Source: Verrucomicrobiaceae bacterium
GTDB lineage: Bacteria; Verrucomicrobiota; Verrucomicrobiia; Opitutales; Intestinicryptomonadaceae
Assembly: GCA_015061955.1 (NCBI GenBank)
Contig: SUVO01000011.1
Coordinates: forward strand, 1-64,000
Reading direction: 5' to 3'
DNA: 64,000 bases
The notes beneath the pieces were generated by a model, which made no database searches, was not told the origin of the DNA, and saw only the letters and a list, made by a program, of their open reading frames with translations. The position numbers and the translations under genes are program-made. Of this stretch, positions 1 through 64,000 are shown piece after piece (within the stretch, counting starts at the first letter, position 1; the number at the start of each line of letters is the position of its first letter).

Positions 1-50
1 AAACGTGCGAGGACGGTGTCTCGATTGCGAATTTTTTATATCATAATGAT

Positions 51-80
51 AAGAGCATTCCGTTTGGAATGCTCTTTTTG
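51..80 (+). terminator. Rho-independent terminator-like hairpin
   Basis: An 11-bp stem (AAGAGCATTCC / GGAATGCTCTT) with a GTTT loop is followed by a T run. It would end a transcript entering from left of the window. It lies inside the larger inverted repeat 15-30/88-103. Confidence 0.7.
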
Positions 81-368
81 TATAAGATCGCAATCGAGGC
101 ACCTCACAGCTTATGACGCACTTTTGCTTCGACTCACGACCAAAGGTCGCTCACGCTCGCAAAAGCGACGTCCTAAGCACGTGCCTCGCGCGTTTTACTT
201 CTTGCAACCTATGTTTGTTCTAATCTTATGGCAGAATTTTTCTAATAAAAAGCAGAGCCACATGCGAAGCATTGGCGACGGTGCCCAACATATAAAAACA
301 CGTTTTACTTCTTGCAACCTATGTTGGTCCTAATCCGATTTTTTAATAAATATAACTACCATCAAGTA

Positions 369-402
369 ATAAAGGCGTTTCAAACGAAACGCCTTTATCA
401 TG
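369..402 (-). terminator. Terminator of the ilvB-ppi unit
   Basis: A perfect 11-bp stem (TAAAGGCGTTT / AAACGCCTTTA) with a 6-nt loop lies 28 nt beyond the peptidyl-prolyl isomerase stop codon. It is near-symmetric, so it could act on both strands. Confidence 0.75.
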
Positions 403-424
403 AGATTTTATAGTTAAAGAAGAA

Positions 425-898
425 TTAGCATTCAACTGTAAGGATTTTTTGTTCCTGAACAGGTTTATCCATAAAACCAGTTTGGCAATTTTCTATTTTC
501 TGAACAACATCGTAGCCTTCTACAACTTCACCAAAGATTGTATGGTGCATATGCAACCATGGTGTGAGGGTAGTTGTGATGAAAAACTGGCTACCATTTG
601 TTCCTGGTCCAGCGTTTGCCATTGCCAACAAACCTACTTTATCGAACGATACGTTAGGGTCGCATTCATCTTCAAAAGTTCCACCCCAGCACGACTGACC
701 TCCACAACCTGTTCCAGTTGGGTCGCCACCTTGAATCATAAAATCTTTAATTACACGATGGAAGATAACGCCATCGTAGTAGCCTTTCTTAGCGAGTGTT
801 GTGAAATTTTCGCAAGTTTTTGGTGCTACTTCTGGGTAGAGCTTGATTTTGATATCGCCCTGATTTGTCTTGATTGTTACAAAAGTTTCGTTTGCCAT
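425..898 (-). CDS. ppiB: Peptidyl-prolyl cis-trans isomerase, cyclophilin type
   Basis: This is a 157-aa single-domain cyclophilin that catalyses cis-trans isomerisation of Xaa-Pro bonds during protein folding. The family core is complete: FHRVIKDFMIQGGD (catalytic Arg plus the QGGD element), GTNGSQFFIT, and the Trp of TPWLHMHHTIFG. No signal peptide is visible, so it is probably cytoplasmic. The start codon lies 2 nt beyond the ilvB stop, and an AAGGAT Shine-Dalgarno-like element sits within the last codons of ilvB, so translation is probably coupled. A terminator follows at 369-402. Length and motifs are normal for the PpiB group. Confidence 0.93.
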   Translation of the reverse strand: MANETFVTIKTNQGDIKIKLYPEVAPKTCENFTTLAKKGYYDGVIFHRVIKDFMIQGGDPTGTGCGGQSCWGGTFEDECDPNVSFDKVGLLAMANAGPGTNGSQFFITTTLTPWLHMHHTIFGEVVEGYDVVQKIENCQTGFMDKPVQEQKILTVEC

Positions 899-900
899 TT

Positions 901-2688
901 TTAATCCTTAATTGGTTTGATTGTTATGATTTCTTCTGCCGATTTGCCTGGCGGAATAAAAGGAAGTACGTGTTCATCGTGTTCGGTTATAACTTCGAGC
1001 AAGTATGGAGACTTTGATGCAAGCATTTTTTCGATTGCGCCTTCAAGCTCTTCTTTCTTCCAAACTCGTGCCGACTCCCACGAATAACCATCGGCTATCT
1101 TGCAATAGTTCGGATAAATTGCATCGAGGTTTTCTGGACCACCCATATTTTGGGGATCTAACGAAAGAACTGTATTTGCGTGGTTGCCCTTATAGAGTAA
1201 GTCTTGCCACTGCATAACCATTCCCAAGAACTGATTATTTATAAGCAGAACTTTAACTGGAATTTTTTCAGCAACAGCAGTTGCCATTTCTTGAATGTTC
1301 ATTTGGAACGACCCATCGCCATCAATATCTACAACTTCGGCTTTTGGATTTGCCACTTTTGCGCCTAATGCAGCTGGTAAGCCAAAGCCCATTGTTCCTG
1401 CTCCGAGCGAGCTTATGAACTGACGTGGACGCGAGAACACATAGTTTTGTGGTGTCCACATCTGATGTTGACCAACGCCTGTTGCAATAGTGAGTTTGCC
1501 CTTACTTACTTTATACAAAGTAGAAATTGCTTCTTGGGCAGTTATATGCTTGCGATTTCTATATGCAAATGGGTAGTTGAATTTTTCTTTCCACTCTTTT
1601 ATTTTTGCAAGCCATTCTTTTACATTTGGCTTTGGAGCTTTAGTTTTCTTAGCTAATTCAACAATGCGTTTGAGCGCGTATTTAACATCAGAATTAACTG
1701 CCGAAACAACTTTTACATTCTTATTATGTTCGGCAACATCAATATCTATATGCACAACTTTTGCATTCGGTGCAAATTTACCAACTGCTCCAGTTACACG
1801 GTCTGAAAAACGTGTGCCAACTGCAAGGAGCAAGTCGGACTCGTATACAGCTCTATTGCCAACGTGAGTACCATGCATACCAAACCAATATAAATTCTTT
1901 TCATCGGCTGGATCTGCTGCACCAATACCCATCAATGTTGTGGCAACTGGTAAGTTGAACATATCGGAAAATTCGCGCAATTGTTTTGAAGCATCTGCCG
2001 AAACTATACCACCACCCGAATAAACAACAGGCTTTTTGGCTTCGGCGATAAGTTTTAATACTTCAAGCAATTCTTCATCGGTTGCATTTGGTACTTCTGC
2101 AAGTCCTGGAAGATCAGGTTTTGCATCGAAGTTCGGTACAAACATCTTTTGCTGAATGTCTTTAGGCAAGTCGATTACAACAGGCCCAGGGCGACCAGAT
2201 TTTGCAATGAGGAACGCTTCTTTTATAATCTGTGGCAAATCTTCGGCGTTTAGTACCAAATAGCTATGCTTTACAACTGGAAGTGTCATGCCGAAAACGT
2301 CTGTTTCTTGGAATGCACTTTTACCAATGAGCGACTGGAACACTTGTCCTGTGATAGCTACCATTGGAATACTATCCATAAATGCGTCGGATATTGCAGT
2401 TAACAAATTCATTGCTCCTGGGCCACTTGTAGCCATACATACACCTACTTTACCAGTAGAGCGTGCATAACCTTGTGCCATAAAACCACAACCTTGTTCG
2501 TGGCGAGGCAAAATTACTCTGATTTTCTTAGAGCGTGTAAATGCGTCGTGCAAATCAATCGACGAACCGCCTGGGTAAGCAAATAGGGTATCCACACCTT
2601 CGTTTTCCAAACATTTAACTAAGATATCGGCACCCTTCATAAGAGGTTGCGTTTTGTTTGGTGTTGGTGTTTTTTTTGTTTTTTTCAT
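901..2688 (-). CDS. ilvB: Acetolactate synthase large (catalytic) subunit
   Basis: A thiamine-diphosphate enzyme that condenses pyruvate with pyruvate or 2-oxobutyrate in valine, leucine and isoleucine synthesis. The 595-aa protein has the three expected domains. The N-terminal PYR domain carries [14 protein letters not shown] and the catalytic Glu of [16 protein letters not shown] central FAD-type domain follows. The C-terminal PP domain has the TPP/Mg motif GDGSFQMN...NN. Length is typical of the biosynthetic form. No ilvN regulatory subunit is adjacent; the next gene downstream is ppiB. The start ATG follows a TTTTTTCAT-rich context on the + strand and no strong ribosome-binding site is visible. 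Catabolic AlsS is a less likely alternative. Confidence 0.93.
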
Positions 2689-2962
2689 ATATTTATATTT
2701 GGTTTATGTTTTATTATTCGTCAAACAAGTTGTACGAACACACAATTAAGGTATTATATAATATAACGCAAGTTTATATACTCGTTTAGCAATGTAAAGA
2801 TTTTTATTGAAAAAGAGTATGTAAAAGTTTTGTAAAAAAAAGCTGGAAAATTGAGGATTTTTTCTATTGAATTATGTTAATCTTAAAAAGTGTGTATGTT
2901 CACAAAATGAATTTTTAAATTATTTTGTGTTGGTGCAGTGTACAATTTAATATATAATAGAA

Positions 2963-5900
2963 ATGAAGTTTAGAAAAAATATTCTAATAAAAACAGTGTC
3001 GGTTATATTGGCAACTGTTGCGTTTTCGAGTTTTGGTTACGCGCAGGAAGCTGTAAATATGAGTACGACAGAACTTAAAGATGAAGCTTCAAATTTGGCG
3101 AATGCTCGTAGGTATCTTGAAGCACGTCCATATATTGTTGAGCTTATCAAACGTATTGAAAATACCGATGACAAGTCGTTGCGTGCGTTGCTTGAACAAT
3201 TTTACTACTTTGAAGCCTACGGTTATTTGCAAGAATACGATGCAGGTGGCTCTACAAATAAAGCCTTAGTTGCAAAAGCTATTGATGGTTTCGATAAGGT
3301 TATTACAAATTATCCAAAAGGTGATTTTGTAATCGACGCTATCAAAATTAAGGCAACATGCTACGAAGCTATTCAAAATTTTGAAAAAGCAGTAGAAACA
3401 CGTTCGTTGTTGTTGAATCCTCCATTTATGTATAAGCTCACAAACAAAGAGCGTTATGAATTAGTAAAGAGAATTTGCCAATCGTTGTTCAATAACAGAA
3501 AGTGGAAAATTGGCGAGCCTTGGTTTAAAAAGTTGCTTGAAGATGCAAATGTAATAGAAGATAAAGTTTTTGCTGCTTCGGCTTTGACTCAAGGGGCTTT
3601 TGCTGAAAAGAAGTTTGACGAAGCTAAAAAGTATATTCCATACATGGTTCACAATACCATAGCTCGTAACGACCCTGCATTGAATATCGAGTTTATTAAA
3701 GCTGGTGATGCGTTGTCGGCAAAGTCGAATTTTAGCGATGCTACTGTTTTCTTCAATCTTGTTTTCAGCAAAGAAACAATGGTTGCAAACTTTGAAAAAT
3801 TCTTGGCAGTAGAAAAAAATAAACTTAATGCAATAAAGCGCTTAAATCCAAATAGCCCATTGGTATCGGATATCAATAATCAGATAAAAACAATCGAATC
3901 AATGTTGAAGATTGCTAAGGGATTGCCTTCATTGACAGCCGATATGATGGCTCGAAATGCAAATAACTTTATGCGTACCGAACGTGATTTTGAAAGCTTT
4001 TGGGCATATTGGCAAATGGTAAAACAATTTCCAAAACATCAAAATGTTGAAGATTTCTATTTTGCATCTATCGTATGTGCTTTGAGAATTGAAAAGCTCG
4101 ATACAATGTACGAAATTAGTAAAGAATATTTGTCGAAATTCAAAGATGGTGCATATCAAAAAGACGTAGAATTGGGTTTGATTCAGTATTTCTTGAAAAA
4201 GAAAGATTACGAAGCATTCTTTGCAAATGCTAAGAAATTTATAAATGATAATGGTATTGAAGCAACTCAGTCGAGAGACGTTATTTTCTTATTGGGTAAA
4301 ACATATCTCGATTTAGAAAAGTATGATGAGTTGATAAAATTGTTCTTGGGTTATATTAAAAAGTATCCAGAATCAATATTGTCGGAATCGTGTATGTACT
4401 GGACAGGTATGGGCTATATGGCAAAGTCGGACTTTGAAAGAGCTATGAAAATGTTCATAAAAATGACCGATGAATTCCCAGTAGGTATTTATGTTGAAGA
4501 TGGTACGTATCGTCGTGGTGTGGCAGCATTTGGTGCTGGTCATTATACACAAGCTCGCGATACTCTTGAAGAATTTGTTCAGAAATTCCCTAAGAGTGGT
4601 TTGCGTGGTGAAGTTGAATTCTTCTTGGGCGATATTTATGCAAACGTAAATGAAGTTGCTTTGGCAAAAAAGCATTATACAGAAGTTGAAAAACATACAA
4701 AAAGTAGAACTTTTATAGATAATGCGTATATCCAGTTGGCAAAACTTTTGCATAATCAGGATAATTACAAAATGTATCAGGAAGAAGTTGAGTTGATGGA
4801 TTCTTATGTGAAGAAACATCCAAAGGGTAAACTTTCTGAAGCTGCATATAATAAGGGTAAAGCCCTTGAAATGCTCGGTTTACCAGCCGACGCTTTGATT
4901 GAATTTGAGCGTGCTATAAAAGAATATGGCTCGAATTTTAAAGATGACGCTATCGACCGTATGATTTTGGAATACGATAAAATCTATATATCTAATATCG
5001 AAAAGATGAAAGCATCGGTTGAGTTCCTCAAGAAACTCTTTACTGATGAAAAATTGCTCACTCATATGGTTCAAGTACCAGCAGAGCGTTATCGTTATTT
5101 CCAAGCACACAGAAAGATTGACCGTCAGTTGTACGAAAAGTTTAAGCGTGATCCAGCGTTTGGACCAATCTTGTACAAGAATAAAAAGACTTTGAAAGAT
5201 TTGTTGTCTAAGTACGAAGCTCAAATATCAAAATATCCACAAACAACAGAAGTTGTGTTCAATAACATTCTTGAATATGCAAAGGATAAAAAAGATATAA
5301 CATTGCAGTATCGCATAATGATGGGCTTAGATAGTATTGGTAAGCCAGTTAAGAATGATAAAATATTTACAGATGATGATTTGAAAAAATCTTCGGTTCG
5401 TACATTGGTGTGGATTGGTTTGCAAAACGAAAAATATGGTGCCGATTCTGCTCGTAAGGCTTACAAAGAAGGCCGAGATAGAGAAGAATTTGAGTATGAA
5501 ATCGATATTCTCTTTGGTTATGCAGGTTTGGAAGAACGTCAGAAACGTTGGGGCGAAGTTCTTAAGCTTTACTCTGCTATTGAAGATGAATTCCCTGCTG
5601 ACCCACGCGCAGCAAATGCTGTAATTCTAAAGGGTGATGCATTGTCGAAGCTCGGTAAAAAAGATCAAGCATTCAAAGAATACGAAACTGTTTTGCGTTC
5701 ACCTGCATGGCGTGGTGAAGCACATGCCGAAGCGTTGTTTAAACTTGGCGAGTTGTCGAGATCGAGAAATAAGAACGAACAGGCATTGATGTATTATGAT
5801 CGTTGTTATTTGGGCTTTGCTAACTGTTATAAATGGACAGGTAAGGCATTGTTAGAAGCTGTGAAGTTGATGTCGCGCGAAGGTAAAAATGCAGAGGCTA

Positions 5901-5989
5901 AGGAAATTTGTACGGAATTTTTGAATAATCCGTCTAATAAACAGTCGCCTGAGTTTGCAGAAATTCAAACATTAAAGGATACTTTATAA
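2963..5989 (+). CDS. Large secreted TPR-repeat protein
   Basis: A 1008-aa protein with a Sec signal peptide (charged MKFRKN start, hydrophobic run, probable cleavage after GYAQ at about residue 28). The rest is alpha-helical and repetitive, with TPR-like units such as GKTYLDLEKYDELIKLFLGY, GMGYMAKSDFERAMKMF and GDIYANVNEVALAKKHYTEV. It resembles the large periplasmic tetratricopeptide proteins common in PVC bacteria and recalls YbgF/CpoB and BamD-like scaffolds, but no enzymatic domain is seen. It begins a run of genes with very short gaps: 1 nt to the next gene and 19 nt to the vWA-like protein after that. This suggests an envelope complex. The exact function is unknown. Confidence 0.8.
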   Translation: MKFRKNILIKTVSVILATVAFSSFGYAQEAVNMSTTELKDEASNLANARRYLEARPYIVELIKRIENTDDKSLRALLEQFYYFEAYGYLQEYDAGGSTNKALVAKAIDGFDKVITNYPKGDFVIDAIKIKATCYEAIQNFEKAVETRSLLLNPPFMYKLTNKERYELVKRICQSLFNNRKWKIGEPWFKKLLEDANVIEDKVFAASALTQGAFAEKKFDEAKKYIPYMVHNTIARNDPALNIEFIKAGDALSAKSNFSDATVFFNLVFSKETMVANFEKFLAVEKNKLNAIKRLNPNSPLVSDINNQIKTIESMLKIAKGLPSLTADMMARNANNFMRTERDFESFWAYWQMVKQFPKHQNVEDFYFASIVCALRIEKLDTMYEISKEYLSKFKDGAYQKDVELGLIQYFLKKKDYEAFFANAKKFINDNGIEATQSRDVIFLLGKTYLDLEKYDELIKLFLGYIKKYPESILSESCMYWTGMGYMAKSDFERAMKMFIKMTDEFPVGIYVEDGTYRRGVAAFGAGHYTQARDTLEEFVQKFPKSGLRGEVEFFLGDIYANVNEVALAKKHYTEVEKHTKSRTFIDNAYIQLAKLLHNQDNYKMYQEEVELMDSYVKKHPKGKLSEAAYNKGKALEMLGLPADALIEFERAIKEYGSNFKDDAIDRMILEYDKIYISNIEKMKASVEFLKKLFTDEKLLTHMVQVPAERYRYFQAHRKIDRQLYEKFKRDPAFGPILYKNKKTLKDLLSKYEAQISKYPQTTEVVFNNILEYAKDKKDITLQYRIMMGLDSIGKPVKNDKIFTDDDLKKSSVRTLVWIGLQNEKYGADSARKAYKEGRDREEFEYEIDILFGYAGLEERQKRWGEVLKLYSAIEDEFPADPRAANAVILKGDALSKLGKKDQAFKEYETVLRSPAWRGEAHAEALFKLGELSRSRNKNEQALMYYDRCYLGFANCYKWTGKALLEAVKLMSREGKNAEAKEICTEFLNNPSNKQSPEFAEIQTLKDTL

Positions 5990-5990
5990 T

Positions 5991-7205
5991 ATGATTAAGA
6001 ATATGAAATATTTAAAAATTGCAGCCTTTTTGTTGTCGGCAACAGTGTCGGTTGCTTCGTTTGCACAGGATAAACCAGCAACTGCTACAACAGAAGTAAA
6101 GGCTTCGGTTAAGGCAAAAGAAGATCGTTCGTATGTTGAAGATTACGCAAGTAAAAAAGCAAATTTGGTTTATCTTGTAGAAGGTAAAGAAAACCAAGTT
6201 ACTTATAAAGAAATATCTGGAAAAAGTGTAATCTTGACCGATGCAACTGGTGCAAATTTGACAATAGAACATGGGTCTACAACATTCAAATTTATTCTAA
6301 AAGCTCCAGCTGAATGGCAGAAAGCTCGTGTAGCGGCACAACGTGGCGATGTAGAAAATGCTATTTCTGCAATGCGTGATGTTGTGTATCCGTTAATTCC
6401 ACTTACAGCTTTAAGCGAAGATGCTTTTGATTCAACAAGCTACATTGAACCATTTGTTTCGGCATTGTTAGAAGCAAAACTCTATAAAGAAGCTTATGCT
6501 TTTGCTAAGGCTTTGCCAGTAGAAATGGCTGGTGCCGGAACTATAAAGTCGGTAATGGAAGTAGCAATAGCTCTTGCTAATAATGGTGAAATAAATAAGG
6601 CTATGAAACTTGTTGAAAAAGTTGAATTAAGAGATGCTACTCAGTACGATGCTTCTGATTCAGTAATGAAGGCAATGGGATTGCTCCGTAGCAAAGGCAA
6701 AATAAAAGATATGTTGCCTTTGTATACAAAGTTTGGTGGAACTAAGAATCCTCAGGCAAGTGAATTCAAACTATGGGGTATTTATTGCGACGTAGCTTTA
6801 GGTAACAGAATGTCGGCTGAATTGTACTTGAATGAAATAAAGGTTGATAAAAATTCAGAAGCATTTTCGTTGTATCAGCTTGTTAAGGGTGATCTTCGTG
6901 CTACCGATCCTAAGAATCCTAACTTAATGGGTGCTTTAGATGCCTATGCTGAAGGTATTGTTTTTGGTAAAATATCGAGCGAATGGATGCCAGAGTTGCT
7001 TTATAAAGCAGGTATGACATACAAGGCATTAAAGCGTTTTGTTGCATCGAATGAAATTTTTGCTCAGATAAGTGCAATGTATCCAACAGATCCATTTGCA
7101 GCAAAGGGTACAAAAGAAATCGTCAAAATCGAAAAGAAGAAAGTCGAAAAAGAAGTGTCGCATGATGACGATGATGATGACGATGATGATGAAGACGACG
7201 AATAA
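5991..7205 (+). CDS. Secreted TPR-like protein with a poly-Asp tail
   Basis: A 404-aa protein with a signal peptide (MIKNMKYLKIAAFLLSAT..., cleavage probably after ASFAQ). The body from about residue 100 is helical repeat-like, with segments such as ALPVEMAGAGTIKSVMEVA and LYKAGMTYKALKRFVASNEI, probably degenerate TPRs. The C-terminus is extremely acidic: nine Asp in a row, then EDDE. The start follows the previous stop by 1 nt and an AAAGGA element lies about 12 nt upstream; an internal ATG at 6003 is an alternative start. It is co-transcribed with the large TPR protein and the vWA-like membrane protein. The acidic tail could bind divalent cations or a basic partner (inference). No named family is recognised. 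Confidence 0.75.
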   Translation: MIKNMKYLKIAAFLLSATVSVASFAQDKPATATTEVKASVKAKEDRSYVEDYASKKANLVYLVEGKENQVTYKEISGKSVILTDATGANLTIEHGSTTFKFILKAPAEWQKARVAAQRGDVENAISAMRDVVYPLIPLTALSEDAFDSTSYIEPFVSALLEAKLYKEAYAFAKALPVEMAGAGTIKSVMEVAIALANNGEINKAMKLVEKVELRDATQYDASDSVMKAMGLLRSKGKIKDMLPLYTKFGGTKNPQASEFKLWGIYCDVALGNRMSAELYLNEIKVDKNSEAFSLYQLVKGDLRATDPKNPNLMGALDAYAEGIVFGKISSEWMPELLYKAGMTYKALKRFVASNEIFAQISAMYPTDPFAAKGTKEIVKIEKKKVEKEVSHDDDDDDDDDEDDE

Positions 7206-7224
7206 ACTTTAAAAAAATATTATT

Positions 7225-8619
7225 ATGAAATTACGACATTTTAATCCAAAGCAAGAAGGGAAAGGACTCTTATATAAAGTCTTTGTTGTGGTTGCTGCAA
7301 TTCAAATAACATTGCTTATATCTTTTGGTAGCTACGTTGTAACACGTACGATTTTGGAAGATGAAGCCGAATTTAAAGCTCCACCAAGTGTAGAAAAAAT
7401 TGATAACGCTCCAAAGGAACAGAAGGTTCGAGTAGAGCGTCAGCAGAAAAAATCAGCAAAACTTACAAAGCGTATTAGTATTTCAACACCAAATAATATC
7501 AATACGCCAGAAGTGAAAATCGATTTGCCTGCAACTATTGCATCGGGTGGTGGTATCTCAACTATTACCGATAAGCAAATTAACGCAAATATGAAAATTG
7601 CAGTTTCAACTGTAAGCTTGTTTGGGTTGTCGACAAAGGCTGAAAAGATTTTGATTTGCTTAGACGCCAGTCCTTATTTGATGACTGACGAACGTGGTGG
7701 TTTGGATACTTATAAAGTTATTCGCGAAGATATTAAAAAGCTCGTTAACGAGTTGCCATCAACATCGTTGTTCAATTTGATGTCGTTCGACGTTACTTCA
7801 GGTACGCGAATGAGCTTTTTCCAACCAAACCTCGTAGCAGCCACACCTTTCAATAAAAAGTTGGCAGGTAATTGGGTTGATCCAATCAATGCTAGTTTGA
7901 AACATATCGGTGTTCGTGGACGTCAGTATCAGTTGAAGTACGACTTTATTCCACAACCTGCTGACCGTGTAAATTCGAATAATATTTATCGTGTGTATCA
8001 AGCTGCGTTGGAGCAAGGGGCAGATGCTATTTGGTTCTTGACTACTCGTTGGACAAGTCCAAACAATGTTTTACAGCCTTGGACTGATTCTGAAACTGTA
8101 TCTTACCAAAAGAGAATGGAAAAGTATGCCAATGATGTTGTTCGTCAGCGTGCAGGTTCTGGTTGGCGTGAAGAAGATCAGCTAAAATATGAGTTTGAAG
8201 AGCAAAAGAATTTTGCAATTGGTGTAAAGAAAGGTCGCGAGTGGGTAAGAAACACAAATCGTGAACGTGCTGCAAAGGGTATTCCTCTTTATGTAGGTAC
8301 TGCATTAGATGCGGCTCGTGAACATAAGTTGACACCTCCGTATAAAGGACCAAAACCTCCAAAGGTAAGAACAAAGGCACCACAAATGCGTTATCGTTCT
8401 TATGGTACAAAGGGTATCTTTAACTATTATCATAAGAATTTGTTGAAAGAAATTTATTATGATCGCAATTTAAAACCACCAGTTGTTAATATGATTGTCT
8501 TTAAGGGAAAAGACGAACAAATTAATAAAAAAGAAATGAACGACGTTCGTTCTTTCTGCACTTCAAACAATGGTGGTAGAGTAAGAGTTTTGAGTGGTTT
8601 GAAGGCAGTTAAAGATTAA
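7225..8619 (+). CDS. Membrane-anchored vWA-like protein
   Basis: A 464-aa protein with one N-terminal membrane segment (about residues 14-38, VFVVVAAIQITLLISFGSYV) and a periplasmic region. A linker rich in Lys, Pro and Glu precedes a von Willebrand A-like fold at about residues 130-280. There, ILICLDASPYLM matches the first strand with a degenerate MIDAS (DxSxS becomes DASPY), and ADAIWFLTTRW matches the later hydrophobic strand. A basic, Pro-rich stretch follows (YKGPKPPKVRTKAP). It is third in the TPR/TPR-like/vWA-like set. In some PVC genomes such sets accompany ExbB/ExbD proteins, but none are seen here. The role is probably a structural or mechanical envelope function (inference). Confidence 0.65.
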   Translation: MKLRHFNPKQEGKGLLYKVFVVVAAIQITLLISFGSYVVTRTILEDEAEFKAPPSVEKIDNAPKEQKVRVERQQKKSAKLTKRISISTPNNINTPEVKIDLPATIASGGGISTITDKQINANMKIAVSTVSLFGLSTKAEKILICLDASPYLMTDERGGLDTYKVIREDIKKLVNELPSTSLFNLMSFDVTSGTRMSFFQPNLVAATPFNKKLAGNWVDPINASLKHIGVRGRQYQLKYDFIPQPADRVNSNNIYRVYQAALEQGADAIWFLTTRWTSPNNVLQPWTDSETVSYQKRMEKYANDVVRQRAGSGWREEDQLKYEFEEQKNFAIGVKKGREWVRNTNRERAAKGIPLYVGTALDAAREHKLTPPYKGPKPPKVRTKAPQMRYRSYGTKGIFNYYHKNLLKEIYYDRNLKPPVVNMIVFKGKDEQINKKEMNDVRSFCTSNNGGRVRVLSGLKAVKD

Positions 8620-8637
8620 AACATAAACAAATTTTAT

Positions 8638-8668
8638 AGGGCTTTTCTTTGTGAAAAGCCTTAAGTTT
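8638..8668 (+). terminator. Weak terminator after the TPR/vWA trio
   Basis: An 8-bp stem (GGCTTTTC / GAAAAGCC) is followed by TTAAGTTT, an interrupted T run. It may only partly terminate, allowing read-through into the downstream lipoprotein and arn genes. Confidence 0.5.
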
Positions 8669-8682
8669 ATCTGAAATTTTAC

Positions 8683-9009
8683 ATGAAAAAAATAATTATA
8701 TCAATATTGTTAGCTACTATTCTTTGCTCGTGTGAAGATGATAAAAGAGTTCCTCAAGAAACCGAGAAGAACGATTCTCGTACTGTTCTTGATAAAAGTG
8801 TTGCTACAAGTAAAGAAATTTTTAAGGACGTTGAAAAAGGGGCTAACGAAATTTCAAAAGAAATTTCAAATATTCCAGTAAAGAAAATGTGGAACGAGTC
8901 TGCCGATGCTGTTGCAGAAGGTGCAGAAGAAGTCGGTGAAGGCATCAAGAAAGCAGGCGAGGAAGTTGGAAGTTTCTTTAAAGGTTTAAAAAAGAAAATT
9001 TCAGAATAA
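8683..9009 (+). CDS. Small amphipathic lipoprotein
   Basis: A 108-aa protein with a lipoprotein signal: MKKIIISILLATILCSC, a lipobox with Cys at about 15 or 17. The mature part is short, charged and helical, with a repeated pattern of Glu/Lys and small residues (AVAEGAEEVGEGIKKAGEEV). This resembles entericidin-like or amphipathic envelope lipoproteins. It lies 3 nt upstream of the ArnA-type dehydrogenase gene, so it is probably co-expressed with the lipid-modification genes. No functional assignment beyond lipoprotein is justified. Confidence 0.7.
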   Translation: MKKIIISILLATILCSCEDDKRVPQETEKNDSRTVLDKSVATSKEIFKDVEKGANEISKEISNIPVKKMWNESADAVAEGAEEVGEGIKKAGEEVGSFFKGLKKKISE

Positions 9010-9012
9010 TAG

Positions 9013-10059
9013 ATGAACGTTTCGGGTAGACGTATATTGATATTGGGTGCCAATGGTTTTATAGGATCGTCGTTAACGCTTGGATTGTTGCGTAAAAACT
9101 ACGATGTCGTTGGTGTAGATTTGTCGGATTTTAACCTGAATGAATCGAAAAAATTTGCAAATTTTTTGTTTAGAAAAATCGATGTATTACAGAACTTCGA
9201 TGAGGTCGAATCTTTGATAAAAGAATGCGATATTGTTGTTGCGTTGGTTGCAATAGCTGTGCCATCGATGTATGTGAAAAATCCTATTGCTGTTTATAAT
9301 TTGGATTATGAACACAATGTTCAGGTGATAAAAACGTGCGTACAATATGGAAAGCGTATTGTGTTTCCGTCAACGTCGGAAGTTTATGGAATGTGTTCTG
9401 ATAAAGCTTTTGATGAACGCTTATCACAACTTGTGTTGGGCTCAATCGAGAAAGAAAGATGGATATACTCGTGCATAAAGCAAATGCTCGATCGTTTAAT
9501 TTGGGCGTATGGAAAACACGAAGGCTTGCAGTTTACTATTTTTAGACCGTTCAATTTTATTGGTCCAAAACTCGATAATATAAAGGCTCAGCAAGAAGGC
9601 GCTTCGCGTGTAATTACTCAGTTTGCACACAATATTTTGAATTCAAAGCCCATAAAACTTGTTGATGGTGGTTTTCAAAAGCGTTGCTTTACGTTTATTG
9701 ACGATGGTATTGATTGTTTGCTAAAGATTATCGAAAACAAAAATGGTTGTGCTGATGGACAAATTTTCAATATAGGAAATCCAACCGAAGAATACTCAAT
9801 AAAGGAGTTGGCAGACATTCTTATATCTGCGTTTAAAGAGTATCCAGAATATACGCATTTGGCTGAAAATGCAGAAATTGTAAGTATGGCTGGTAGTGAG
9901 TATTATGGAAAGGCATATGAAGATGTTGGTCGTAGAGTACCTTCGATAGCAAATGCCAAAAGTATTTTGGGTTGGTCGCCAAAAACCGATATTCGTACTG
10001 CCGTAAAGTATATACTCGATTACCATTTGCTTGGTAAAGATTATGAAGCTTGCATTTAA
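9013..10059 (+). CDS. Stand-alone ArnA-type UDP-glucuronate decarboxylase/dehydrogenase
   Basis: A 348-aa short-chain dehydrogenase closely resembling the C-terminal domain of E. coli ArnA, which oxidatively decarboxylates UDP-glucuronate to UDP-4-keto-pentose for aminoarabinose synthesis. Visible matches are the Rossmann motif LGANGFIGSSL, VALVAIAVPSMY, PSTSEVYGMC (catalytic Ser-Glu), RWIYSCIKQMLDRLIWAYG, FRPFNFIGPKLDN and RRVPSIANA, where the Arg aligns with ArnA R619 as I recall it. The N-terminal formyltransferase domain of full ArnA is absent and not encoded nearby. The 3' end overlaps arnD by 17 nt. A bifunctional UDP-4-keto-pentose/UDP-xylose synthase of the Ralstonia type is an alternative, but the adjacent ArnD favours an aminoarabinose-like pathway. 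Confidence 0.88.
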   Translation: MNVSGRRILILGANGFIGSSLTLGLLRKNYDVVGVDLSDFNLNESKKFANFLFRKIDVLQNFDEVESLIKECDIVVALVAIAVPSMYVKNPIAVYNLDYEHNVQVIKTCVQYGKRIVFPSTSEVYGMCSDKAFDERLSQLVLGSIEKERWIYSCIKQMLDRLIWAYGKHEGLQFTIFRPFNFIGPKLDNIKAQQEGASRVITQFAHNILNSKPIKLVDGGFQKRCFTFIDDGIDCLLKIIENKNGCADGQIFNIGNPTEEYSIKELADILISAFKEYPEYTHLAENAEIVSMAGSEYYGKAYEDVGRRVPSIANAKSILGWSPKTDIRTAVKYILDYHLLGKDYEACI

Positions 10060-10930
10060 AGTTGATGTAGATACGTTAGAGGGTACCAGTGTTGGTGTTG
10101 AAAATTTAAGTAGACTTTTTATAAAACACAACGTACCTGCAACTTTTCTTTTTTCGTTGGGGAAAGACCAAATGGGGCGATCAATTTTTCGTATTTTCGA
10201 GAAAGGATTTCTTAAAAAGTGCTTACGGTCAAATGTTGCAGGTAATTATAGTTTAAAAACGTTGCTTCGAGGCACAATTTTACCATCGCCAATTATTGCA
10301 GAAAAATGTAGTTGTGCAATGAAGGCAGTTTCAAGTTGTGGTTTTGAATGTGGGGTGCATTGTTTAAATCATTATAAGTGGCAGAATTTCTTAGACAAAA
10401 TGTCGACAGAGGAAATTGAAAACGAATTCAACGGGGCATGCGAATTGTTTGAAAAAGTTTTTGAGTTTTCTGCGATATCGTGTGGTTCTGCAGGTTGGCA
10501 AGTAGCCAATGATTATTTCAGATTGCAAGATAATTTGAAGTTTTTGTATGCCAGCGATACTCGTGGATATGCTCCATTTTATCCACGTTTAAATGGCGAA
10601 GTATTCAAAACTTTACAAATCCCAACAACATTGTTTACGCTCGATGAACTTTTGGTTTCTAATAAATTATCAGATATTTCTCAAATTCAAGTAAGCTCTA
10701 TTAAAAATGCCGATGTATCGGTTATGACAATCCATGCAGAGCTTGAGGGTATGGCGTATTTGCAGTGGTTTGAAGAATTTCTACTTCTGTTAAAACGCGA
10801 AAATATAGAATTTTTCGGCTTGAAAGATTTTGCTTTATCTTTACAAAATACTAAAACTAATATTAAAGTTTGCGATGTTGAAATGTGCCAGTTTTTCAAC
10901 AGAAGTGGTTTGATTGCAATTCAGAAATAA
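10043..10930 (+). CDS. arnD: ArnD-like deformylase of undecaprenyl-P-4-formamido-arabinose
   Basis: A 295-aa polysaccharide-deacetylase-fold enzyme matching ArnD, which removes the formyl group from undecaprenyl-phosphate-Ara4FN before transfer to lipid A. Conserved blocks are FKVDVDTLEGTSVGVENL (metal Asp), a GVHCLNHYKWQN metal site (His...His), the SCGSAGWQ segment, ASDTRGYAPFYPRL, QIPTTLFTLDEL and MTIHAELEGMAY. I chose the ATG at 10043 because it aligns with the usual N-terminus just before the VDVDT motif; an upstream in-frame TTG at 10031 is less likely. It overlaps the ArnA-type dehydrogenase gene. ArnB, ArnC and ArnT are not in the window. Confidence 0.88.
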   Translation: MKLAFKVDVDTLEGTSVGVENLSRLFIKHNVPATFLFSLGKDQMGRSIFRIFEKGFLKKCLRSNVAGNYSLKTLLRGTILPSPIIAEKCSCAMKAVSSCGFECGVHCLNHYKWQNFLDKMSTEEIENEFNGACELFEKVFEFSAISCGSAGWQVANDYFRLQDNLKFLYASDTRGYAPFYPRLNGEVFKTLQIPTTLFTLDELLVSNKLSDISQIQVSSIKNADVSVMTIHAELEGMAYLQWFEEFLLLLKRENIEFFGLKDFALSLQNTKTNIKVCDVEMCQFFNRSGLIAIQK

Positions 10931-10934
10931 TTTT

Positions 10935-12128
10935 ATGAAACACATTTTATTTATAGTATCAATTCTTGCATGTTCAAGTTTGTTTGGGCAATCGTTAGGC
11001 GATATTTTTGGTGTAGGAACTTCGTCAAAAGAAGAGGCAAAGCCTCAGCAGACAGAGGTGGTAAAGCAAAGCAAAGGCAAAGCTAAAATGCCTAAGCACA
11101 TTTCAAAAGAAATATCACAGGAGGAGTTCGACTCTATCTTTATGAAAGCCTCGCAAGGCAACGATAATGCTCAGTTGGCATTGGGGGTTTTGTATGCAAG
11201 AGGGGTTAAGCCAGTTGTAGTAAATCCAGAGTTGGCACTTGAATGGCTGATGAAGTCGGCAAACAATGGCAACTTGGCTGCCATGACTTACATTGGTGCT
11301 ATTTATAGCGAAGGTAAACTTGTAAAAAGAGATATAAATAAGGCTATCTATTGGCGTGAAATGGCAGCAGAAAAGGGATCTGCAGCCGATAAATACGCAC
11401 TGGCTAATGCCTTTATTTATGGCTATATGTTGCCTGCCGATAAACAAAAAGCTTTTTATTGGTTAACAAAAGCAGGGGAAGCTGGCGATATTAGAGCTAT
11501 AGATCAGCTAATTTCAATATATACTAATAACAACGATACTCAGAATGTAAAACGTTGGAAAACTGAAAAATCGTACGCACAAATAAAACTTGCTCAGACT
11601 GGAAATGTGCCAGCTATGTACGAGGCGTATAGGTTGTATATGACTGGTAAAGGAGGCGTTTACAAAAGCATACCAAAAGCTATTTTTTGGCTAACAAAAG
11701 CAAGCGACAGTGGGCATATTCAGGCCATTGAAACGTTAGCAAATATGTATATCCAAGGACGATATGTTGGTAAAGATTTTGCAAAGGGAATTTCTTTGTT
11801 AGAAAAGTTAGCTAATAACGATGCTATGTACGCTATGAAAATTTCGTCTATATACGGCGAAAATGGTGAAAATCAAGATCTGCAAAAAGCAGAGCAGTGG
11901 CTCGATAAAGCAGCTGAAAAGCTAACAAATATAAATAAATTGCATTTGATATGGAAGTTATGGGCAGGATCGGGTGTTGTGAAAAATCCAAAGAAGGCAT
12001 CTAAATATTGCGCCGATATGATTCACGAAACTAAAGGTGAAAATCAAAAACAATATTTATCGCAAATTAAAGTTGACATAGATTCTGGAAAACCTGCACC
12101 AAAATCATTTTCCGAATTGTGTAAATAA
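10935..12128 (+). CDS. Secreted Sel1-repeat protein
   Basis: A 397-aa protein with a signal peptide (MKHILFIVSILACSSLFGQ). It is followed by a Lys/Gln-rich linker and an array of Sel1-like repeats (TPR relatives), including AQLALGVLYARGV, AAMTYIGAIYSEGKLVKRDI, YALANAFIYGYMLPADKQKA and AIETLANMYIQGRYVGKDFAKG, with the expected A...LG..Y..G pattern. Such proteins are periplasmic scaffolds or signalling adaptors. The ATG at 10935, 4 nt after arnD, places the signal peptide at the N-terminus; an upstream in-frame ATG at 10914 lies within arnD. It ends the long + strand run that began at 2963. The binding partner is unknown. Confidence 0.82.
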   Translation: MKHILFIVSILACSSLFGQSLGDIFGVGTSSKEEAKPQQTEVVKQSKGKAKMPKHISKEISQEEFDSIFMKASQGNDNAQLALGVLYARGVKPVVVNPELALEWLMKSANNGNLAAMTYIGAIYSEGKLVKRDINKAIYWREMAAEKGSAADKYALANAFIYGYMLPADKQKAFYWLTKAGEAGDIRAIDQLISIYTNNNDTQNVKRWKTEKSYAQIKLAQTGNVPAMYEAYRLYMTGKGGVYKSIPKAIFWLTKASDSGHIQAIETLANMYIQGRYVGKDFAKGISLLEKLANNDAMYAMKISSIYGENGENQDLQKAEQWLDKAAEKLTNINKLHLIWKLWAGSGVVKNPKKASKYCADMIHETKGENQKQYLSQIKVDIDSGKPAPKSFSELCK

Positions 12129-12241
12129 TATTTTTGTATGCCGATAAATAGGCTCGAAAATTTTTTTGACTTTTGACCAACAATGCTAAATGCGTGTACT
12201 TGCAATGATTCTCTAAATTCAATGCGTATGCTACTTATTTT

Positions 12242-13147
12242 TTAGATTGAACTTGGTGATATATTTGTTACGCGTTTAAAGATTTTTGAGAATGTATAGC
12301 GATCAGGAAAACCTGCAATATATGATGCTTCTCGAACATTTTTGCCATTTTGTAGTGCACTTTTAGCTATTTGTATTCGCATATTTAATATGCTTTTACT
12401 GAAAGAATGTCCTGTTATATTTTTTGATGCTTTGTTTATTTCGTAGAGGGTTATTTTGAATTTTTTTGCGATAGATTTTGTTGTAGTTTCTATTTTCGGA
12501 TTATTTGAAAATTCAACGAAGAACTTTTTAAGATTTTTTTCTATATCATTTTCGCAAGGTTTCCCAATTTCGTTTTTCAAAAGTGTAAACAGCGTTTCGG
12601 CAAGGTTATTTAAAATATTGCCATTACAATTTGGGCGATAAACATTATTTATATAAACTTCTACAATGCTTTTTATATCGTTTACTATTTCTGAATTTTC
12701 TATAATTCGTAATTCCTTGCCTAAATAGGCTTCCCAAAATTTAGATTTTAAATGCAACCATAAAAAATTCCATTTACCCTTATTTTTAATTATAAAACTA
12801 CTGCCTTGAGGGGCTATCATAATTGAGTTAGTTTTTAACTTATGCAATTTCCCATTATATTCAATATTGGCAGTACCGTTATATGTAATTATTATAAACG
12901 CAAAGTTTTCGTTATCGCGATTTTGATAGAATCCTGCCGCGTGATTGGTTATGGCCGATTCTATTATGCCTCGTTGTTTGAGATAATCGATTTTTGTTTT
13001 TGGTGGTATTTTTATTTTATTTTTCCATTTACGTTTTATATCTTCTGGCTTTGTAGATTGCGTAAGATTTATTTCGGAGCTTTGTTTTGGCCAAAATTGT
13101 AGAGTGTGGTCGGTCTTTTTTATCCATAGAAAGTTCTTTTTTTGCAT
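12242..13147 (-). CDS. AraC-family transcriptional regulator
   Basis: A 301-aa regulator. The N-terminal part (about residues 55-150) looks like a cupin sensor domain (FIIITYNGTANIEYNGK...NSIMIAPQGSSFII). The C-terminal part (about 200-300) has the two helix-turn-helices of AraC/XylS: TTKSIAKKFKITLYEINKA and VREASYIAGFPDRYTFSKIFKR, the second being the family signature. It is divergent from the two DUF5696-like genes with about 94 bp between starts, so it probably senses a sugar released by, or substrate of, that locus and controls it (inference from position). Confidence 0.9.
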   Translation of the reverse strand: MQKKNFLWIKKTDHTLQFWPKQSSEINLTQSTKPEDIKRKWKNKIKIPPKTKIDYLKQRGIIESAITNHAAGFYQNRDNENFAFIIITYNGTANIEYNGKLHKLKTNSIMIAPQGSSFIIKNKGKWNFLWLHLKSKFWEAYLGKELRIIENSEIVNDIKSIVEVYINNVYRPNCNGNILNNLAETLFTLLKNEIGKPCENDIEKNLKKFFVEFSNNPKIETTTKSIAKKFKITLYEINKASKNITGHSFSKSILNMRIQIAKSALQNGKNVREASYIAGFPDRYTFSKIFKRVTNISPSSI

Positions 13148-13193
13148 ACTTTATATAATGTCTAAAATAAAATAATAATGCAAATAATAAAAA

Positions 13194-13222
13194 TTGAAAA
13201 AATCTAAAATTTTGATAAACTT
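13194..13222 (+). promoter_or_regulatory. Candidate promoter of the DUF5696-like pair
   Basis: TTGAAA (13194-13199), a 17-bp spacer, then TAAACT (13217-13222). A GGAGAT ribosome-binding site precedes the ATG at 13242. It is a fair sigma70-type match in an AT-rich region, so chance agreement is possible. The AraC regulator is transcribed divergently and could act here. Confidence 0.4.
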
Positions 13223-13241
13223 ATTTGTGGAGATGTAAATT

Positions 13242-15020
13242 ATGAAAAACAAAATAATATTCTTTTTGATAGGGGTAATCTTTTCGATAAGCGCGTTTGC
13301 ATTTGAAACAGCAAATGTACGCTTTACAAAAAAAGATGGTACGCAAACTACAAAGCAAGTTAAAATGCAAAAACACGATGAAGGCTTTTACAGAGTTTGT
13401 GTTCCAGTTGCAGATATTAAACGCGATATAAAGTTTATTGACGTAATTGCCGACAAAGCAACAGCTAATAAAGGAGAGAAAGGCTTTTTTATTTTGGGCG
13501 ATAGTTCGTATGGCGAATTTACGCAGGATAAAGGTCTTTATGTTCCAACTTGGAGCCATATGCCGATATTCGGTATGCAAAATTCAAAAGGCTCGTTTGT
13601 GGCAATTGTGAAAGGTTTAGTTTACGAACAGAGACCAGCAATCGAAGCTGAAAATGGTAAATATGCAGTGTATGCTCGTTATCAGATTGGGAATATGTAT
13701 TTCGATGCATACGAAGATATTGTTGTAGATTTCTATCCATTAGCCAAAGGTGCTGGATATAGCGAAATGGCAAAGGTGTATCGCGATTACCAGTTGGGTC
13801 GTGGCGAAGTAAAGCTTCTGCGTGAGCGTATAAAGAATAATCCAACATTGGCATATACTGCAGAATCTATTTATGTGCGTATAAAGCATTGTAGAAAAGT
13901 TCGCAATGGAAAAGATAAATCTTTGCGTATGCAAACTGTAGAAACCGAACCACCACTTGAAGTTTACTTCACTTTCGATGATTTGGCTCGGATTATGCGC
14001 GATATGAAATCTGAAGGTATAGACAAAGCTGAAATTTGCTCAGTTGGTTGGAATGTAAGTGGTCATGATGGTCGTTTCCCTCAGTATTTTCCAGTAGAAG
14101 AAAAAATTGGTGGTGAAAAGAAATATAGAGAAGTTATCAAATTGGGTAAGTCGATGGGCTATCAACTTAACTGTCATATAAATCAGATGGCTATGTTCTT
14201 TATTTCAGATAGATGGAACGAAAACGATGTTGCAAAGCGTGCTGATGGTTCATTGTTTGCTGATTATTATCAACCAAGTGGAATGGCGTATCGTCCATGT
14301 TTTCAGCGTGTTCACGATTTATGGATAAGAGACGATTTCCCACAAATAAAAAATCTTGGTCTAAATGGTATTTTCCATGTCGACGTAACATCGTATATTA
14401 CTCCGTTTGAATGTTGTGATCCACGTCATCCACTCACAAGAAAGCAGACAGCAGAGTATCAGAATAAAATCAACGCTTATGCTCAGAAAATCTTTGGTGG
14501 TTTTGCATCGGAAGGTGGTATGGACCACGTTGCAAAAACTTTAGACTACGGCTTGTATTTGTGGGCGTATCCTGCATGGGAAGGTAAACCAGAACGCTTG
14601 GCAACAAAGTATGTTCCATTTTGGCAGTTAGTTTACCATGGTATTATTTTGAGTAATCCTTATTACACAACAATCGATGCGTTGTATCCTAAGAAATATT
14701 CAACATCTGACCAACGTAAAGCTTACGATTATCTCGATAATCCAGAAAATCGTTGGTTGAAAGTTATCGAATTTAGTGGACGTCCAACATTCTATTATAG
14801 CGATTATGTTGACTTTAAGCCAATGAGACGCGCGTATGAAGAATTTAAAAAATTGCGTCATTTACAACTCCAACTTATGACATATCATGGAGAGTTATCT
14901 AAAAATGTTTCGATAACCCGTTTTGAAAGTGGCGAAGAAATTGTTGTAAATTACACCGATAAACCTTACACATATAAGGGACAACAAATTTCAGCAAAAT
15001 CGTACAAACATTTTAAATAA
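13242..15020 (+). CDS. Secreted DUF5696-like putative glycoside hydrolase (paralogue 1)
   Basis: A 592-aa protein with a signal peptide (MKNKIIFFLIGVIFSISAFA). A beta-rich N-terminal domain (to about residue 190) is followed by a likely TIM-barrel region with DKAEICSVGWNVSGHDG, GYQLNCHINQMAMF, LNGIFHVDVTSYI, ECCDPRHPL and FGGFASEGGMDHVAK, ending in a small beta domain. It resembles the DUF5696 family, whose relation to GH101/GH129-type enzymes I recall but cannot verify. Carboxylates in HVDV and SEGGMD are the best catalytic candidates. It is followed 18 nt later by a closely related paralogue with the same architecture. The start has a GGAGAT ribosome-binding site. The substrate is unknown, presumably a host or plant glycan. 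Confidence 0.6.
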   Translation: MKNKIIFFLIGVIFSISAFAFETANVRFTKKDGTQTTKQVKMQKHDEGFYRVCVPVADIKRDIKFIDVIADKATANKGEKGFFILGDSSYGEFTQDKGLYVPTWSHMPIFGMQNSKGSFVAIVKGLVYEQRPAIEAENGKYAVYARYQIGNMYFDAYEDIVVDFYPLAKGAGYSEMAKVYRDYQLGRGEVKLLRERIKNNPTLAYTAESIYVRIKHCRKVRNGKDKSLRMQTVETEPPLEVYFTFDDLARIMRDMKSEGIDKAEICSVGWNVSGHDGRFPQYFPVEEKIGGEKKYREVIKLGKSMGYQLNCHINQMAMFFISDRWNENDVAKRADGSLFADYYQPSGMAYRPCFQRVHDLWIRDDFPQIKNLGLNGIFHVDVTSYITPFECCDPRHPLTRKQTAEYQNKINAYAQKIFGGFASEGGMDHVAKTLDYGLYLWAYPAWEGKPERLATKYVPFWQLVYHGIILSNPYYTTIDALYPKKYSTSDQRKAYDYLDNPENRWLKVIEFSGRPTFYYSDYVDFKPMRRAYEEFKKLRHLQLQLMTYHGELSKNVSITRFESGEEIVVNYTDKPYTYKGQQISAKSYKHFK

Positions 15021-15038
15021 AATAGAAGGACAAAAATT

Positions 15039-16841
15039 ATGAAAAAAGTAATATTAGCAATGCTATCGGTTGCATTGACAACTATTGCATTTGCGTTAGA
15101 AAACGTTACAATTCGTACAACCTATGTAGATGGTAAAGTTACTTACGATACCCAGAAATTCAAAAAACAAAATGGTGGTTTTTACAGAGTTCATATTCCA
15201 GTAGATAAAATCAAACGCCATATGGCACACATCGACATCATTGCCGATGATGCAGTTGCAACAAAGGGCGAGCATGGTTTTTGGGTGATGGGCAATGGTG
15301 CGTCGGGCGAATTTAACAAAGATAGTGGTCAATATCAACCACACATGTGCTCAATGCCAATTTTTGGTATGAAAAACCCTCGTGGCGTTTTTGTTGCAAT
15401 TGTTAAAGGATTGCAATTAGAACAACGTCCACGGGTTGTTTCGGAAAAAGGCACTTACAAAATTTATACACGATTCTTTATTAAACAAAGTGCGTTTGAC
15501 CCATACGAAGACATCATTGTTGACTTCTACTCGTTGCCACTTACTGCCGATTACAATGAAATGGCAAAAGTGTATCGCGATTATCAATTAGGTCGTGGCG
15601 AAGTAAAGCTTTTGCGTGAACGTGTAAAGAATAACCCCAAGCTTGCATTTTCAGCCGAAAGTATTTTTGTTCGCATAAAGCATTGTGTGAAAAGTGCAAA
15701 TTGGAAAAATCCAAATCATAGAGAGCAGACTCCAGAAAACAAAGCTCCATTGAATGTTATGAAGACTTTTGATCAGTCTATGGAGCTTATGAAACAGATG
15801 AAGTCTGCTGGTATCGATAAAGCTGAAATTTGCTCGGTAGGTTGGAATATAGATGGTCATGATGGTCCGTTCCCTCAATATTTTCCTGTTGAAGAAAAGC
15901 TTGGTGGCGAAAAGAAATTTCGTGAGATGCTCGCATTTGGTAATTCGCTCGGTTACAATATGACTTGCCACATCAATCACCACGCATACTTTACACTTTC
16001 AAATCGTTGGGATCCAGCAGAAGCAGTCAAACGGGCAGATGGAAAAACTATTTTCAAATATGGTTTCCAACCAAGTGGTAATGTTTATTTGCCATGTATG
16101 CATCGCCTCTATAATCTTTGGGTAAAAGATGATTTTTTGAAGATTAAAGACTTGGGTATAACTGGTATTTTTCATATCGATGTTCATTCGTGCGAAATCC
16201 CATTTGAATGTTGCGATCCACGACATCCCCTCAACAAAAAGCAATGGGTTGAATATCAAAACAAGATTATCGACTACGCTCACAAAGTATTCGGTGGCTT
16301 TACATCGGAATGTGGTATGGACCACGTTGCTAAGGGCTTAGACTATGCTTTGTATATGTGGTGGAGCTATCGCAAAGACTGGAATACAAAAGATGGCTTG
16401 GCTCAAAAGTATATTCCAATGTGGCAATTAGTTTACCACGGTATAATAATGAGCAATCCGTTCTTGTCGACAGTTGATCCACTTTATAAGCATCCTAAAC
16501 CAGCAAGTGAAAAAGACTGGTTCATGAATTGCTACAATTTTATTTCTGATCCAGAAGCACAATGGTTAAAGGTTATCGAGCTTGGTGGACGCCCAACATA
16601 TTACTTCCAAAATTATGATACAATCAAGCCAATGATTCGTGCTTACAACGAGTATCAGCCTTTGAAGTATTTGCAATATGAGTTGATGGTTTATCATACA
16701 GAGTTAGCAAAGAACGTAACTCTAACACGCTACGAAAAAGGCGATGAAGTTGTTGTAAACTACGATAAAGAAAAGCCTTTTACATATAAGGGCGAGACAA
16801 TAAAACCAATGGGCTATAAGCTCTTTAAGAAAAATAAGTAA
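15039..16841 (+). CDS. Secreted DUF5696-like putative glycoside hydrolase (paralogue 2)
   Basis: A 600-aa paralogue of the preceding gene, clearly a tandem duplication product. Long stretches are shared, including VYRDYQLGRGEVKLLRER, GIDKAEICSVGWN and ECCDPRHPL. The signal peptide is MKKVILAMLSVALTTIAFA. The presumed active-site segments are GIFHIDVHSCEIPFE and GGFTSECGMDHVAKG. The SEGGMD of paralogue 1 becomes SECGMD here while the Glu is kept, and HVDVTSY becomes HIDVHSC, so the pocket differs. An AGAAGGA ribosome-binding site precedes the ATG. It is in one unit with paralogue 1, and a strong terminator follows at 16868. Substrate specificity is unknown. Confidence 0.6.
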   Translation: MKKVILAMLSVALTTIAFALENVTIRTTYVDGKVTYDTQKFKKQNGGFYRVHIPVDKIKRHMAHIDIIADDAVATKGEHGFWVMGNGASGEFNKDSGQYQPHMCSMPIFGMKNPRGVFVAIVKGLQLEQRPRVVSEKGTYKIYTRFFIKQSAFDPYEDIIVDFYSLPLTADYNEMAKVYRDYQLGRGEVKLLRERVKNNPKLAFSAESIFVRIKHCVKSANWKNPNHREQTPENKAPLNVMKTFDQSMELMKQMKSAGIDKAEICSVGWNIDGHDGPFPQYFPVEEKLGGEKKFREMLAFGNSLGYNMTCHINHHAYFTLSNRWDPAEAVKRADGKTIFKYGFQPSGNVYLPCMHRLYNLWVKDDFLKIKDLGITGIFHIDVHSCEIPFECCDPRHPLNKKQWVEYQNKIIDYAHKVFGGFTSECGMDHVAKGLDYALYMWWSYRKDWNTKDGLAQKYIPMWQLVYHGIIMSNPFLSTVDPLYKHPKPASEKDWFMNCYNFISDPEAQWLKVIELGGRPTYYFQNYDTIKPMIRAYNEYQPLKYLQYELMVYHTELAKNVTLTRYEKGDEVVVNYDKEKPFTYKGETIKPMGYKLFKKNK

Positions 16842-16867
16842 TTTTAAATTATAACTATACTGCAAGT

Positions 16868-16905
16868 GAGCGCGACAATCTTTAGATTGTGCGCTCTTTT
16901 TCTTT
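16868..16905 (+). terminator. Terminator of the DUF5696-like operon
   Basis: A 13-bp stem (GAGCGCGACAATCT / AGATTGTGCGCTC with one bulged G) and a short loop precede TTTTTCTTT. Confidence 0.85.
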
Positions 16906-16922
16906 ATGGGATTACATTTATG

Positions 16923-16968
16923 TTGACAAAAAATAAAGCCTTTTTTACTTTTAGATTAAACGTTTAAT
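16923..16968 (+). promoter_or_regulatory. Promoter with a LacI-operator-like palindrome
   Basis: TTGACA (16923-16928), 17 bp, then TACTTT (16946-16951) forms a plausible promoter for the GH5-like gene. Immediately downstream, over the expected start site, lies the perfect 14-bp palindrome ATTAAACGTTTAAT (16955-16968) with a central CG, as in LacI/GalR-family operators. The position suggests repression by a LacI-type regulator, none of which is encoded in the window. Confidence 0.5.
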
Positions 16969-16987
16969 ATATATCGAATACACTTTT

Positions 16988-18481
16988 ATGAAATCAATTA
17001 AATTACTAAAAAAAATAATTTTACTTTTCGTTGGAGGATTAATTTTATCAGTTTCTTGCAATTGTATGGCTGATGCCGAAAATTCTAAATGCAAGGGTTA
17101 TGTAAGAGTTAGTAAGAAAAATCCACTTTATTTTGAATTAACAACGGGCGAACCATATATTCCGTGTGGAATGAATATTTGTTTTCCACGTTTTCTGACT
17201 GATGAAGAAGAGGTTTTTGCCGACTACGAAAAGAAATTCAAGATGATGTCGGAAGCTGGTGGCAATTATGCTCGTATTTGGTTGTCGGCTCCTTTCTGGG
17301 AAATAGAAGACAGCAAACAAGGTGAGTATAATCAAAATAAACTCAAGCGTATCGACAAGCTTTTTGACTTGGCTGATAAATACGGAATTCGTCTGAAATT
17401 ATGTTTTGAAAATTTTATATATTTAAAGGAGCGTGAGAAAGCCTTTACATTCAGCAGTGCCCCACCTTTCGATAAGCAACAATATTTAAAAGTTAATGGT
17501 GGCTCGTTTGAGAATACAAAAGAGTTTTTCACAACACAAAAGGGTAAAGAGGTGTTTTTGGCTCGTTGTAAGATTTTTGCCGATAGATACAAAGATAGAA
17601 AATGCGTTTTTGGTTGGGAATTATGGAATGAATCGTGGTGTATTCAATGCCAATGGGATATGAGTAAACGTCTTGATATTCTAAAAAAATGGCATGCGCA
17701 GATGTTGCCCGAAGTTAAGAAGTTGTTTCCAAATCATATGGTGATGATTTCAATGCCAAGCTTCGACAAATATAGAACGCGTTCAACATACGCGCAAATT
17801 ATCCCCGATCCCAATAACGATGTAGCGCAAATTCATAATTATCTAAACGAAGGTAATGCACTGCCAGTAAGTAAAGGTCCTACCGATATTATGTGTGCCG
17901 ATGCAATCAACGAACTTCGCAAAATTGCACCTAATAAACCTTTACTTTTGGCTGAAGTAGGAGCTGCCGAACCTAATCACGTTGGTGGACCTTCAAGATA
18001 TTACAAAGTTGATACCAATGGCATTTTGCATACCGATCAAATGCTTGTACCATTCTTTTGTGGCTCAGCTGGAAACGGTATGAGTTGGCACTGGGAGTAT
18101 TATATAACTAAACACAATTTGTGGGGAACTTTTGCCCGATTTAGTAAAGCAATAGAGGGTATAAATCCGTTGGAAGAAGACTTCAAACCTTTCTATGTTG
18201 AAACAGAAAATTTGCGTGTTTATGTAATTATAGGCAATAAAACTGTTTTAGCGTATTGTCGCGACAAAAACAATTGGTGGGGTACGGAATTGCGCGACAA
18301 ACAACCACCTAAAGATTTACTAAACGAAACGATAAATATTTTTGATATTGGTGGATATGGTGTTAAAAAAGCGTCGGTTTTCAAACCTTATGAGCTTGAA
18401 TGGAGCAATGTTGCAATAAATAAAAACGCAATAAAATTACCACCATTTAAACGTGCAATTGTTATAAAACTTGAAAAGTAA
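16988..18481 (+). CDS. Secreted GH5-like (clan GH-A) glycosidase
   Basis: A 497-aa secreted TIM-barrel glycosidase. The N-terminus has a hydrophobic signal segment with Cys residues around position 24-26 (LSVSCNC), so a lipoprotein is possible. The clan GH-A catalytic pair is visible: acid/base E215 in WELWNE and nucleophile E323 in LLLAEVGA. An Asn precedes E215 as expected, and a PYIPCGMNICFPRF opening strand and WHWEYYI near the barrel end also fit. It is probably a beta-mannanase or cellulase-like endo- or exo-glycosidase; the substrate cannot be read from sequence. It has its own promoter and operator and is followed by a bidirectional terminator. No clear ribosome-binding site is seen. 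Confidence 0.75.
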   Translation: MKSIKLLKKIILLFVGGLILSVSCNCMADAENSKCKGYVRVSKKNPLYFELTTGEPYIPCGMNICFPRFLTDEEEVFADYEKKFKMMSEAGGNYARIWLSAPFWEIEDSKQGEYNQNKLKRIDKLFDLADKYGIRLKLCFENFIYLKEREKAFTFSSAPPFDKQQYLKVNGGSFENTKEFFTTQKGKEVFLARCKIFADRYKDRKCVFGWELWNESWCIQCQWDMSKRLDILKKWHAQMLPEVKKLFPNHMVMISMPSFDKYRTRSTYAQIIPDPNNDVAQIHNYLNEGNALPVSKGPTDIMCADAINELRKIAPNKPLLLAEVGAAEPNHVGGPSRYYKVDTNGILHTDQMLVPFFCGSAGNGMSWHWEYYITKHNLWGTFARFSKAIEGINPLEEDFKPFYVETENLRVYVIIGNKTVLAYCRDKNNWWGTELRDKQPPKDLLNETINIFDIGGYGVKKASVFKPYELEWSNVAINKNAIKLPPFKRAIVIKLEK

Positions 18482-18484
18482 AAT

Positions 18485-18519
18485 AAAAAAATCGCTCTCG
18501 AAACAGAGCGATTTTTTTG
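18485..18519. terminator. Bidirectional terminator
   Basis: A 13-bp stem (AAAAAATCGCTCT / AGAGCGATTTTTT) with a 7-nt loop lies between the convergent GH5-like and exonuclease genes and can serve both strands. Confidence 0.9.
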
Positions 18520-18536
18520 TTAGTTTTATCGAGAAA

Positions 18537-19415
18537 TTAAATATCTACTTCGTATTGTTCTTTTGCAAATTTACGCAAGGTATTTAAAGATTTCTTCATT
18601 TCCATTTCTTCGAGGAATGCAATTATATCATCGAAGTTAGGTGTAATTTGTTGTGGAATTTCAACATCGAGTGTAGTATCGAGTGTTATAAGCTCTAAAT
18701 TACGTCTTAAAAGAGATTCGCCTTCTTTTATTAGAGTACGGAATTTATCGGGTTTAATCCAATCGAAACGTCGGATAATTGTTTCGATGTCGCCGTAATC
18801 TTTAAGCCATTTTGCTGCAGTTTTTGGTCCAACACCAGCAATGCCTTCAATGTTGTCAACAGCATCGCCAATGAGTGCTAAATAATCGGGAATTTGTGTA
18901 GGCGATACTCCAAATTTTGTTTTTACACCAATACTATCTAAGGTTGTCCACTCCTTGTTTTTGGGGTTCGGAGGCAACATTTGTTTTATGTTCGGACATA
19001 CCAATTGTGCAAAGTCTTTGTCGGCACTGGCAATTATTGCAGTATTGCCACTTTCTTTTACTTTTACGGCAGTTGATGCTAAAAGATCATCGGCTTCAAT
19101 ACCTTCTCGTTCTGTTGGATTGAATCCGAAAATCTCACACAGATACTTCATTGAAGGAATTTGACTTTTGAATTTATCTGGGGCTTCTCGGCGATTTGCC
19201 TTGTAATCTGGATGAATTTTTAAATGACGTGCTGAACCTCCTTTGTCAAAAAATACAGCAGTTGTATGAGGGGTGTGTTCTCCAGATAACTTTATAAGAC
19301 TATTGAAAAATGCGTGCAGTGCGCCTGTTGGAAAGCCGTCTGTACGAGTTAGATCAGGCATCGCATAAAAACAACGAAACCCCAAATTGTATCCATCTAT
19401 TAAAAGTGCATTCAT
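18537..19415 (-). CDS. Stand-alone 5'-3' exonuclease / flap endonuclease
   Basis: A 292-aa protein matching the 5'-3' exonuclease domain of DNA polymerase I, which removes RNA primers and flaps. It shows LLIDGYNLGFRCFYA (N-terminal Asp), YKANRREAP, the metal-binding EGIEADDLLAS and ASADKDFAQLV, and the helix-hairpin-helix region GDAVDNIEGIAGVGPKTAAKWL. There is no polymerase or proofreading domain, so it is a separate gene as in bacteria with an extra or split enzyme (compare ExoIX/Xni). No signal peptide. It is convergent with the GH5-like gene. Confidence 0.9.
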   Translation of the reverse strand: MNALLIDGYNLGFRCFYAMPDLTRTDGFPTGALHAFFNSLIKLSGEHTPHTTAVFFDKGGSARHLKIHPDYKANRREAPDKFKSQIPSMKYLCEIFGFNPTEREGIEADDLLASTAVKVKESGNTAIIASADKDFAQLVCPNIKQMLPPNPKNKEWTTLDSIGVKTKFGVSPTQIPDYLALIGDAVDNIEGIAGVGPKTAAKWLKDYGDIETIIRRFDWIKPDKFRTLIKEGESLLRRNLELITLDTTLDVEIPQQITPNFDDIIAFLEEMEMKKSLNTLRKFAKEQYEVDI

Positions 19416-19515
19416 TTTATACAGACCATTGAATATATTTTTGATTGTTTCGCAACAAAATTTGAAATTTTTTGATTGAACAAATTTTTAAGAAATTAAA
19501 TAATTGTTTCAAATT

Positions 19516-21096
19516 ATGTTAGTAAATAAAAAGAGAAAAATGTTAAGTGGCAACGAGGCTATTGCTCTTGCTGCACGTCATGTTGGTGTTGCGTTGGGTG
19601 TAGGGTACCCTGGAACGCCATCGACAGAAATTCTGGAAAACTTTTCGGAACTCGGTGGAAACGCCGAATGGGCTCCGAATGAAAAGGTCGCAGCCGAAGT
19701 TGCATTAGGCGTTGCTTTTGCTGAAAGCAATGCACTTGTTACCATGAAACACGTAGGCTTTAACGTAGCACAAGATTTATTTTTTACTGCATCGTATAGT
19801 GGTGTTCAAGGTGGATATGTTGCAGTTGTTGCTGATGACCCTGGTATGGCATCGAGCCAAAACGAACAAGATACACGTTCAATAGCATTTTGTGGTGGTA
19901 TTCCTGTATTAGAGCCAGCTTCGTCGCAAGAAGCTTACGATATGACTCATTTGGCTTTTGAAATTTCACGCAGATGGAAATTACCAGTTGTAATTCGCAC
20001 AACAACTCGCGTAGCACATACAACTTCGATTGTTGCATTTGAAGATTGTGTTGCGCCATTGCCAAGTGCCGATTTCAACAAAGATATTCCAGCCAGAGTT
20101 ATGGTTCCAGCACACGCAAAACCAGCTCATAAAGTATTGCGTAAAAAGCTTGAAGAAATTGAAGCATGGAATTGTGCTGAAGGACCTAATAAAGTTGAAA
20201 AGGGCAGTTCACAGTTGGGTATTATTGCCAGTGGTGTAGCGTATCAATATGCAAAGGAAGCTGCTCCAGAAGCATCATTTTTCAAGGTTGGGTTGTCGCC
20301 ATTGCCATTGGAAAAACTTGTTGAATTTTCTAAGAGCGTAGAGCGTTGCGTAGTTGTAGAAGAGGGCGACCCATATATGACTACTCAGCTTTTGGCTGCA
20401 GGTGCAAATGTTGAAAAACGTGCAAAACAATGGCGTTTTGGCGAATTGAATGTTGATAGAGTTCGTGCTCAGATTGCTGGCGATACATCGTTTGAAATGC
20501 CTCAGATAAAGCAAAAGCCACCACAGTTGTGTGCAGGTTGTCCGCATATATTCAGCTTTAAACCTTTAGTTGATTTAGGTTGTATAGTTGCAGGCGATAT
20601 TGGTTGTTATACTTTGGCAGCTATGAAGCCATTAAGTGGTATGGATATGCAAATTTGCATGGGTGCATCAATCGGTATGGGAGTTGGTATGCGTAAAGTT
20701 CTCCCAGAAGAAAAGGCACGCAAGGTTGTAAGTGTAATTGGCGATAGTACTTTTATGCACAGTGGTTTAACTGGATTAGCTCAGGCAGTTTATAATCCAC
20801 CATCAACAGGGCATGTAATTATTGTTTTAGATAACGCAATTACTGCTATGACTGGTCATCAAGAAAATCCAGCAACGGGCAGAAAGCTTGACCATTCTGA
20901 AACTACACGCGTGTCTATCGAAGGTGTAGCAAAGGCAATGGGTGTTAAGAATGTTGAAGTGTTTAATCCTATAAAACAAGCAAAAGAGTTTAAGGAATAT
21001 CTCGAAGCCAAGTTGGCATCAGACGATATAACTTTGATTGTGTTGCGTCAGCCATGTATTTTTGTTGCGGCTGCTGAAGCAAAGAGAAAGGCATAA
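19516..21096 (+). CDS. iorA: Indolepyruvate:ferredoxin oxidoreductase alpha subunit, lacking the ferredoxin domain
   Basis: A 526-aa TPP enzyme that oxidatively decarboxylates aromatic 2-oxoacids to arylacetyl-CoA with ferredoxin as acceptor. It shows GYPGTPSTEILE, the Fe-S/TPP region LCAGCPHIFSF, GDIGCYTLA and the TPP motif GDSTFMHSGLTGLAQA...DNAITAMTGHQ. The protein stops soon after LRQPCIF, where the classical archaeal IorA continues into an 8Fe ferredoxin domain with CxxCxxC clusters. I believe a short form also occurs in Bacteroidota, but cannot check. The ATG at 19516 is preferred over an upstream TTG at 19504; the ATG at 19540 is another option. It is first in a five-gene operon. Confidence 0.9.
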   Translation: MLVNKKRKMLSGNEAIALAARHVGVALGVGYPGTPSTEILENFSELGGNAEWAPNEKVAAEVALGVAFAESNALVTMKHVGFNVAQDLFFTASYSGVQGGYVAVVADDPGMASSQNEQDTRSIAFCGGIPVLEPASSQEAYDMTHLAFEISRRWKLPVVIRTTTRVAHTTSIVAFEDCVAPLPSADFNKDIPARVMVPAHAKPAHKVLRKKLEEIEAWNCAEGPNKVEKGSSQLGIIASGVAYQYAKEAAPEASFFKVGLSPLPLEKLVEFSKSVERCVVVEEGDPYMTTQLLAAGANVEKRAKQWRFGELNVDRVRAQIAGDTSFEMPQIKQKPPQLCAGCPHIFSFKPLVDLGCIVAGDIGCYTLAAMKPLSGMDMQICMGASIGMGVGMRKVLPEEKARKVVSVIGDSTFMHSGLTGLAQAVYNPPSTGHVIIVLDNAITAMTGHQENPATGRKLDHSETTRVSIEGVAKAMGVKNVEVFNPIKQAKEFKEYLEAKLASDDITLIVLRQPCIFVAAAEAKRKA

Positions 21097-21098
21097 AA

Positions 21099-21578
21099 AT
21101 GGAAATTGGTGAAAAAACAATCAATGTAAAAATTGCAGGTTTAGGTGGAATGGGCGTTTTAAAAGCTGCGTTGATTCTCGGTGAACTTATGTTTGAAGAA
21201 GGTTTTGATGTTAAGAAGGCAGAAGTTCATGGTATGTCGCAACGTGGTGGTTCGGTTGCTAGCGACGTTCGTATTGGCAAGTGTGTTGCAAGCCCAATCA
21301 TTCCAGAAAAAGAAGTAGATTTCTTGGTTTCATTAGAACCAGAATGGTCTGATGTTCACAAGATTTCATTAGCAGAAAACGGTATAGTAATATCGCCTAA
21401 CGATATTGATGTTTCACAGTTGGCAAGTAAAAAGGCGTTAAACGTTGCCCTTTTGGGTGTGTTGAGTAAGTACTTCGAGATTCCTGTAGAACGTTGGTTT
21501 GATGTTTTGAAAAAGTTTTTCCCAGAAAAACTTCACGCATCGAATGAATCAGCATTTAATCTTGGTAGAAATTCATAA
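21099..21578 (+). CDS. iorB: Indolepyruvate:ferredoxin oxidoreductase beta subunit
   Basis: A 159-aa gamma/beta-type subunit of 2-oxoacid:ferredoxin oxidoreductases. The signature AGLGGMGVLKAALILGE is followed by AEVHGMSQRGGSVASDVRIG, the canonical IorB pair. It is somewhat shorter than the 190-200 aa usual in archaea but ends in the expected SAFNLG-type segment. It begins 2 nt after iorA, so it is translationally coupled and forms the heteromer with it. Confidence 0.92.
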   Translation: MEIGEKTINVKIAGLGGMGVLKAALILGELMFEEGFDVKKAEVHGMSQRGGSVASDVRIGKCVASPIIPEKEVDFLVSLEPEWSDVHKISLAENGIVISPNDIDVSQLASKKALNVALLGVLSKYFEIPVERWFDVLKKFFPEKLHASNESAFNLGRNS

Positions 21579-21580
21579 AA

Positions 21581-22912
21581 ATGAAACAAATTTGGAACGA
21601 TATACACGGTGAAGTTCACCCATTTTCAGCTCTCGACTTTCTTCCTCGCGAACAGATGCGAGGGTTGCAATCGCAACGACTTCGCGATATAGTAAAATTA
21701 GCTTACGAAAAAGTAGAGCTTTACAGAAATCGTATGAAAGAAATGGGGGTAACTCCTGATGACATCAAGAGCATTGATGATATTTCAAAACTCCCATTCA
21801 TGCAAAAAACCGACTTGCGCGATACTTATCCCGACGGATTATTTGCAGTTGAAATGAAAGACATTGTGCGTGTTCATGCTTCGAGTGGAACAACAGGTAA
21901 GCCTATTGTTGTTGCATATACTGATGAAGACCTCAAGGTTTGGAATTCATCAATTATCAGATGCTTGAAAATGTATGGTGTAAAGAGTGGTGATGTTGTT
22001 CAAAATTGCTACGGCTATGGCTTGTTTACAGGTGGTTTAGGTTTGCACGATGGTTCGCAAGCTTTGGGTTGTACGGTAATTCCAGCTTCTGGTGGTAATA
22101 GCGAACGTCAGTTGATGTTGATGCAAGACCTCAAAACAACAGTTTTTGCTTCTACACCAAGTTATTTTATGCACTTGATTGAAGAAGGTAAAGCTCGTGG
22201 TGTTGACTTTAAAAAATTACCTTTGCGTATAGGTGTGTTTGGTGGTGAACCATCGTCGGACGCTATGCGAAAGTTCATTGCCGACAACACAAATGTTATT
22301 CCATACGATATTTATGGTTTGTCGGAAATAGTTGGTCCAGGTGTTGGTGGCGAATGTCAGCACAAGTGTGGTATGCACATTCTTGAAGATAACTTCTATC
22401 CTGAAATTGTTGATCCCGATACTGGCGAAGTTCTGCCAGATGGCGAAGAAGGTGAGTTAGTGTTATCAACTTTGACAAAGCGTGCTATGCCAGTATTGCG
22501 TTATCGTACACACGATATTACATCTATCATTGCCGAGCCTTGTAAGTGTGGTAGAACAATTCGCAGAATATCGCGAATTTCAAAGCGTAGCGACGATATG
22601 CTTATTATCAGAGGTGTAAATGTATTCCCATCGCAAATCGAAATTGGTATAAGCCGTGTAGAAGAAACTACACCAAATTTCCGAATTTTGCGTGAGATGA
22701 AAAACGATATGGAATCATTGACAGTCGAAGTTGAAATTCAAGATAAATATTACGGAGATAGCTTAGAAACAATCGAAAAAATCCGAAGAAAAATACAGGC
22801 TTCTATTGTTCAGATTGTAAATATAAGAATTGATGTAAAAATTGTTGAACCAAATAGTATTCCACGTTCGCAAGGTAAAATCAAGCGAGTTTACGACAAC
22901 AGAAAGGTATAA
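21581..22912 (+). CDS. paaK: Phenylacetate-CoA ligase
   Basis: A 443-aa adenylate-forming ligase. The P-loop-like motif VHASSGTTGKPIVVAYT, YGYGLFTGGLGLHDG, IYGLSEIVGPGVGGEC, LRYRTHDIT and the C-terminal GVNVFPSQIEIG identify PaaK, which interconverts phenylacetate (or indoleacetate), ATP and CoA with arylacetyl-CoA. Next to iorAB it probably runs in the ATP-forming direction, turning arylacetyl-CoA into free acid (inference from similar ior-paaK operons). It lies 2 nt after iorB. Confidence 0.93.
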   Translation: MKQIWNDIHGEVHPFSALDFLPREQMRGLQSQRLRDIVKLAYEKVELYRNRMKEMGVTPDDIKSIDDISKLPFMQKTDLRDTYPDGLFAVEMKDIVRVHASSGTTGKPIVVAYTDEDLKVWNSSIIRCLKMYGVKSGDVVQNCYGYGLFTGGLGLHDGSQALGCTVIPASGGNSERQLMLMQDLKTTVFASTPSYFMHLIEEGKARGVDFKKLPLRIGVFGGEPSSDAMRKFIADNTNVIPYDIYGLSEIVGPGVGGECQHKCGMHILEDNFYPEIVDPDTGEVLPDGEEGELVLSTLTKRAMPVLRYRTHDITSIIAEPCKCGRTIRRISRISKRSDDMLIIRGVNVFPSQIEIGISRVEETTPNFRILREMKNDMESLTVEVEIQDKYYGDSLETIEKIRRKIQASIVQIVNIRIDVKIVEPNSIPRSQGKIKRVYDNRKV

Positions 22913-22914
22913 TT

Positions 22915-23301
22915 ATGCGTATAAATCAAGTTTCGGTATTCTTGGGTAATACTCCAGGTAGATTAGAAAGCATGTGTAAGTCGTTGGCTGACGCAGGCGT
23001 AAATATGGAAACTCTTACAATTACTGAAAGTGCCGATCATGGCATTGTACGTATGATTGTTTCTGATCCAGATAAAGCTGTTGAAGCTCTATCTGCTCAA
23101 GGTTTTACTCCTAAAAAGGTAGAAGTGTTGGCTGTAGAAGTTGACGATACCCCAGGAGCATTGTTGGCAGTATTACAAAAAACACGCCAAGCAGGTGTTA
23201 ATGTTGAATACATGTACGATATGACAAAACCATTTTCATCGCGTCCAGTGATGATTATGTCGTTTAAGGATATCGATGCTGCTGAAAAGATTTTGCAATA
23301 A
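22915..23301 (+). CDS. Tandem ACT-domain protein
   Basis: A 128-aa protein made of two ACT domains (about residues 1-65 and 69-128). Typical entries are SVFLGNTPGRLESMCKSLADAGVNME and EVDDTPGALLAVLQKTRQAGVNVEY. ACT pairs bind amino acids and regulate partner enzymes. Such genes often sit next to iorAB and paaK, suggesting feedback sensing of aromatic or branched-chain amino acids. It starts 2 nt after paaK and its stop overlaps the next start (TAATG). Confidence 0.88.
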   Translation: MRINQVSVFLGNTPGRLESMCKSLADAGVNMETLTITESADHGIVRMIVSDPDKAVEALSAQGFTPKKVEVLAVEVDDTPGALLAVLQKTRQAGVNVEYMYDMTKPFSSRPVMIMSFKDIDAAEKILQ

Positions 23302-23693
23302 TGCCCAATACCGATAACGATAGATTTGCCAAAGAACTCGGATTTCGAGTTGTTAGTACATCGGTTGAAAGTGCAAGCGTTGTTGCTAATGTACAAGAGC
23401 GTTTTCTAAATGGTGTAGATATTGCCCATGGTGGTTTTATTTTTACATTATGTGATTACGCTGTTGCTGTTGCATCGAATACCGATGAACGTATTGCTAT
23501 CAGTTCTGGGGCAACTATCGATTATATTGAGCCTATTCCACCAAACTGCGAAGTTTGTGCTAATGTAAAACCAATTGTTATTACACAGAAAAGTGGAGTA
23601 TATAATGTGGTTATTTCTGCAAGTGAAAATCCCGATAAAAAATTTGCTGTATTTTCTTGTAGAATGATTTTTAAGGCGGTAAAGCACGCATAG
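23301..23693 (+). CDS. PaaI-type hotdog thioesterase
   Basis: A 130-aa hotdog-fold protein. DIAHGGFIFTLCDYAVAVA is the hallmark of the PaaI/YbgC group, followed by SSGATIDYIEPI. PaaI enzymes hydrolyse aryl-CoA thioesters. In this operon it could relieve build-up of arylacetyl-CoA formed by IorAB (inference). It overlaps the ACT gene by 1 nt and is followed by a strong bidirectional terminator. Confidence 0.88.
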   Translation: MPNTDNDRFAKELGFRVVSTSVESASVVANVQERFLNGVDIAHGGFIFTLCDYAVAVASNTDERIAISSGATIDYIEPIPPNCEVCANVKPIVITQKSGVYNVVISASENPDKKFAVFSCRMIFKAVKHA

Positions 23694-23704
23694 GTTTTTA
23701 TCAT

Positions 23705-23744
23705 CACAAAAAAAGCGAGAGTTTTAACTCTCGCTTTTTTTGTG
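23705..23744. terminator. Bidirectional terminator
   Basis: A perfect 17-bp stem (CACAAAAAAAGCGAGAG and its complement) with a TTTTAA loop separates the ior operon from the convergent porin gene. Confidence 0.93.
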
Positions 23745-23751
23745 ATTTTGC

Positions 23752-24990
23752 TTAGAAAATTACTTGCAACTGAGCAAGGAACATATTGCTATCTAACTTA
23801 CTTGCTTGTGTTGGTATTAACCCATTTTTATACCATCCATATTCATAACCTATCGAGGTTTTTATTGCTTCGGTAGTGTACCAATTTAAGCCAAGGTAAA
23901 TTGTTTTAACTTCGTCGAAATAATATGTTCTGTTATCGGCAGTAACTGCTGCTCCTAACCCATCAGCCGATACATAAGAAAAACGTACTACTGGTTCTAT
24001 TTGTCCCATAGAATTACTCATATCAACTTTATATGCTATTATTACGTTTGCCCCGAATGCGTTAGATGCTGAGTTTATTGTTTTACCATACTCAACGTTT
24101 TGATAGAACATTTCGCCCATTAACGAGAAATTACCATATTTGAGTTTTGCATATGGATTTACACCCCAAACTTCACTTTTATCATTATTTCTTTCGAAAC
24201 CTTTTGATGCATAACCCATATTTACGCCGAAGTCGTATTTTATTTCGCCACGCATATCTACAATATTTTCGTAGCCGAAACCAAAATAATAACTCAAACC
24301 ACTATTTGCGTTGATGTTATTTATTACACCAGATGTACCTTCGGTAATTTCCGATGTGATTGCAGCATTGTAGTAGAGACCTTCTACATGAGGAACTTTT
24401 CCGTCCCAGAAGATACCTACTGTACGTCCACCAAAACATTTTATATCTTGTGTATTACCTGCGTGTGTAAAAACATTTGTTGCAATAGATCTATCAATAG
24501 CTAATAAGCCAAAGTCGTCGGTAATTTGCTCTATACCCATATTCGACTTTCGCAAGCCAATTTCCATTGTTCCGTTTATGTAGTTTACATCTACATCTTT
24601 TGAGATTACAACTTTATCGAGATAATTGCGACGATCACCTTCTGAACCGAAATCCATAATCAATATGGCTGTCCAACCATGACCAACATTAGCTTCTAAC
24701 CCAAGTTTTACATATTTTAACTCGAAGCCACTAATTTCGTCTAACGATGCAGTGCCTTTAGAAATATCGTGATCTGCCCATTTGAACCAACCTTGCATTC
24801 CACCAAAAACTTTAATTGATTTTGTAGTCTTAGCCTGAGGCGTTACAGCAACTGATTCTTTTGCTATTTGGGTAGCTTCTTGTTGTGTTAACATACCCTT
24901 TTTTACGAGTGTTTCCAACAGAGCCTTATCTTGTGCGTACGATGTCAATACACAAGCAGTTGTTAAAATTCCTGCAATAAACTTTTTCAT
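23752..24990 (-). CDS. Phosphate-selective porin O/P-like outer-membrane porin
   Basis: A 412-aa outer-membrane beta-barrel. A signal peptide (MKKFIAGILTTACVLTSYAQ) is followed by a short helical segment (ETLVKKGMLTQQEATQIAK), as in OprP/OprO-type porins, and then repeated amphipathic strands ending in the terminal Phe of LQVIF expected for BAM-dependent insertion. It shows ELKYVKLGLEANVGHGWTAILIMDFG and SKVIS-type plug segments of the family. The ATG at 24990 is chosen because it starts the signal peptide; a TTG 12 nt upstream is unlikely. Substrate may be phosphate or another anion. It is monocistronic by position. Confidence 0.82.
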   Translation of the reverse strand: MKKFIAGILTTACVLTSYAQDKALLETLVKKGMLTQQEATQIAKESVAVTPQAKTTKSIKVFGGMQGWFKWADHDISKGTASLDEISGFELKYVKLGLEANVGHGWTAILIMDFGSEGDRRNYLDKVVISKDVDVNYINGTMEIGLRKSNMGIEQITDDFGLLAIDRSIATNVFTHAGNTQDIKCFGGRTVGIFWDGKVPHVEGLYYNAAITSEITEGTSGVINNINANSGLSYYFGFGYENIVDMRGEIKYDFGVNMGYASKGFERNNDKSEVWGVNPYAKLKYGNFSLMGEMFYQNVEYGKTINSASNAFGANVIIAYKVDMSNSMGQIEPVVRFSYVSADGLGAAVTADNRTYYFDEVKTIYLGLNWYTTEAIKTSIGYEYGWYKNGLIPTQASKLDSNMFLAQLQVIF

Positions 24991-25059
24991 ATTATTTATC
25001 AAATTTGTGCATTAAAAAACAAATACCTATAAATTGCAAATATTTATTTCTATTTTAGG

Positions 25060-25815
25060 CTAGCATTTTTTTGTTTTGTACATACCTATCAAATATTCAG
25101 TGTTGCCATCGCCACCCTTTATGGGCGATTCAATTATGCCCATTATTTCCATTTCTGGAAAATTTGTCTGGGCAAAAGTTCTGATTTTTTCTACTGCGGC
25201 AAGCATAGTTTCTGAATCTCTAATAACGCCTTTGTTTTTACGCATTATTTTTGCCGAAGTTTCAAACTGAGGTTTTATAAGGCAAGCCATTTTGGAATTA
25301 GTTTTTAGCAATGGAACTAAAAATGGCAAAATTTTTTCTAAAGATATAAATGATAAATCTGCGCAAATAAAATCGAAAAGTTTACCATCGAAAAATTCTG
25401 GAGTTAAATTTCTGACATCGGTTTTTTCGTAGTTTGTAACTCTTGGGTCGTTTAGAAGTTTTGAATGAAGTTGTCCGGAGCCAATGTCTACACACACCGA
25501 TTCCATTGCTCCATGTTGAAGTGCGCAATCAGTAAAACCACCAGTAGAAGCGCCAGCATCTAATATTCGCAAGTCTTGTAGCGAAATTTGAAAGTGATTT
25601 AAAAATTCTTCCAATTTTAGACCTGCTCGCGAAACGTATCTGAGTGAAGCATTTTCAGCTGAGATTTCAAAAATGGTATCTTCTGGATATTTTCTGGAAG
25701 GTTTATCTACAGCTTTCCCATTTACAAAAACTTTTCCTTCTTCGATTATTGCTCTGGCTTTAGAGCGACTTTTTACCAAAGATAAATCTACTAGCAGTTC
25801 GTCGGCACGTTTCAT
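25060..25815 (-). CDS. tlyA: TlyA-family rRNA 2'-O-methyltransferase
   Basis: A 251-aa protein with an N-terminal S4 RNA-binding domain (RADELLVDLSLVKSRSKARA...GKVFVNGK, residues 2-60) and an FtsJ/RrmJ-type methyltransferase. SAM motif LDAGASTGGFTDCAL and the CLIKPQFE motif belong to the catalytic K-D-K-E tetrad. TlyA methylates ribose of 16S and 23S rRNA cytidines. Its start overlaps the stop of the small upstream membrane protein gene by 1 nt. Haemolysin annotation of this family is historical. Confidence 0.92.
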   Translation of the reverse strand: MKRADELLVDLSLVKSRSKARAIIEEGKVFVNGKAVDKPSRKYPEDTIFEISAENASLRYVSRAGLKLEEFLNHFQISLQDLRILDAGASTGGFTDCALQHGAMESVCVDIGSGQLHSKLLNDPRVTNYEKTDVRNLTPEFFDGKLFDFICADLSFISLEKILPFLVPLLKTNSKMACLIKPQFETSAKIMRKNKGVIRDSETMLAAVEKIRTFAQTNFPEMEIMGIIESPIKGGDGNTEYLIGMYKTKKC

Positions 25816-26081
25816 TATTTTTTATTTGGTTTAAATATAACCTCAATATATTCGGTTTTTTTAGGTGTTGATTTTTTTTCGATAATATCTTTTCCGGTAG
25901 CAAGAAGATTTATAAACAAAATTATAGTTCCAGCTATCATTGCTGCCGACAGAAAAAAGCCTATTATCACATTCATATAATCGGTTTTTTTGGTACTTTT
26001 TGGCATGCGAGGAATTATACCTTTGTAGCCACCAGAAAAACTTTTAGCTTTTTGTCGGATTTTATTTTCGTCTATTATCAT
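25815..26081 (-). CDS. Small single-span membrane protein
   Basis: An 88-aa unrecognised protein with a basic N-terminal region, one hydrophobic span (about residues 38-62, VIIGFFLSAAMIAGTIILFI) and a Lys-rich C-terminal tail. It overlaps tlyA by TAATG, so it is translated with it. Short length and lack of motifs prevent a functional call. Confidence 0.55.
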   Translation of the reverse strand: MIIDENKIRQKAKSFSGGYKGIIPRMPKSTKKTDYMNVIIGFFLSAAMIAGTIILFINLLATGKDIIEKKSTPKKTEYIEVIFKPNKK

Positions 26082-26225
26082 TTTGCGTTGTAGGGTATGT
26101 AAAAAAATCGGTTTTTCAAGTCATTTTGTAATTGTTATTTGACAATTCTTTATTTTTTTGTGAAAGTTTAGATGTACTTGATAACTGTTTATAACTTATA
26201 TTTAAAACAAAGAATGGGTGGATTT

Positions 26226-27773
26226 ATGAAGATAAAAATATGTTTATTATTTATTCTTTTGTTCGCATCGACTTCGTTTGCAAAGTTTTGGATGCCTGCA
26301 ATTTTTAATTGGGGAATGGTGCTTCAACGCGATGTTCCTGTAAAGATTTGGGGCGTAGCAAATCCTAATGAGAAAATAGACGTATGGTTTAATTGGAAGA
26401 AAACATCTACCATTGCAGATAATCGTGGCGAGTGGTGTGTTATTCTTGAACCAATGGAGGCAAACTTCAAACCTATGGCTATGACCATATTTGTAAACGA
26501 TATTCCAAAAAAGGAAATAAGAGATATTCTTGTTGGTGATGTCTGGATTTTAGGAGGGCAGAGCAATATGGAATGGCGTATGCCCAAGACTAACGATTAT
26601 AAGCGTGCATTGGCTGATGTAAACAAATATGAAATCAGAACATTCTATCAACCGAAAATGGGGGATAAAATTCTACGTCGAGACAATCCCCCAGGATCGC
26701 GTTGGAATACTTCAATCGGTGATGCTACGTTAGGTTCTTTTTCGGCAGTTGGTTATTATTTTGCAGAAGTTTTAGCTCAAAAAGAAAATGTCCCAGTCGG
26801 GTTAGTTTACACTCCAGTTGGTGGAGCTAAAATGATTACGTATATTCCTGAATCGGTGATGTCGAAAAATGAAGATTACGCAAAAGAATTGGCAAAATTC
26901 AAAAAGGCTCAACAAGAATATCCATACAAGAAAACTTTAGATAAGTGGAATCAACTCAATAAAGAGTATAATGACAAAGTTGCCAAAGCTAAGGCTAAAA
27001 AACAGAAACCTCCACGCAAGCCTACTTTCTTACACTTCAATGTAATTGATGGTATGCCTTATCCCTATAATCTGATGAATGGGCCTGCGTTTTTGTACAA
27101 CAAAATGGTAGCACCTCTTTTGATGTATACAGCTAAGGGAGTTCTTTGGTATCAAGGTTGTGGGGATGCTGCACCAGATGCTGATACGCATTTTAAACCG
27201 AAGTTTGAGTTGCTCATTGAACATTGGCGTTCTGTCGCAGGTAATGAAAAACTTCCATTCTATTGTGTGCAGTTGGCTTCGTTCGGTACAAGGGCTCACT
27301 TTGCAAGTGTACGTTGGGCTCAACAACAAACAGCAAAAGATGATGTAAATGTTGGAGCTGTTAATATTATTGATACTGGCGACGAGAAGGATATTCATCC
27401 ATGGGATAAGCATATTGTTGGTAAACGCTTAGCTAATCTTGTTTTGCAAGATGTGTATAAACACAAAGATGTCTTTGGAAAATGTCCAGATTTGAAAAAA
27501 ATAGATTACAAGGGAAATTCTGCAGAAGTATTGTTTAACGATTTTGGTAGAGGTTTAGAACTTAAGGGTAATATTCGTGGTTTTGAAGTCTATTCAAATG
27601 GTATGTGGCAAAAGGCAGAAGTATCGTTTAACAATGGCAAAGTTGTTGTGAAATCTACAGATAATACTGCAGTTTCTGGTGTTCGCTATTTGTGGAAAAA
27701 CTGGGCAAAACCAGATGTTTGTATATATAACAAAGATGGTTTACCTGCAAACCCATTCATAAATTTCAAATAA
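26226..27773 (+). CDS. Sialate O-acetylesterase-like SGNH esterase (paralogue 1)
   Basis: A 515-aa secreted protein (signal peptide MKIKICLLFILLFASTSFA) of the SASA family, which removes O-acetyl groups from sialic acids or other sugars. It has the MVLQRDVPVKIWG-type N-terminal beta domain, the catalytic Ser block GGQSNMEWRM, and DTGDEKDIHPWDK near the C-terminus supplying Asp/His. The usual WYQGESD motif is WYQGCGD here, unlike paralogues 2 and 3. The ATG at 26226 starts the signal peptide; in-frame starts further upstream (26172) are unlikely. First of three tandem paralogues, 7 nt before the next. A TTGACA at 26138 may be the -35 element. Confidence 0.82.
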   Translation: MKIKICLLFILLFASTSFAKFWMPAIFNWGMVLQRDVPVKIWGVANPNEKIDVWFNWKKTSTIADNRGEWCVILEPMEANFKPMAMTIFVNDIPKKEIRDILVGDVWILGGQSNMEWRMPKTNDYKRALADVNKYEIRTFYQPKMGDKILRRDNPPGSRWNTSIGDATLGSFSAVGYYFAEVLAQKENVPVGLVYTPVGGAKMITYIPESVMSKNEDYAKELAKFKKAQQEYPYKKTLDKWNQLNKEYNDKVAKAKAKKQKPPRKPTFLHFNVIDGMPYPYNLMNGPAFLYNKMVAPLLMYTAKGVLWYQGCGDAAPDADTHFKPKFELLIEHWRSVAGNEKLPFYCVQLASFGTRAHFASVRWAQQQTAKDDVNVGAVNIIDTGDEKDIHPWDKHIVGKRLANLVLQDVYKHKDVFGKCPDLKKIDYKGNSAEVLFNDFGRGLELKGNIRGFEVYSNGMWQKAEVSFNNGKVVVKSTDNTAVSGVRYLWKNWAKPDVCIYNKDGLPANPFINFK

Positions 27774-27780
27774 TATATTT

Positions 27781-29319
27781 ATGAAAAATTTTTGTGTAGT
27801 ATTTTTGGCATTAGCGAGTGTATGCTCGCTTTTTGCCGAAATAAAAGTACCTGCGTTGTTTGGTAACAATATGGTTTTTCAGCAACAAAAACCAATCAGA
27901 ATTTGGGGAACTGCTAAACCAAATTCCGAAGTTAAAATTTTGTTCAACTTCAAATACACAACTACAAAAGCTAACGATAAGGGGCATTGGAGGGCTAACT
28001 TACCTGCTGAAAAGGCATCGTTTAAAAATTATTCTTTAACAATTTTTGAAAACAACATTCCTAACGTTGAGCTGAAAAATATTCTCGTTGGTGAAGTCTG
28101 GATTGCTGGTGGGCAAAGCAATATGGAATGGCGAGTTTCTCGTGCCGATAATCTCGAGTTGGCAAAAAATACAGTAGCAAAACAAAAGGGTAAATTTCGA
28201 TATTTCTCGCATTTGAATTTTTCAAGAATCAAACAAGTCGAGTTTTCAAGTACTGCAAAATGGTTAGTTGTTGATGATACAAACGTGCCTAACTTGAGTT
28301 CGATAGCTACTACTTTTGCTCAAAAATTGATTGCCGATTTAAATGTGCCAGTTGGCATAGTTTATATGGCTCGTGGGGGAACAACTATGGGAGCATGGAC
28401 TTCAGACGAATATATGAAAGCACGTCCTGAGTTGCGTGAAAAGTATTTAGAAGTAAAAAAAGCTTTAGATGCTTACAACAAAACTGCTTATAAAAAACGC
28501 AAAGCTGAAGCTCAAAAAATTCAAGATAGGGCGCGCGCTGATAAAAAAGCTGGTAAAAAAGTTTCAGGGGCAGAGTTGAATGCAGTTGCTCGTGTTAGTC
28601 CAGTTACTCCATTTTCAGTGGCGCAAACTCCTACGTTGTGGTTCAATGGAATGTTCAAGCCAATGCGTAATTTTTGTGTTCGTGGCGTTGTTTGGTATCA
28701 GGGCGAAAGCGATGCAGATCACCCAAGATTACCTTTTTACAAACCAAGTTGGTATGCAATGACTGATTGTTGGCGTAATCAGATGGGCGATAAATCGTTG
28801 CCATTTGTTTTTGTTCAACTACCTTCGCACGAGAGTCAATGGGGCGATTGGGCAAAGGGGCGTTTTAATCAATTTGAATTGTCGAAAGAAGATAAGTATT
28901 CTTATATGGCAACATGCGTAGATTTAGGCGAGGAACACGAAATTCATCCTAAAGACAAAACTGCAGTTGCTCAACGTTTGGAAAAAATTGCTCTTAAATA
29001 CGTCTATGGTAAAAAGCATTTGAATGTTGATGCACCAGAAGTGAAATCGGTTTCGTATAATAATAACTCTGCAATTGTAAATATTGAAACTTTTGGCAGA
29101 GGTTTAAATTTGCGTGGCGATATTCGTGGATTTGAAGTTTTGATAGATGGTAAGTGGTGTAAGGCTTTAGCACAGTTAAATGGAAACAGAATTGTTGTGA
29201 AATCGATCGACGGCAAAAAAGTTTCGGGTGTGCGTTATTTGTGGAAAAGTTGGGCTCGCCCCGATGTATGCTTGTTTAACAACGATGGTCTTCCACTTTC
29301 AACATTTGAAGTTAAATAA
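27781..29319 (+). CDS. Sialate O-acetylesterase-like SGNH esterase (paralogue 2)
   Basis: A 512-aa secreted SASA-family esterase (signal peptide MKNFCVVFLALASVCSLFA). Visible are FQQQKPIRIWGTAKPNSEVK, the catalytic GGQSNMEWRV, VGIVYMARGGTTMG, WYQGESDADHP and the C-terminal DLGEEHEIHPKDK. It is very similar to paralogue 3 over the N-terminal domain and about equally to paralogue 1. A Lys-rich helical insertion (about residues 230-270) lies before the WYQGESD block. It is probably cotranscribed with its neighbours in an accessory polysaccharide unit. Confidence 0.85.
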   Translation: MKNFCVVFLALASVCSLFAEIKVPALFGNNMVFQQQKPIRIWGTAKPNSEVKILFNFKYTTTKANDKGHWRANLPAEKASFKNYSLTIFENNIPNVELKNILVGEVWIAGGQSNMEWRVSRADNLELAKNTVAKQKGKFRYFSHLNFSRIKQVEFSSTAKWLVVDDTNVPNLSSIATTFAQKLIADLNVPVGIVYMARGGTTMGAWTSDEYMKARPELREKYLEVKKALDAYNKTAYKKRKAEAQKIQDRARADKKAGKKVSGAELNAVARVSPVTPFSVAQTPTLWFNGMFKPMRNFCVRGVVWYQGESDADHPRLPFYKPSWYAMTDCWRNQMGDKSLPFVFVQLPSHESQWGDWAKGRFNQFELSKEDKYSYMATCVDLGEEHEIHPKDKTAVAQRLEKIALKYVYGKKHLNVDAPEVKSVSYNNNSAIVNIETFGRGLNLRGDIRGFEVLIDGKWCKALAQLNGNRIVVKSIDGKKVSGVRYLWKSWARPDVCLFNNDGLPLSTFEVK

Positions 29320-29337
29320 TGAAAAGGAAATAAAGTT

Positions 29338-30897
29338 ATGAAGAAATATGGTATAGCAATATTGGCATTGGTCACTGCAACATTGACTTTTGCTGAGATA
29401 AAAATGCCTGCAATTTTTGGGCATAAAATGATGTTTCAACAACAGCGTCCTATAAATATTTGGGGTACAGCAAAGCCAAATTCTGAAGTTAAGGCAATGT
29501 TTAACTTTAAATACACAACTACTAAAGCCGACAAACAAGGTAATTGGAAAATGGTCTTGCCAGCTGAACAGGCATCGTTTAGAGAGCTTGCATTAGTTGT
29601 TTACGAAGACGATATTCCAAACGTGGAATTTAAAAATATCCTCGTAGGCGAAGTTTGGATTGCAGGTGGACAAAGCAACATGGAATGGAAAGTTGAACGG
29701 TCATCAGACAAAGAAATAGCAAAGAAAAACGCCAAAAATTTAAATGGCAAAATGCGTTATTTTATGCAGTCGTCTAATGGTTATTCTAAAGTTGAAAAAG
29801 ACGAATTTCAAAAGGGTGCCCATTGGTTGATTGTCGATGAAAAAAATGTATGTTCTACATCGGCTGTTGGCTATTATTTTGCAGAACGCCTCATTAAAGA
29901 TTTGAATGTTCCTGTAGGTATTATTTATGCGTCGAAAGGTGCAACAAAAATGGCTTGTTGGACAGATAAGCAAACTCTCATGCAAGGTTGGGGCAAAGAT
30001 TTTGCACAAGTTGGTGGTATGATTAAAACTTTGGAAAATTACACCAATGTAGAATATCAAAAGCTTTTGAAAGCTCATAAAGAAAAAGTGGCAAAGCACG
30101 ATGCTAAAGTTGCTAAGGCTAAAAAAGAAGGCAAGCCAATTCCAACAGTAGCTTGGGATTTCCGTTATCCACCTTCATCTGAATCACCTGAAAAGGATTT
30201 TAAAACGCCAATAGTTCACTTTAATGGTAAAATTGCACCTATGCGTAATTTTGGTGTTAGAGGTGTTATTTGGTATCAGGGCGAGAGCGATGCTAATGGC
30301 GAGTTCCTTAAAAATTACACAAAAAGTTTTGGTATGTTGGTTGATTGTTGGCGTAAGCGTTTGGAAAATAAAGATCTTCCGTTTATTCAAGTTCAATTGG
30401 CTTCTTACGAAACAAAATCCGATTGGGCAAAGGCTCGCGAAGCTCAGTATCAAAATACAAAACTTTATAAGAATGTCTATATGGCTCCGATTATCGATAC
30501 TGGCGAGGCAAAAAATATTCACCCGCATGATAAGACAACAGTTGGTGTAAGAATGGAAAAGATTGCTCTTGATAAAGTTTATAATCGTGCCGAATACACA
30601 TCGGATTTCCCAGTTATGAAGTCTGTTCAATTCAAGGGTAAAGAAGCTGTTGTTGTATTCGATACTTTTGGTAGAAAACTTACTGGTAAGGGCGAGCCAC
30701 GTGGTTTTGAAATTTTAGTTGATGGCAAATGGCAGAAAGCAAATCTTGCCTTGAATGGCGAAAGTGTTGTTGTAAAATCGACCAACGATAAAACTATTGC
30801 AGGAGTTCGTTATCTCTGGAAAAGTTGGACAAGCCCAGATGCATGGTTGTTCAATGGCGATGGCATTCCTGCTATTCCATTTTCAACATCAAAGTAG
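29338..30897 (+). CDS. Sialate O-acetylesterase-like SGNH esterase (paralogue 3)
   Basis: A 519-aa secreted SASA-family esterase (signal peptide MKKYGIAILALVTATLTFA). Motifs are FQQQRPINIWGTAKPNSEVK, GGQSNMEWKV, VGIIYASKGATKMA, WYQGESDANGE and IDTGEAKNIHPHDK. A strong AAGGAA ribosome-binding site precedes the ATG. Three near-full-length copies in a row imply recent duplication and diverging substrate preference. The acyl substrate could be a plant or mucin O-acetylated sugar; sialic acid is not shown by sequence. Confidence 0.85.
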   Translation: MKKYGIAILALVTATLTFAEIKMPAIFGHKMMFQQQRPINIWGTAKPNSEVKAMFNFKYTTTKADKQGNWKMVLPAEQASFRELALVVYEDDIPNVEFKNILVGEVWIAGGQSNMEWKVERSSDKEIAKKNAKNLNGKMRYFMQSSNGYSKVEKDEFQKGAHWLIVDEKNVCSTSAVGYYFAERLIKDLNVPVGIIYASKGATKMACWTDKQTLMQGWGKDFAQVGGMIKTLENYTNVEYQKLLKAHKEKVAKHDAKVAKAKKEGKPIPTVAWDFRYPPSSESPEKDFKTPIVHFNGKIAPMRNFGVRGVIWYQGESDANGEFLKNYTKSFGMLVDCWRKRLENKDLPFIQVQLASYETKSDWAKAREAQYQNTKLYKNVYMAPIIDTGEAKNIHPHDKTTVGVRMEKIALDKVYNRAEYTSDFPVMKSVQFKGKEAVVVFDTFGRKLTGKGEPRGFEILVDGKWQKANLALNGESVVVKSTNDKTIAGVRYLWKSWTSPDAWLFNGDGIPAIPFSTSK

Positions 30898-30922
30898 TTT
30901 TTAATTTTTGCATTTATATATC

Positions 30923-32401
30923 ATGAACAAATTAATAACAACAGTATTAGTATCGTCTCTACTAGTTCCTTTTATTGCGAAGGGAAATGCCAATTCTTCT
31001 TCGCAAAATTACGAGGCTGTTCCACCGAAAGAAATAAATTACAAGCTTGATGATTATCGTAATTATCTCGGGCTTTGGTGTGGTGGTGCAAAAGAAAATC
31101 TCACTTTTGCTAAAAATATGGCTATAAAAAATGTCATATATCTGAGAGGAATGGAGAAATTTCCTGAATCGAAAGGTTTGAGATTTTTTATTTCAGATCC
31201 AGAATATATAACATACAAGCGATGTGTTGATTTTAAGAAGATCAAAAGTTATTCAAAAGCTCAAATAGATGATTGGCGTGAATACTGTGCAATGAAAGAT
31301 GCCTCGTTGCCGTTCCCAGATTGTATGGCGACTGGTTGGTTTCATCGCTTTAATCATAGAGAAATGAAACCAGATCATCCAGAATATGGATATTGTACTC
31401 TTATTCCACATTTTCAAACAAACAAGAATATCAATCGTGCTGTTAGTCGGATTATGGCAAGGGTCAACGAACTTGTAAAAAAATGTCCGAATATGAAGTT
31501 TGGTGGCTTTGTTTGGGACGTTCCACAACTCGACGGCGACCTCTGGGGGCAACCTAAAGGTTCTAAACGATATCAACAGTGTGGAATGTCGCTTTGGCGT
31601 GGAGTAGATTGTGTTTCAGTTCCAGATGGTGTAAAGCTTGATTATCCAACATTCTGTGAAGGTAGAGCTCAGTTTTATAGAGAACTCCGTAAGGCTGCCG
31701 AAAAGGTTAATCCAGATGTAAAGCTTATAATGGACCCAGCTCGTATGTATGTTCAATATGTTGAACCTTATCAACGCATTGGTGTAAAAGTTGGTGATCC
31801 AGCTCTTGCCGATTACGTACAAATGGAGCATGGTGGCGATGAATATTTGCTCGACAAAAAAGCGTGGGCAAGTGGTTATTTGCAAACCGAAAATGTAGCA
31901 ACTGCTTGTGATATTTATGCGTATTCTTTTGATATTGAAATTCGAGCTATCGGTAGTTCGGCATCTGTTGGTGCTTGGAGTGTTTGGTTTGGAAATCCTA
32001 TGCAGACAAATCCTTCGTTGGTAAATGTTCCTCCACGATTGAAGCTTTCGCGTTCGCTGGCAACATGGGAAAATCTCAATAATACACCAATCGAAAAACG
32101 CAAGTGGAATAAGGCAAATTTAGTTTATGATAGTCCAACGGCTCATATCTCGAAAGATGTTTTATGGGGAATAAATCCTGAAACAAAAAAGATGTTCTTT
32201 TGTTTTTTGAACCCAAATGCAAAGATAAAACTTCCTGAAGGTTGTAAGATAGAAGTTATTCGACCTTTAGATGCGTTATTTAGCGAGTATTTTTATCCAA
32301 GAGTAATGCCTAATTTCAAAATTGAAAATGGTCAGTTATCTCTTACAGAGCGTGGTAAAATGTGCGTTGGCGATGCTTACTCTATAACCTTTAAGAAATA
32401 A
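30923..32401 (+). CDS. Unrecognised secreted protein, TIM-barrel-like
   Basis: A 492-aa protein I do not recognise. MNKLITTVLVSSLLVPFIAKG is a signal peptide, so the ATG at 30923 is preferred over the in-frame TTG at 30908. The region of about residues 40-400 alternates hydrophobic strands and polar loops (MKFGGFVWDVPQLDGD, VKLIMDPARMYVQY, ADYVQMEHGGDEY), as in putative glycoside-hydrolase barrels. A beta-rich tail follows (MFFCFLNPNAKIKLP). Located 25 nt after the third acetylesterase paralogue, it probably acts on the same glycan (inference). A terminator follows. Confidence 0.6.
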   Translation: MNKLITTVLVSSLLVPFIAKGNANSSSQNYEAVPPKEINYKLDDYRNYLGLWCGGAKENLTFAKNMAIKNVIYLRGMEKFPESKGLRFFISDPEYITYKRCVDFKKIKSYSKAQIDDWREYCAMKDASLPFPDCMATGWFHRFNHREMKPDHPEYGYCTLIPHFQTNKNINRAVSRIMARVNELVKKCPNMKFGGFVWDVPQLDGDLWGQPKGSKRYQQCGMSLWRGVDCVSVPDGVKLDYPTFCEGRAQFYRELRKAAEKVNPDVKLIMDPARMYVQYVEPYQRIGVKVGDPALADYVQMEHGGDEYLLDKKAWASGYLQTENVATACDIYAYSFDIEIRAIGSSASVGAWSVWFGNPMQTNPSLVNVPPRLKLSRSLATWENLNNTPIEKRKWNKANLVYDSPTAHISKDVLWGINPETKKMFFCFLNPNAKIKLPEGCKIEVIRPLDALFSEYFYPRVMPNFKIENGQLSLTERGKMCVGDAYSITFKK

Positions 32402-32428
32402 AAATTTCAGAAAATTTAGTTTAAATCT

Positions 32429-32466
32429 AAAAAAGGGGCAATTCAAACGAATTGCCCTTTTTTTGT
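32429..32466 (+). terminator. Terminator of the acetylesterase locus
   Basis: A strong stem (AAAGGGGCAATT / AATTGCCCTTT, loop CAAACG) is followed by a T tract. Near-symmetric, it could also serve the convergent - strand unit. Confidence 0.9.
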
Positions 32467-32499
32467 TTATAAGATAGATGTAAAATGTATTAGCTTAAA

Positions 32500-32820
32500 T
32501 TATTTAGAATATTTGTTTACTAATTCAGATGCAATTCTAACACAATCTTCGCAAGGGGTTTTGTGGTTGCGTTTGATTTCTGTACAACGGAAATCGCCAG
32601 CACGTTCTGCAAATTCTTTTTTTATTTGTTCGGCGTTTTGTGGAACTAAACACATAGCTGCATACAACGCACCACAAGCACCTTCTGGTGCTCTACCTCC
32701 ACTGTTTTGTTGCATTAAATCGAGCTTTTGAGCATCGATTGGTGCAAAGGCCGCGTACACAGTTTGTGCGCAAGAATAAGGCTTTCGAAACGAGGCTACT
32801 GCCATTTCAACTTTGTTCAT
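32500..32820 (-). CDS. C_GCAxxG_C_C-family redox-active protein
   Basis: A 106-aa Cys-rich protein of the C_GCAxxG_C_C type. Visible Cys clusters are YSCAQTV, PEGACGALYAAMC, FRCTE and TPCEDC, close to the family pattern. The family is proposed to be redox-active and is common in anaerobes; the substrate is unknown. Its start overlaps the rph stop (ATGA), so it is translated from the same messenger. Confidence 0.75.
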   Translation of the reverse strand: MNKVEMAVASFRKPYSCAQTVYAAFAPIDAQKLDLMQQNSGGRAPEGACGALYAAMCLVPQNAEQIKKEFAERAGDFRCTEIKRNHKTPCEDCVRIASELVNKYSK

Positions 32821-33572
32821 TTTAATCCCTCCTGTATAGCTTGGTTTTGAAGTTGGATAATTTCACCGATTCCCTTTTTGGCAAGTGCCAATAATTCGGA
32901 AAGTTGTTCACCATCAAATGTAGCTTCTTCGCCACTCATTTGAACTTCAACAAATTTTGCCGAACCTGTCATAACAACGTTTGCATCGACATCGGCATCT
33001 TTATCTTCTACGTATGGCAAGTCGAGAACTGCACGACCATCGCACATACCAACGCTGACTGCTGCAACTGAATCTATAAACGGATCTTCTTGGATTTCAC
33101 CCGAAGCAATAAGTTTTGCAATGGCAATTTTTGCTGCAACGTATGCACCACTTATAGATGCTGTTCGAGTTCCTCCATCGGCTTGAAGAACGTCGCAATC
33201 TATCCAGAGAGTATAGCCGGGTATTTTTTCTAAGTCGGCAACTGCACGCATTGCTCTGCCGATTAGACGTTGAATTTCAACTGAGCGACCATCAACTTTA
33301 TTTGCCGAGCTTGCTCGTTGTTTGCGAGTGAGTGTTGCATATGGAAGCATTGCATATTCTGCACTCATCCAACCTTTTGTGGTTGCTTGCGATGCCATCC
33401 AATTTGGAACTTTTTTTTCTGCCATAGCAGAACATATAACTTGTGTGTTCCCAAACGAAACCAACACAGAACCCGTTGAATGTGGTGCAATACCAGTTTT
33501 AAAAGTTATAGGGCGAAGTTGGTCGTAAGTGCGACCATCAAATCTCAAATTATTTTTACTTTCATTTTCCAT
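32817..33572 (-). CDS. rph: Ribonuclease PH
   Basis: A 251-aa phosphorolytic 3' exoribonuclease that trims tRNA 3' ends. Motifs are RPITFKTGIAPHSTGSVLVSFG, GWMSAEYAMLPYAT, GRSVEIQRLIGRAMRAV (phosphate-binding Arg), DCDVLQADGGTRTASI and EDKDADVDANVVMT. Length is normal for RNase PH and motifs appear intact. Overlaps the downstream redox-protein gene by 4 nt. Confidence 0.95.
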   Translation of the reverse strand: MENESKNNLRFDGRTYDQLRPITFKTGIAPHSTGSVLVSFGNTQVICSAMAEKKVPNWMASQATTKGWMSAEYAMLPYATLTRKQRASSANKVDGRSVEIQRLIGRAMRAVADLEKIPGYTLWIDCDVLQADGGTRTASISGAYVAAKIAIAKLIASGEIQEDPFIDSVAAVSVGMCDGRAVLDLPYVEDKDADVDANVVMTGSAKFVEVQMSGEEATFDGEQLSELLALAKKGIGEIIQLQNQAIQEGLK

Positions 33573-33654
33573 GTTTTTTACGTTATATCTAATTGAATAA
33601 TTTTTCCAGCAATTTTTTAGTTGTTTTTCTAAAAAATAAAAAAATAATAGAATT

Positions 33655-34353
33655 ATGAGAAATAGAAATTCTTTTTACAGTTCGGACGCTTCAGTGTCGG
33701 TATCATCACGTTCTGAGTTTATTAGAAAGTGTTATTTAAATTTAGCCGCAGCATTTATAGTGTTTGTTTGCTTAGAATCGTTTTTGTTATCATGGCAACC
33801 AGCAGTTGAGTTTGCTTCAGTAATGATAACAGGTAAGAGTTGGTTGGTAGTGCTATTGGCTTTTATGGGCGTATCGTGGCTTGCCGATGCTTGGGCGCAT
33901 TCAAATAAATCTAAAGCAATTCAATATGCTGGATTATATTTGTACGTTTTTGCCGAAGCTATAATATTTTTGCCATTGTTGTTATTGGCAGAAAGTATTG
34001 CTCCCGATGCAATTCCACAAGCTGCAGTTTTGACATTTGCTCTTGCTGGTGGAATAACTTTTTATGCGTTTATATCTAATAAGAATTTTTCATATTTAGG
34101 AGGATTCTTGACGATTGCGTCGTTTGTTATTCTTGGTTTGATAATTTGTGCAATATTATTTGGCTTTGGTTTAGGGTTGTGGTTTTCAGGGGCAATGATA
34201 GCCTTTTCTGGAATAGTGGTACTTTACCAAACTTCAGTAATAATTCACGAGTATCGCAACGATCAATACATAGGTGCAGCTCTTGGTTTATTTGCTGCTA
34301 TTGCTTTGATGTTTTGGTACATATTACAATTTATAATAGCACGTCGGGATTAA
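33655..34353 (+). CDS. Bax inhibitor-1/YccA-family membrane protein
   Basis: A 232-aa polytopic protein with about seven membrane segments and a family-typical FIRKCYLNLAAAF start after a Ser-rich N-terminus. The last helices hold the family's conserved acidic segment (SVIIHEYRNDQYIGAALGLFA), like YccA/YbhL. The family is implicated in ion flux and FtsH modulation. It is flanked by a terminator and divergent from rph. Confidence 0.88.
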   Translation: MRNRNSFYSSDASVSVSSRSEFIRKCYLNLAAAFIVFVCLESFLLSWQPAVEFASVMITGKSWLVVLLAFMGVSWLADAWAHSNKSKAIQYAGLYLYVFAEAIIFLPLLLLAESIAPDAIPQAAVLTFALAGGITFYAFISNKNFSYLGGFLTIASFVILGLIICAILFGFGLGLWFSGAMIAFSGIVVLYQTSVIIHEYRNDQYIGAALGLFAAIALMFWYILQFIIARRD

Positions 34354-34369
34354 TAAATATTAGCAAAAT

Positions 34370-34402
34370 AAAAAAAGGCATTCGTACGAATGCCTTTTTT
34401 GG
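34370..34402. terminator. Bidirectional terminator
   Basis: A perfect 30-nt palindrome (AAAAAAGGCATTCGT and its complement, with no free loop bases) lies between the convergent BI-1 family and dUTPase genes. Confidence 0.9.
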
Positions 34403-34417
34403 TGGGAATAGATTTGT

Positions 34418-34789
34418 TTAAATGCTTCTGCAATCGTTTTCGTCTTTTGTGGTGTAGCCTGAATCTTGGCGACCGTGATTTATCTGGTTTTTCTTTGCGT
34501 ATGCCTGATAAAAATCTTCGGCAGTCATTCCCAATACCTGTGCCAACGACACTAAGAAATGCAACATATCAACAACTTCTACGCGTGCATTTTGAACATC
34601 GAAGTTTTGGTATTTTGCCCACCATTTCCATGGCAACGAGTCTACAAGCTCGGCATTTTCTTGTGCGAGAGCTCGGCTGTAGTTGAGTGTCCATTTAATT
34701 TTATCTTCGTCGCTCATATTAGATGAATCAATACCGATTCTCTTATTGAGCTCGAACTGCATTTTAAATATTTCTTCAAGCTTATCCAT
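34418..34789 (-). CDS. Dimeric (all-alpha) dUTPase
   Basis: A 123-aa member of the dimeric dUTPase/MazG-like superfamily that hydrolyses dUTP to dUMP. ENAELVDSLPWKWWAK and ARVEVVDMLHFLVSLAQVLGM give the metal-binding E...E...D pattern on helices, and YAKKNQINHGRQDSGY matches the family C-terminal loop. Located downstream of the DinG-like helicase with about 49 nt between. It is probably cytoplasmic. Confidence 0.85.
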   Translation of the reverse strand: MDKLEEIFKMQFELNKRIGIDSSNMSDEDKIKWTLNYSRALAQENAELVDSLPWKWWAKYQNFDVQNARVEVVDMLHFLVSLAQVLGMTAEDFYQAYAKKNQINHGRQDSGYTTKDENDCRSI

Positions 34790-34838
34790 AATAGTTTAGA
34801 TTTTTGTTATTGTTTTGGTTTTCGTCAAGTTTTTTAGA

Positions 34839-36893
34839 TTACAATATGCCTAAATTTTCTAATTCTGGTATAATTGCATCATCTAAATTTTTTATTCTGA
34901 AACGTTTTGCCGATACAGGCAAACTATTTAGAAAATATCGTCCGTATCCTTTTGATGCCACACGCGAATCTAATATAACAATATCTCCTTTGTCTTTTTT
35001 AGTTCTGATTAGTCTTCCACAACCTTGGCGAAATTTTATGATAGCTTTTGGCAACATAACGTCCATAAAACCATTCCCTCCCAAATTATCGGCACGTTCC
35101 ATTTTTGCTTCAATGAGTGGATGTGTAAAAATATCGAAGGGAAGTTTTGTTATTATTACTTGCGATAGCGATTCTCCCGGAATATCGACGCCTGTCCAAA
35201 AAGAATCTGTTCCGAGTAATATGGCATTTCCTTTTGTTGTGAATTCTTGTAGGATTTCTAATCTGCCATAATCTTCGCCTTGAACAAAAATTTTTCTGTC
35301 TTGTAAAATTGCAGATTCTTTTAAGAGGTTTGCAATTTTTTTCATTTCAGAATAACTGGTAAAAAGAATGAGCGTTCCACCTTTTACCAAGAAACACAAT
35401 TTTTCTATGCAGGCACCAAGTTCAGAGTTATCGGTACTTTGTCCACGTTCAAATATAGGCGCATCGGTTGCGTAGAATACACGCATATTGTTTTGGTAAT
35501 CGAATGGCGAATTTACTACAAATTTTTCGGCACATTCGGCTCCTACTGACTCTGCAAATTGTGTTAAATCGCCATTGATTGCCATTGTAGCAGATGTCAT
35601 AATAACAGGTGAAGATCTGTCGAATAGATATGTGCGTAAAATTTTTGCAACATCTATGGGTTGAGAATTTATTGTTATTTTTTTCTCCGAATCAGAGCTT
35701 TCAAGCCAGTAAACATAACCGTCTTCTGTCAGATATAAACAAGTTTCTAACGATGTTTTATAAGATTTTATTTTTTCTTTGTAATCGTTTATTTCGGCGG
35801 CTTGTTTTTCTGTAGATGCATTTTGTGCAAAGTGCTTGAGCATTAATTCTACTTCTTCAAGCTTATGTAAGATTAAGTCTTCTGCCCAATTGGGTTCTTC
35901 TAAACGTACGGTATCGCGTTGTTGCAAACGATTTGCTCGTACAGATGTAAAAAAATCTTCCACACACGCAATGGTATCTTCAATCAATTTCTTATCGAAA
36001 TATTCTGCCAATGCCATACGTGTTATTAATCCCTTGCGTTTTTTAGGATTATATATGCGTTTTAATTCTCTAATTATACCACTGCTACTTAGTGATACTC
36101 CAAATGTTTTACTTACTGCATCGGGTACGAGATGTGCTTCGTCTAAAACGAGCATATCGTTTTCAAATAAAATGGAATCTGAACCCAATTCTGTCCCATT
36201 TATCAATGAAAATAACAAACTATGATTGAGTATTACAATGTCGGCAGAGGCTGCTTTTTTACGAGCGTTTTGATAAAAGCAGGTTTCGTCGCATGTTCGA
36301 GGAGTACAAGAAGATGACTCGGCACATATCCAATTCCAAACTTCAGGGTTTGGTTGTGGTTTTAATTCTTCGCGCAAGCCAGTAGTAGTAGTTTTTGCCC
36401 AGTTTGCAATACGTTCAAGTTCTTCTGTTTCTTCGGTGTTGAAGAGTTCACGTTTGTCGGCTACGGCACGCTTTAGACGATTAGTACAAATATAATTGGC
36501 ACGTCCTACAAGGATTGCTTCTTGGAAATTTGCACAATCTCTTAAGGCATCGCAATTTTCAAATAACATTCGTATACGTGGCAAATCTTTCTCTATAATT
36601 TGCTGTTGTAGAGCTATTGTATTAGTTGCAATGATTAGTTTTTTGTTGAAGCGTTTTGCTGCTATTATGCCACCAATTAAATATGCTAAACTTTTGCCAA
36701 CGCCAGTGCCAGCTTCAAAAATTAAAGGAAGCCCAGATGCGTATGTTTGGGCACAAAAAAACGCCATTTGCTCTTGTTCTGGGCGATGCTCGTAGTTCGG
36801 TAGAATAGAAGCATAACCGTCTTTGCAAAAAATGTTTTCGCAAAGCGATGGCAAATGGTGTTCTTTAAATTCTGCTTGGGTATCTTCCGACAC
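34839..36893 (-). CDS. DinG/XPD-type Fe-S DNA helicase
   Basis: A 684-aa superfamily 2 helicase. Walker A is FEAGTGVGKSLAYL and Walker B the DEAH-like LDEAHLVPDA. Four Cys of the Fe-S domain lie in ICTNRL plus CAESSSCTPRTCDETC, and helicase motifs V-VI are in FWTGVDIPGE and RQGCGRLIRTKKDKGD. It matches the YoaA/DinG group acting on DNA with 5'-3' polarity in replication and repair. It follows HpnH by 2 nt and lies upstream of dUTPase, a possible nucleotide/DNA-maintenance operon. Confidence 0.92.
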   Translation of the reverse strand: MSEDTQAEFKEHHLPSLCENIFCKDGYASILPNYEHRPEQEQMAFFCAQTYASGLPLIFEAGTGVGKSLAYLIGGIIAAKRFNKKLIIATNTIALQQQIIEKDLPRIRMLFENCDALRDCANFQEAILVGRANYICTNRLKRAVADKRELFNTEETEELERIANWAKTTTTGLREELKPQPNPEVWNWICAESSSCTPRTCDETCFYQNARKKAASADIVILNHSLLFSLINGTELGSDSILFENDMLVLDEAHLVPDAVSKTFGVSLSSSGIIRELKRIYNPKKRKGLITRMALAEYFDKKLIEDTIACVEDFFTSVRANRLQQRDTVRLEEPNWAEDLILHKLEEVELMLKHFAQNASTEKQAAEINDYKEKIKSYKTSLETCLYLTEDGYVYWLESSDSEKKITINSQPIDVAKILRTYLFDRSSPVIMTSATMAINGDLTQFAESVGAECAEKFVVNSPFDYQNNMRVFYATDAPIFERGQSTDNSELGACIEKLCFLVKGGTLILFTSYSEMKKIANLLKESAILQDRKIFVQGEDYGRLEILQEFTTKGNAILLGTDSFWTGVDIPGESLSQVIITKLPFDIFTHPLIEAKMERADNLGGNGFMDVMLPKAIIKFRQGCGRLIRTKKDKGDIVILDSRVASKGYGRYFLNSLPVSAKRFRIKNLDDAIIPELENLGIL

Positions 36894-36895
36894 CT

Positions 36896-37924
36896 TTATT
36901 TCTCAACCTTCTTTGTAAAATTACGAGCATGTTTTGCTGCTCTGAACAAACCACCAATGCTACCAAATATATCGCAAACTGCGCTTGGTTCGTAACCACT
37001 ATGTAGCATACAATCTTTACATTCAGAACGTGTCCCTTTATGCCCAAGATCATATTTTTCAATTTCAGCCATGAGTTCTGCAAATGTTTCGCAATAACCA
37101 TCGTTGATGAGATAGCAAGGTTTCTGCCAACCTTTAATTGAATATGTTGGATTACCCCATGGTGTGCAGTTGTATTCTTGTTCGCCTTTGAGGAATGCTA
37201 AAAATCCTGGTGAATGATTAAATACCCAGTTCTTGTGTGGATTACACAAAATTTTTCTGAAAAGCTCAACAGTTTTTGTTCTTTCAAGGAATATGTCTTG
37301 ATTTGGAGCTTTATCGTAAGGGAAGCCTGGTGAAATCATCATACCTTCAACGCCCAAAGCCATAACATCGTCAAAGAAATTGCGTACTTCTTCTGGATCG
37401 GCATTATTGAAGATTGTTGTATTTGTTGTTACTCGGAAGCCACGCTTTACAGCTTCTTTAATACCCTTAACGGCTATGTCGTATGCACCTTCTTTATTTA
37501 CGCTTTTGTCGTGCATACGTTTTGTACCGTCTAAGTGTATTCCTAATGAAAAATATTTGCTTGGTTTGTAGAGGTCAATTTTACCCATCAAAACCTGTGC
37601 GTTAGAGCACATATATACAAACTTTTTGCGTTTTATAAAACCTTCAATCATTTCAGGCATTTCTGGGTGAAGAAGAGGTTCGCCACCAGCAATACTTACA
37701 ACAGGCGCTCCACATTCTTCAACTGCGGCCCAGGCTTTTTCTTTGGGCATTCTCATCTTTAAAATTTCTGGTGGTTCTTGAATTTTACCACAACCAGAGC
37801 AAGCTAAATTACATTGGAATAATGGTTCAAGCATCATTACCAACGGATATTTTTTCTTACCCTTTAATGTATTTGAAATAGCGTATTTTGCTACGCTAAT
37901 TACTTGAGAAATTGGAACAGCCAT
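36896..37924 (-). CDS. hpnH: HpnH-like radical SAM protein (adenosyl-hopene type)
   Basis: A 342-aa radical SAM protein strongly resembling HpnH, which attaches adenosine to diploptene in hopanoid side-chain synthesis. Visible are the CxxxCxxC motif in FQCNLACSGCGKIQ, APVVSIAGGEPLLHPE, SLGIHLDGTKRMHDKSV, GFRVTTNTTIFNNADPEEV, LGVEGMMISPGFPY and a C-terminal Cys-rich region. A clean AAGGAG ribosome-binding site precedes the ATG. No squalene-hopene cyclase or other hpn gene occurs in this window; downstream are DinG and dUTPase. A divergent HpnH paralogue with another substrate is possible. Confidence 0.88.
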   Translation of the reverse strand: MAVPISQVISVAKYAISNTLKGKKKYPLVMMLEPLFQCNLACSGCGKIQEPPEILKMRMPKEKAWAAVEECGAPVVSIAGGEPLLHPEMPEMIEGFIKRKKFVYMCSNAQVLMGKIDLYKPSKYFSLGIHLDGTKRMHDKSVNKEGAYDIAVKGIKEAVKRGFRVTTNTTIFNNADPEEVRNFFDDVMALGVEGMMISPGFPYDKAPNQDIFLERTKTVELFRKILCNPHKNWVFNHSPGFLAFLKGEQEYNCTPWGNPTYSIKGWQKPCYLINDGYCETFAELMAEIEKYDLGHKGTRSECKDCMLHSGYEPSAVCDIFGSIGGLFRAAKHARNFTKKVEK

Positions 37925-38089
37925 TTTTAATAAACTCCTTATTTATTGAATAAATTAGAGAATATAATGATATTTTTTACTTTATGTTCAACTCTTTTTT
38001 TAAACAGCTTGATATTATTAAAAAGAATATAAAAAAAGCTTGCTAACATTGTATATGGTAGTCATTGTTTATACGTATATTTTTTACAT

Positions 38090-39127
38090 ATGAAATTATC
38101 TGAAGTTTTAAAAAAATTAACAATAGTTGCCTTTGCAAGTGTAATGGCTTTTTCGGCGGTGGCTGCTGAGGAAATCTTTACTTTGACCTCAGGACAAGTT
38201 TTCGTAGGGGAAGCGTCGGCAGAAAAAGATGGTATAATTCCATTGAAGACAAAATATGGTGTTCTTTCAATCCCATCGGCAGAGGTTGCAAAGAAAGAAC
38301 CTGCTTTGGTTGCAGTTAAAGAAACAGCTAAGCCAGCTCCAGCGCCAGCGCCTGAGCCTGTTAAGGAGGATCCTGCTGCTCCAGTGCCTACAGATAAAGA
38401 TCCACAATGGGTTGAAGATTATAGAAACTTTGTACAACAAAATTTTCCAGAAGGTTGGCAGTTTCGTTTGAAAGGTGGTATAGAATATCGTGATACTGAT
38501 TCATCTACATACTCGGTTTATGCAAGCTTTGATGTAAAGAAAGAATGGGATGTAAATATTTTTGCAGCTACATTGTATTATAACTATACATCGCAAACAG
38601 ATTCGGCTGGTGCAAAAGACGTTACAGTTGATAATTATGGTTTAGATACAACTTTCAAACGTTTCTTTAACGAAACTAAAACATGGTATGTATCGAACTT
38701 GTTGAATTATAAACGCGACCAAGTAAAAGAAATTCAACATCAGGTTGATGAAGCGTTGACAGTAGGTTATCGTTTCGACTTCAAGCGTCATAATTTGATT
38801 ATCGATATTGGTCCTGGTCCTGCGATTCGTTATGTTGATACTTATTATGAAGGTGTTGAATGGGTTACAATGGCATTGTTCCAAGAAGATTTGTCGTGGC
38901 TGATTTCAAAAACATTCCGCGTGGAACAGTCGCTTACAGCAACACTCGATTTGCAAGATACAAGTAAGTATTCAGCAGTGTTCAAGATGGCTTTGATTGC
39001 TCATTTGACAAAAGTTATGGATTTAGCTTTGCGTTATTCGTATGAGTACGATAATATTTCATCTACAGTTGTTACAACAGAGCAACGCTTGATTTTTGCG
39101 TTTGAGTTCCCGTTCAACTGGCAGTAA
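38090..39127 (+). CDS. DUF481-type outer-membrane beta-barrel protein
   Basis: A 345-aa secreted protein. A signal peptide (...VMAFSAVAAEE) is followed by a short domain (FTLTSGQVFVGEA), an Ala/Pro linker (PAPAPAPEPVKEDPAAPVP, about residues 82-102) and a beta-barrel resembling DUF481 / YdiY-like outer-membrane proteins (RFLKGGIEYR..., repeated amphipathic strands, C-terminal FEFPFNWQ). Possible roles are osmotic or salt stress response or outer-membrane structure. Its own promoter is likely within the AT-rich 165-bp gap. It is followed 33 nt later by mdh. Confidence 0.68.
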   Translation: MKLSEVLKKLTIVAFASVMAFSAVAAEEIFTLTSGQVFVGEASAEKDGIIPLKTKYGVLSIPSAEVAKKEPALVAVKETAKPAPAPAPEPVKEDPAAPVPTDKDPQWVEDYRNFVQQNFPEGWQFRLKGGIEYRDTDSSTYSVYASFDVKKEWDVNIFAATLYYNYTSQTDSAGAKDVTVDNYGLDTTFKRFFNETKTWYVSNLLNYKRDQVKEIQHQVDEALTVGYRFDFKRHNLIIDIGPGPAIRYVDTYYEGVEWVTMALFQEDLSWLISKTFRVEQSLTATLDLQDTSKYSAVFKMALIAHLTKVMDLALRYSYEYDNISSTVVTTEQRLIFAFEFPFNWQ

Positions 39128-39160
39128 TTTATATATAACTTAATTAGAAAGAATAAAAAA

Positions 39161-40147
39161 ATGAAAACTCCAATAAAAGTAGCAATTACTGGCGCAGCAG
39201 GCCAGATAGGTTATTCACTATTGTTCCGTATAGCAAGCGGTGCAATCTTTGGTCCAGATCAACCAGTCGAACTTCGTTTGATTGAAATTGAACCAGGTAT
39301 GAAGGCTTTGGCAGGCGTTAAGATGGAACTTGACGACTGTGCATTCCCACTTTTGAGCAACATAGTAACAACTTGTGATCTTGATGAAGGTTTCAAGGGT
39401 GCAAATTGGGCATTGTTGGTTGGTAGTGTTCCAAGAAAGCAAGGTATGGAACGTGGCGATTTGCTTGGTATAAATGGTAAGATTTTCATTGGTCAAGGTC
39501 AGGCAATCCAGAGAAATGCAGCCGATGATATTCGCGTGTTGGTAGTAGGTAATCCATGTAATACAAATTGCTGGATTGCAAAGGAAAATGCTCCAGAAAT
39601 TCCAGCAGATCGTTGGTTCGCGATGACACGTTTGGACGAATTCCGTGCAAAAGCACAGCTTGCACAAAAAGCAGGTGTACATGTTTCGGAAGTTTCAAAT
39701 ATGACAATTTGGGGTAATCACTCAGCAACACAGTATCCTGACTTCTATAATGCAAAGATTGGTGGCAAACCAGCAATTGAAGTTATCACTGATGAAGCAT
39801 GGCTTAAGAACGACTTTATTCCAGTAGTTCAAAAGCGTGGTGCTGCAATTATCGAAGCACGTGGTTTGTCGAGTGCAGCTAGTGCAGCAAATGCAGCAAT
39901 TGCAACAGTAAATGCGTTGGTAAATCCAACACCAGCAGGCGATTGGTTCAGCGTTGCAGTATGTTCAGATGGTAGCTATGGAACACCAAAGGGTGCAATT
40001 ACATCGTTGCCAGTTCGTTCAGATGGTAAGAATTGGGAAATTGTTCAAGGTTTGGATATCAATGAGTTCTCAAGAGCTAAGATTGATGCTTCGAATGCAG
40101 AACTTCTCGATGAGCAAAAAGCAATCAAGGAAATTTTCTCGAAATAA
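39161..40147 (+). CDS. mdh: NAD-dependent malate dehydrogenase
   Basis: A 328-aa MDH of the eukaryote-cytosolic-like bacterial type. NAD-binding motif [52 protein letters not shown], the [10 protein letters not shown] substrate Arg/Asp region and the catalytic [12 protein letters not shown] His are all present. It interconverts malate and oxaloacetate. Length and residues are standard. An unusually Ala/Thr-rich synonymous pattern is seen but nothing is broken. Followed by a strong terminator, then the CRISPR leader. Confidence 0.95.
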
Positions 40148-40171
40148 TATAGAAAGAGATAATTTTGGAAT

Positions 40172-40204
40172 AAAAAAGCAGTCGGTTTCGACTGCTTTTT
40201 TTGT
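40172..40204 (+). terminator. Terminator of mdh
   Basis: A 12-bp stem (AAAAAGCAGTCG / CGACTGCTTTTT) with a GTTT loop and a T tract. Confidence 0.9.
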
Positions 40205-40421
40205 GTGGATGTGAAATTTATAAATAGAAATTAGATTCAATAAAAAAGAAGAACGGTAGCATACCCCAATGCTACCGTTCATTTATTTTCTACTTTATTT
40301 ATTTACCCCATCTCCTATTGGAGAAATTGCTTAATTGTGTTCAAGTTTTGTGATTTTTTCGCTTATGTCAATACTTTTTTTGTAATTTTTTATAAAAAAT
40401 GAAAAAATATAAAAAGTACAA
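40205..40421 (+). other. CRISPR leader region with hairpins
   Basis: A gene-free 217-bp AT-rich segment between the mdh terminator and the first repeat. It contains an 11-bp perfect stem (GAACGGTAGCA / TGCTACCGTTC, 40251-40280, 8-nt loop) and a small TCTCC-TATT-GGAGA hairpin at 40311-40324. The last 60 bp before the first repeat is over 80% A+T, as leaders often are. No clear promoter hexamers are seen, so transcription of the array may start here or further upstream. The hairpins have no assigned function. Confidence 0.55.
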
Positions 40422-41447
40422 GTTTTGACTTTACAACAAAATGTTCTTTTTCAAAATGTGTTTGTCGTCCGTTCTGGTGGACAGGTAGTTTTGACTTTAC
40501 AACAAAATGTTCTTTTTCAAAATAACGCCTTTTAATTCGCCACGCATATATTTTGTTTTGACTTTACAACAAAATGTTCTTTTTCAAAATGTAATTTTGA
40601 TTTTAATTCTAAACGGTTTTGTTTTGACTTTACAACAAAATGTTCTTTTTCAAAATGTGTTAACTGTTATGTTGTTCTTATTATAGGTTTTGACTTTACA
40701 ACAAAATGTTCTTTTTCAAAATATATGAGTAGCAAAACAAAAGCTTACATTGGTTTTGACTTTACAACAAAATGTTCTTTTTCAAAATGTTGCCTCTGCA
40801 CGTCAAATTTAAAATCCGTTTTGACTTTACAACAAAATGTTCTTTTTCAAAATTCAAATAATTCAATTGGCGAAAAAATCACCGTTTTGACTTTACAACA
40901 AAATGTTCTTTTTCAAAATCTTACATCGTATAAGCAAGCATCATCAGAGGTTTTGACTTTACAACAAAATGTTCTTTTTCAAAATAACAATCGCAAAGGA
41001 AAACAAACAGCAAAGGTTTTGACTTTACAACAAAATGTTCTTTTTCAAAATTCGGCAAAGACGTATTCAATGGCTGAACTGGTTTTGACTTTACAACAAA
41101 ATGTTCTTTTTCAAAATTAAATGCTTTACGACAATTAAAACTATGAAGTTTTGACTTTACAACAAAATGTTCTTTTTCAAAATATAGAAGGCAGATTGCG
41201 ACAAGAGACTTGGGTTTTGACTTTACAACAAAATGTTCTTTTTCAAAATGAAATGGACTCCATTGAGCTTGAATGCAAGGTTTTGACTTTACAACAAAAT
41301 GTTCTTTTTCAAAATCTTAGTACCTTTCAATGCGGTTTCTTTTTGGTTTTGACTTTACAACAAAATGTTCTTTTTCAAAATGCTTGAGAGATACATAATG
41401 CGGAGCTTTAGGTTTTGACTTTACAACAAAATGTTCTTTTTCAAAAT
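40422..41447 (+). CRISPR. Type II-C CRISPR array, 16 repeats and 15 spacers
   Basis: Sixteen identical 36-bp repeats (begin GTTTTGACTTTACAAC, end TCTTTTTCAAAAT) start at 40422, 40488, 40555, 40621, 40687, 40753, 40818, 40884, 40950, 41016, 41082, 41148, 41214, 41280, 41346 and 41412. Spacers are 30 nt except spacer 2 (31 nt, 40524-40554) and spacer 6 (29 nt, 40789-40817). The + strand orientation is set by the GTTTT 5' end and ...AAAAT 3' end typical of II-C repeats and by its complementarity to the tracrRNA anti-repeat at 41495-41510. No repeat is degenerate, so neither end can be called older. The cas genes lie downstream on the opposite strand. Confidence 0.98.
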
Positions 41448-41451
41448 AGTA

Positions 41452-41480
41452 TTGACATAATCTATTATTAAGTTGATACT
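41452..41480 (+). promoter_or_regulatory. Candidate tracrRNA promoter
   Basis: TTGACA (41452-41457), a 17-bp spacer, GATACT (41475-41480). The -35 box lies 4 bp after the last repeat, and a start near 41487 would lie just before the anti-repeat. The -35 is a perfect consensus and the -10 matches four of six bases. Confidence 0.6.
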
Positions 41481-41486
41481 TACGTA

Positions 41487-41566
41487 TATTTTTAGTTGTA
41501 AAGTCTTAACTGATTTTGCCGAATTTTATGCTCTACAGTGTACCATAAAATTCGGCATATTTTTAT
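41487..41566 (+). ncRNA. Putative tracrRNA
   Basis: Deduced from sequence. GTTGTAAAGTCTTAAC at 41495-41510 pairs with the repeat start GTTTTGACTTTACAAC over 14 of 16 positions (11 contiguous pairs, two U-U mismatches, three pairs), as expected of a tracrRNA anti-repeat. About six bases downstream is a perfect 12-bp hairpin (TGCCGAATTTTA at 41517-41528 with TAAAATTCGGCA at 41546-41557, 17-nt loop) followed by TATTTTTAT, suitable for a terminator and for the 3' stem seen in II-C tracrRNAs. The 3' end is at about 41566, 9 nt short of the convergent cas2 stop. Exact ends are inferred. Confidence 0.8.
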
Positions 41567-41574
41567 CTTAGTAT

Positions 41575-41976
41575 TTAAAATAATAAAAAGTTATTGTCTT
41601 TTTCATCAATTTTGAATTTTGGCTCCTCGTGCATCAAACTATCGAAGAATTCAATTTGTTCGGGAACTTTCTCTAATTCTTTGGGAGTTCTGCTTACGAG
41701 TTTACTCATACTCCATTGCTTGTCTGTGAAAAATAATAATCTAATATCACCAGTTGTGGGAGCGTAAGATTTTACTCGCTCATAATATTTCATCATTCGT
41801 TCAAGAGATACGCATGGTCGAGAATAGACAGAGTACTGAATCATTATAAAACCATCATCTAATAGGGCTTTTCTAAATCGCGTAGCTTCTTTGCGTTCTT
41901 CTTCAAGAAGAACGGGTAAGTCGAACATTGCCATTAACCATCCCATTCTGAACGGACTTTTCTTTTTTACTGACAT
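41575..41976 (-). CDS. cas2: CRISPR-associated endoribonuclease/integration protein Cas2
   Basis: A 133-aa Cas2 with ferredoxin-like fold. It has MGWLMAMFDLPVLLEEERKEATRF, GFIMIQYSVYSRPC and GDIRLLFFTDKQW. With Cas1 it forms the spacer-integration complex. The start is set at 41976 because the Cas1 stop overlaps this ATG as TAATG; an upstream ATG at 41997 is possible but would overlap cas1 by 22 nt. Last gene of the cas operon, converging on the tracrRNA 9 nt away. The C-terminal tail (FKIDEKDNNFLLF) is longer than the usual core. Confidence 0.93.
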   Translation of the reverse strand: MSVKKKSPFRMGWLMAMFDLPVLLEEERKEATRFRKALLDDGFIMIQYSVYSRPCVSLERMMKYYERVKSYAPTTGDIRLLFFTDKQWSMSKLVSRTPKELEKVPEQIEFFDSLMHEEPKFKIDEKDNNFLLF

Positions 41977-42869
41977 TAATTTAATAGCGGAACCCAAAGA
42001 TTATCTGCTTTTTTGTTTCGATAAACGTTTGCGAGACTTTCGCAAATTACATCGGAAGCATCTATTAGTTTTATACTTCTTGTGCTTTTCTTTACTCTAA
42101 ATTCTTTTAAAAATCGTCCAAAGTAAATTGCCCATGCTCGAATATTTGGAACATCTATACTAGTAATGTATTTGTACAAAGCAAAATCTACAAACGCTCT
42201 AAAAGGTTCTATTAAATCATAAACAAGAGGTGTGTTTTTATAATATGTTTTATGATTTACTCCTAATAAATAATTTAAGCCTGCAACAATTATGCTTCTG
42301 TGAATTATGCCTCCCATAATACCATATCCATAATTTAGATAAATGTTTATTGGCGAATTTTCATCAGTTGGATTTCTACGTTGGCCATATTCGCCAAGTG
42401 CTGGGAAGTAATGTTTCCAATATTCTTTTGCACACCAAGCTTCGTTTATTTCTGATATTTGTAATTTCGCCATTTCTGCGAGGCGAAAATTTTTTACACC
42501 TATTCTATTTAAACAAGAAACATTGTTTTGAACTTTTGCCAAAAGAAGTCTTCGCCATATTGCGGTATTGAGATTTTTATTTCCAGCACATTGATTCAAT
42601 ACAACACGGGCATCGTATGTTCGGTTATTAGGAATAGTAATTCCTACCGGTTTGAAATTTTTACAATGGATTATTAAAGCGTCGTAATCAGCCAATGTTG
42701 ACATTATTGCACCACTTATTGACACGGTTTCATTCAACAATACAACAGCTCGCAAATCTTCTAAAGCAATTTTACCCAGAACAGAATTATCTTTCCTGCA
42801 CACCAACAAACCTCTCTCTTTGGTGAGTTTACAACCATAGTCTGCGATGTGCAAGATGTGATAACTCAT
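41976..42869 (-). CDS. cas1: CRISPR-associated endonuclease/integrase Cas1
   Basis: A 297-aa Cas1 of the type II form, with an N-terminal beta domain (HILHIADYGCKLTKERGLLVC) and helical domain (INLYLNYGYGIMGGIIHRSIIVAGLNYLLG, VNHKTYY, and YDLIEPFRAFVDFALYKY). These give the LNYGYG, G-NH and EPFR-VD motifs of the metal-dependent active site. Starts 8 nt after the cas9 stop and overlaps cas2 by 1 nt. Confidence 0.97.
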   Translation of the reverse strand: MSYHILHIADYGCKLTKERGLLVCRKDNSVLGKIALEDLRAVVLLNETVSISGAIMSTLADYDALIIHCKNFKPVGITIPNNRTYDARVVLNQCAGNKNLNTAIWRRLLLAKVQNNVSCLNRIGVKNFRLAEMAKLQISEINEAWCAKEYWKHYFPALGEYGQRRNPTDENSPINIYLNYGYGIMGGIIHRSIIVAGLNYLLGVNHKTYYKNTPLVYDLIEPFRAFVDFALYKYITSIDVPNIRAWAIYFGRFLKEFRVKKSTRSIKLIDASDVICESLANVYRNKKADNLWVPLLN

Positions 42870-42877
42870 ATTATTTT

Positions 42878-45800
42878 CTAATATTCCATAGTAATGCGTT
42901 TCATGCCTGCTTGCATTAAGTAATTTATTGATATTGGGCTTTTGGTTTTTTCTCCGTTTGCATTGGTGAGAACTGCGAAACCATTTGTCTTTATCGTATT
43001 GAGCAAGTAAATACCTTTCGGAAGAAGTGGAATACCAACATCGTTATAAACATCGTCTTCAAGCTTTACTAAGCATCTCGAACGGAATACTCCAGCAATT
43101 TCAACAAAGTCTTTCTTTTGCTTCAACGATTCAAGCACCGTTTGCTTAGATGCATGTGTATAAATTGGTGCAACGTAATATTTGCCGTTTTTCGATTTCC
43201 AAATAATCTGTCCCTTATGCGCATCTCCTTTGCGATATGCACCACAATTATCTTTAGATAAATCTTTGTATTCGTCAGGATTGCCAACGAAAGCTTGTAC
43301 CCTAATTATGCGAGTACCATTCCCATGTTTTGCTGGAATGCGAATAGTATTGCACCAGTTTATCCACTCTTCTTCCGATGGATTTGTATCAACAAATTCC
43401 TTTATTATATTGCGAATAACCGGATTGATTATTCCTTTACTTCCACTATTGACAAGTTTTTGTATTGTAGAAATATCGAATACTGGTTTTAACCCACTCT
43501 TGTATGCTAATTCAATAAGATTAAATTTTTTTACAATACATTCTTTACCATTTATTATGCGTTTTGCGTAAATGCTTTCTTCTAATCTTGGTTTTTTAGT
43601 TGCTACTTCATTAGGGATTATCGCGTCGAGATATTTTCTAAAATAAGCTTCTGCATCTTTTGCAATCTTAATTGGAAGGATTTGATTACTTTTTGTTTTC
43701 TTTACATTTATTCCAGTTGGAGCAAAGCACAAACACATTGCATCGAGAGCATGGTGTTTTTTGTTTGCACGATTTTTCTTTTCTAATTCTTCATGTTTCT
43801 TAAGGATTTCGACTTCCGTAAGCTTAGTTTTATCTATAACTGTATTGTGCAAAATAACGTTCAACCCATACGCTCCTCGAATACTTGCTGTTACACTTCC
43901 AGATACTGTAAAGACTCTCTTTTGACCAGTAGTACCACCAAATTGAAAACCAAAATGCAAACATGCAATACGTTGTGCAAGTTTTGCAATCCATGCAGTT
44001 TCAGCAAGAGCTGTATATTTTTCAACAAGCTCTTCGGCGTTTTCAGATAACAACAAAGCTACACGTTTTTTACCTAACTCTTTTGTTCTAGAACGAACTC
44101 TATCAACGTAGCTTGCCCATCTTTGTTTGTCAGAACAGAGCCATTCGAATGGAGTTTTATTATCTTTTTCTTTATTCGTTTTTTCATCGGTAAGAACATA
44201 GTTGTATTGAGCGTCTGGACCACCTCGGCTACGTGGAACAATATGTTCTATTTCGAGAGATGGTAAATCGCTAGGGGATATAGCATTTCCAGTATATAGA
44301 CATATTCCACCTTGCTTTTGAAGAAGTTCAAGCTTAAGGAGCATTTTATTACCCTTGAAACCTTCTTCATCTAATTTTTTTGCGATGTCTAATTTTTCTT
44401 TTGCGCGTTTTTTTATTGCATCTTGTAAATCTTTTTTTGCTTTCTTCCCAAGGAAGTCTTCACGCACAAATTCAAGAACTATTTTGTCTGGAGCCCCAAA
44501 CTTCTTTTCAAGTGATTTTATGCGTTCATAGAAAAACGCCAATCGATGTCTAACTATTGGGTCATTTTGCGAACCTATTATTTTATTTATTTGCTCAGCC
44601 GAGTTTGTATTTTGTGATATTGCATACTGATACGTTTCAACATCGGGAATATAAATACCATTCCATGATGTTGCATTCATAAGTTTTATGAAATCTAAAT
44701 CGGTTACAACTAAACCTTTATTTGTGTCGGTGTTTGTAATGGCTTTTATCTTTTCTTGATAAAATTCATTTGGTGATATTCCTGAAAAGATAAGTTCTTT
44801 TAAAAGCTTCATTGCAGGACGAGAAAATGAAGATCTGCCACTTTCGCTTGGTGCTTCTATCTCTGATTGGTCTTCATTTAAAACCGAAGCCCCTAATTCT
44901 TTGAACAACTTTTTTACATTTGTTTTTGTAAGTTTGAATTTGTTGTTTTTTGCTAAATCAAAGGCTTTTTTAAATTCTTCAAATGTTAAAGAATCTTCTT
45001 TGTTGTTTCTAAAAAAACGTAGGTTTAGTAGCTTTAATGCAAGCGTTATTTCGTAATGTAATAAATCGTTTTCTGATTTTATTTCATCAAGTTTCTTTAC
45101 TTTGCATACGTTAAAACGTGGTATAAGTTTACACTTATTTACAATGCGATTATCAAAGCACGGTATTTTTTGTCCAAGTGCTGTCCAATCTGTATCTGCT
45201 CCACGTTTGAGGTTGAATTCCTTTCGCATTGTTGGATCGAACGAGGCATACGGCTTTTCAGTAATACCATATAAAATGTACATTGCCTTGTTTTTTAACT
45301 TTGGAAATTGAAGCGATGCCATTTCAACCAATTTAATAAATTCGGCTTCCACGTATTTGCGTGGGATCACATAGCATTTGGCTTTTTGCGCTTGATTGTC
45401 TATACGTAAGTTAACCTGATCCGGATTTTCTGGATTCCACAAGCCCATTTTATAAGCTTTAAAGAAACATGAATAATCGAACTTAGATCTTAATTTCTCA
45501 TCTAATTTTGGTAAGTTTGTTAAGAGTTCGTCTTTTTCGCGTTCAAATTCCTTTAGTTTTTGTGAATACTCATTATTTTCTTTTGAGGAAGTTTCGGTTT
45601 CTTTCCATGGCAAATTTTCATCGTATCCACGATTTTGAATTGCGGAATTAAGTGCTTTAAAAACCTGCCAACTCTCGAGCTTTTCTCCTAAAATAAGTTT
45701 ACAACGTAACGCAATTGAGTTGTAACATATGTTTTCATTAGCCGAGGGGAACTCTTTTTCTAAGCGAACGTCGCCTTTTGAAACGAGTTGCCATTTCCCA

Positions 45801-46066
45801 TCTACGATATCAACTTTTCTACGTTGTAGTACATCAATGCCACATTCCTGCAAACATTTTTCTAAAAATTTCTCACGCGCAAGATGTGCCTTGCGTGTAC
45901 GCATTTGACGTCTTGCGTTTGCTGCTGTTTTTATTTCTGCAAATTCTGGATCAATTATGAGCGATTGAACATGCTTGAATTCATATCCAATTCTGACAGC
46001 TTCTCCGAGAGAGCCTTTACCCATATCAAATCCCCAAATATGTTCGTTTGTATTATTCATAATCAT
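42878..46066 (-). CDS. cas9: Type II-C CRISPR nuclease Cas9
   Basis: A 1062-aa Cas9, size typical of II-C. RuvC-I catalytic D14 lies in WGFDMGKGSLG. The arginine-rich bridge helix follows (ANARRQMRTRKAHLAREK, about 53-70). RuvC-II E532 lies in DKIVLEFVRED, HNH H608 in LEIEHIVPRSRGG, and RuvC-III H771-D775 in KKHHALDAMC. All nuclease residues are intact, so the enzyme looks active. The C-terminal PAM-interacting region (about 820-1062) is not assignable to a known PAM. The start could be the ATG at 46066 or 46060; no Shine-Dalgarno is visible. It heads cas9-cas1-cas2 with no csn2 or cas4, which defines II-C. Confidence 0.97.
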   Translation of the reverse strand: MIMNNTNEHIWGFDMGKGSLGEAVRIGYEFKHVQSLIIDPEFAEIKTAANARRQMRTRKAHLAREKFLEKCLQECGIDVLQRRKVDIVDGKWQLVSKGDVRLEKEFPSANENICYNSIALRCKLILGEKLESWQVFKALNSAIQNRGYDENLPWKETETSSKENNEYSQKLKEFEREKDELLTNLPKLDEKLRSKFDYSCFFKAYKMGLWNPENPDQVNLRIDNQAQKAKCYVIPRKYVEAEFIKLVEMASLQFPKLKNKAMYILYGITEKPYASFDPTMRKEFNLKRGADTDWTALGQKIPCFDNRIVNKCKLIPRFNVCKVKKLDEIKSENDLLHYEITLALKLLNLRFFRNNKEDSLTFEEFKKAFDLAKNNKFKLTKTNVKKLFKELGASVLNEDQSEIEAPSESGRSSFSRPAMKLLKELIFSGISPNEFYQEKIKAITNTDTNKGLVVTDLDFIKLMNATSWNGIYIPDVETYQYAISQNTNSAEQINKIIGSQNDPIVRHRLAFFYERIKSLEKKFGAPDKIVLEFVREDFLGKKAKKDLQDAIKKRAKEKLDIAKKLDEEGFKGNKMLLKLELLQKQGGICLYTGNAISPSDLPSLEIEHIVPRSRGGPDAQYNYVLTDEKTNKEKDNKTPFEWLCSDKQRWASYVDRVRSRTKELGKKRVALLLSENAEELVEKYTALAETAWIAKLAQRIACLHFGFQFGGTTGQKRVFTVSGSVTASIRGAYGLNVILHNTVIDKTKLTEVEILKKHEELEKKNRANKKHHALDAMCLCFAPTGINVKKTKSNQILPIKIAKDAEAYFRKYLDAIIPNEVATKKPRLEESIYAKRIINGKECIVKKFNLIELAYKSGLKPVFDISTIQKLVNSGSKGIINPVIRNIIKEFVDTNPSEEEWINWCNTIRIPAKHGNGTRIIRVQAFVGNPDEYKDLSKDNCGAYRKGDAHKGQIIWKSKNGKYYVAPIYTHASKQTVLESLKQKKDFVEIAGVFRSRCLVKLEDDVYNDVGIPLLPKGIYLLNTIKTNGFAVLTNANGEKTKSPISINYLMQAGMKRITMEY

Positions 46067-46080
46067 TTTTTGCTATGAAA

Positions 46081-46109
46081 AATCTAAATATTTGCTTTTA
46101 TTAAGTCAA
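46081..46109 (-). promoter_or_regulatory. Candidate cas operon promoter
   Basis: On the - strand TTGACT (complement of 46104-46109), a 17-bp spacer, and TAGATT (complement of 46081-46086) lie 15 nt upstream of the cas9 ATG. This gives a very short leader. Confidence 0.5.
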
Positions 46110-46178
46110 ACTATTTCTATTTTATAAATTAAATTTTCTTAGAAAAATGTTGCCATATGTTAAATTATTACGATACTT

Positions 46179-47162
46179 ATGCACATGAATTCTATTGCCG
46201 ACAATCCTAAGCTCGTTTCTTTTGACGGATTATTTTCTGCCATCGTACCTTGCAAAAATGAAGAAGATATGATTCCTATCTTTTACGAGAATTTTATTGC
46301 TGAAATGGCAAAATTTCAAAACCCAAATTTCGAAATTATTTTCATAGACGACGGTTCTACTGATTACACTTTAAATCAACTAAAGCAATTAGCTACCAAA
46401 GATTCTCGCGTAAAATACATATCGTTTTCTAGAAATTTCGGTAAGGAAGCCGCTATGTACGCTGGCTTTAAACACGCAAAAGGTGATTTTGTAGCCATTA
46501 TGGACGCTGATTTACAAGACCCTCCATCTCTACTAACTGAGATGTTCCAAAAAATAAAAGACTGCGATTGTGTTGCTACACGCAGATCTACTCGCACAAA
46601 CGAACCCCCTGTACGCTCTTTTTTTGCAAGGCTTTTTTACAAGGTTTTAAACCTGTTATCACCACTTAAATTCAAAGAAGGCGCTCGAGATTTTCGTCTG
46701 ATGCGTCGCAGAGTTGTTGACGAAATTTTACGCATGGGCGAAGTCAATCGCTTTTTGAAAGGTATGTACGAATGGGTCGGTTTTAAAACAGAATGGATTG
46801 AATACGAAAACTGCCCACGCGTAGCAGGGCAAACTAAATGGTCGTTAGCTGGATTAGGTTTATATTCGGTTGAAGCTTTTACATCGTTTTCTACGGTACC
46901 GTTAGCTATTGTATCGGTAGTTGGATTGGCGTTTTGCTTATTATCGTTAGTGGCAATAATATTTGTTAGTATTCGGCAGTTGATGTTTCACAACTCGGCT
47001 TTCGGGTGGACATCTATGGTATGTATTCTGTTCTTCTTAAGTGGACTTCAGCTATTTTGTTTGGGAATTATTGGACAGTATATGTCGAAGATATATTTAG
47101 AAACCAAAAGACGACAACCATACATAATTCAAGAGGCAAACATAGATATTCCTGAATTGTAA
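46179..47162 (+). CDS. GT2 polyprenyl-phosphate glycosyltransferase
   Basis: A 327-aa membrane GT2 like GtrB/DPM1/ArnC-group enzymes that transfer sugars to undecaprenyl phosphate. Motifs are IVPCKNEEDMIPIFYENF, FIDDGSTDYTLNQL, FSRNFGKEAAMYAGFKHAKG and MDADLQDPP (DxD), QTKW near residue 226, and two C-terminal membrane segments. It has its own 130-bp upstream region after cas9, and 64 nt later the LMW phosphatase gene begins. Start at ATG 46179, or 46185 (MNSIADNP). It might supply ArnC function for the arn genes, but is closer to GtrB-like bactoprenol transferases. Confidence 0.85.
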   Translation: MHMNSIADNPKLVSFDGLFSAIVPCKNEEDMIPIFYENFIAEMAKFQNPNFEIIFIDDGSTDYTLNQLKQLATKDSRVKYISFSRNFGKEAAMYAGFKHAKGDFVAIMDADLQDPPSLLTEMFQKIKDCDCVATRRSTRTNEPPVRSFFARLFYKVLNLLSPLKFKEGARDFRLMRRRVVDEILRMGEVNRFLKGMYEWVGFKTEWIEYENCPRVAGQTKWSLAGLGLYSVEAFTSFSTVPLAIVSVVGLAFCLLSLVAIIFVSIRQLMFHNSAFGWTSMVCILFFLSGLQLFCLGIIGQYMSKIYLETKRRQPYIIQEANIDIPEL

Positions 47163-47225
47163 AAATAATTAGAAATTTCAAAAAAGCTCGACATCTACAT
47201 TAGTATGTGAAAAACTGCTTACCCA

Positions 47226-47714
47226 ATGAAAAAACGCAATAAGATTATTTTTCTTTGCACAGGTAATATTTGCAGATCTCCAATGGGTGAGGCCCTGCTT
47301 AAGAAAGCTGTCGAAGATGAAAACGATGAATTGCTCAATACTCTTGAGATAATATCGGCAGGTACATCGACTGTCGATGGTATGCCTCCAAGTGCAAATT
47401 CGGTTGAGGCTTTACGACGCATTAAAATAGATATTTCCGATTATCGTTCGTCTTATTTAACTCAAGAAATGGTAGACGAAGCTTTTGCAATATTTGCAAT
47501 GGCATCTTCACATATCGACATTCTGAAGGCGTATTATAAAAATTTGCCTAAACGCGTTTTTACTGTTATGCAAATGATTGAAGGTTCTAAAAGAGTCGAT
47601 GTTCCTGACCCATATGGTTGTGGAATTGACGAGTATTTAGATGTTCGCGACGATGTTGCATATGCTACTCCATTTATAGTAAAATATTTGAAAAATGAGC
47701 TCAAAAAAATTTAG
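47226..47714 (+). CDS. Low-molecular-weight protein-tyrosine phosphatase
   Basis: A 162-aa phosphatase with catalytic P-loop FLCTGNICRSPMGEALL (Cys and Arg) and general-acid DPYGCG. In B. subtilis YwlE, an arginine phosphatase, the P-loop has Thr where this protein has Ile (CTGNICRS), so tyrosine phosphatase activity is more likely (inference from memory of YwlE). Overlaps rpiB by 20 nt. The order phosphatase-rpiB-glyA resembles the ywlE-ywlF-glyA cluster of Bacillus. Confidence 0.9.
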   Translation: MKKRNKIIFLCTGNICRSPMGEALLKKAVEDENDELLNTLEIISAGTSTVDGMPPSANSVEALRRIKIDISDYRSSYLTQEMVDEAFAIFAMASSHIDILKAYYKNLPKRVFTVMQMIEGSKRVDVPDPYGCGIDEYLDVRDDVAYATPFIVKYLKNELKKI

Positions 47715-48144
47715 TATAGGTTCCGATCACGGAGGTTTTGAATTAAAACAAGCCATTATAGCTTCTCTCGAAAAAGAGGGGTATGAAATTACAGATAATG
47801 GTTGTTTTGATAAATCGAGTGTAGACTACCCCGATTTTGCCAAATTGGTTTGCGACGATGTAAATGAAAAAAAGGTCGATTTTGGCGTATTAGTTTGTAC
47901 ATCGGGTATTGGTATGTCGATAGCAGCCAATAAAGTTAAAGGTATTCGTGGTGCATTGTGTTTGTCGGTAGACGCAGGTATGTTCTCGCGTTTGCACAAC
48001 AATGCAAATGTATGCTGTTTGGGTGCAAAATATCTCGATGTGCCAACAGCTGTTGAAATTGTAAAAACTTTTTCAAATACAGATTTCGAGGGTGGTAGAC
48101 ACTGCAGAAGAGTAGATAAATTTATGGATTTTGAAAACCAGTAA
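47695..48144 (+). CDS. rpiB: Ribose-5-phosphate isomerase B
   Basis: A 149-aa RpiB/LacA-type isomerase interconverting ribose 5-phosphate and ribulose 5-phosphate. Motifs are IGSDHGGFELKQAI, DYPDFAKLV and CTSGIGMSIAANKVKGIRGALC, with the catalytic Cys and phosphate-binding residues. Start codon lies inside the phosphatase gene. Length is normal. Confidence 0.93.
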   Translation: MSSKKFSIGSDHGGFELKQAIIASLEKEGYEITDNGCFDKSSVDYPDFAKLVCDDVNEKKVDFGVLVCTSGIGMSIAANKVKGIRGALCLSVDAGMFSRLHNNANVCCLGAKYLDVPTAVEIVKTFSNTDFEGGRHCRRVDKFMDFENQ

Positions 48145-48234
48145 GAATTTGGTTGCAAATTAGCTTAAAATTTAGAGTCTATAAGTAGAATTTTTTATTT
48201 AAACAATAAACCCAAAACAACTGATATTTACGCA

Positions 48235-49518
48235 ATGAATAAAGGTATCAAAGCAGGAGCATTGAAAGACATCGATATAGAAGTCTTTGAAGCAATACAA
48301 AAAGAAACAGAACGTCAGCAAACTCATATCGAGTTGATTGCATCGGAAAACTTCACAATTCCGGCAGTTATGGAAGCTATGGGTTCTACACTTACAAATA
48401 AGTACGCAGAAGGGTATCCACGCAAGCGTTATTATGGTGGTTGCGAATGTGTCGACGTTGTTGAGCAGTTGGCAATTGATAGAGCTAAAAAACTTTTTGG
48501 TGCAGAACACGTAAATGTTCAACCACACTCTGGCACACAAGCAAATATTGCTGTTTACTTGGCAGTGTTGAATCCAGGTGATACAATATTGGGTATGTCG
48601 CTTGAAGAAGGCGGACACCTTTCACATGGTCATCCAAAGAATGTGTCGGGCATTACTTACAATATTGTAAATTATGGTGTAGATTCTCAAACAGGTAAGA
48701 TTGATTACGATAAACTCGAAGCATTGGCAATGGAATGTAAACCAAAGTTGTTGCTCGTTGGTGCATCGGCTTATCCTCGTGAAATTGATTTCAAGCGTGC
48801 AAGCGAAATTGCTCAGAAGTGTGGTGCTATGTTTATGGCAGATATTGCACACATTGCAGGTTTGGTAGCAGCTGGTGTACATCCATCGCCTGTTCCATAT
48901 TGTGATTTTGTAACAACTACAACTCACAAAACATTGCGTGGTCCACGTGGTGGTATAATTATGTGCAAGGAAAAATACGCAAAGGCAATTGACTCTGCAA
49001 TTTTCCCAGGAACACAAGGTGGTCCTCTAATGCACGTTATAGCTGCTAAGGCTGTATGTTTTAATGAAGCACTCAAGGACGAGTACAAGGCATATCAGCA
49101 ACAAGTTGCAAAGAATGCTAAGGCATTGGCTGAAGCTCTTAAAAAACGTGGCTTTGGTTTGGTTTCAGACGGCACCGACAATCACCTTATCTTGATTGAT
49201 TTGCGTAAGAACTTCCCAAATTTGACAGGTAAAGTTGCTCAACACGCACTCGATGCAGCAAATATCACAACTAATAAGAATACAGTTCCAGGCGAAACTC
49301 GTTCGCCATTTAAGGCAAGTGGTATTCGTTTGGGTACACCTGCTATTACAAGTAGAGGTATGGTTGAAGAAGATATGGATAAAATTGCCGAAGCAATATC
49401 TTTGGTTTTGGCAAATCCTGCAGAAGAAGGTGGCGAAATAGCACTCGATACTCCAGAAGTTGCAAAGGCAAAAGCTATTGCTGAAGAACTCTGCAAAAAG
49501 TATCCGCTTCCTTACTAA
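48235..49518 (+). CDS. glyA: Serine hydroxymethyltransferase
   Basis: A 427-aa PLP enzyme converting serine and tetrahydrofolate to glycine and 5,10-methylene-THF. It shows [59 protein letters not shown] and the PLP-Lys motif [14 protein letters not shown]. Length is standard. It supplies the one-carbon cycle with metK and ahcY further down. Followed by a complex terminator hairpin. Confidence 0.96.
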
Positions 49519-49545
49519 AACTTAAACATAAATAATCTTAATTTT

Positions 49546-49592
49546 AAAAGGGAGCAGTCGATGGTTTATCGGAAGTTCCCTTTTATTTTTTG
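49546..49592 (+). terminator. Terminator of glyA
   Basis: Outer stem AAAAGGGA / TTCCCTTTT encloses an inner CGAT-GGTTT-ATCG hairpin (49559-49571), followed by a T tract. The two-tier stem is unusual but fits a rho-independent terminator. Confidence 0.75.
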
Positions 49593-49609
49593 TAATCTAA
49601 AATTTTAAT

Positions 49610-51556
49610 ATGAATAATTCTGAATTAAAAATATTGGTCAATAAAGCTGTAGAAAATGGCAAGCTTTTAGATAGCTCGGCTAAAAATATAACTTCGTGGT
49701 TAGATGATAATTTCTTGCCAGAATGGGCGTTGAAATCGTTGGTAGAACTTTTTGAACAACAGGCATACGAAGAACTCAACGATAGATTTTTTAAACCACT
49801 TTCGTTTGGTACTGGTGGTATGCGTGGTAGAACAATTGGAAAAGTCTCTGCAAAGGCTGAAATTGGTAATGTTTCTGATAAAGGTACACCTGAACATGCA
49901 GCAGCAGGTGCAAATAATATGAACGATTTTACTGTAGCTCGAGCAACAGCTGGTCTTTTTAACTATTGTGCAAAGTGGTTGAAAGAAAGTGGTTCTGCTG
50001 AAAAGCCATCGTTGGTTATTGCGTACGATGTTCGCCATTTTTCAAAACATTTTTGCGAATTGTCGGCATCGGTTTGGAACAAACTTGGTGGAACTGTTTA
50101 CATTTTTGATGGAGCTCGTTCAACACCTCAGCTTTCGTTTAGTGTGCGTCATTTGAAAACTACTGCGGGCATTGTTATTACTGCATCGCATAATCCATCG
50201 CACGATAACGGTTATAAGGTTTACTTTAGTGATGGTGCTCAGGTTATAAGTCCACATGCCGAAGGTATCGTTGCCGAAGTAAATAAGGTTTCGTGGAAAG
50301 AAGTTGGTACTCTTTTAGATGTCGATTTAAATGGCGTAAAGATTGTAGAAAAATCGGCAGAAGATGCCTATGTTGCATCTATTGAAAATTGCGTAATCGA
50401 TAAAGAAGTAATGTCGGTAAATAAACCTAATGTAGTGTTTACTGCAGTTCATGGAACAGGAGCAAGTTTGTGTCCAACGGTTATGCGTTATTTTGGTCTT
50501 GAGCCAATTTTGGTGGAAGAGCAAATGGTTATGGATCCACGTTTCCCAACGGTGAAACAGCCAAATCCAGAGTATGCCGAAACTCTTGCAATGGGTATCG
50601 AAAAAATGAAAGCTACCGATGCTGAGTGCTTGATGGCTACTGATCCAGATGCCGATAGAATGGGTGTTGCAATAAAGACACGTTCTGGAGAAATTCGTTT
50701 GTTGACTGGTAATATGATTGGTTCGTTGTTATCGGAATATAGAATTTCGCAGATGAAAGCAAAGGGCATAATACAAAATCCAGCTAAGTGTACACTCATA
50801 AAAACTTTTGTAACAAGTCCTTTGCAAGATAAAATTGCACATTCGCATGGCTTGAAGTGTATCAATACGCTTACGGGTTTCAAGTGGATTGGTGGGCGTC
50901 TTACAATGTACGAAAAAATCTTAAACAATGCAATGGGTAAAGATTGTAGCAATTTGCCATATTTGCAAAAAGCTAAACTCATGCAAGAACACAGTACTTT
51001 CTTTGTTTTTGGTGGAGAGGAAAGCTATGGGTATTTGGGTACAGATTTAGTTCGTGATAAAGATGCTAACGCAGCAGTTATTATGTTCTGCGAAATGATG
51101 GCATATTTGAAATCGCAAGGTAAAACAGTTGATGAGTACTTAGATGAAATCTACTTGAAATGTGGATATTATCTTGAAGACCTGAAAAGTATTTATCGCG
51201 AAGGTGCAAGTGGTGCGTCAGAAATTCAAGCTTTCTTGAAAATGCTCGATGAAACGCCAATGAGCGAAGTTGGTGGTGTAAAAGTTGCTAAAAGTATAAA
51301 CTTTGCTAAAGATACAATCGTTGATGATGATGGTGTAGAAATTACAAAAGAAAAATTCTTCTTCTATACTCTCGAAAATGGTTATAGTTTTGCAATTCGT
51401 GCAAGTGGTACGGAACCTAAGATAAAGTTCTATGCTTTTGGTGTAGAAAATGCATCAAATATGGAAGAACTTACAAGGGCAAAGTTAGAAGCGCGTGAAC
51501 GCTTAACTGCTATGCTTGAGGCATTGGGCGATGAATTTATGAAGTGTTGCAAATAA
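49610..51556 (+). CDS. Phosphoglucomutase/phosphomannomutase family enzyme
   Basis: A 648-aa alpha-D-phosphohexomutase. It has FGTGGMRGRTIG, the phosphoserine loop GIVITASHNPSHDNGYKVYF, the Mg loop LMATDPDADRMGVAI, the sugar loop FGGEESYGYLG and phosphate-binding RASGTEPKIKFY. The domain order and length match long bacterial PgcA-like enzymes. It interconverts hexose 1- and 6-phosphates for glycogen or envelope sugar synthesis. The gene ends 25 nt before the hairpin that overlaps the next start. Confidence 0.94.
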   Translation: MNNSELKILVNKAVENGKLLDSSAKNITSWLDDNFLPEWALKSLVELFEQQAYEELNDRFFKPLSFGTGGMRGRTIGKVSAKAEIGNVSDKGTPEHAAAGANNMNDFTVARATAGLFNYCAKWLKESGSAEKPSLVIAYDVRHFSKHFCELSASVWNKLGGTVYIFDGARSTPQLSFSVRHLKTTAGIVITASHNPSHDNGYKVYFSDGAQVISPHAEGIVAEVNKVSWKEVGTLLDVDLNGVKIVEKSAEDAYVASIENCVIDKEVMSVNKPNVVFTAVHGTGASLCPTVMRYFGLEPILVEEQMVMDPRFPTVKQPNPEYAETLAMGIEKMKATDAECLMATDPDADRMGVAIKTRSGEIRLLTGNMIGSLLSEYRISQMKAKGIIQNPAKCTLIKTFVTSPLQDKIAHSHGLKCINTLTGFKWIGGRLTMYEKILNNAMGKDCSNLPYLQKAKLMQEHSTFFVFGGEESYGYLGTDLVRDKDANAAVIMFCEMMAYLKSQGKTVDEYLDEIYLKCGYYLEDLKSIYREGASGASEIQAFLKMLDETPMSEVGGVKVAKSINFAKDTIVDDDGVEITKEKFFFYTLENGYSFAIRASGTEPKIKFYAFGVENASNMEELTRAKLEARERLTAMLEALGDEFMKCCK

Positions 51557-51580
51557 ATTAGCTTTACTTTTAATTTCTGT

Positions 51581-51617
51581 AAAATACTCTCTTTCTTATG
51601 AAGAGAGTATTTTTTTT
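51581..51617 (+). terminator. Terminator-like hairpin overlapping the next start codon
   Basis: A perfect 12-bp stem (AAAATACTCTCT at 51581-51592 and AGAGAGTATTTT at 51602-51613) with the 9-nt loop TTCTTATGA is followed by a T tract. The loop holds the ATG (51598-51600) of the next gene, so the stem's 3' arm and T tract encode its first residues (MKRVFF). Confidence 0.7.
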
Positions 51618-53265
51618 ATGTTTTTTTGTTGTAGGCATTTCTACTTTTGCAACCGATATAAAATTACCTTTTACTGTTGATAGTGCAAAGAGCTTTTTGG
51701 TTTCTAATCCCGATATTAAAGAAGTTTCAGAGAACTTAGTAAAAAAGGCTGTCGATTTTTATTCAGCAAAAGATTTACCTTCGGCAAGTGCAACATTGTC
51801 GGTCGCAAAATTTTTAGACTACGCAAGTTCAAGTAATGAAAAATTAGATACCGAGTTGTTTGCTTATGTATTATCTACTACATCAATTTTAGATGAGTTG
51901 TCGGTGATAATATCACCTAAAGATGATATAAGTGCTGTGTTTAAAATTTTGAATGATATTTGGAAAAACAATCCCGACGATTTTAAAAGTTTTTCTAATT
52001 TAGCTATTGCTATAGCCATTGTTTTCGATACTCAACCACCTTCGTTTTATCCGCATGCTCAAGTTAGCGAAAAATCGTTGCCAAGAAAATTACAGCCACC
52101 TGTTGATGCTTTCAAAATGTGGGTGAACGACAGACGCAAAGGTAGATTGATGTCGAAAATTGAAAATTTGTCGATTGAAGAATTGAAATTTTTAGTGGCA
52201 ACAATTTTACCTCAAGCTGATAGAGTGTGGGCGCAACGTTCTGTTTCTACAAATTCAAATTCTATACCTAAATTGTATTCAGGAGTACCTTATGATTTTG
52301 CTCGTTTAAATGCAAAGGAGTTTTCTTGGGTTGATAGACGAGGCGAATATACACTTGAAAATATAAAAAATATGGGTGGTATTTGTACCGACCAATCGTT
52401 CTTTACTTCAGAAGTGGCAAAGGCTAAAGGCTTGCCAGCGTTTATATTTTCTGGTGCAGGTGCCGATGGCTTTCATGCTTGGGTGGGCTACATGGTAAAA
52501 AGTGGAAAGTGGAATTTTTCGGTTGGTAGATTTGCATCAGGAAAATTTGTTACAGGTAAAACGTATGACCCACAAACATGGGATATCGCAACAAGTCATT
52601 CGCTTGAAAGTTTAAGTCAGTCGTTTCGCCGTAGTGCAAAATATAGAACAAACGAAATTCATACAGCATTTGCTAATATATATTTAGCTAACGAAAAGTA
52701 TAAAGAAGCTCGTGTGGCTTCCGAAAATGCAATAAAAGCAGATGTTAGAAATTTTGAATCGTGGTGTTGTTTACTTGAAGCTAATGAAAAATTAGATGAT
52801 GCTTTAGGTGTTCAAAAAACTTGTATGAATGCTATTAAGGCTTTTGCTCGCTCGCCAGATAATGATGCTCATTTTCGAGTAATAATGATTGAAAAATTAA
52901 AGTCGGCAGGTAAAAAAGCCGATGCTAAAAAGTTGACTAATGCTTTTGTTATAAAAAATAAAAGTAATCGCCCAGATTTGGCGATGTATTTTGCGAGAAT
53001 GGAGTTGTTGGCAGATATAGAGGAAAACGATGTTCAAAAATTAAAGACATCGTACAAGCGTTTGTTTGGTGTCTTCAAAAATGATCTCGGTATGACTTTA
53101 CAAGGAATTGTAATTCCCGTTCTACAAAAATTACACGAAGAAGGTAAAACCGATAAAATAAATGATATAGTAGAACAGACTCGTCAGATTATAAAAAAAT
53201 CGAAAGACGAAACTATTCAATCTAATTTTGAAAGAGCATTGAGCATTTTAGGTAACACAAAGTAA
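51598..53265 (+). CDS. Secreted transglutaminase-like protein with TPR-like tail
   Basis: A 555-aa protein with a signal peptide (MKRVFFLCFFVVGISTFA). About residues 255-345 resemble a transglutaminase-like core: GGICTDQSFFTSEVAKAKG supplies Cys, DGFHAWVGYM supplies His, and a downstream Asp is possible at DPQTWD. Residues 370-555 are helical and TPR-like (ANIYLANEKYKEARVASENA). The start ATG lies in a terminator-type hairpin, so expression may be controlled by read-through or by mRNA structure; other starts are not better. Substrate unknown; a periplasmic peptide or cell-wall role is possible. Confidence 0.68.
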   Translation: MKRVFFLCFFVVGISTFATDIKLPFTVDSAKSFLVSNPDIKEVSENLVKKAVDFYSAKDLPSASATLSVAKFLDYASSSNEKLDTELFAYVLSTTSILDELSVIISPKDDISAVFKILNDIWKNNPDDFKSFSNLAIAIAIVFDTQPPSFYPHAQVSEKSLPRKLQPPVDAFKMWVNDRRKGRLMSKIENLSIEELKFLVATILPQADRVWAQRSVSTNSNSIPKLYSGVPYDFARLNAKEFSWVDRRGEYTLENIKNMGGICTDQSFFTSEVAKAKGLPAFIFSGAGADGFHAWVGYMVKSGKWNFSVGRFASGKFVTGKTYDPQTWDIATSHSLESLSQSFRRSAKYRTNEIHTAFANIYLANEKYKEARVASENAIKADVRNFESWCCLLEANEKLDDALGVQKTCMNAIKAFARSPDNDAHFRVIMIEKLKSAGKKADAKKLTNAFVIKNKSNRPDLAMYFARMELLADIEENDVQKLKTSYKRLFGVFKNDLGMTLQGIVIPVLQKLHEEGKTDKINDIVEQTRQIIKKSKDETIQSNFERALSILGNTK

Positions 53266-53395
53266 ATCTGATATTTTATAAAACAATTTTTGTATTTTGG
53301 GTGTCTAATAAAATGAGATTTAAATGTGTTTTATAAGAGAGGGTTTACACGTTTTAGCTTGCAATCAAAAAGTAATAAGTCAGTATATAGATAGT
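53266..53395 (+). other. Leader of metK, no recognised riboswitch
   Basis: A 130-nt gap before metK. I looked for a SAM riboswitch and do not recognise one: there is no clear SAM-I kink-turn/pseudoknot pattern and no attenuator hairpin. An in-frame upstream ATG at 53324 precedes the chosen start but lies outside the conserved protein. Confidence 0.35.
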
Positions 53396-54565
53396 ATGAT
53401 AAACAATTACGTATTCTCATCAGAGTCAGTTGGTGAAGGTCATCCAGACAAAGTTGCCGACTATATTTCAGATAGCGTTCTCGACGCATGTCTTGAACAA
53501 GATAAATTTAGCCGCGTTGCTTGCGAAACTCTCGTAAAAAGCAATTGCGTTGTTATCGCTGGCGAAATCACAACAAAAGCGATTTTGGATTATGAAAAGA
53601 TTGTTCGCAAGGCAATCAATGAAATCGGATATGTTAACGATGACGATGTTTTCCATGCCGATAAAGTTTTTGTTTCAAATCTTTTAACTAAGCAATCTCC
53701 AGATATTGCACAAGGTGTAGATGCTCGCAAGGCTAAGGGTAAGAAAACTGCAGAGCAGGGTGCTGGCGACCAAGGTATTATGTTCGGTTATGCTACGAAT
53801 GAAACACCTGAATATATGCCAGCAGCTATTATGTTTGCTCACAGAATTTTGACAGAACTTGCAAAGCAACGTAAATCGGGCAAAGGTCCAAAATGGTTGC
53901 GTCCAGACTGCAAAAGTCAGGTAGCTGTTGCTTACAAAGATGGTAAAGTTGCATATATTGAAAACGTAGTGGTTTCTACTCAGCACGCAGCAGGTGTAGA
54001 TCATGCTACAATCGAAAAATATATTGTTGAAAAGGTAATCAAAAAAGTATTGCCAAAGAAACTTTTGGTAAAGTCGACACAGTTCCTTGTAAATCCAACA
54101 GGTAACTTCGTTGTTGGTGGTCCACAAGGTGATTCTGGTTTGACTGGTAGAAAAATCATTGTTGATACCTACGGTGGCTATGGTCGTCATGGTGGTGGTG
54201 CATTCTCGGGTAAAGACCCAAGTAAAGTTGACCGTTCGGCAGCATATATGTGCCGTTGGGTGGCAAAGAATATTGTTGCAGCAGGTTTGGCAGATAAGTG
54301 TGAAATCCAAGTAGCATATGCTATTGGTCATCCACAGCCACTAAGTATTGCAATCGAAACTTTCGGAACAGGTAAAGTTGCTGAAGAAAAAATCGAAAAG
54401 GCAGTTCGTAAAGTATTCAGTTTCAAACCAGCTGATATTGTAAAGCAGTTGAATTTGTTGCAACCAATTTACAAGAAAACAACAAATTATGGTCATTTCA
54501 CAAAATCTGATTTACCTTGGGAAGATGTTTCTAAGGCAAAAGAATTGAAAGACGCTGTTAAGTAA
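53396..54565 (+). CDS. metK: S-adenosylmethionine synthetase
   Basis: A 389-aa ATP:L-methionine S-adenosyltransferase. Family motifs are [20 protein letters not shown] near the start, [18 protein letters not shown] and the metal-binding [16 protein letters not shown]. The start ATG at 53396 places residues directly before [12 protein letters not shown] as in other MetK proteins, so an earlier in-frame ATG at 53324 would add an unlikely 24-residue extension. Followed by a hairpin and ahcY, giving a SAM-cycle pair. Confidence 0.96.
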
Positions 54566-54581
54566 TAAAAATTAATTTATG

Positions 54582-54617
54582 CGACCGATGCGGCGAGAGC
54601 AGTGTCGGTCGTTTTGA
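54582..54617 (+). terminator. Hairpin between metK and ahcY
   Basis: A 7-bp stem (CGACCGA 54582-54588 / TCGGTCG 54605-54611) with a GC-rich internal TGC/GCA pair and a TTTTGATTT tail. It is GC-rich for this genome. It could be a weak terminator that sets metK:ahcY ratio, or a regulatory RNA element. It does not match a SAH riboswitch that I can identify. Confidence 0.5.
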
Positions 54618-54636
54618 TTTAAAGAAGGAATAAATT

Positions 54637-56049
54637 ATGGCAAAAAAAGAAAAATACAAAGTAGCAGATATAAAACTCGCCCCATGGGGTAGAAAAGAAA
54701 TTGATATTGCTGAACACGAAATGCCTGGGTTGATGGCTATTCGTGAAAAATATGCACCAAAGAAACCTTTGAAAAACGTTCGTGTAAGTGGTTCGCTTCA
54801 TATGACAATTCAGACAGCAGTGCTTATCGAAACTCTAAAAGCATTGGGTGCCGATGTTCGTTGGGCAAGTTGCAATATTTTTTCTACGCAAGACCACGCA
54901 GCAGCAGCTATTGCTAAGGCTGGAGTTCCCGTTTTTGCATGGAAAGGTGAAACTTTAGAAGAATATTGGGAATGCACATACAAAGCATTAACATGGGATA
55001 ACGGAAAAGGTCCACAGCTCATAGTCGATGATGGTGGCGATGCAACTTTGCTTATCCATAAGGGCTACGAGCTTGAAAATGGTAGCAAGTGGGTAGATAC
55101 AAAATCAGAATCTGAAGAAGAAGCTGTAATTAAAAAGCTCCTCAAAAAAGTTTATAAACAAGATAAACAACATTGGCACAAAGTTGTAGCCGAAGTTAAA
55201 GGTGTTTCAGAAGAAACTACAACAGGTGTACATCGTCTTTATCAAATGGTTGAAGATAAGCGTTTGCTTTTCCCTGCAATCAATGTTAACGATTCTGTAA
55301 CAAAGAGTAAGTTCGACAATATTTATGGTTGTCGTGAATCGCTTGTTGATGGTATTAAACGTGCAACCGACGTTATGGTTGCTGGTAAAGTAGCACTCGT
55401 TTGTGGATATGGCGATGTTGGTAAGGGTTGTGTTCAGGCTCTCAAAGGTTTGGGTGCAACTATTCTTGTTTCAGAAATAGACCCAATTTGTGCGTTGCAG
55501 GCTGCTATGGAAGGTTACAGAGTTGTAACTGTTGAAGACGCATTGCCATTGGCTGATATTTATGTAACTACAACGGGTAATTGCGATGTTATTACAATTG
55601 ATCATATCAAGAAGATGAAAGACCAAGCAATTTTGTGTAATATTGGTCATTTTGATAGTGAAATCCAAGTTGCAAAATTGCAGTCGTTCCCAAAAATCAA
55701 GCGTACAAACATAAAGCCTCAGGTTGATAAATATACATTCCCAGATGGTCGTTCAATCTTCTTGTTGGCAGAAGGTCGTTTGGTAAATCTTGGTTGCGCA
55801 ACAGGACATCCGTCGTTTGTTATGAGTAATTCGTTTGCAAATCAAACGCTTGCTCAAATGGATTTGTGGGAAAATAAAGATAAATACGAAAATAAAGTTT
55901 ATATTCTTCCAAAGAAGCTTGATGAAGAAGTGGCACGTTTGCACCTTGAAAAACTCGGAGCAAAACTTACAAAACTTACAAAGAAACAAGCTGCATACAT
56001 TGGTGTATCGGTTGAAGGTCCATACAAACCTTCGCATTATCGTTATTAA
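54637..56049 (+). CDS. ahcY: S-adenosylhomocysteinase
   Basis: A 470-aa NAD-dependent enzyme that splits S-adenosylhomocysteine into adenosine and homocysteine. Motifs are [45 protein letters not shown], the NAD motif [29 protein letters not shown] and [26 protein letters not shown] ribosome-binding site precedes the ATG. With metK and glyA it completes the methyl-cycle salvage in this stretch. Confidence 0.96.
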
Positions 56050-56066
56050 GCCAAGTTTCAACTTAT

Positions 56067-56100
56067 TAAAAAGGCAATTCTTAGGAATTGCCTTTTTTGT
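56067..56100 (+). terminator. Terminator of ahcY
   Basis: A 13-bp stem (AAAAAGGCAATTC / GAATTGCCTTTTT) with a TTAG loop and a long T tract. Confidence 0.9.
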
Positions 56101-56118
56101 TTTTTTTGAAGGTATATA

Positions 56119-56152
56119 TAAAAAAGCGAAGTAAATACTTCGCTTTTTTTAG
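56119..56152 (-). terminator. Terminator of the DUF362-nitroreductase operon
   Basis: A 14-bp stem (AAAAAAGCGAAGTA / TACTTCGCTTTTTT) with a two-base AA loop lies 14 nt after the DUF362 gene on its strand and just after the ahcY terminator. Confidence 0.85.
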
Positions 56153-56165
56153 TTCTTTTTGTCAG

Positions 56166-57323
56166 TTAAACTTTTTTCAATGTGTAAAGCGTTGTTCCTA
56201 AACCTAATTTTTCGGCATGTTCTAAACACGACTTCCAATTTGTTTGAGGTGATACATCGCAGAAGTGGTCTCCATGGCAATGCTCGCATTCGTCTAACAT
56301 ACTACCTTCAATTATAGGACTTGCATTAACTGCATCGGCACAAGCCTGGTCGAGTGCAACTGGGTCGAACGATGCAAACATACCAACATCGGGAACAATA
56401 GGTAAATCGTTTTCAGCATGGCAATCGCAATATGGCGAAACATCTATTACTAAACTTATATGGAAGTGTGGTCGCGAGTCTATAACGGCTTTTGTGTATT
56501 CGGCTATTTTACAGTTTAGAACATCGTTTGCTTCGTCGAATGGTGCGCATACTGCATCTTTAGGGCATACACCAATGCAACGGCCACAACCTACGCATTT
56601 ATTGTGATCAATTGTTGCCTTTTTATTTTTAATTATAGGTGCATTGTGCGCACAAATTTTTGCACACATACCACAACCTATACAATCGCGTTTATTTACG
56701 ATAGGTTTTCCAGCAGAGTGCATTTCCATTTTTCCTGCGCGAGAACCACAACCCATACCAAGATTTTTCAAAGCTCCACCAAAGCCAGTACATTCGTGTC
56801 CTTTAAAGTGGTTGAGCGAAATTATCACATCGGCAGACATAATTGCCGAGCCAATTTTTGCTTCTTTTACATACTTACCACCTTTTACTGGAACGAGTGT
56901 TTCTTCGGTACCCTTAAGACCATCGGCAATTATTGTATGCACGCCTGTGCAGAATGGATTGAAGCCGTTTTCGTATGCGCTATCGAGATGGTCTAGTGCA
57001 TTCTTTCTGCCACCAACATACAGAGTGTTGCAGTCGGTTAAGAATGGTTTACCACCTAATTTCTTGACATAATCGCAAACAACCTTTGCCCAGTTTGGAC
57101 GCAAAAAAGCCAAATTGCCAGGTTCGCCAAAATGGATTTTTATAGCTGTAAATTTTCCGTCAAAATCTATATTTTCAAAACCTGCAGCTTTCATCAATCG
57201 TGCAAGTTTTTGAGGCAATGATGTTCCAATTTTTGCACGCAAATCCGAATAATATACAACCGATGGTTGTGCTGTTTTCTTTGAAGGTTTTACAGATTTT
57301 TTTGTTTGTGATTTTTTTGCCAT
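56166..57323 (-). CDS. DUF362-domain protein with 2[4Fe-4S] ferredoxin domain
   Basis: A 385-aa protein. A Lys-rich N-terminus precedes a DUF362 domain (VVYYSDLRAKIG..., IKIHFGEPGNLAFLRP, DVIISLNHFKGHECTGFGGALKNLGMGCGS). A bacterial ferredoxin domain with two CxxCxxCxxxC clusters (DCIGCGMCAKICAHNAP and KCVGCGRCIGVCPKDA) lies at about residues 217-260. DUF362 proteins are predicted iron-sulfur electron carriers or enzymes in anaerobes; the substrate is unknown. Located 7 nt after the nitroreductase, in a three-gene - strand unit. Confidence 0.88.
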   Translation of the reverse strand: MAKKSQTKKSVKPSKKTAQPSVVYYSDLRAKIGTSLPQKLARLMKAAGFENIDFDGKFTAIKIHFGEPGNLAFLRPNWAKVVCDYVKKLGGKPFLTDCNTLYVGGRKNALDHLDSAYENGFNPFCTGVHTIIADGLKGTEETLVPVKGGKYVKEAKIGSAIMSADVIISLNHFKGHECTGFGGALKNLGMGCGSRAGKMEMHSAGKPIVNKRDCIGCGMCAKICAHNAPIIKNKKATIDHNKCVGCGRCIGVCPKDAVCAPFDEANDVLNCKIAEYTKAVIDSRPHFHISLVIDVSPYCDCHAENDLPIVPDVGMFASFDPVALDQACADAVNASPIIEGSMLDECEHCHGDHFCDVSPQTNWKSCLEHAEKLGLGTTLYTLKKV

Positions 57324-57330
57324 AAGAAAT

Positions 57331-57855
57331 TTACCACTTTTGCCAGTGTATTTTTGTTTCGTCGAAACGTGGCTTTTCTAACTTAGGATCTTCAGCCGGA
57401 TAACCAATAATAATAAAAGCCATAGGTTCTACATTTGCTGGAATGCCGAGTGAATTTCTGAAAGCCTGCATACGTTCAACTTCTGGAGCAACACCACACC
57501 AGCAAGTTCCCAAGCCCAATTCTTTTGCGCGCAAGAGAATGTTTTGTGTAGCTGCAGAACAATCGTACTGATAATATCCACCACAAGGTGTCTTAAATTC
57601 TTTGTCGAGATTACCACAGACTATAATTGCAGCCCCTGCGTCTTTCAACGAAGAGCAGTACGGATGCGATGCCATTATTGTATTAATAGCTGTTTCGTCG
57701 GTTGCAACTAAGAATTCCCAAGGTTGCGCATCCATTGCACTTGGTGCGTGCATAGCTGCATCGAGCAAATCGTTTAGTTGTTCTTTCGAAACTCGCTTAG
57801 ATGAATCGTAAGCGCGTATCGAGCGACGTGTAAATATTGCGGAATCTTTTTTCAT
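57331..57855 (-). CDS. Nitroreductase-family flavoprotein
   Basis: A 174-aa FMN-dependent oxidoreductase-like protein: FTRRSIRAYDSSKRVSKEQLNDLLDAAMHAPSA is the N-terminal FMN-binding signature, with LGLGTCWCGVAP and IIIGYPAEDP further on. Reduces nitro compounds or other substrates with NAD(P)H. It is short, as in the Nfr-type group. Next to DUF362 it might share electrons with that ferredoxin domain (inference). Confidence 0.88.
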   Translation of the reverse strand: MKKDSAIFTRRSIRAYDSSKRVSKEQLNDLLDAAMHAPSAMDAQPWEFLVATDETAINTIMASHPYCSSLKDAGAAIIVCGNLDKEFKTPCGGYYQYDCSAATQNILLRAKELGLGTCWCGVAPEVERMQAFRNSLGIPANVEPMAFIIIGYPAEDPKLEKPRFDETKIHWQKW

Positions 57856-57857
57856 TT

Positions 57858-58736
57858 TTAATTATTTTTTAGATAGTTTGCACATTGAACAACTTCTGGC
57901 AAATTGTTGTCCCACTTGGCTTCGTATTCAATCAAGAAATAACCATCGAAACCTTGACGATCTAATTCTGCCAAAATTGCTTTCATATCCAAAGCGCCAG
58001 TTCCGAATGGAACAGGTTGATTTTTTACGTTGCCAAATTCAAGTTGGTCTTTGAAATGTATAATCATCGTCTCGCCTTCTAAAACCTTAAATCCCCAAAC
58101 CGAGTCGATACCCGAACGCGACCAATGACCATTGTCGGGACATGCACCAACATTTTTGTATGGAGCAACCATATTGCGTACTGTTACTGGATTATAGTAG
58201 TTGTTGCGAGAATTTGCAGCGTGATTATGTACAGCCATTTTTATACCATACTCTTGGCAATATTTATCCCAAACAGGCATCAATTGAGGTTTGCATTCTG
58301 TAAGAATCATAGGAATACCCATTTCCTTTGCAAAAGCACAAAGAACCTTTACTTCTGCTTCGGTTGTAGGATTTGTTACACCAAAGCTTACGAGTTCGCA
58401 CTTGTTTGCTTTTACAAAATCCTTAAACCACTTGCGTTGTTCTGCGTTCATGTGTGGACCAAAACGCAATTTAGGATATTTCTTTGTTAGGTTTTGTCCT
58501 GCAGTTATACCTAAACCATAAATCCCGTTTTTAGTGAGCATTGGTACCGATTCCTCAAATGTAAATTTTCGGAATGTGTACATCTGAACGCCGATTTTGC
58601 GTGGCTTAACCGATTTTTTTGCTTTTAGGCAACATTTTGTTTTTGCACAATCAGTCGATTCAGAATTATTGTTTGAAGCACATGCACAAAGAAAACATGT
58701 TAACAACGATAATACATATAATGTTAGTTTTTTCAT
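57858..58736 (-). CDS. Lipoprotein TIM-barrel sugar isomerase/epimerase-like
   Basis: A 292-aa protein of the xylose-isomerase-like TIM-barrel family (IolE/Hyi-type), with a lipoprotein signal (LTCFLCACASNN, lipidated Cys near 17-19). Barrel motifs are KIGVQMYTFRKFTFEE, KMAVHNHAANSRN, CPDNGHWSRSG, MIIHFKDQL and GYFLIEYEAKWDNN, and the carboxylates and His that bind metal in the family are visible. An exported isomerase is unusual; it may process sugar at the cell surface or be a binding protein. Divergent from the haem protein gene by 155 bp. Confidence 0.8.
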   Translation of the reverse strand: MKKLTLYVLSLLTCFLCACASNNNSESTDCAKTKCCLKAKKSVKPRKIGVQMYTFRKFTFEESVPMLTKNGIYGLGITAGQNLTKKYPKLRFGPHMNAEQRKWFKDFVKANKCELVSFGVTNPTTEAEVKVLCAFAKEMGIPMILTECKPQLMPVWDKYCQEYGIKMAVHNHAANSRNNYYNPVTVRNMVAPYKNVGACPDNGHWSRSGIDSVWGFKVLEGETMIIHFKDQLEFGNVKNQPVPFGTGALDMKAILAELDRQGFDGYFLIEYEAKWDNNLPEVVQCANYLKNN

Positions 58737-58891
58737 GGTGTTAATTTTAGAATATTAGTTGAAGTTTTAGAGTAGATGAATAAACAAAGGCATTCAAGAC
58801 AATTTTTATGAGTTTAACAATGTTTTATTTATGTTGACTTTTTTACAATCAAATAGAGAATATCTTACGAAATAAAGGGGAGATTTATTTT

Positions 58892-61800
58892 ATGAAAAAT
58901 ATTTTTTTGTTAATTATGGCGATAGTGTTTATGCCACTAATGTTTGCCAAAGATAAAAATGCCATATTTTCTATCGGTAAGCCTGATGGATGTGCAGGTG
59001 AGTTTAAGTTCTTCCGTGGTTTAGACGATCTTTTTTTTCAGTATTCATACGGAGAACGAAAATATAGAAATTTAGATAAAACTTACGAGTTCTTTAAAAA
59101 TCCTCCAACCTTTGTAGTAGGGAAATCGAAAGATAGCGATTGGAGTTTTATTCACCCAATATATAATTGTTCATGGGACGGCAAAAATAATGCTCCAACT
59201 ACTTTTAAAATAGAGTTTAATAAACCTAAAACAAAAGCTAAACAACTCTATCTGAAAATCGGTATTGCCGATACTACTCCACAAAATGCCATAGGTTTGA
59301 AGATAACTCTCAATGGTAAAGAGCTTGCAGTAAAACGAGATTTCTATCGTTCACGCAAATATCAAGGCACATTAGCGTATCATAAAGGTGCAAAAAATAC
59401 ACCTGCTAAGCCGTATGTTTTGCCTATAAAAATAGAGGATTTTAAAGATGGTAAAAACGTACTTGAGTTAACTGGAGTAGCTCCTGAGAAGATTAGAAGT
59501 AATTCGATATTTTGGCTTGTTTACGACTTTATCGAACTATCAAAAAGTAAGAATTATCCAAATATTCCCGACTATCAAGCAACGTTGTTAAATAGAGCAA
59601 TAAAAGCTATTGGTGGCGAAGAAGTTATCTTTTGCGTAACGGGATCTACGCGTGGTGGACACTGGTACGAAAACATTGGTAGGTTGTGTCAAGACGATAC
59701 GGATCATCCTCAAATACAGTCTCGACAGGGGCAAGAATCTTTCAGCCGAATGGGTGGCAGATTGGTACGTTTTAATTTGAGAACTGGCGAATATAAAATT
59801 CTTCTTGAAGATGACAGAGGTGGTATGCGTGATGCCCACATGCACTACGATGGTAAAAAGGTGCTTTTTTCGTATCGCAAGGGCGACAGTAGCAATTACA
59901 ATTTGTACGAAATAGACGTCGACGGCAAAAACCTTACAAAGCTTCCTATGGATACTGGTAGTAATGACGTAGAGCCTTGCTATTTGCCAAACGACGACAT
60001 TATGTATGTTTCGGATCGAATGAATAGAACTGTTCAGTGCTGGATGTCGCCTACTCTCAACTTACATAGATTTTTTCGCAAAGAAAAAGTTGTTGTATGT
60101 ATGTCGGGCAATCCTGATGTTGACAATACACCAACAGTTTTACGCGATGGCCGTGTTCTCTATATGCGTTGGGATTACAATCATAGAAATCAAAATGTAT
60201 TTCATCATTTGTGGTCGATAAATCCCGATGGTTCAAACAATACAATTTTCTACGGAAATGTTTACCCAGGAGGCGTATTTATAAATGCACGCCAGTTGCC
60301 AGATGGCGAAGATATAATATTTACGCTGATGCCAGGGCATGGTCGTCGTAATAATCAGGGCTCTATTGCAAAGTTGTCTCCACCTTTTGATCCAAGTGAT
60401 CCATTTGCGTTTAAATTTATTGAAGCACCTCATCGTAGATATAGATATTTTGAACCTATTCCACTTAAAGATAATCTTATCTTAACGTGTGATGCTCAAA
60501 ACATTATAATTATGGATACAAATGGTATTCAAATTACAATTCCAGTGCCAGTTGCGTTGTTTAATTCAACTGCTCCAGAACAACGCACGCACCATATTGC
60601 ATACGAGAAAATATATCCAGGTGGAAAAACATATATGTTAATGCGTAGCGTTGTGCCAATTATGAAAAGGCCACGCGAAAGTATAAAGCCCGACATGGCA
60701 GACTATTCTAAGAAAACTGCACAAGTGTTTTTACAAGACGTTTACGAAGGTAGAAATATGAAGGGCGTTAAACGTGGTTCTATCAAAAAATTGCTGATAA
60801 CTCGTGTGCAACCAGCAACGGTAAATTATCACGGTGGATATGGTCCAACAGGTTTTCAAGGTACATTTGCTCTTGAGGAAGTAGTTGGTACTGTACCTGT
60901 GTACGAAGATGGTTCGGCATTCTTTGAAGTTCCTGCAATGGTGGGTATAGCTTTCTCAGCACTTGAAGAAAATGGCACTTGCGTAAAGCGAATGATGTCG
61001 AGTACAAACTTTGCTCCAGGAACACAAACAAGTTGCATAGGTTGCCACGAACAACGCACTGCTGCACCAATTCGCAAACAAAAATTGCCGATGGCTTATC
61101 GTAAAGGTGTATCGAAAATAGAGCCACTAAAAAATGCAAAGAATATAATCGACTACACACGCGATATACAGCCATTAATAAACAAATATTGTTTAGAATG
61201 TCATAATCCTAAAAAGCCAACTGCTGGTGTGATATTGTCATTTGGTGTAGGATTCGAACATATAACACCAAGGTTAGTTTTGCAAATATGCGATATGTGC
61301 AATTCCGACTACAACAGATGGGGCAACAGACCTCCTTATTCATTTGGTTCGGGAGCAAGCAAGTTGGCAAGATTTTCAGAGGGTAAGCACCATAACAAAA
61401 AATTCTCCGACGAGGATATGGCAATTCTCAAAGCTTGGTTAGATTGTGGTTCGCCTCATATATCTTCGTATGCAGCAAAAGGTGCAGGGTTCCCAATGTT
61501 AAATCGTATGCGTACACGCCTCAATATCGTTGGGCATATTCCAGAAATTGCGAAGGCTCAAAGTAATGCTTGTTCAAAGTGCCACTTTAATAAACACACA
61601 AGAGGTGGTGCAGGCAGAAGTTTTGAATACGATTTCTGCACTGTTATGCGTGTAAAAACACCTAAGGGAAAACTTCGTACGCTCAAGTTCCCAGTTCAAG
61701 GCTTGTACGATTATTCAAATCCAGAAAACTCAGTTGCATTGATTGTGCCATTGGCAAAGTCGGCTGGTGGGTCGGCTGAAAATAACGGTAAGGCACATCC

Positions 61801-62059
61801 TGTAGTATTCAAAGATAAGAATGATCCTAACTATAAATTGATGCTTGCTGGTGTTCAAAAAGCTGCAAAAATACTCGATGAGAAAAATCCATCAATAGTT
61901 AGCAAGAATTTCCGTCCATCGTTTGGATACATTCAACAGATGAAAAAGTGTAAAATTCTGCCTGAAAATTGGAACCCTAAAAAACCTCTCAATCTGTATC
62001 AAATCGATAATTCCTACTTTAGATGGCAAGAGAAAAACGTGTATAAAAAAGTTCGATAA
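58892..62059 (+). CDS. Secreted c-type haem protein, hydrazine-synthase-alpha-like with rhamnogalacturonan-lyase-like N-terminus
   Basis: A 1055-aa secreted protein (signal peptide MKNIFLLIMAIVFMPLMFA; GGGGAG ribosome-binding site). The N-terminus (about 20-190) resembles the galactose-binding-like domain III of PL4 rhamnogalacturonan lyases (FSIGKPDGCAGEFKFFRG...). Next is a beta-propeller-like region (about 290-560). The C-terminal part has three haem-attachment motifs: CIGCH at 715-719, CLECH at 767-771 and CSKCH at 894-898. The propeller and CxxCH arrangement resembles the HZS_alpha family, whose uncharacterised members occur in Planctomycetota and Lentisphaerota (from memory). This organism need not make hydrazine; a redox or polysaccharide-surface role is possible. 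The genes for haem attachment are not in the window. Confidence 0.7.
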   Translation: MKNIFLLIMAIVFMPLMFAKDKNAIFSIGKPDGCAGEFKFFRGLDDLFFQYSYGERKYRNLDKTYEFFKNPPTFVVGKSKDSDWSFIHPIYNCSWDGKNNAPTTFKIEFNKPKTKAKQLYLKIGIADTTPQNAIGLKITLNGKELAVKRDFYRSRKYQGTLAYHKGAKNTPAKPYVLPIKIEDFKDGKNVLELTGVAPEKIRSNSIFWLVYDFIELSKSKNYPNIPDYQATLLNRAIKAIGGEEVIFCVTGSTRGGHWYENIGRLCQDDTDHPQIQSRQGQESFSRMGGRLVRFNLRTGEYKILLEDDRGGMRDAHMHYDGKKVLFSYRKGDSSNYNLYEIDVDGKNLTKLPMDTGSNDVEPCYLPNDDIMYVSDRMNRTVQCWMSPTLNLHRFFRKEKVVVCMSGNPDVDNTPTVLRDGRVLYMRWDYNHRNQNVFHHLWSINPDGSNNTIFYGNVYPGGVFINARQLPDGEDIIFTLMPGHGRRNNQGSIAKLSPPFDPSDPFAFKFIEAPHRRYRYFEPIPLKDNLILTCDAQNIIIMDTNGIQITIPVPVALFNSTAPEQRTHHIAYEKIYPGGKTYMLMRSVVPIMKRPRESIKPDMADYSKKTAQVFLQDVYEGRNMKGVKRGSIKKLLITRVQPATVNYHGGYGPTGFQGTFALEEVVGTVPVYEDGSAFFEVPAMVGIAFSALEENGTCVKRMMSSTNFAPGTQTSCIGCHEQRTAAPIRKQKLPMAYRKGVSKIEPLKNAKNIIDYTRDIQPLINKYCLECHNPKKPTAGVILSFGVGFEHITPRLVLQICDMCNSDYNRWGNRPPYSFGSGASKLARFSEGKHHNKKFSDEDMAILKAWLDCGSPHISSYAAKGAGFPMLNRMRTRLNIVGHIPEIAKAQSNACSKCHFNKHTRGGAGRSFEYDFCTVMRVKTPKGKLRTLKFPVQGLYDYSNPENSVALIVPLAKSAGGSAENNGKAHPVVFKDKNDPNYKLMLAGVQKAAKILDEKNPSIVSKNFRPSFGYIQQMKKCKILPENWNPKKPLNLYQIDNSYFRWQEKNVYKKVR

Positions 62060-62061
62060 TA

Positions 62062-62099
62062 CAAAAAAGGGCGTTTGATAATAAACGCCTTTTTTTGTT
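62062..62099. terminator. Terminator between convergent genes
   Basis: A stem of about 14 bp (AAAAAAGGGCGTTT / AAACGCCTTTTTT with one bulged G) precedes a T tract. It probably serves both the haem-protein gene and the - strand phosphotransferase gene. Confidence 0.88.
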
Positions 62100-62116
62100 T
62101 TTGAAATGTCTATGTT

Positions 62117-63955
62117 TTATTCTTGTTTTAATGAGCCATCTGAAATTGAACGATAATACGCTAAAGCCATATACATTCTGTGTAATTCTTTATATTCTTG
62201 AGGGCAGTCGGTAGAATTTATAAGCAAGATTTTATTATTTAGAGTAATTACTTCGGTATTCATTGGTTGTAATCTACGCTCGTTTGCAAATATTGAATTT
62301 CCCCAAGATTTATATTTAAAATCTTTCGGAGCAATCATATCGAGGAGTGTTGGCATAATATCTAAATGTGTCATAGATGGAATTTCACGTTTTAGATTTT
62401 CAACAGATTTGCCATAGAAAATTATTGGAACAGTATGGTTTTCTTTTACTTTGGCTTCCAGTTCATTAGGAATCATACGCGATGGGTGATCGCCAGTTAT
62501 TATTATGAGCGAGTCGGGATATTTCTTAGTTATATTTTTTACAAAATTTGCTATACATTTGTCGGCATACCAGTGATGCCAAATTTTGTTATCGAGGTCG
62601 GTCTTTGGTTCAACTGGACATCCTTCTGCTTTTAAATCTACATCGTAGGGTGGATGATTTGAAACAGTTAAAATCATATTGAAACTATTTTCTGGAATGT
62701 TGCTATTTTCGATAAAATTAAACATATCTTTATCTCGCAAACCCCATTCAACCGAGCCGTACAAATTGCCCATGCTTTCGCCACCTATTACATTGTCGAA
62801 CTTATTGAATTTAGCAAATTCTCCCAACTGCAACCAAGTGCTTTGTCCTGCATAGTAAAACGTTGTTGAGTACCCAATTTTTTTCATATGATATGCAAAT
62901 GAGTAGTCGGTAGATTGCTTTAATACGCCTTTTACGGAAAGTTCGGTTGCAGGTATGCCACTTATTATTGAAGATACAGTTATCATAGTTCCGAATCCTG
63001 CTGGAAGCGCATTTTTGCAATAGAGGGCATTGTTGCAAAGTTGTTTTTGTTGTGGACAAACATTATAGTTGGGCATATCAAGTTGTAAGGGCCAAGCCGA
63101 ATTACTTTCGCCAACTATCAAGAAAATGCGTTTGGGTTTAGATATGTTTAGCCCCTTTGATTTGTATGTTAAAATTTCATCAATATTAGATTTGTTTGTT
63201 TTGAATATTTTTTTTGCAAACAAAGGCATTTCTTCTGGTTTTGTATCAAAATTTTTTAATCCTGCTAATCCAGTAGATTTAAAGTATTTTGATAGTTCGG
63301 TTTTTAAACAGTATGCCGAAGTTGGTACTAAATTATTTAGATATTCATATTGTGTTACGGCAGTGTCGCGCAATTGTAATGGACGACCATGAAGTTTTCC
63401 ACCACGCATCATAAAAATTAAGGCAATAAGATAGGGTACAATAATTGCAACAGATTTTAATTTTGATACGTTGTTGTTTAAATTTTCGGTTTTTTTGTAT
63501 ATATGATTTGTAAGTATACAAATCAAAACAAAGGTAATTATTAAGGCTATTGTCAAAGTTATTACAGGATAGTCTTGGCGTATAGTTTCAATAATTGCGT
63601 TAAAGTCGTCTACAAACAATCCAAAAATCCAGTGGTTAAATTGACTGTCGTATTCGTAGAAAAAACATATATTTACGAGTGCTATATATAGAGATATGCA
63701 GATTGCTATATTTGTGTATATTTTCTTAATTAGCGAAAAATCTTTTTTTACAACTAAGCCTATCATTGTGAATATTGCCGAAGGCAACAATATGTACGAT
63801 GCTGTAAGTAAATCGAAACGTAAACACAATAAGAACCACTCTAAAGTTGGGATAGCTTCTTCAAATGGGAAAATAAAAAAAATAGAAAATCTACCTATAA
63901 AATATATGCTAAATATAAGTGCAAAAAGATAGAAATCTCTGATTATGTTTTTCAT
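62117..63955 (-). CDS. LTA-synthase/sulfatase-like membrane phosphotransferase
   Basis: A 612-aa membrane enzyme: about five N-terminal membrane segments (residues 1-200, e.g. FYLFALIFSIYFIGRFSIFF) then an extracytoplasmic alkaline-phosphatase-superfamily domain with IFLIVGESNSAWPL, NALPAGFGTMITVSSI, DSLIIITGDHPSRM and ILTVSNHPPYDVD. These are LtaS/EptA/OpgB-group features, transferring phosphoglycerol or phosphoethanolamine to glycans or lipids. Being in a diderm, an OpgB/EptA-type role is more likely than true LTA synthesis. Start at ATG 63955 (MKNIIRD); an in-frame TTG at 63979 is the alternative. The last 45 nt before the window end hold its upstream region. Confidence 0.85.
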   Translation of the reverse strand: MKNIIRDFYLFALIFSIYFIGRFSIFFIFPFEEAIPTLEWFLLCLRFDLLTASYILLPSAIFTMIGLVVKKDFSLIKKIYTNIAICISLYIALVNICFFYEYDSQFNHWIFGLFVDDFNAIIETIRQDYPVITLTIALIITFVLICILTNHIYKKTENLNNNVSKLKSVAIIVPYLIALIFMMRGGKLHGRPLQLRDTAVTQYEYLNNLVPTSAYCLKTELSKYFKSTGLAGLKNFDTKPEEMPLFAKKIFKTNKSNIDEILTYKSKGLNISKPKRIFLIVGESNSAWPLQLDMPNYNVCPQQKQLCNNALYCKNALPAGFGTMITVSSIISGIPATELSVKGVLKQSTDYSFAYHMKKIGYSTTFYYAGQSTWLQLGEFAKFNKFDNVIGGESMGNLYGSVEWGLRDKDMFNFIENSNIPENSFNMILTVSNHPPYDVDLKAEGCPVEPKTDLDNKIWHHWYADKCIANFVKNITKKYPDSLIIITGDHPSRMIPNELEAKVKENHTVPIIFYGKSVENLKREIPSMTHLDIMPTLLDMIAPKDFKYKSWGNSIFANERRLQPMNTEVITLNNKILLINSTDCPQEYKELHRMYMALAYYRSISDGSLKQE

Positions 63956-64000
63956 TGTTAGGGGATTGTTATCGAGCAAATTGAGGTAATAATAACTAAT

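Follow-up and report, generated by a model that had tools for sequence, protein, structure and literature searches.

A predicted tracrRNA with a single downstream hairpin between a CRISPR array and cas9-cas1-cas2 of a Verrucomicrobiaceae bacterium

Between a CRISPR array and a cas9-cas1-cas2 operon, an RNA of about 80 nt is predicted at positions 41487-41566 on the plus strand. It is very likely that this RNA is the tracrRNA of the adjacent operon and that its one hairpin replaces the separate nexus and terminator hairpins. We regard the region as a tracrRNA because it is matched by a covariance model built without it, because it co-occurs with one Cas9 clade and because its helices show compensatory pairing. 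All of the evidence is computational. The window is the whole stretch of DNA that was analysed, 64,000 nucleotides from one contig of a Verrucomicrobiaceae bacterium (Opitutales, Verrucomicrobiota), and positions are counted from its first letter.

Organization of the CRISPR-Cas locus

The array (40422-41447, plus strand) consists of 16 identical 36-nt repeats, GTTTTGACTTTACAACAAAATGTTCTTTTTCAAAAT, and 15 spacers, all 29-31 nt long. Its strand reads toward the tracrRNA, and cas9-cas1-cas2 converge on the array from the opposite strand. The cas9 gene (42878-46066, minus strand) encodes 1062 aa and matches the profiles NF049971 (1212 bits) and TIGR01865 (209.9 bits). It is followed by cas1 (41976-42869, minus strand; TIGR03639 cas1_NMENI, 133.6 bits against a cut-off of 120) and cas2 (41575-41997, minus strand; TIGR01573, 64.9 bits). 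The locus carries no fourth cas gene and cas4 is absent from the genome; RNase III is encoded (TIGR02191, 195.8 bits). The 127-nt gap that separates the last repeat from the cas2 stop contains the promoter, the anti-repeat and the hairpin with its U-tract. The same gene order is repeated in relatives.

The last repeat (41412-41447, plus strand) is the probable leader end, where new spacers would be inserted. In several related loci (L046, L050, L075, L080, L100 and L107) a degenerate terminal repeat lies at the array end far from the tracrRNA, which suggests that the last repeat is the growing end of the array. For the window this polarity is assigned by analogy, since its own 16 repeats are all identical. 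No convincing protospacer turned up in viral contigs for six of the spacers, searched as exact patterns of 21-22 nt, or when all 15 spacers were compared with phage records and with 19 genomes of the family. The missing protospacers, with every spacer tried, were counted against our best explanation, and the search yielded no PAM. No relatives of this Cas9 were found in viral contigs.

Anti-repeat and hairpin of the predicted tracrRNA

The anti-repeat (41491-41510, plus strand) pairs AAC with the GUU of repeat positions 1-3, leaves a 2x2 U.U loop at repeat positions 4-5 and forms an upper stem from repeat position 6 onwards. Within it, 41495-41510 pairs with repeat positions 1-16 at 14 of 16 positions, as stated in the original prediction, the two unpaired positions being neighbouring U.U mismatches. 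Over the whole of 41491-41510, Watson-Crick pairing reaches 17 of 20 positions. This is the highest value in the whole window outside the array (next best, 15), and it was reached by none of 20,000 dinucleotide shuffles of the leader.

A linker of 6 nt (UGAU-N2 in the window) leads from the duplex to a single hairpin (41517-41557, plus strand). It is composed of a 14-bp stem (41517-41530 with 41544-41557; 0 of 2,000 shuffles), a 3x1 internal loop, a 3-bp apical helix UAC/GUA (41534-41536 with 41540-41542) and a 3-nt loop. The terminator U-tract TATTTTT (41558-41564, plus strand) was read from the sequence. A hairpin with a U-tract had been predicted here with a stem of 12 bp; the hairpin is present, and the length has to be corrected to 14 bp. 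A simple terminator scan missed it because the loop limit of that scan is 8 nt. In both the sequence and the fold of the window tracrRNA, the terminator hairpin follows the duplex with no separate nexus hairpin in between. The RNA ends at 41566, short of the cas2 stop on the other strand (41575), as had been proposed. By consensus and comparison, the tracrRNA has its own promoter and a Rho-independent end on the array strand.

An sgRNA-style fusion of repeat and tracrRNA folds as modelled (z -10.2), and the anti-repeat does pair in fold prediction, a check that had been named together with the original prediction. Rfam release 15 gave no match to the window at gathering score.

Covariation and conserved form of the RNA family

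A covariance model was built from an alignment of 27 homologous regions in other genomes, with the window left out. In the window it matches 41482-41566 with 76.7 bits and an E-value of 2.2e-15, which is rough due to short calibration; the next best match scores 13.3 bits. The match is the sole one in the 2.4-Mb genome. Covariance modelling, which the original prediction had asked for, thereby recovers the tracrRNA region independently of the window.

Compensatory changes are found in both helices. In the hairpin, 15 of 17 pairs show two-sided changes, and 90.6% of the cells are paired, compared with 60.1% when partners were shuffled and 33-39% (maximum 38.9%) when they were slid. For the repeat:anti-repeat duplex, two-sided changes are seen at 10 of 14 pairs, with 89.6% of cells paired against 76.5% for shuffled and at most 54% for slid partners. 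The relatedness of the sequences is kept by the slid controls and not by the shuffles.

The lower stem GUU:AAC is invariant in 32 of 32 loci. Repeat positions 4 and 5 are likewise unpaired in 32 of 32 and retained as Py.Py. In L075 and L104, repeat U4 and the opposite tracrRNA base have both changed to C, so that U.U became C.C twice. Because both sides changed, the pyrimidine mismatch at repeat position 4 itself seems to be kept, as judged from these alignments. At position 7 of the repeat, in the upper stem, all four Watson-Crick pairs are used across loci. Past the short linker, the family form is one hairpin: a stem of about 14 bp is topped by a 3x1 internal loop and, above it, by a 3-bp apical helix URC/GYA that closes a short loop. 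The stem tolerates sequence change, whereas the apical tip is conserved, with the motif C-N-CURC-N3-GYAC. Exceptions are an extra hairpin in L105 and a bulged upper stem in L080 and L100. One locus (L079, 4753-5127, minus strand) carries two tandem, very similar tracrRNA genes beside a single Cas9 locus.

The leader motif and the tracrRNA promoter

A leader motif of 13 nt, AGTATTGACATAA (41448-41460, plus strand), abuts the last repeat and includes the -35 box. Its family form, AGG-N-TTGACAGAA (A-G-G-N-T-T-G-A-C-A-G-A-A), is common to 34 leaders, in which the information content amounts to 0.2-1.15 bits at positions 1-13 and at most 0.05 bits at positions 14-16. The predicted tracrRNA promoter TTGACA-17-GATACT (41452-41480, plus strand) matches the consensus at 10 of 12 positions. 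It is the top promoter-like site in the stretch between array and cas2; a spacing of 17 nt separates TTGACA (41452-41457) from GATACT (41475-41480). The TTGACA box of the original prediction is real, though it lies outside the coordinates given there (41487-41566), and the start near 41487 agrees with the position at which this promoter would place it. The TTGAC of the motif probably acts as a -35 element, since a -10-like hexamer 16-18 nt downstream of it outscores shuffles (26 leaders, 2/2000). The conserved AGG and AA on either side are not part of a -35, which suggests a second role for them, perhaps in anchoring integration.

The sequence AGTATTGACATAA is present in only two copies in the 64 kb. 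The other one is an exact inverted copy at 40363-40375 (minus strand), 46 nt before the first repeat and facing outward. It was not seen in the left flanks of relatives, and a decayed repeat beside it was looked for and is absent.

A longer transcript, starting from a -10 at the end of the last repeat or resulting from read-through of the array, is a possible but rather unlikely alternative; in it, the newest spacer, the repeat, the leader and the anti-repeat would fold in cis as a natural single guide. The last repeat and the anti-repeat do fold together across the 43-nt leader (-46.5 kcal/mol), and the promoter scan found a promoter-like site, TTTACA-16-CAAAAT, inside every repeat. In the Gracilibacteria loci L096 and L113 (minus strand near 10312-10460), the anti-repeat lies almost directly after the last repeat and makes one hairpin with it; because no room is left between them for a separate promoter, the promoter in these loci must be the repeat's own or lie further upstream. 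On the other hand, the window and 25 relatives have a separate -35 with a well-spaced -10, pointing to an independent short tracrRNA transcript, and RNase III is present both in the window genome and in that of L113. Loss of RNase III was rejected as support for such a guide: the enzyme was not found in the genome of L096, but it is present in that of its near relative L113. Slightly less probable still is an extension of this idea, namely that read-through links newest spacer, last repeat and tracrRNA, so that the newest immunity would be loaded first, perhaps without RNase III, and the dual-use leader would couple insertion to transcription. A tracrRNA transcribed separately from its own promoter is the reading that we prefer.

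One hairpin compared with described tracrRNAs

In Gasiunas 2020, which covers 79 Cas9s, the shortest sgRNAs belong to the SaCas9-like clade V and are described as having two hairpins after the duplex (PMC7606464). The window RNA resembles those of the small clade V Cas9s in its repeat:anti-repeat duplex and its shortness. However, the clade V RNAs are reported to carry a nexus-like hairpin and a larger fold, whereas the window RNA has only one hairpin (PMC7606464). We found no description of a one-hairpin tracrRNA in the literature searched, which takes in the main text of that article. Many non-canonical folds were noted in a metagenomic survey (PMC10278012).

The sister-clade RNAs of L122 and L116 show a first hairpin with the tip ACUGC-UUUU-GCAC or CACUGC-GUUG-UCAC, followed by a separate terminator hairpin. 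This two-hairpin reading was made partly by eye, the first hairpin of L116 being taken from the sequence, and the unconstrained fold of the L116 RNA prefers other pairs, without the first hairpin. The tips of these first hairpins are the same motif as the apical motif of the window clade. As the sister-clade RNAs carry this tip in a hairpin separate from the terminator, the nexus-type and terminator hairpins of the window clade appear to have merged, or never to have been split. One hairpin seems to do the work of at least two hairpins in described Cas9 tracrRNAs. A small hairpin may also form only in the tertiary structure, or functional RNA may extend past the U-tract.

It is improbable that the hairpin is merely a transcription terminator and that the functional tracrRNA comprises little beyond the anti-repeat. 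A stem and a U-tract suffice for a terminator, and the stem does vary freely, but it is the apical loop, and not the stem, whose sequence is conserved. Moreover, the same motif sits in a non-terminator hairpin of the sister clade, and a plain terminator needs neither.

Termination of the convergent transcripts

The hairpin had also been suggested to terminate the cas operon. This is not supported: past the hairpin, the cas strand continues with ...CGGCAAAATCAG and lacks a U-tract; the U-tract follows the hairpin on the tracrRNA strand only. A terminator scan found no cas-strand terminator in the gap between array and cas2. The A-run that corresponds to the U-tract overlaps the cas2 stop codon, or lies directly against it, in most relatives. 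Beyond the array there is a strong minus-strand terminator at 40280-40251: a 12-bp hairpin (40251-40280) whose U-tract is strong when read on the minus strand (TTCTTTTTTA) and weak on the plus strand. This element may halt outside transcription into the array, or read-through on the cas strand.

The idea that inverted repeat and hairpin arose by chance, or form a cas operon terminator with no tracrRNA, fits an AT-rich region and a hairpin directly after the cas2 stop, but it was dropped as almost certainly wrong in view of the shuffles (0/20,000 and 0/2,000), the covariation in both helices and a cas strand devoid of a U-tract.

Cas9, subtype and distribution

The catalytic residues D14, E532, H608, N631, H771 and D775 are invariant in an alignment of 22 Cas9 sequences. 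An AlphaFold2 model of the protein has a mean pLDDT of 81, and its best solved matches in Foldseek are St1, Thermo, Sa and Nme1 Cas9, with a TM of about 0.5. The original prediction called this 1062-aa Cas9 uncharacterised. This is right insofar as it is without a close solved relative, and no characterisation of the clade was found in the literature and databases searched; the family is, however, already modelled by NCBIfam, as Cas9d (NF049971, 1212 bits against a cut-off of 375).

Although this profile fits, we did not file the system as II-D. The II-D adaptation module includes cas4 (PMC12669027), and II-D Cas9s are compact proteins of about 600-970 aa that use a large guide RNA (PMC11706934), whereas the window system has no cas4, a Cas9 of 1062 aa and a tracrRNA of about 80 nt. 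The II-D Cas9d MG34-1, with which the window family shares the NCBIfam name, has 747 aa and a 158-nt sgRNA with four paired regions (PMC11706934, PMC9755519), whereas the sgRNA scaffold here measures about 90 nt and comprises two paired regions. The curated Cas9d profile NF049971 scores highest on this clade of 1030-1060 aa, which is without the published II-D features, and its name may be misleading for annotation.

Operon and array polarity look like II-C. In II-C arrays, new spacers enter at the last repeat and transcription runs in that direction; systems with a 3′ leader share with the window promoters borne by the repeats, an array read toward the leader and an operon of cas9-cas1-cas2 only, and probably also the insertion of new spacers at the last repeat (PMC12080349, PMC8092290). 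Unlike in these papers, the window tracrRNA gene fills the leader and has its -35 within the conserved leader motif, an arrangement of which we found no description in them. EHCas9 (PMC10281378) was set aside as a relative, its nearest kin being alphaproteobacterial. In a tree of 72 Cas9s that holds no named references, the window Cas9 falls into a clade of its own, separate from the class's other Cas9s.

A search of 286 genomes of the class found this Cas9 above the profile cut-off in 14 and the RNA in 10, all of which belong to the 14. In the remaining four, the contig ends within or beside cas9, before the cas2 side is reached. In the same tree of 72 sequences, the RNA-bearing Cas9s correspond to one label change, on a branch with an SH-aLRT of 100. 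Clade members occur in records of Verrucomicrobiota, Lentisphaerota, Kiritimatiellota, Melainabacteria, Spirochaetota and Gracilibacteria; lone odd taxa may be binning errors, because most records are metagenome-assembled. A genome of the same genus (G002) encodes, besides this Cas9, a second one that is distant from it and belongs to a different clade (L011, L047). Our data bear out the tracrRNA call, its strand, its extent and its convergence with cas2, by the window-free model and the compensatory changes in both helices as well as by the strict co-occurrence with this Cas9 clade and the shared gene order.

Proposed mechanism and implications

In the model that we propose, TTGACA-17-GATACT, which lies just past the last repeat, drives transcription of the tracrRNA on the array strand. 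The anti-repeat of this RNA would pair with the 5′ half of each repeat in the pre-crRNA, through GUU:AAC, the 2x2 U.U loop and an 11-bp helix, and this duplex is presumably the substrate of RNase III. Cas9 would then hold the duplex and the one downstream hairpin, which would double as transcription terminator. Of the tracrRNA-specific contacts of Cas9, the main one is probably made by the conserved apical motif. From the terminator role and this conserved motif taken together it follows that the hairpin would substitute for both nexus and terminator.

The analysis adds two features to the original prediction: the one-hairpin architecture of the tracrRNA, tied to a single Cas9 clade, and the location of the predicted tracrRNA promoter within the array leader. 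The guide-RNA model can be written as an sgRNA, spacer + GUUUUGACUUUACAAC-GAAA-GUUGUAAAGUC...41564, with a scaffold of about 90 nt, and is directly testable. Should a single hairpin with a conserved tip be enough, this would show how little tracrRNA a Cas9 needs and how nexus and terminator can merge. With a tracrRNA promoter placed inside the leader motif, one may ask how adaptation and the supply of guides influence one another.
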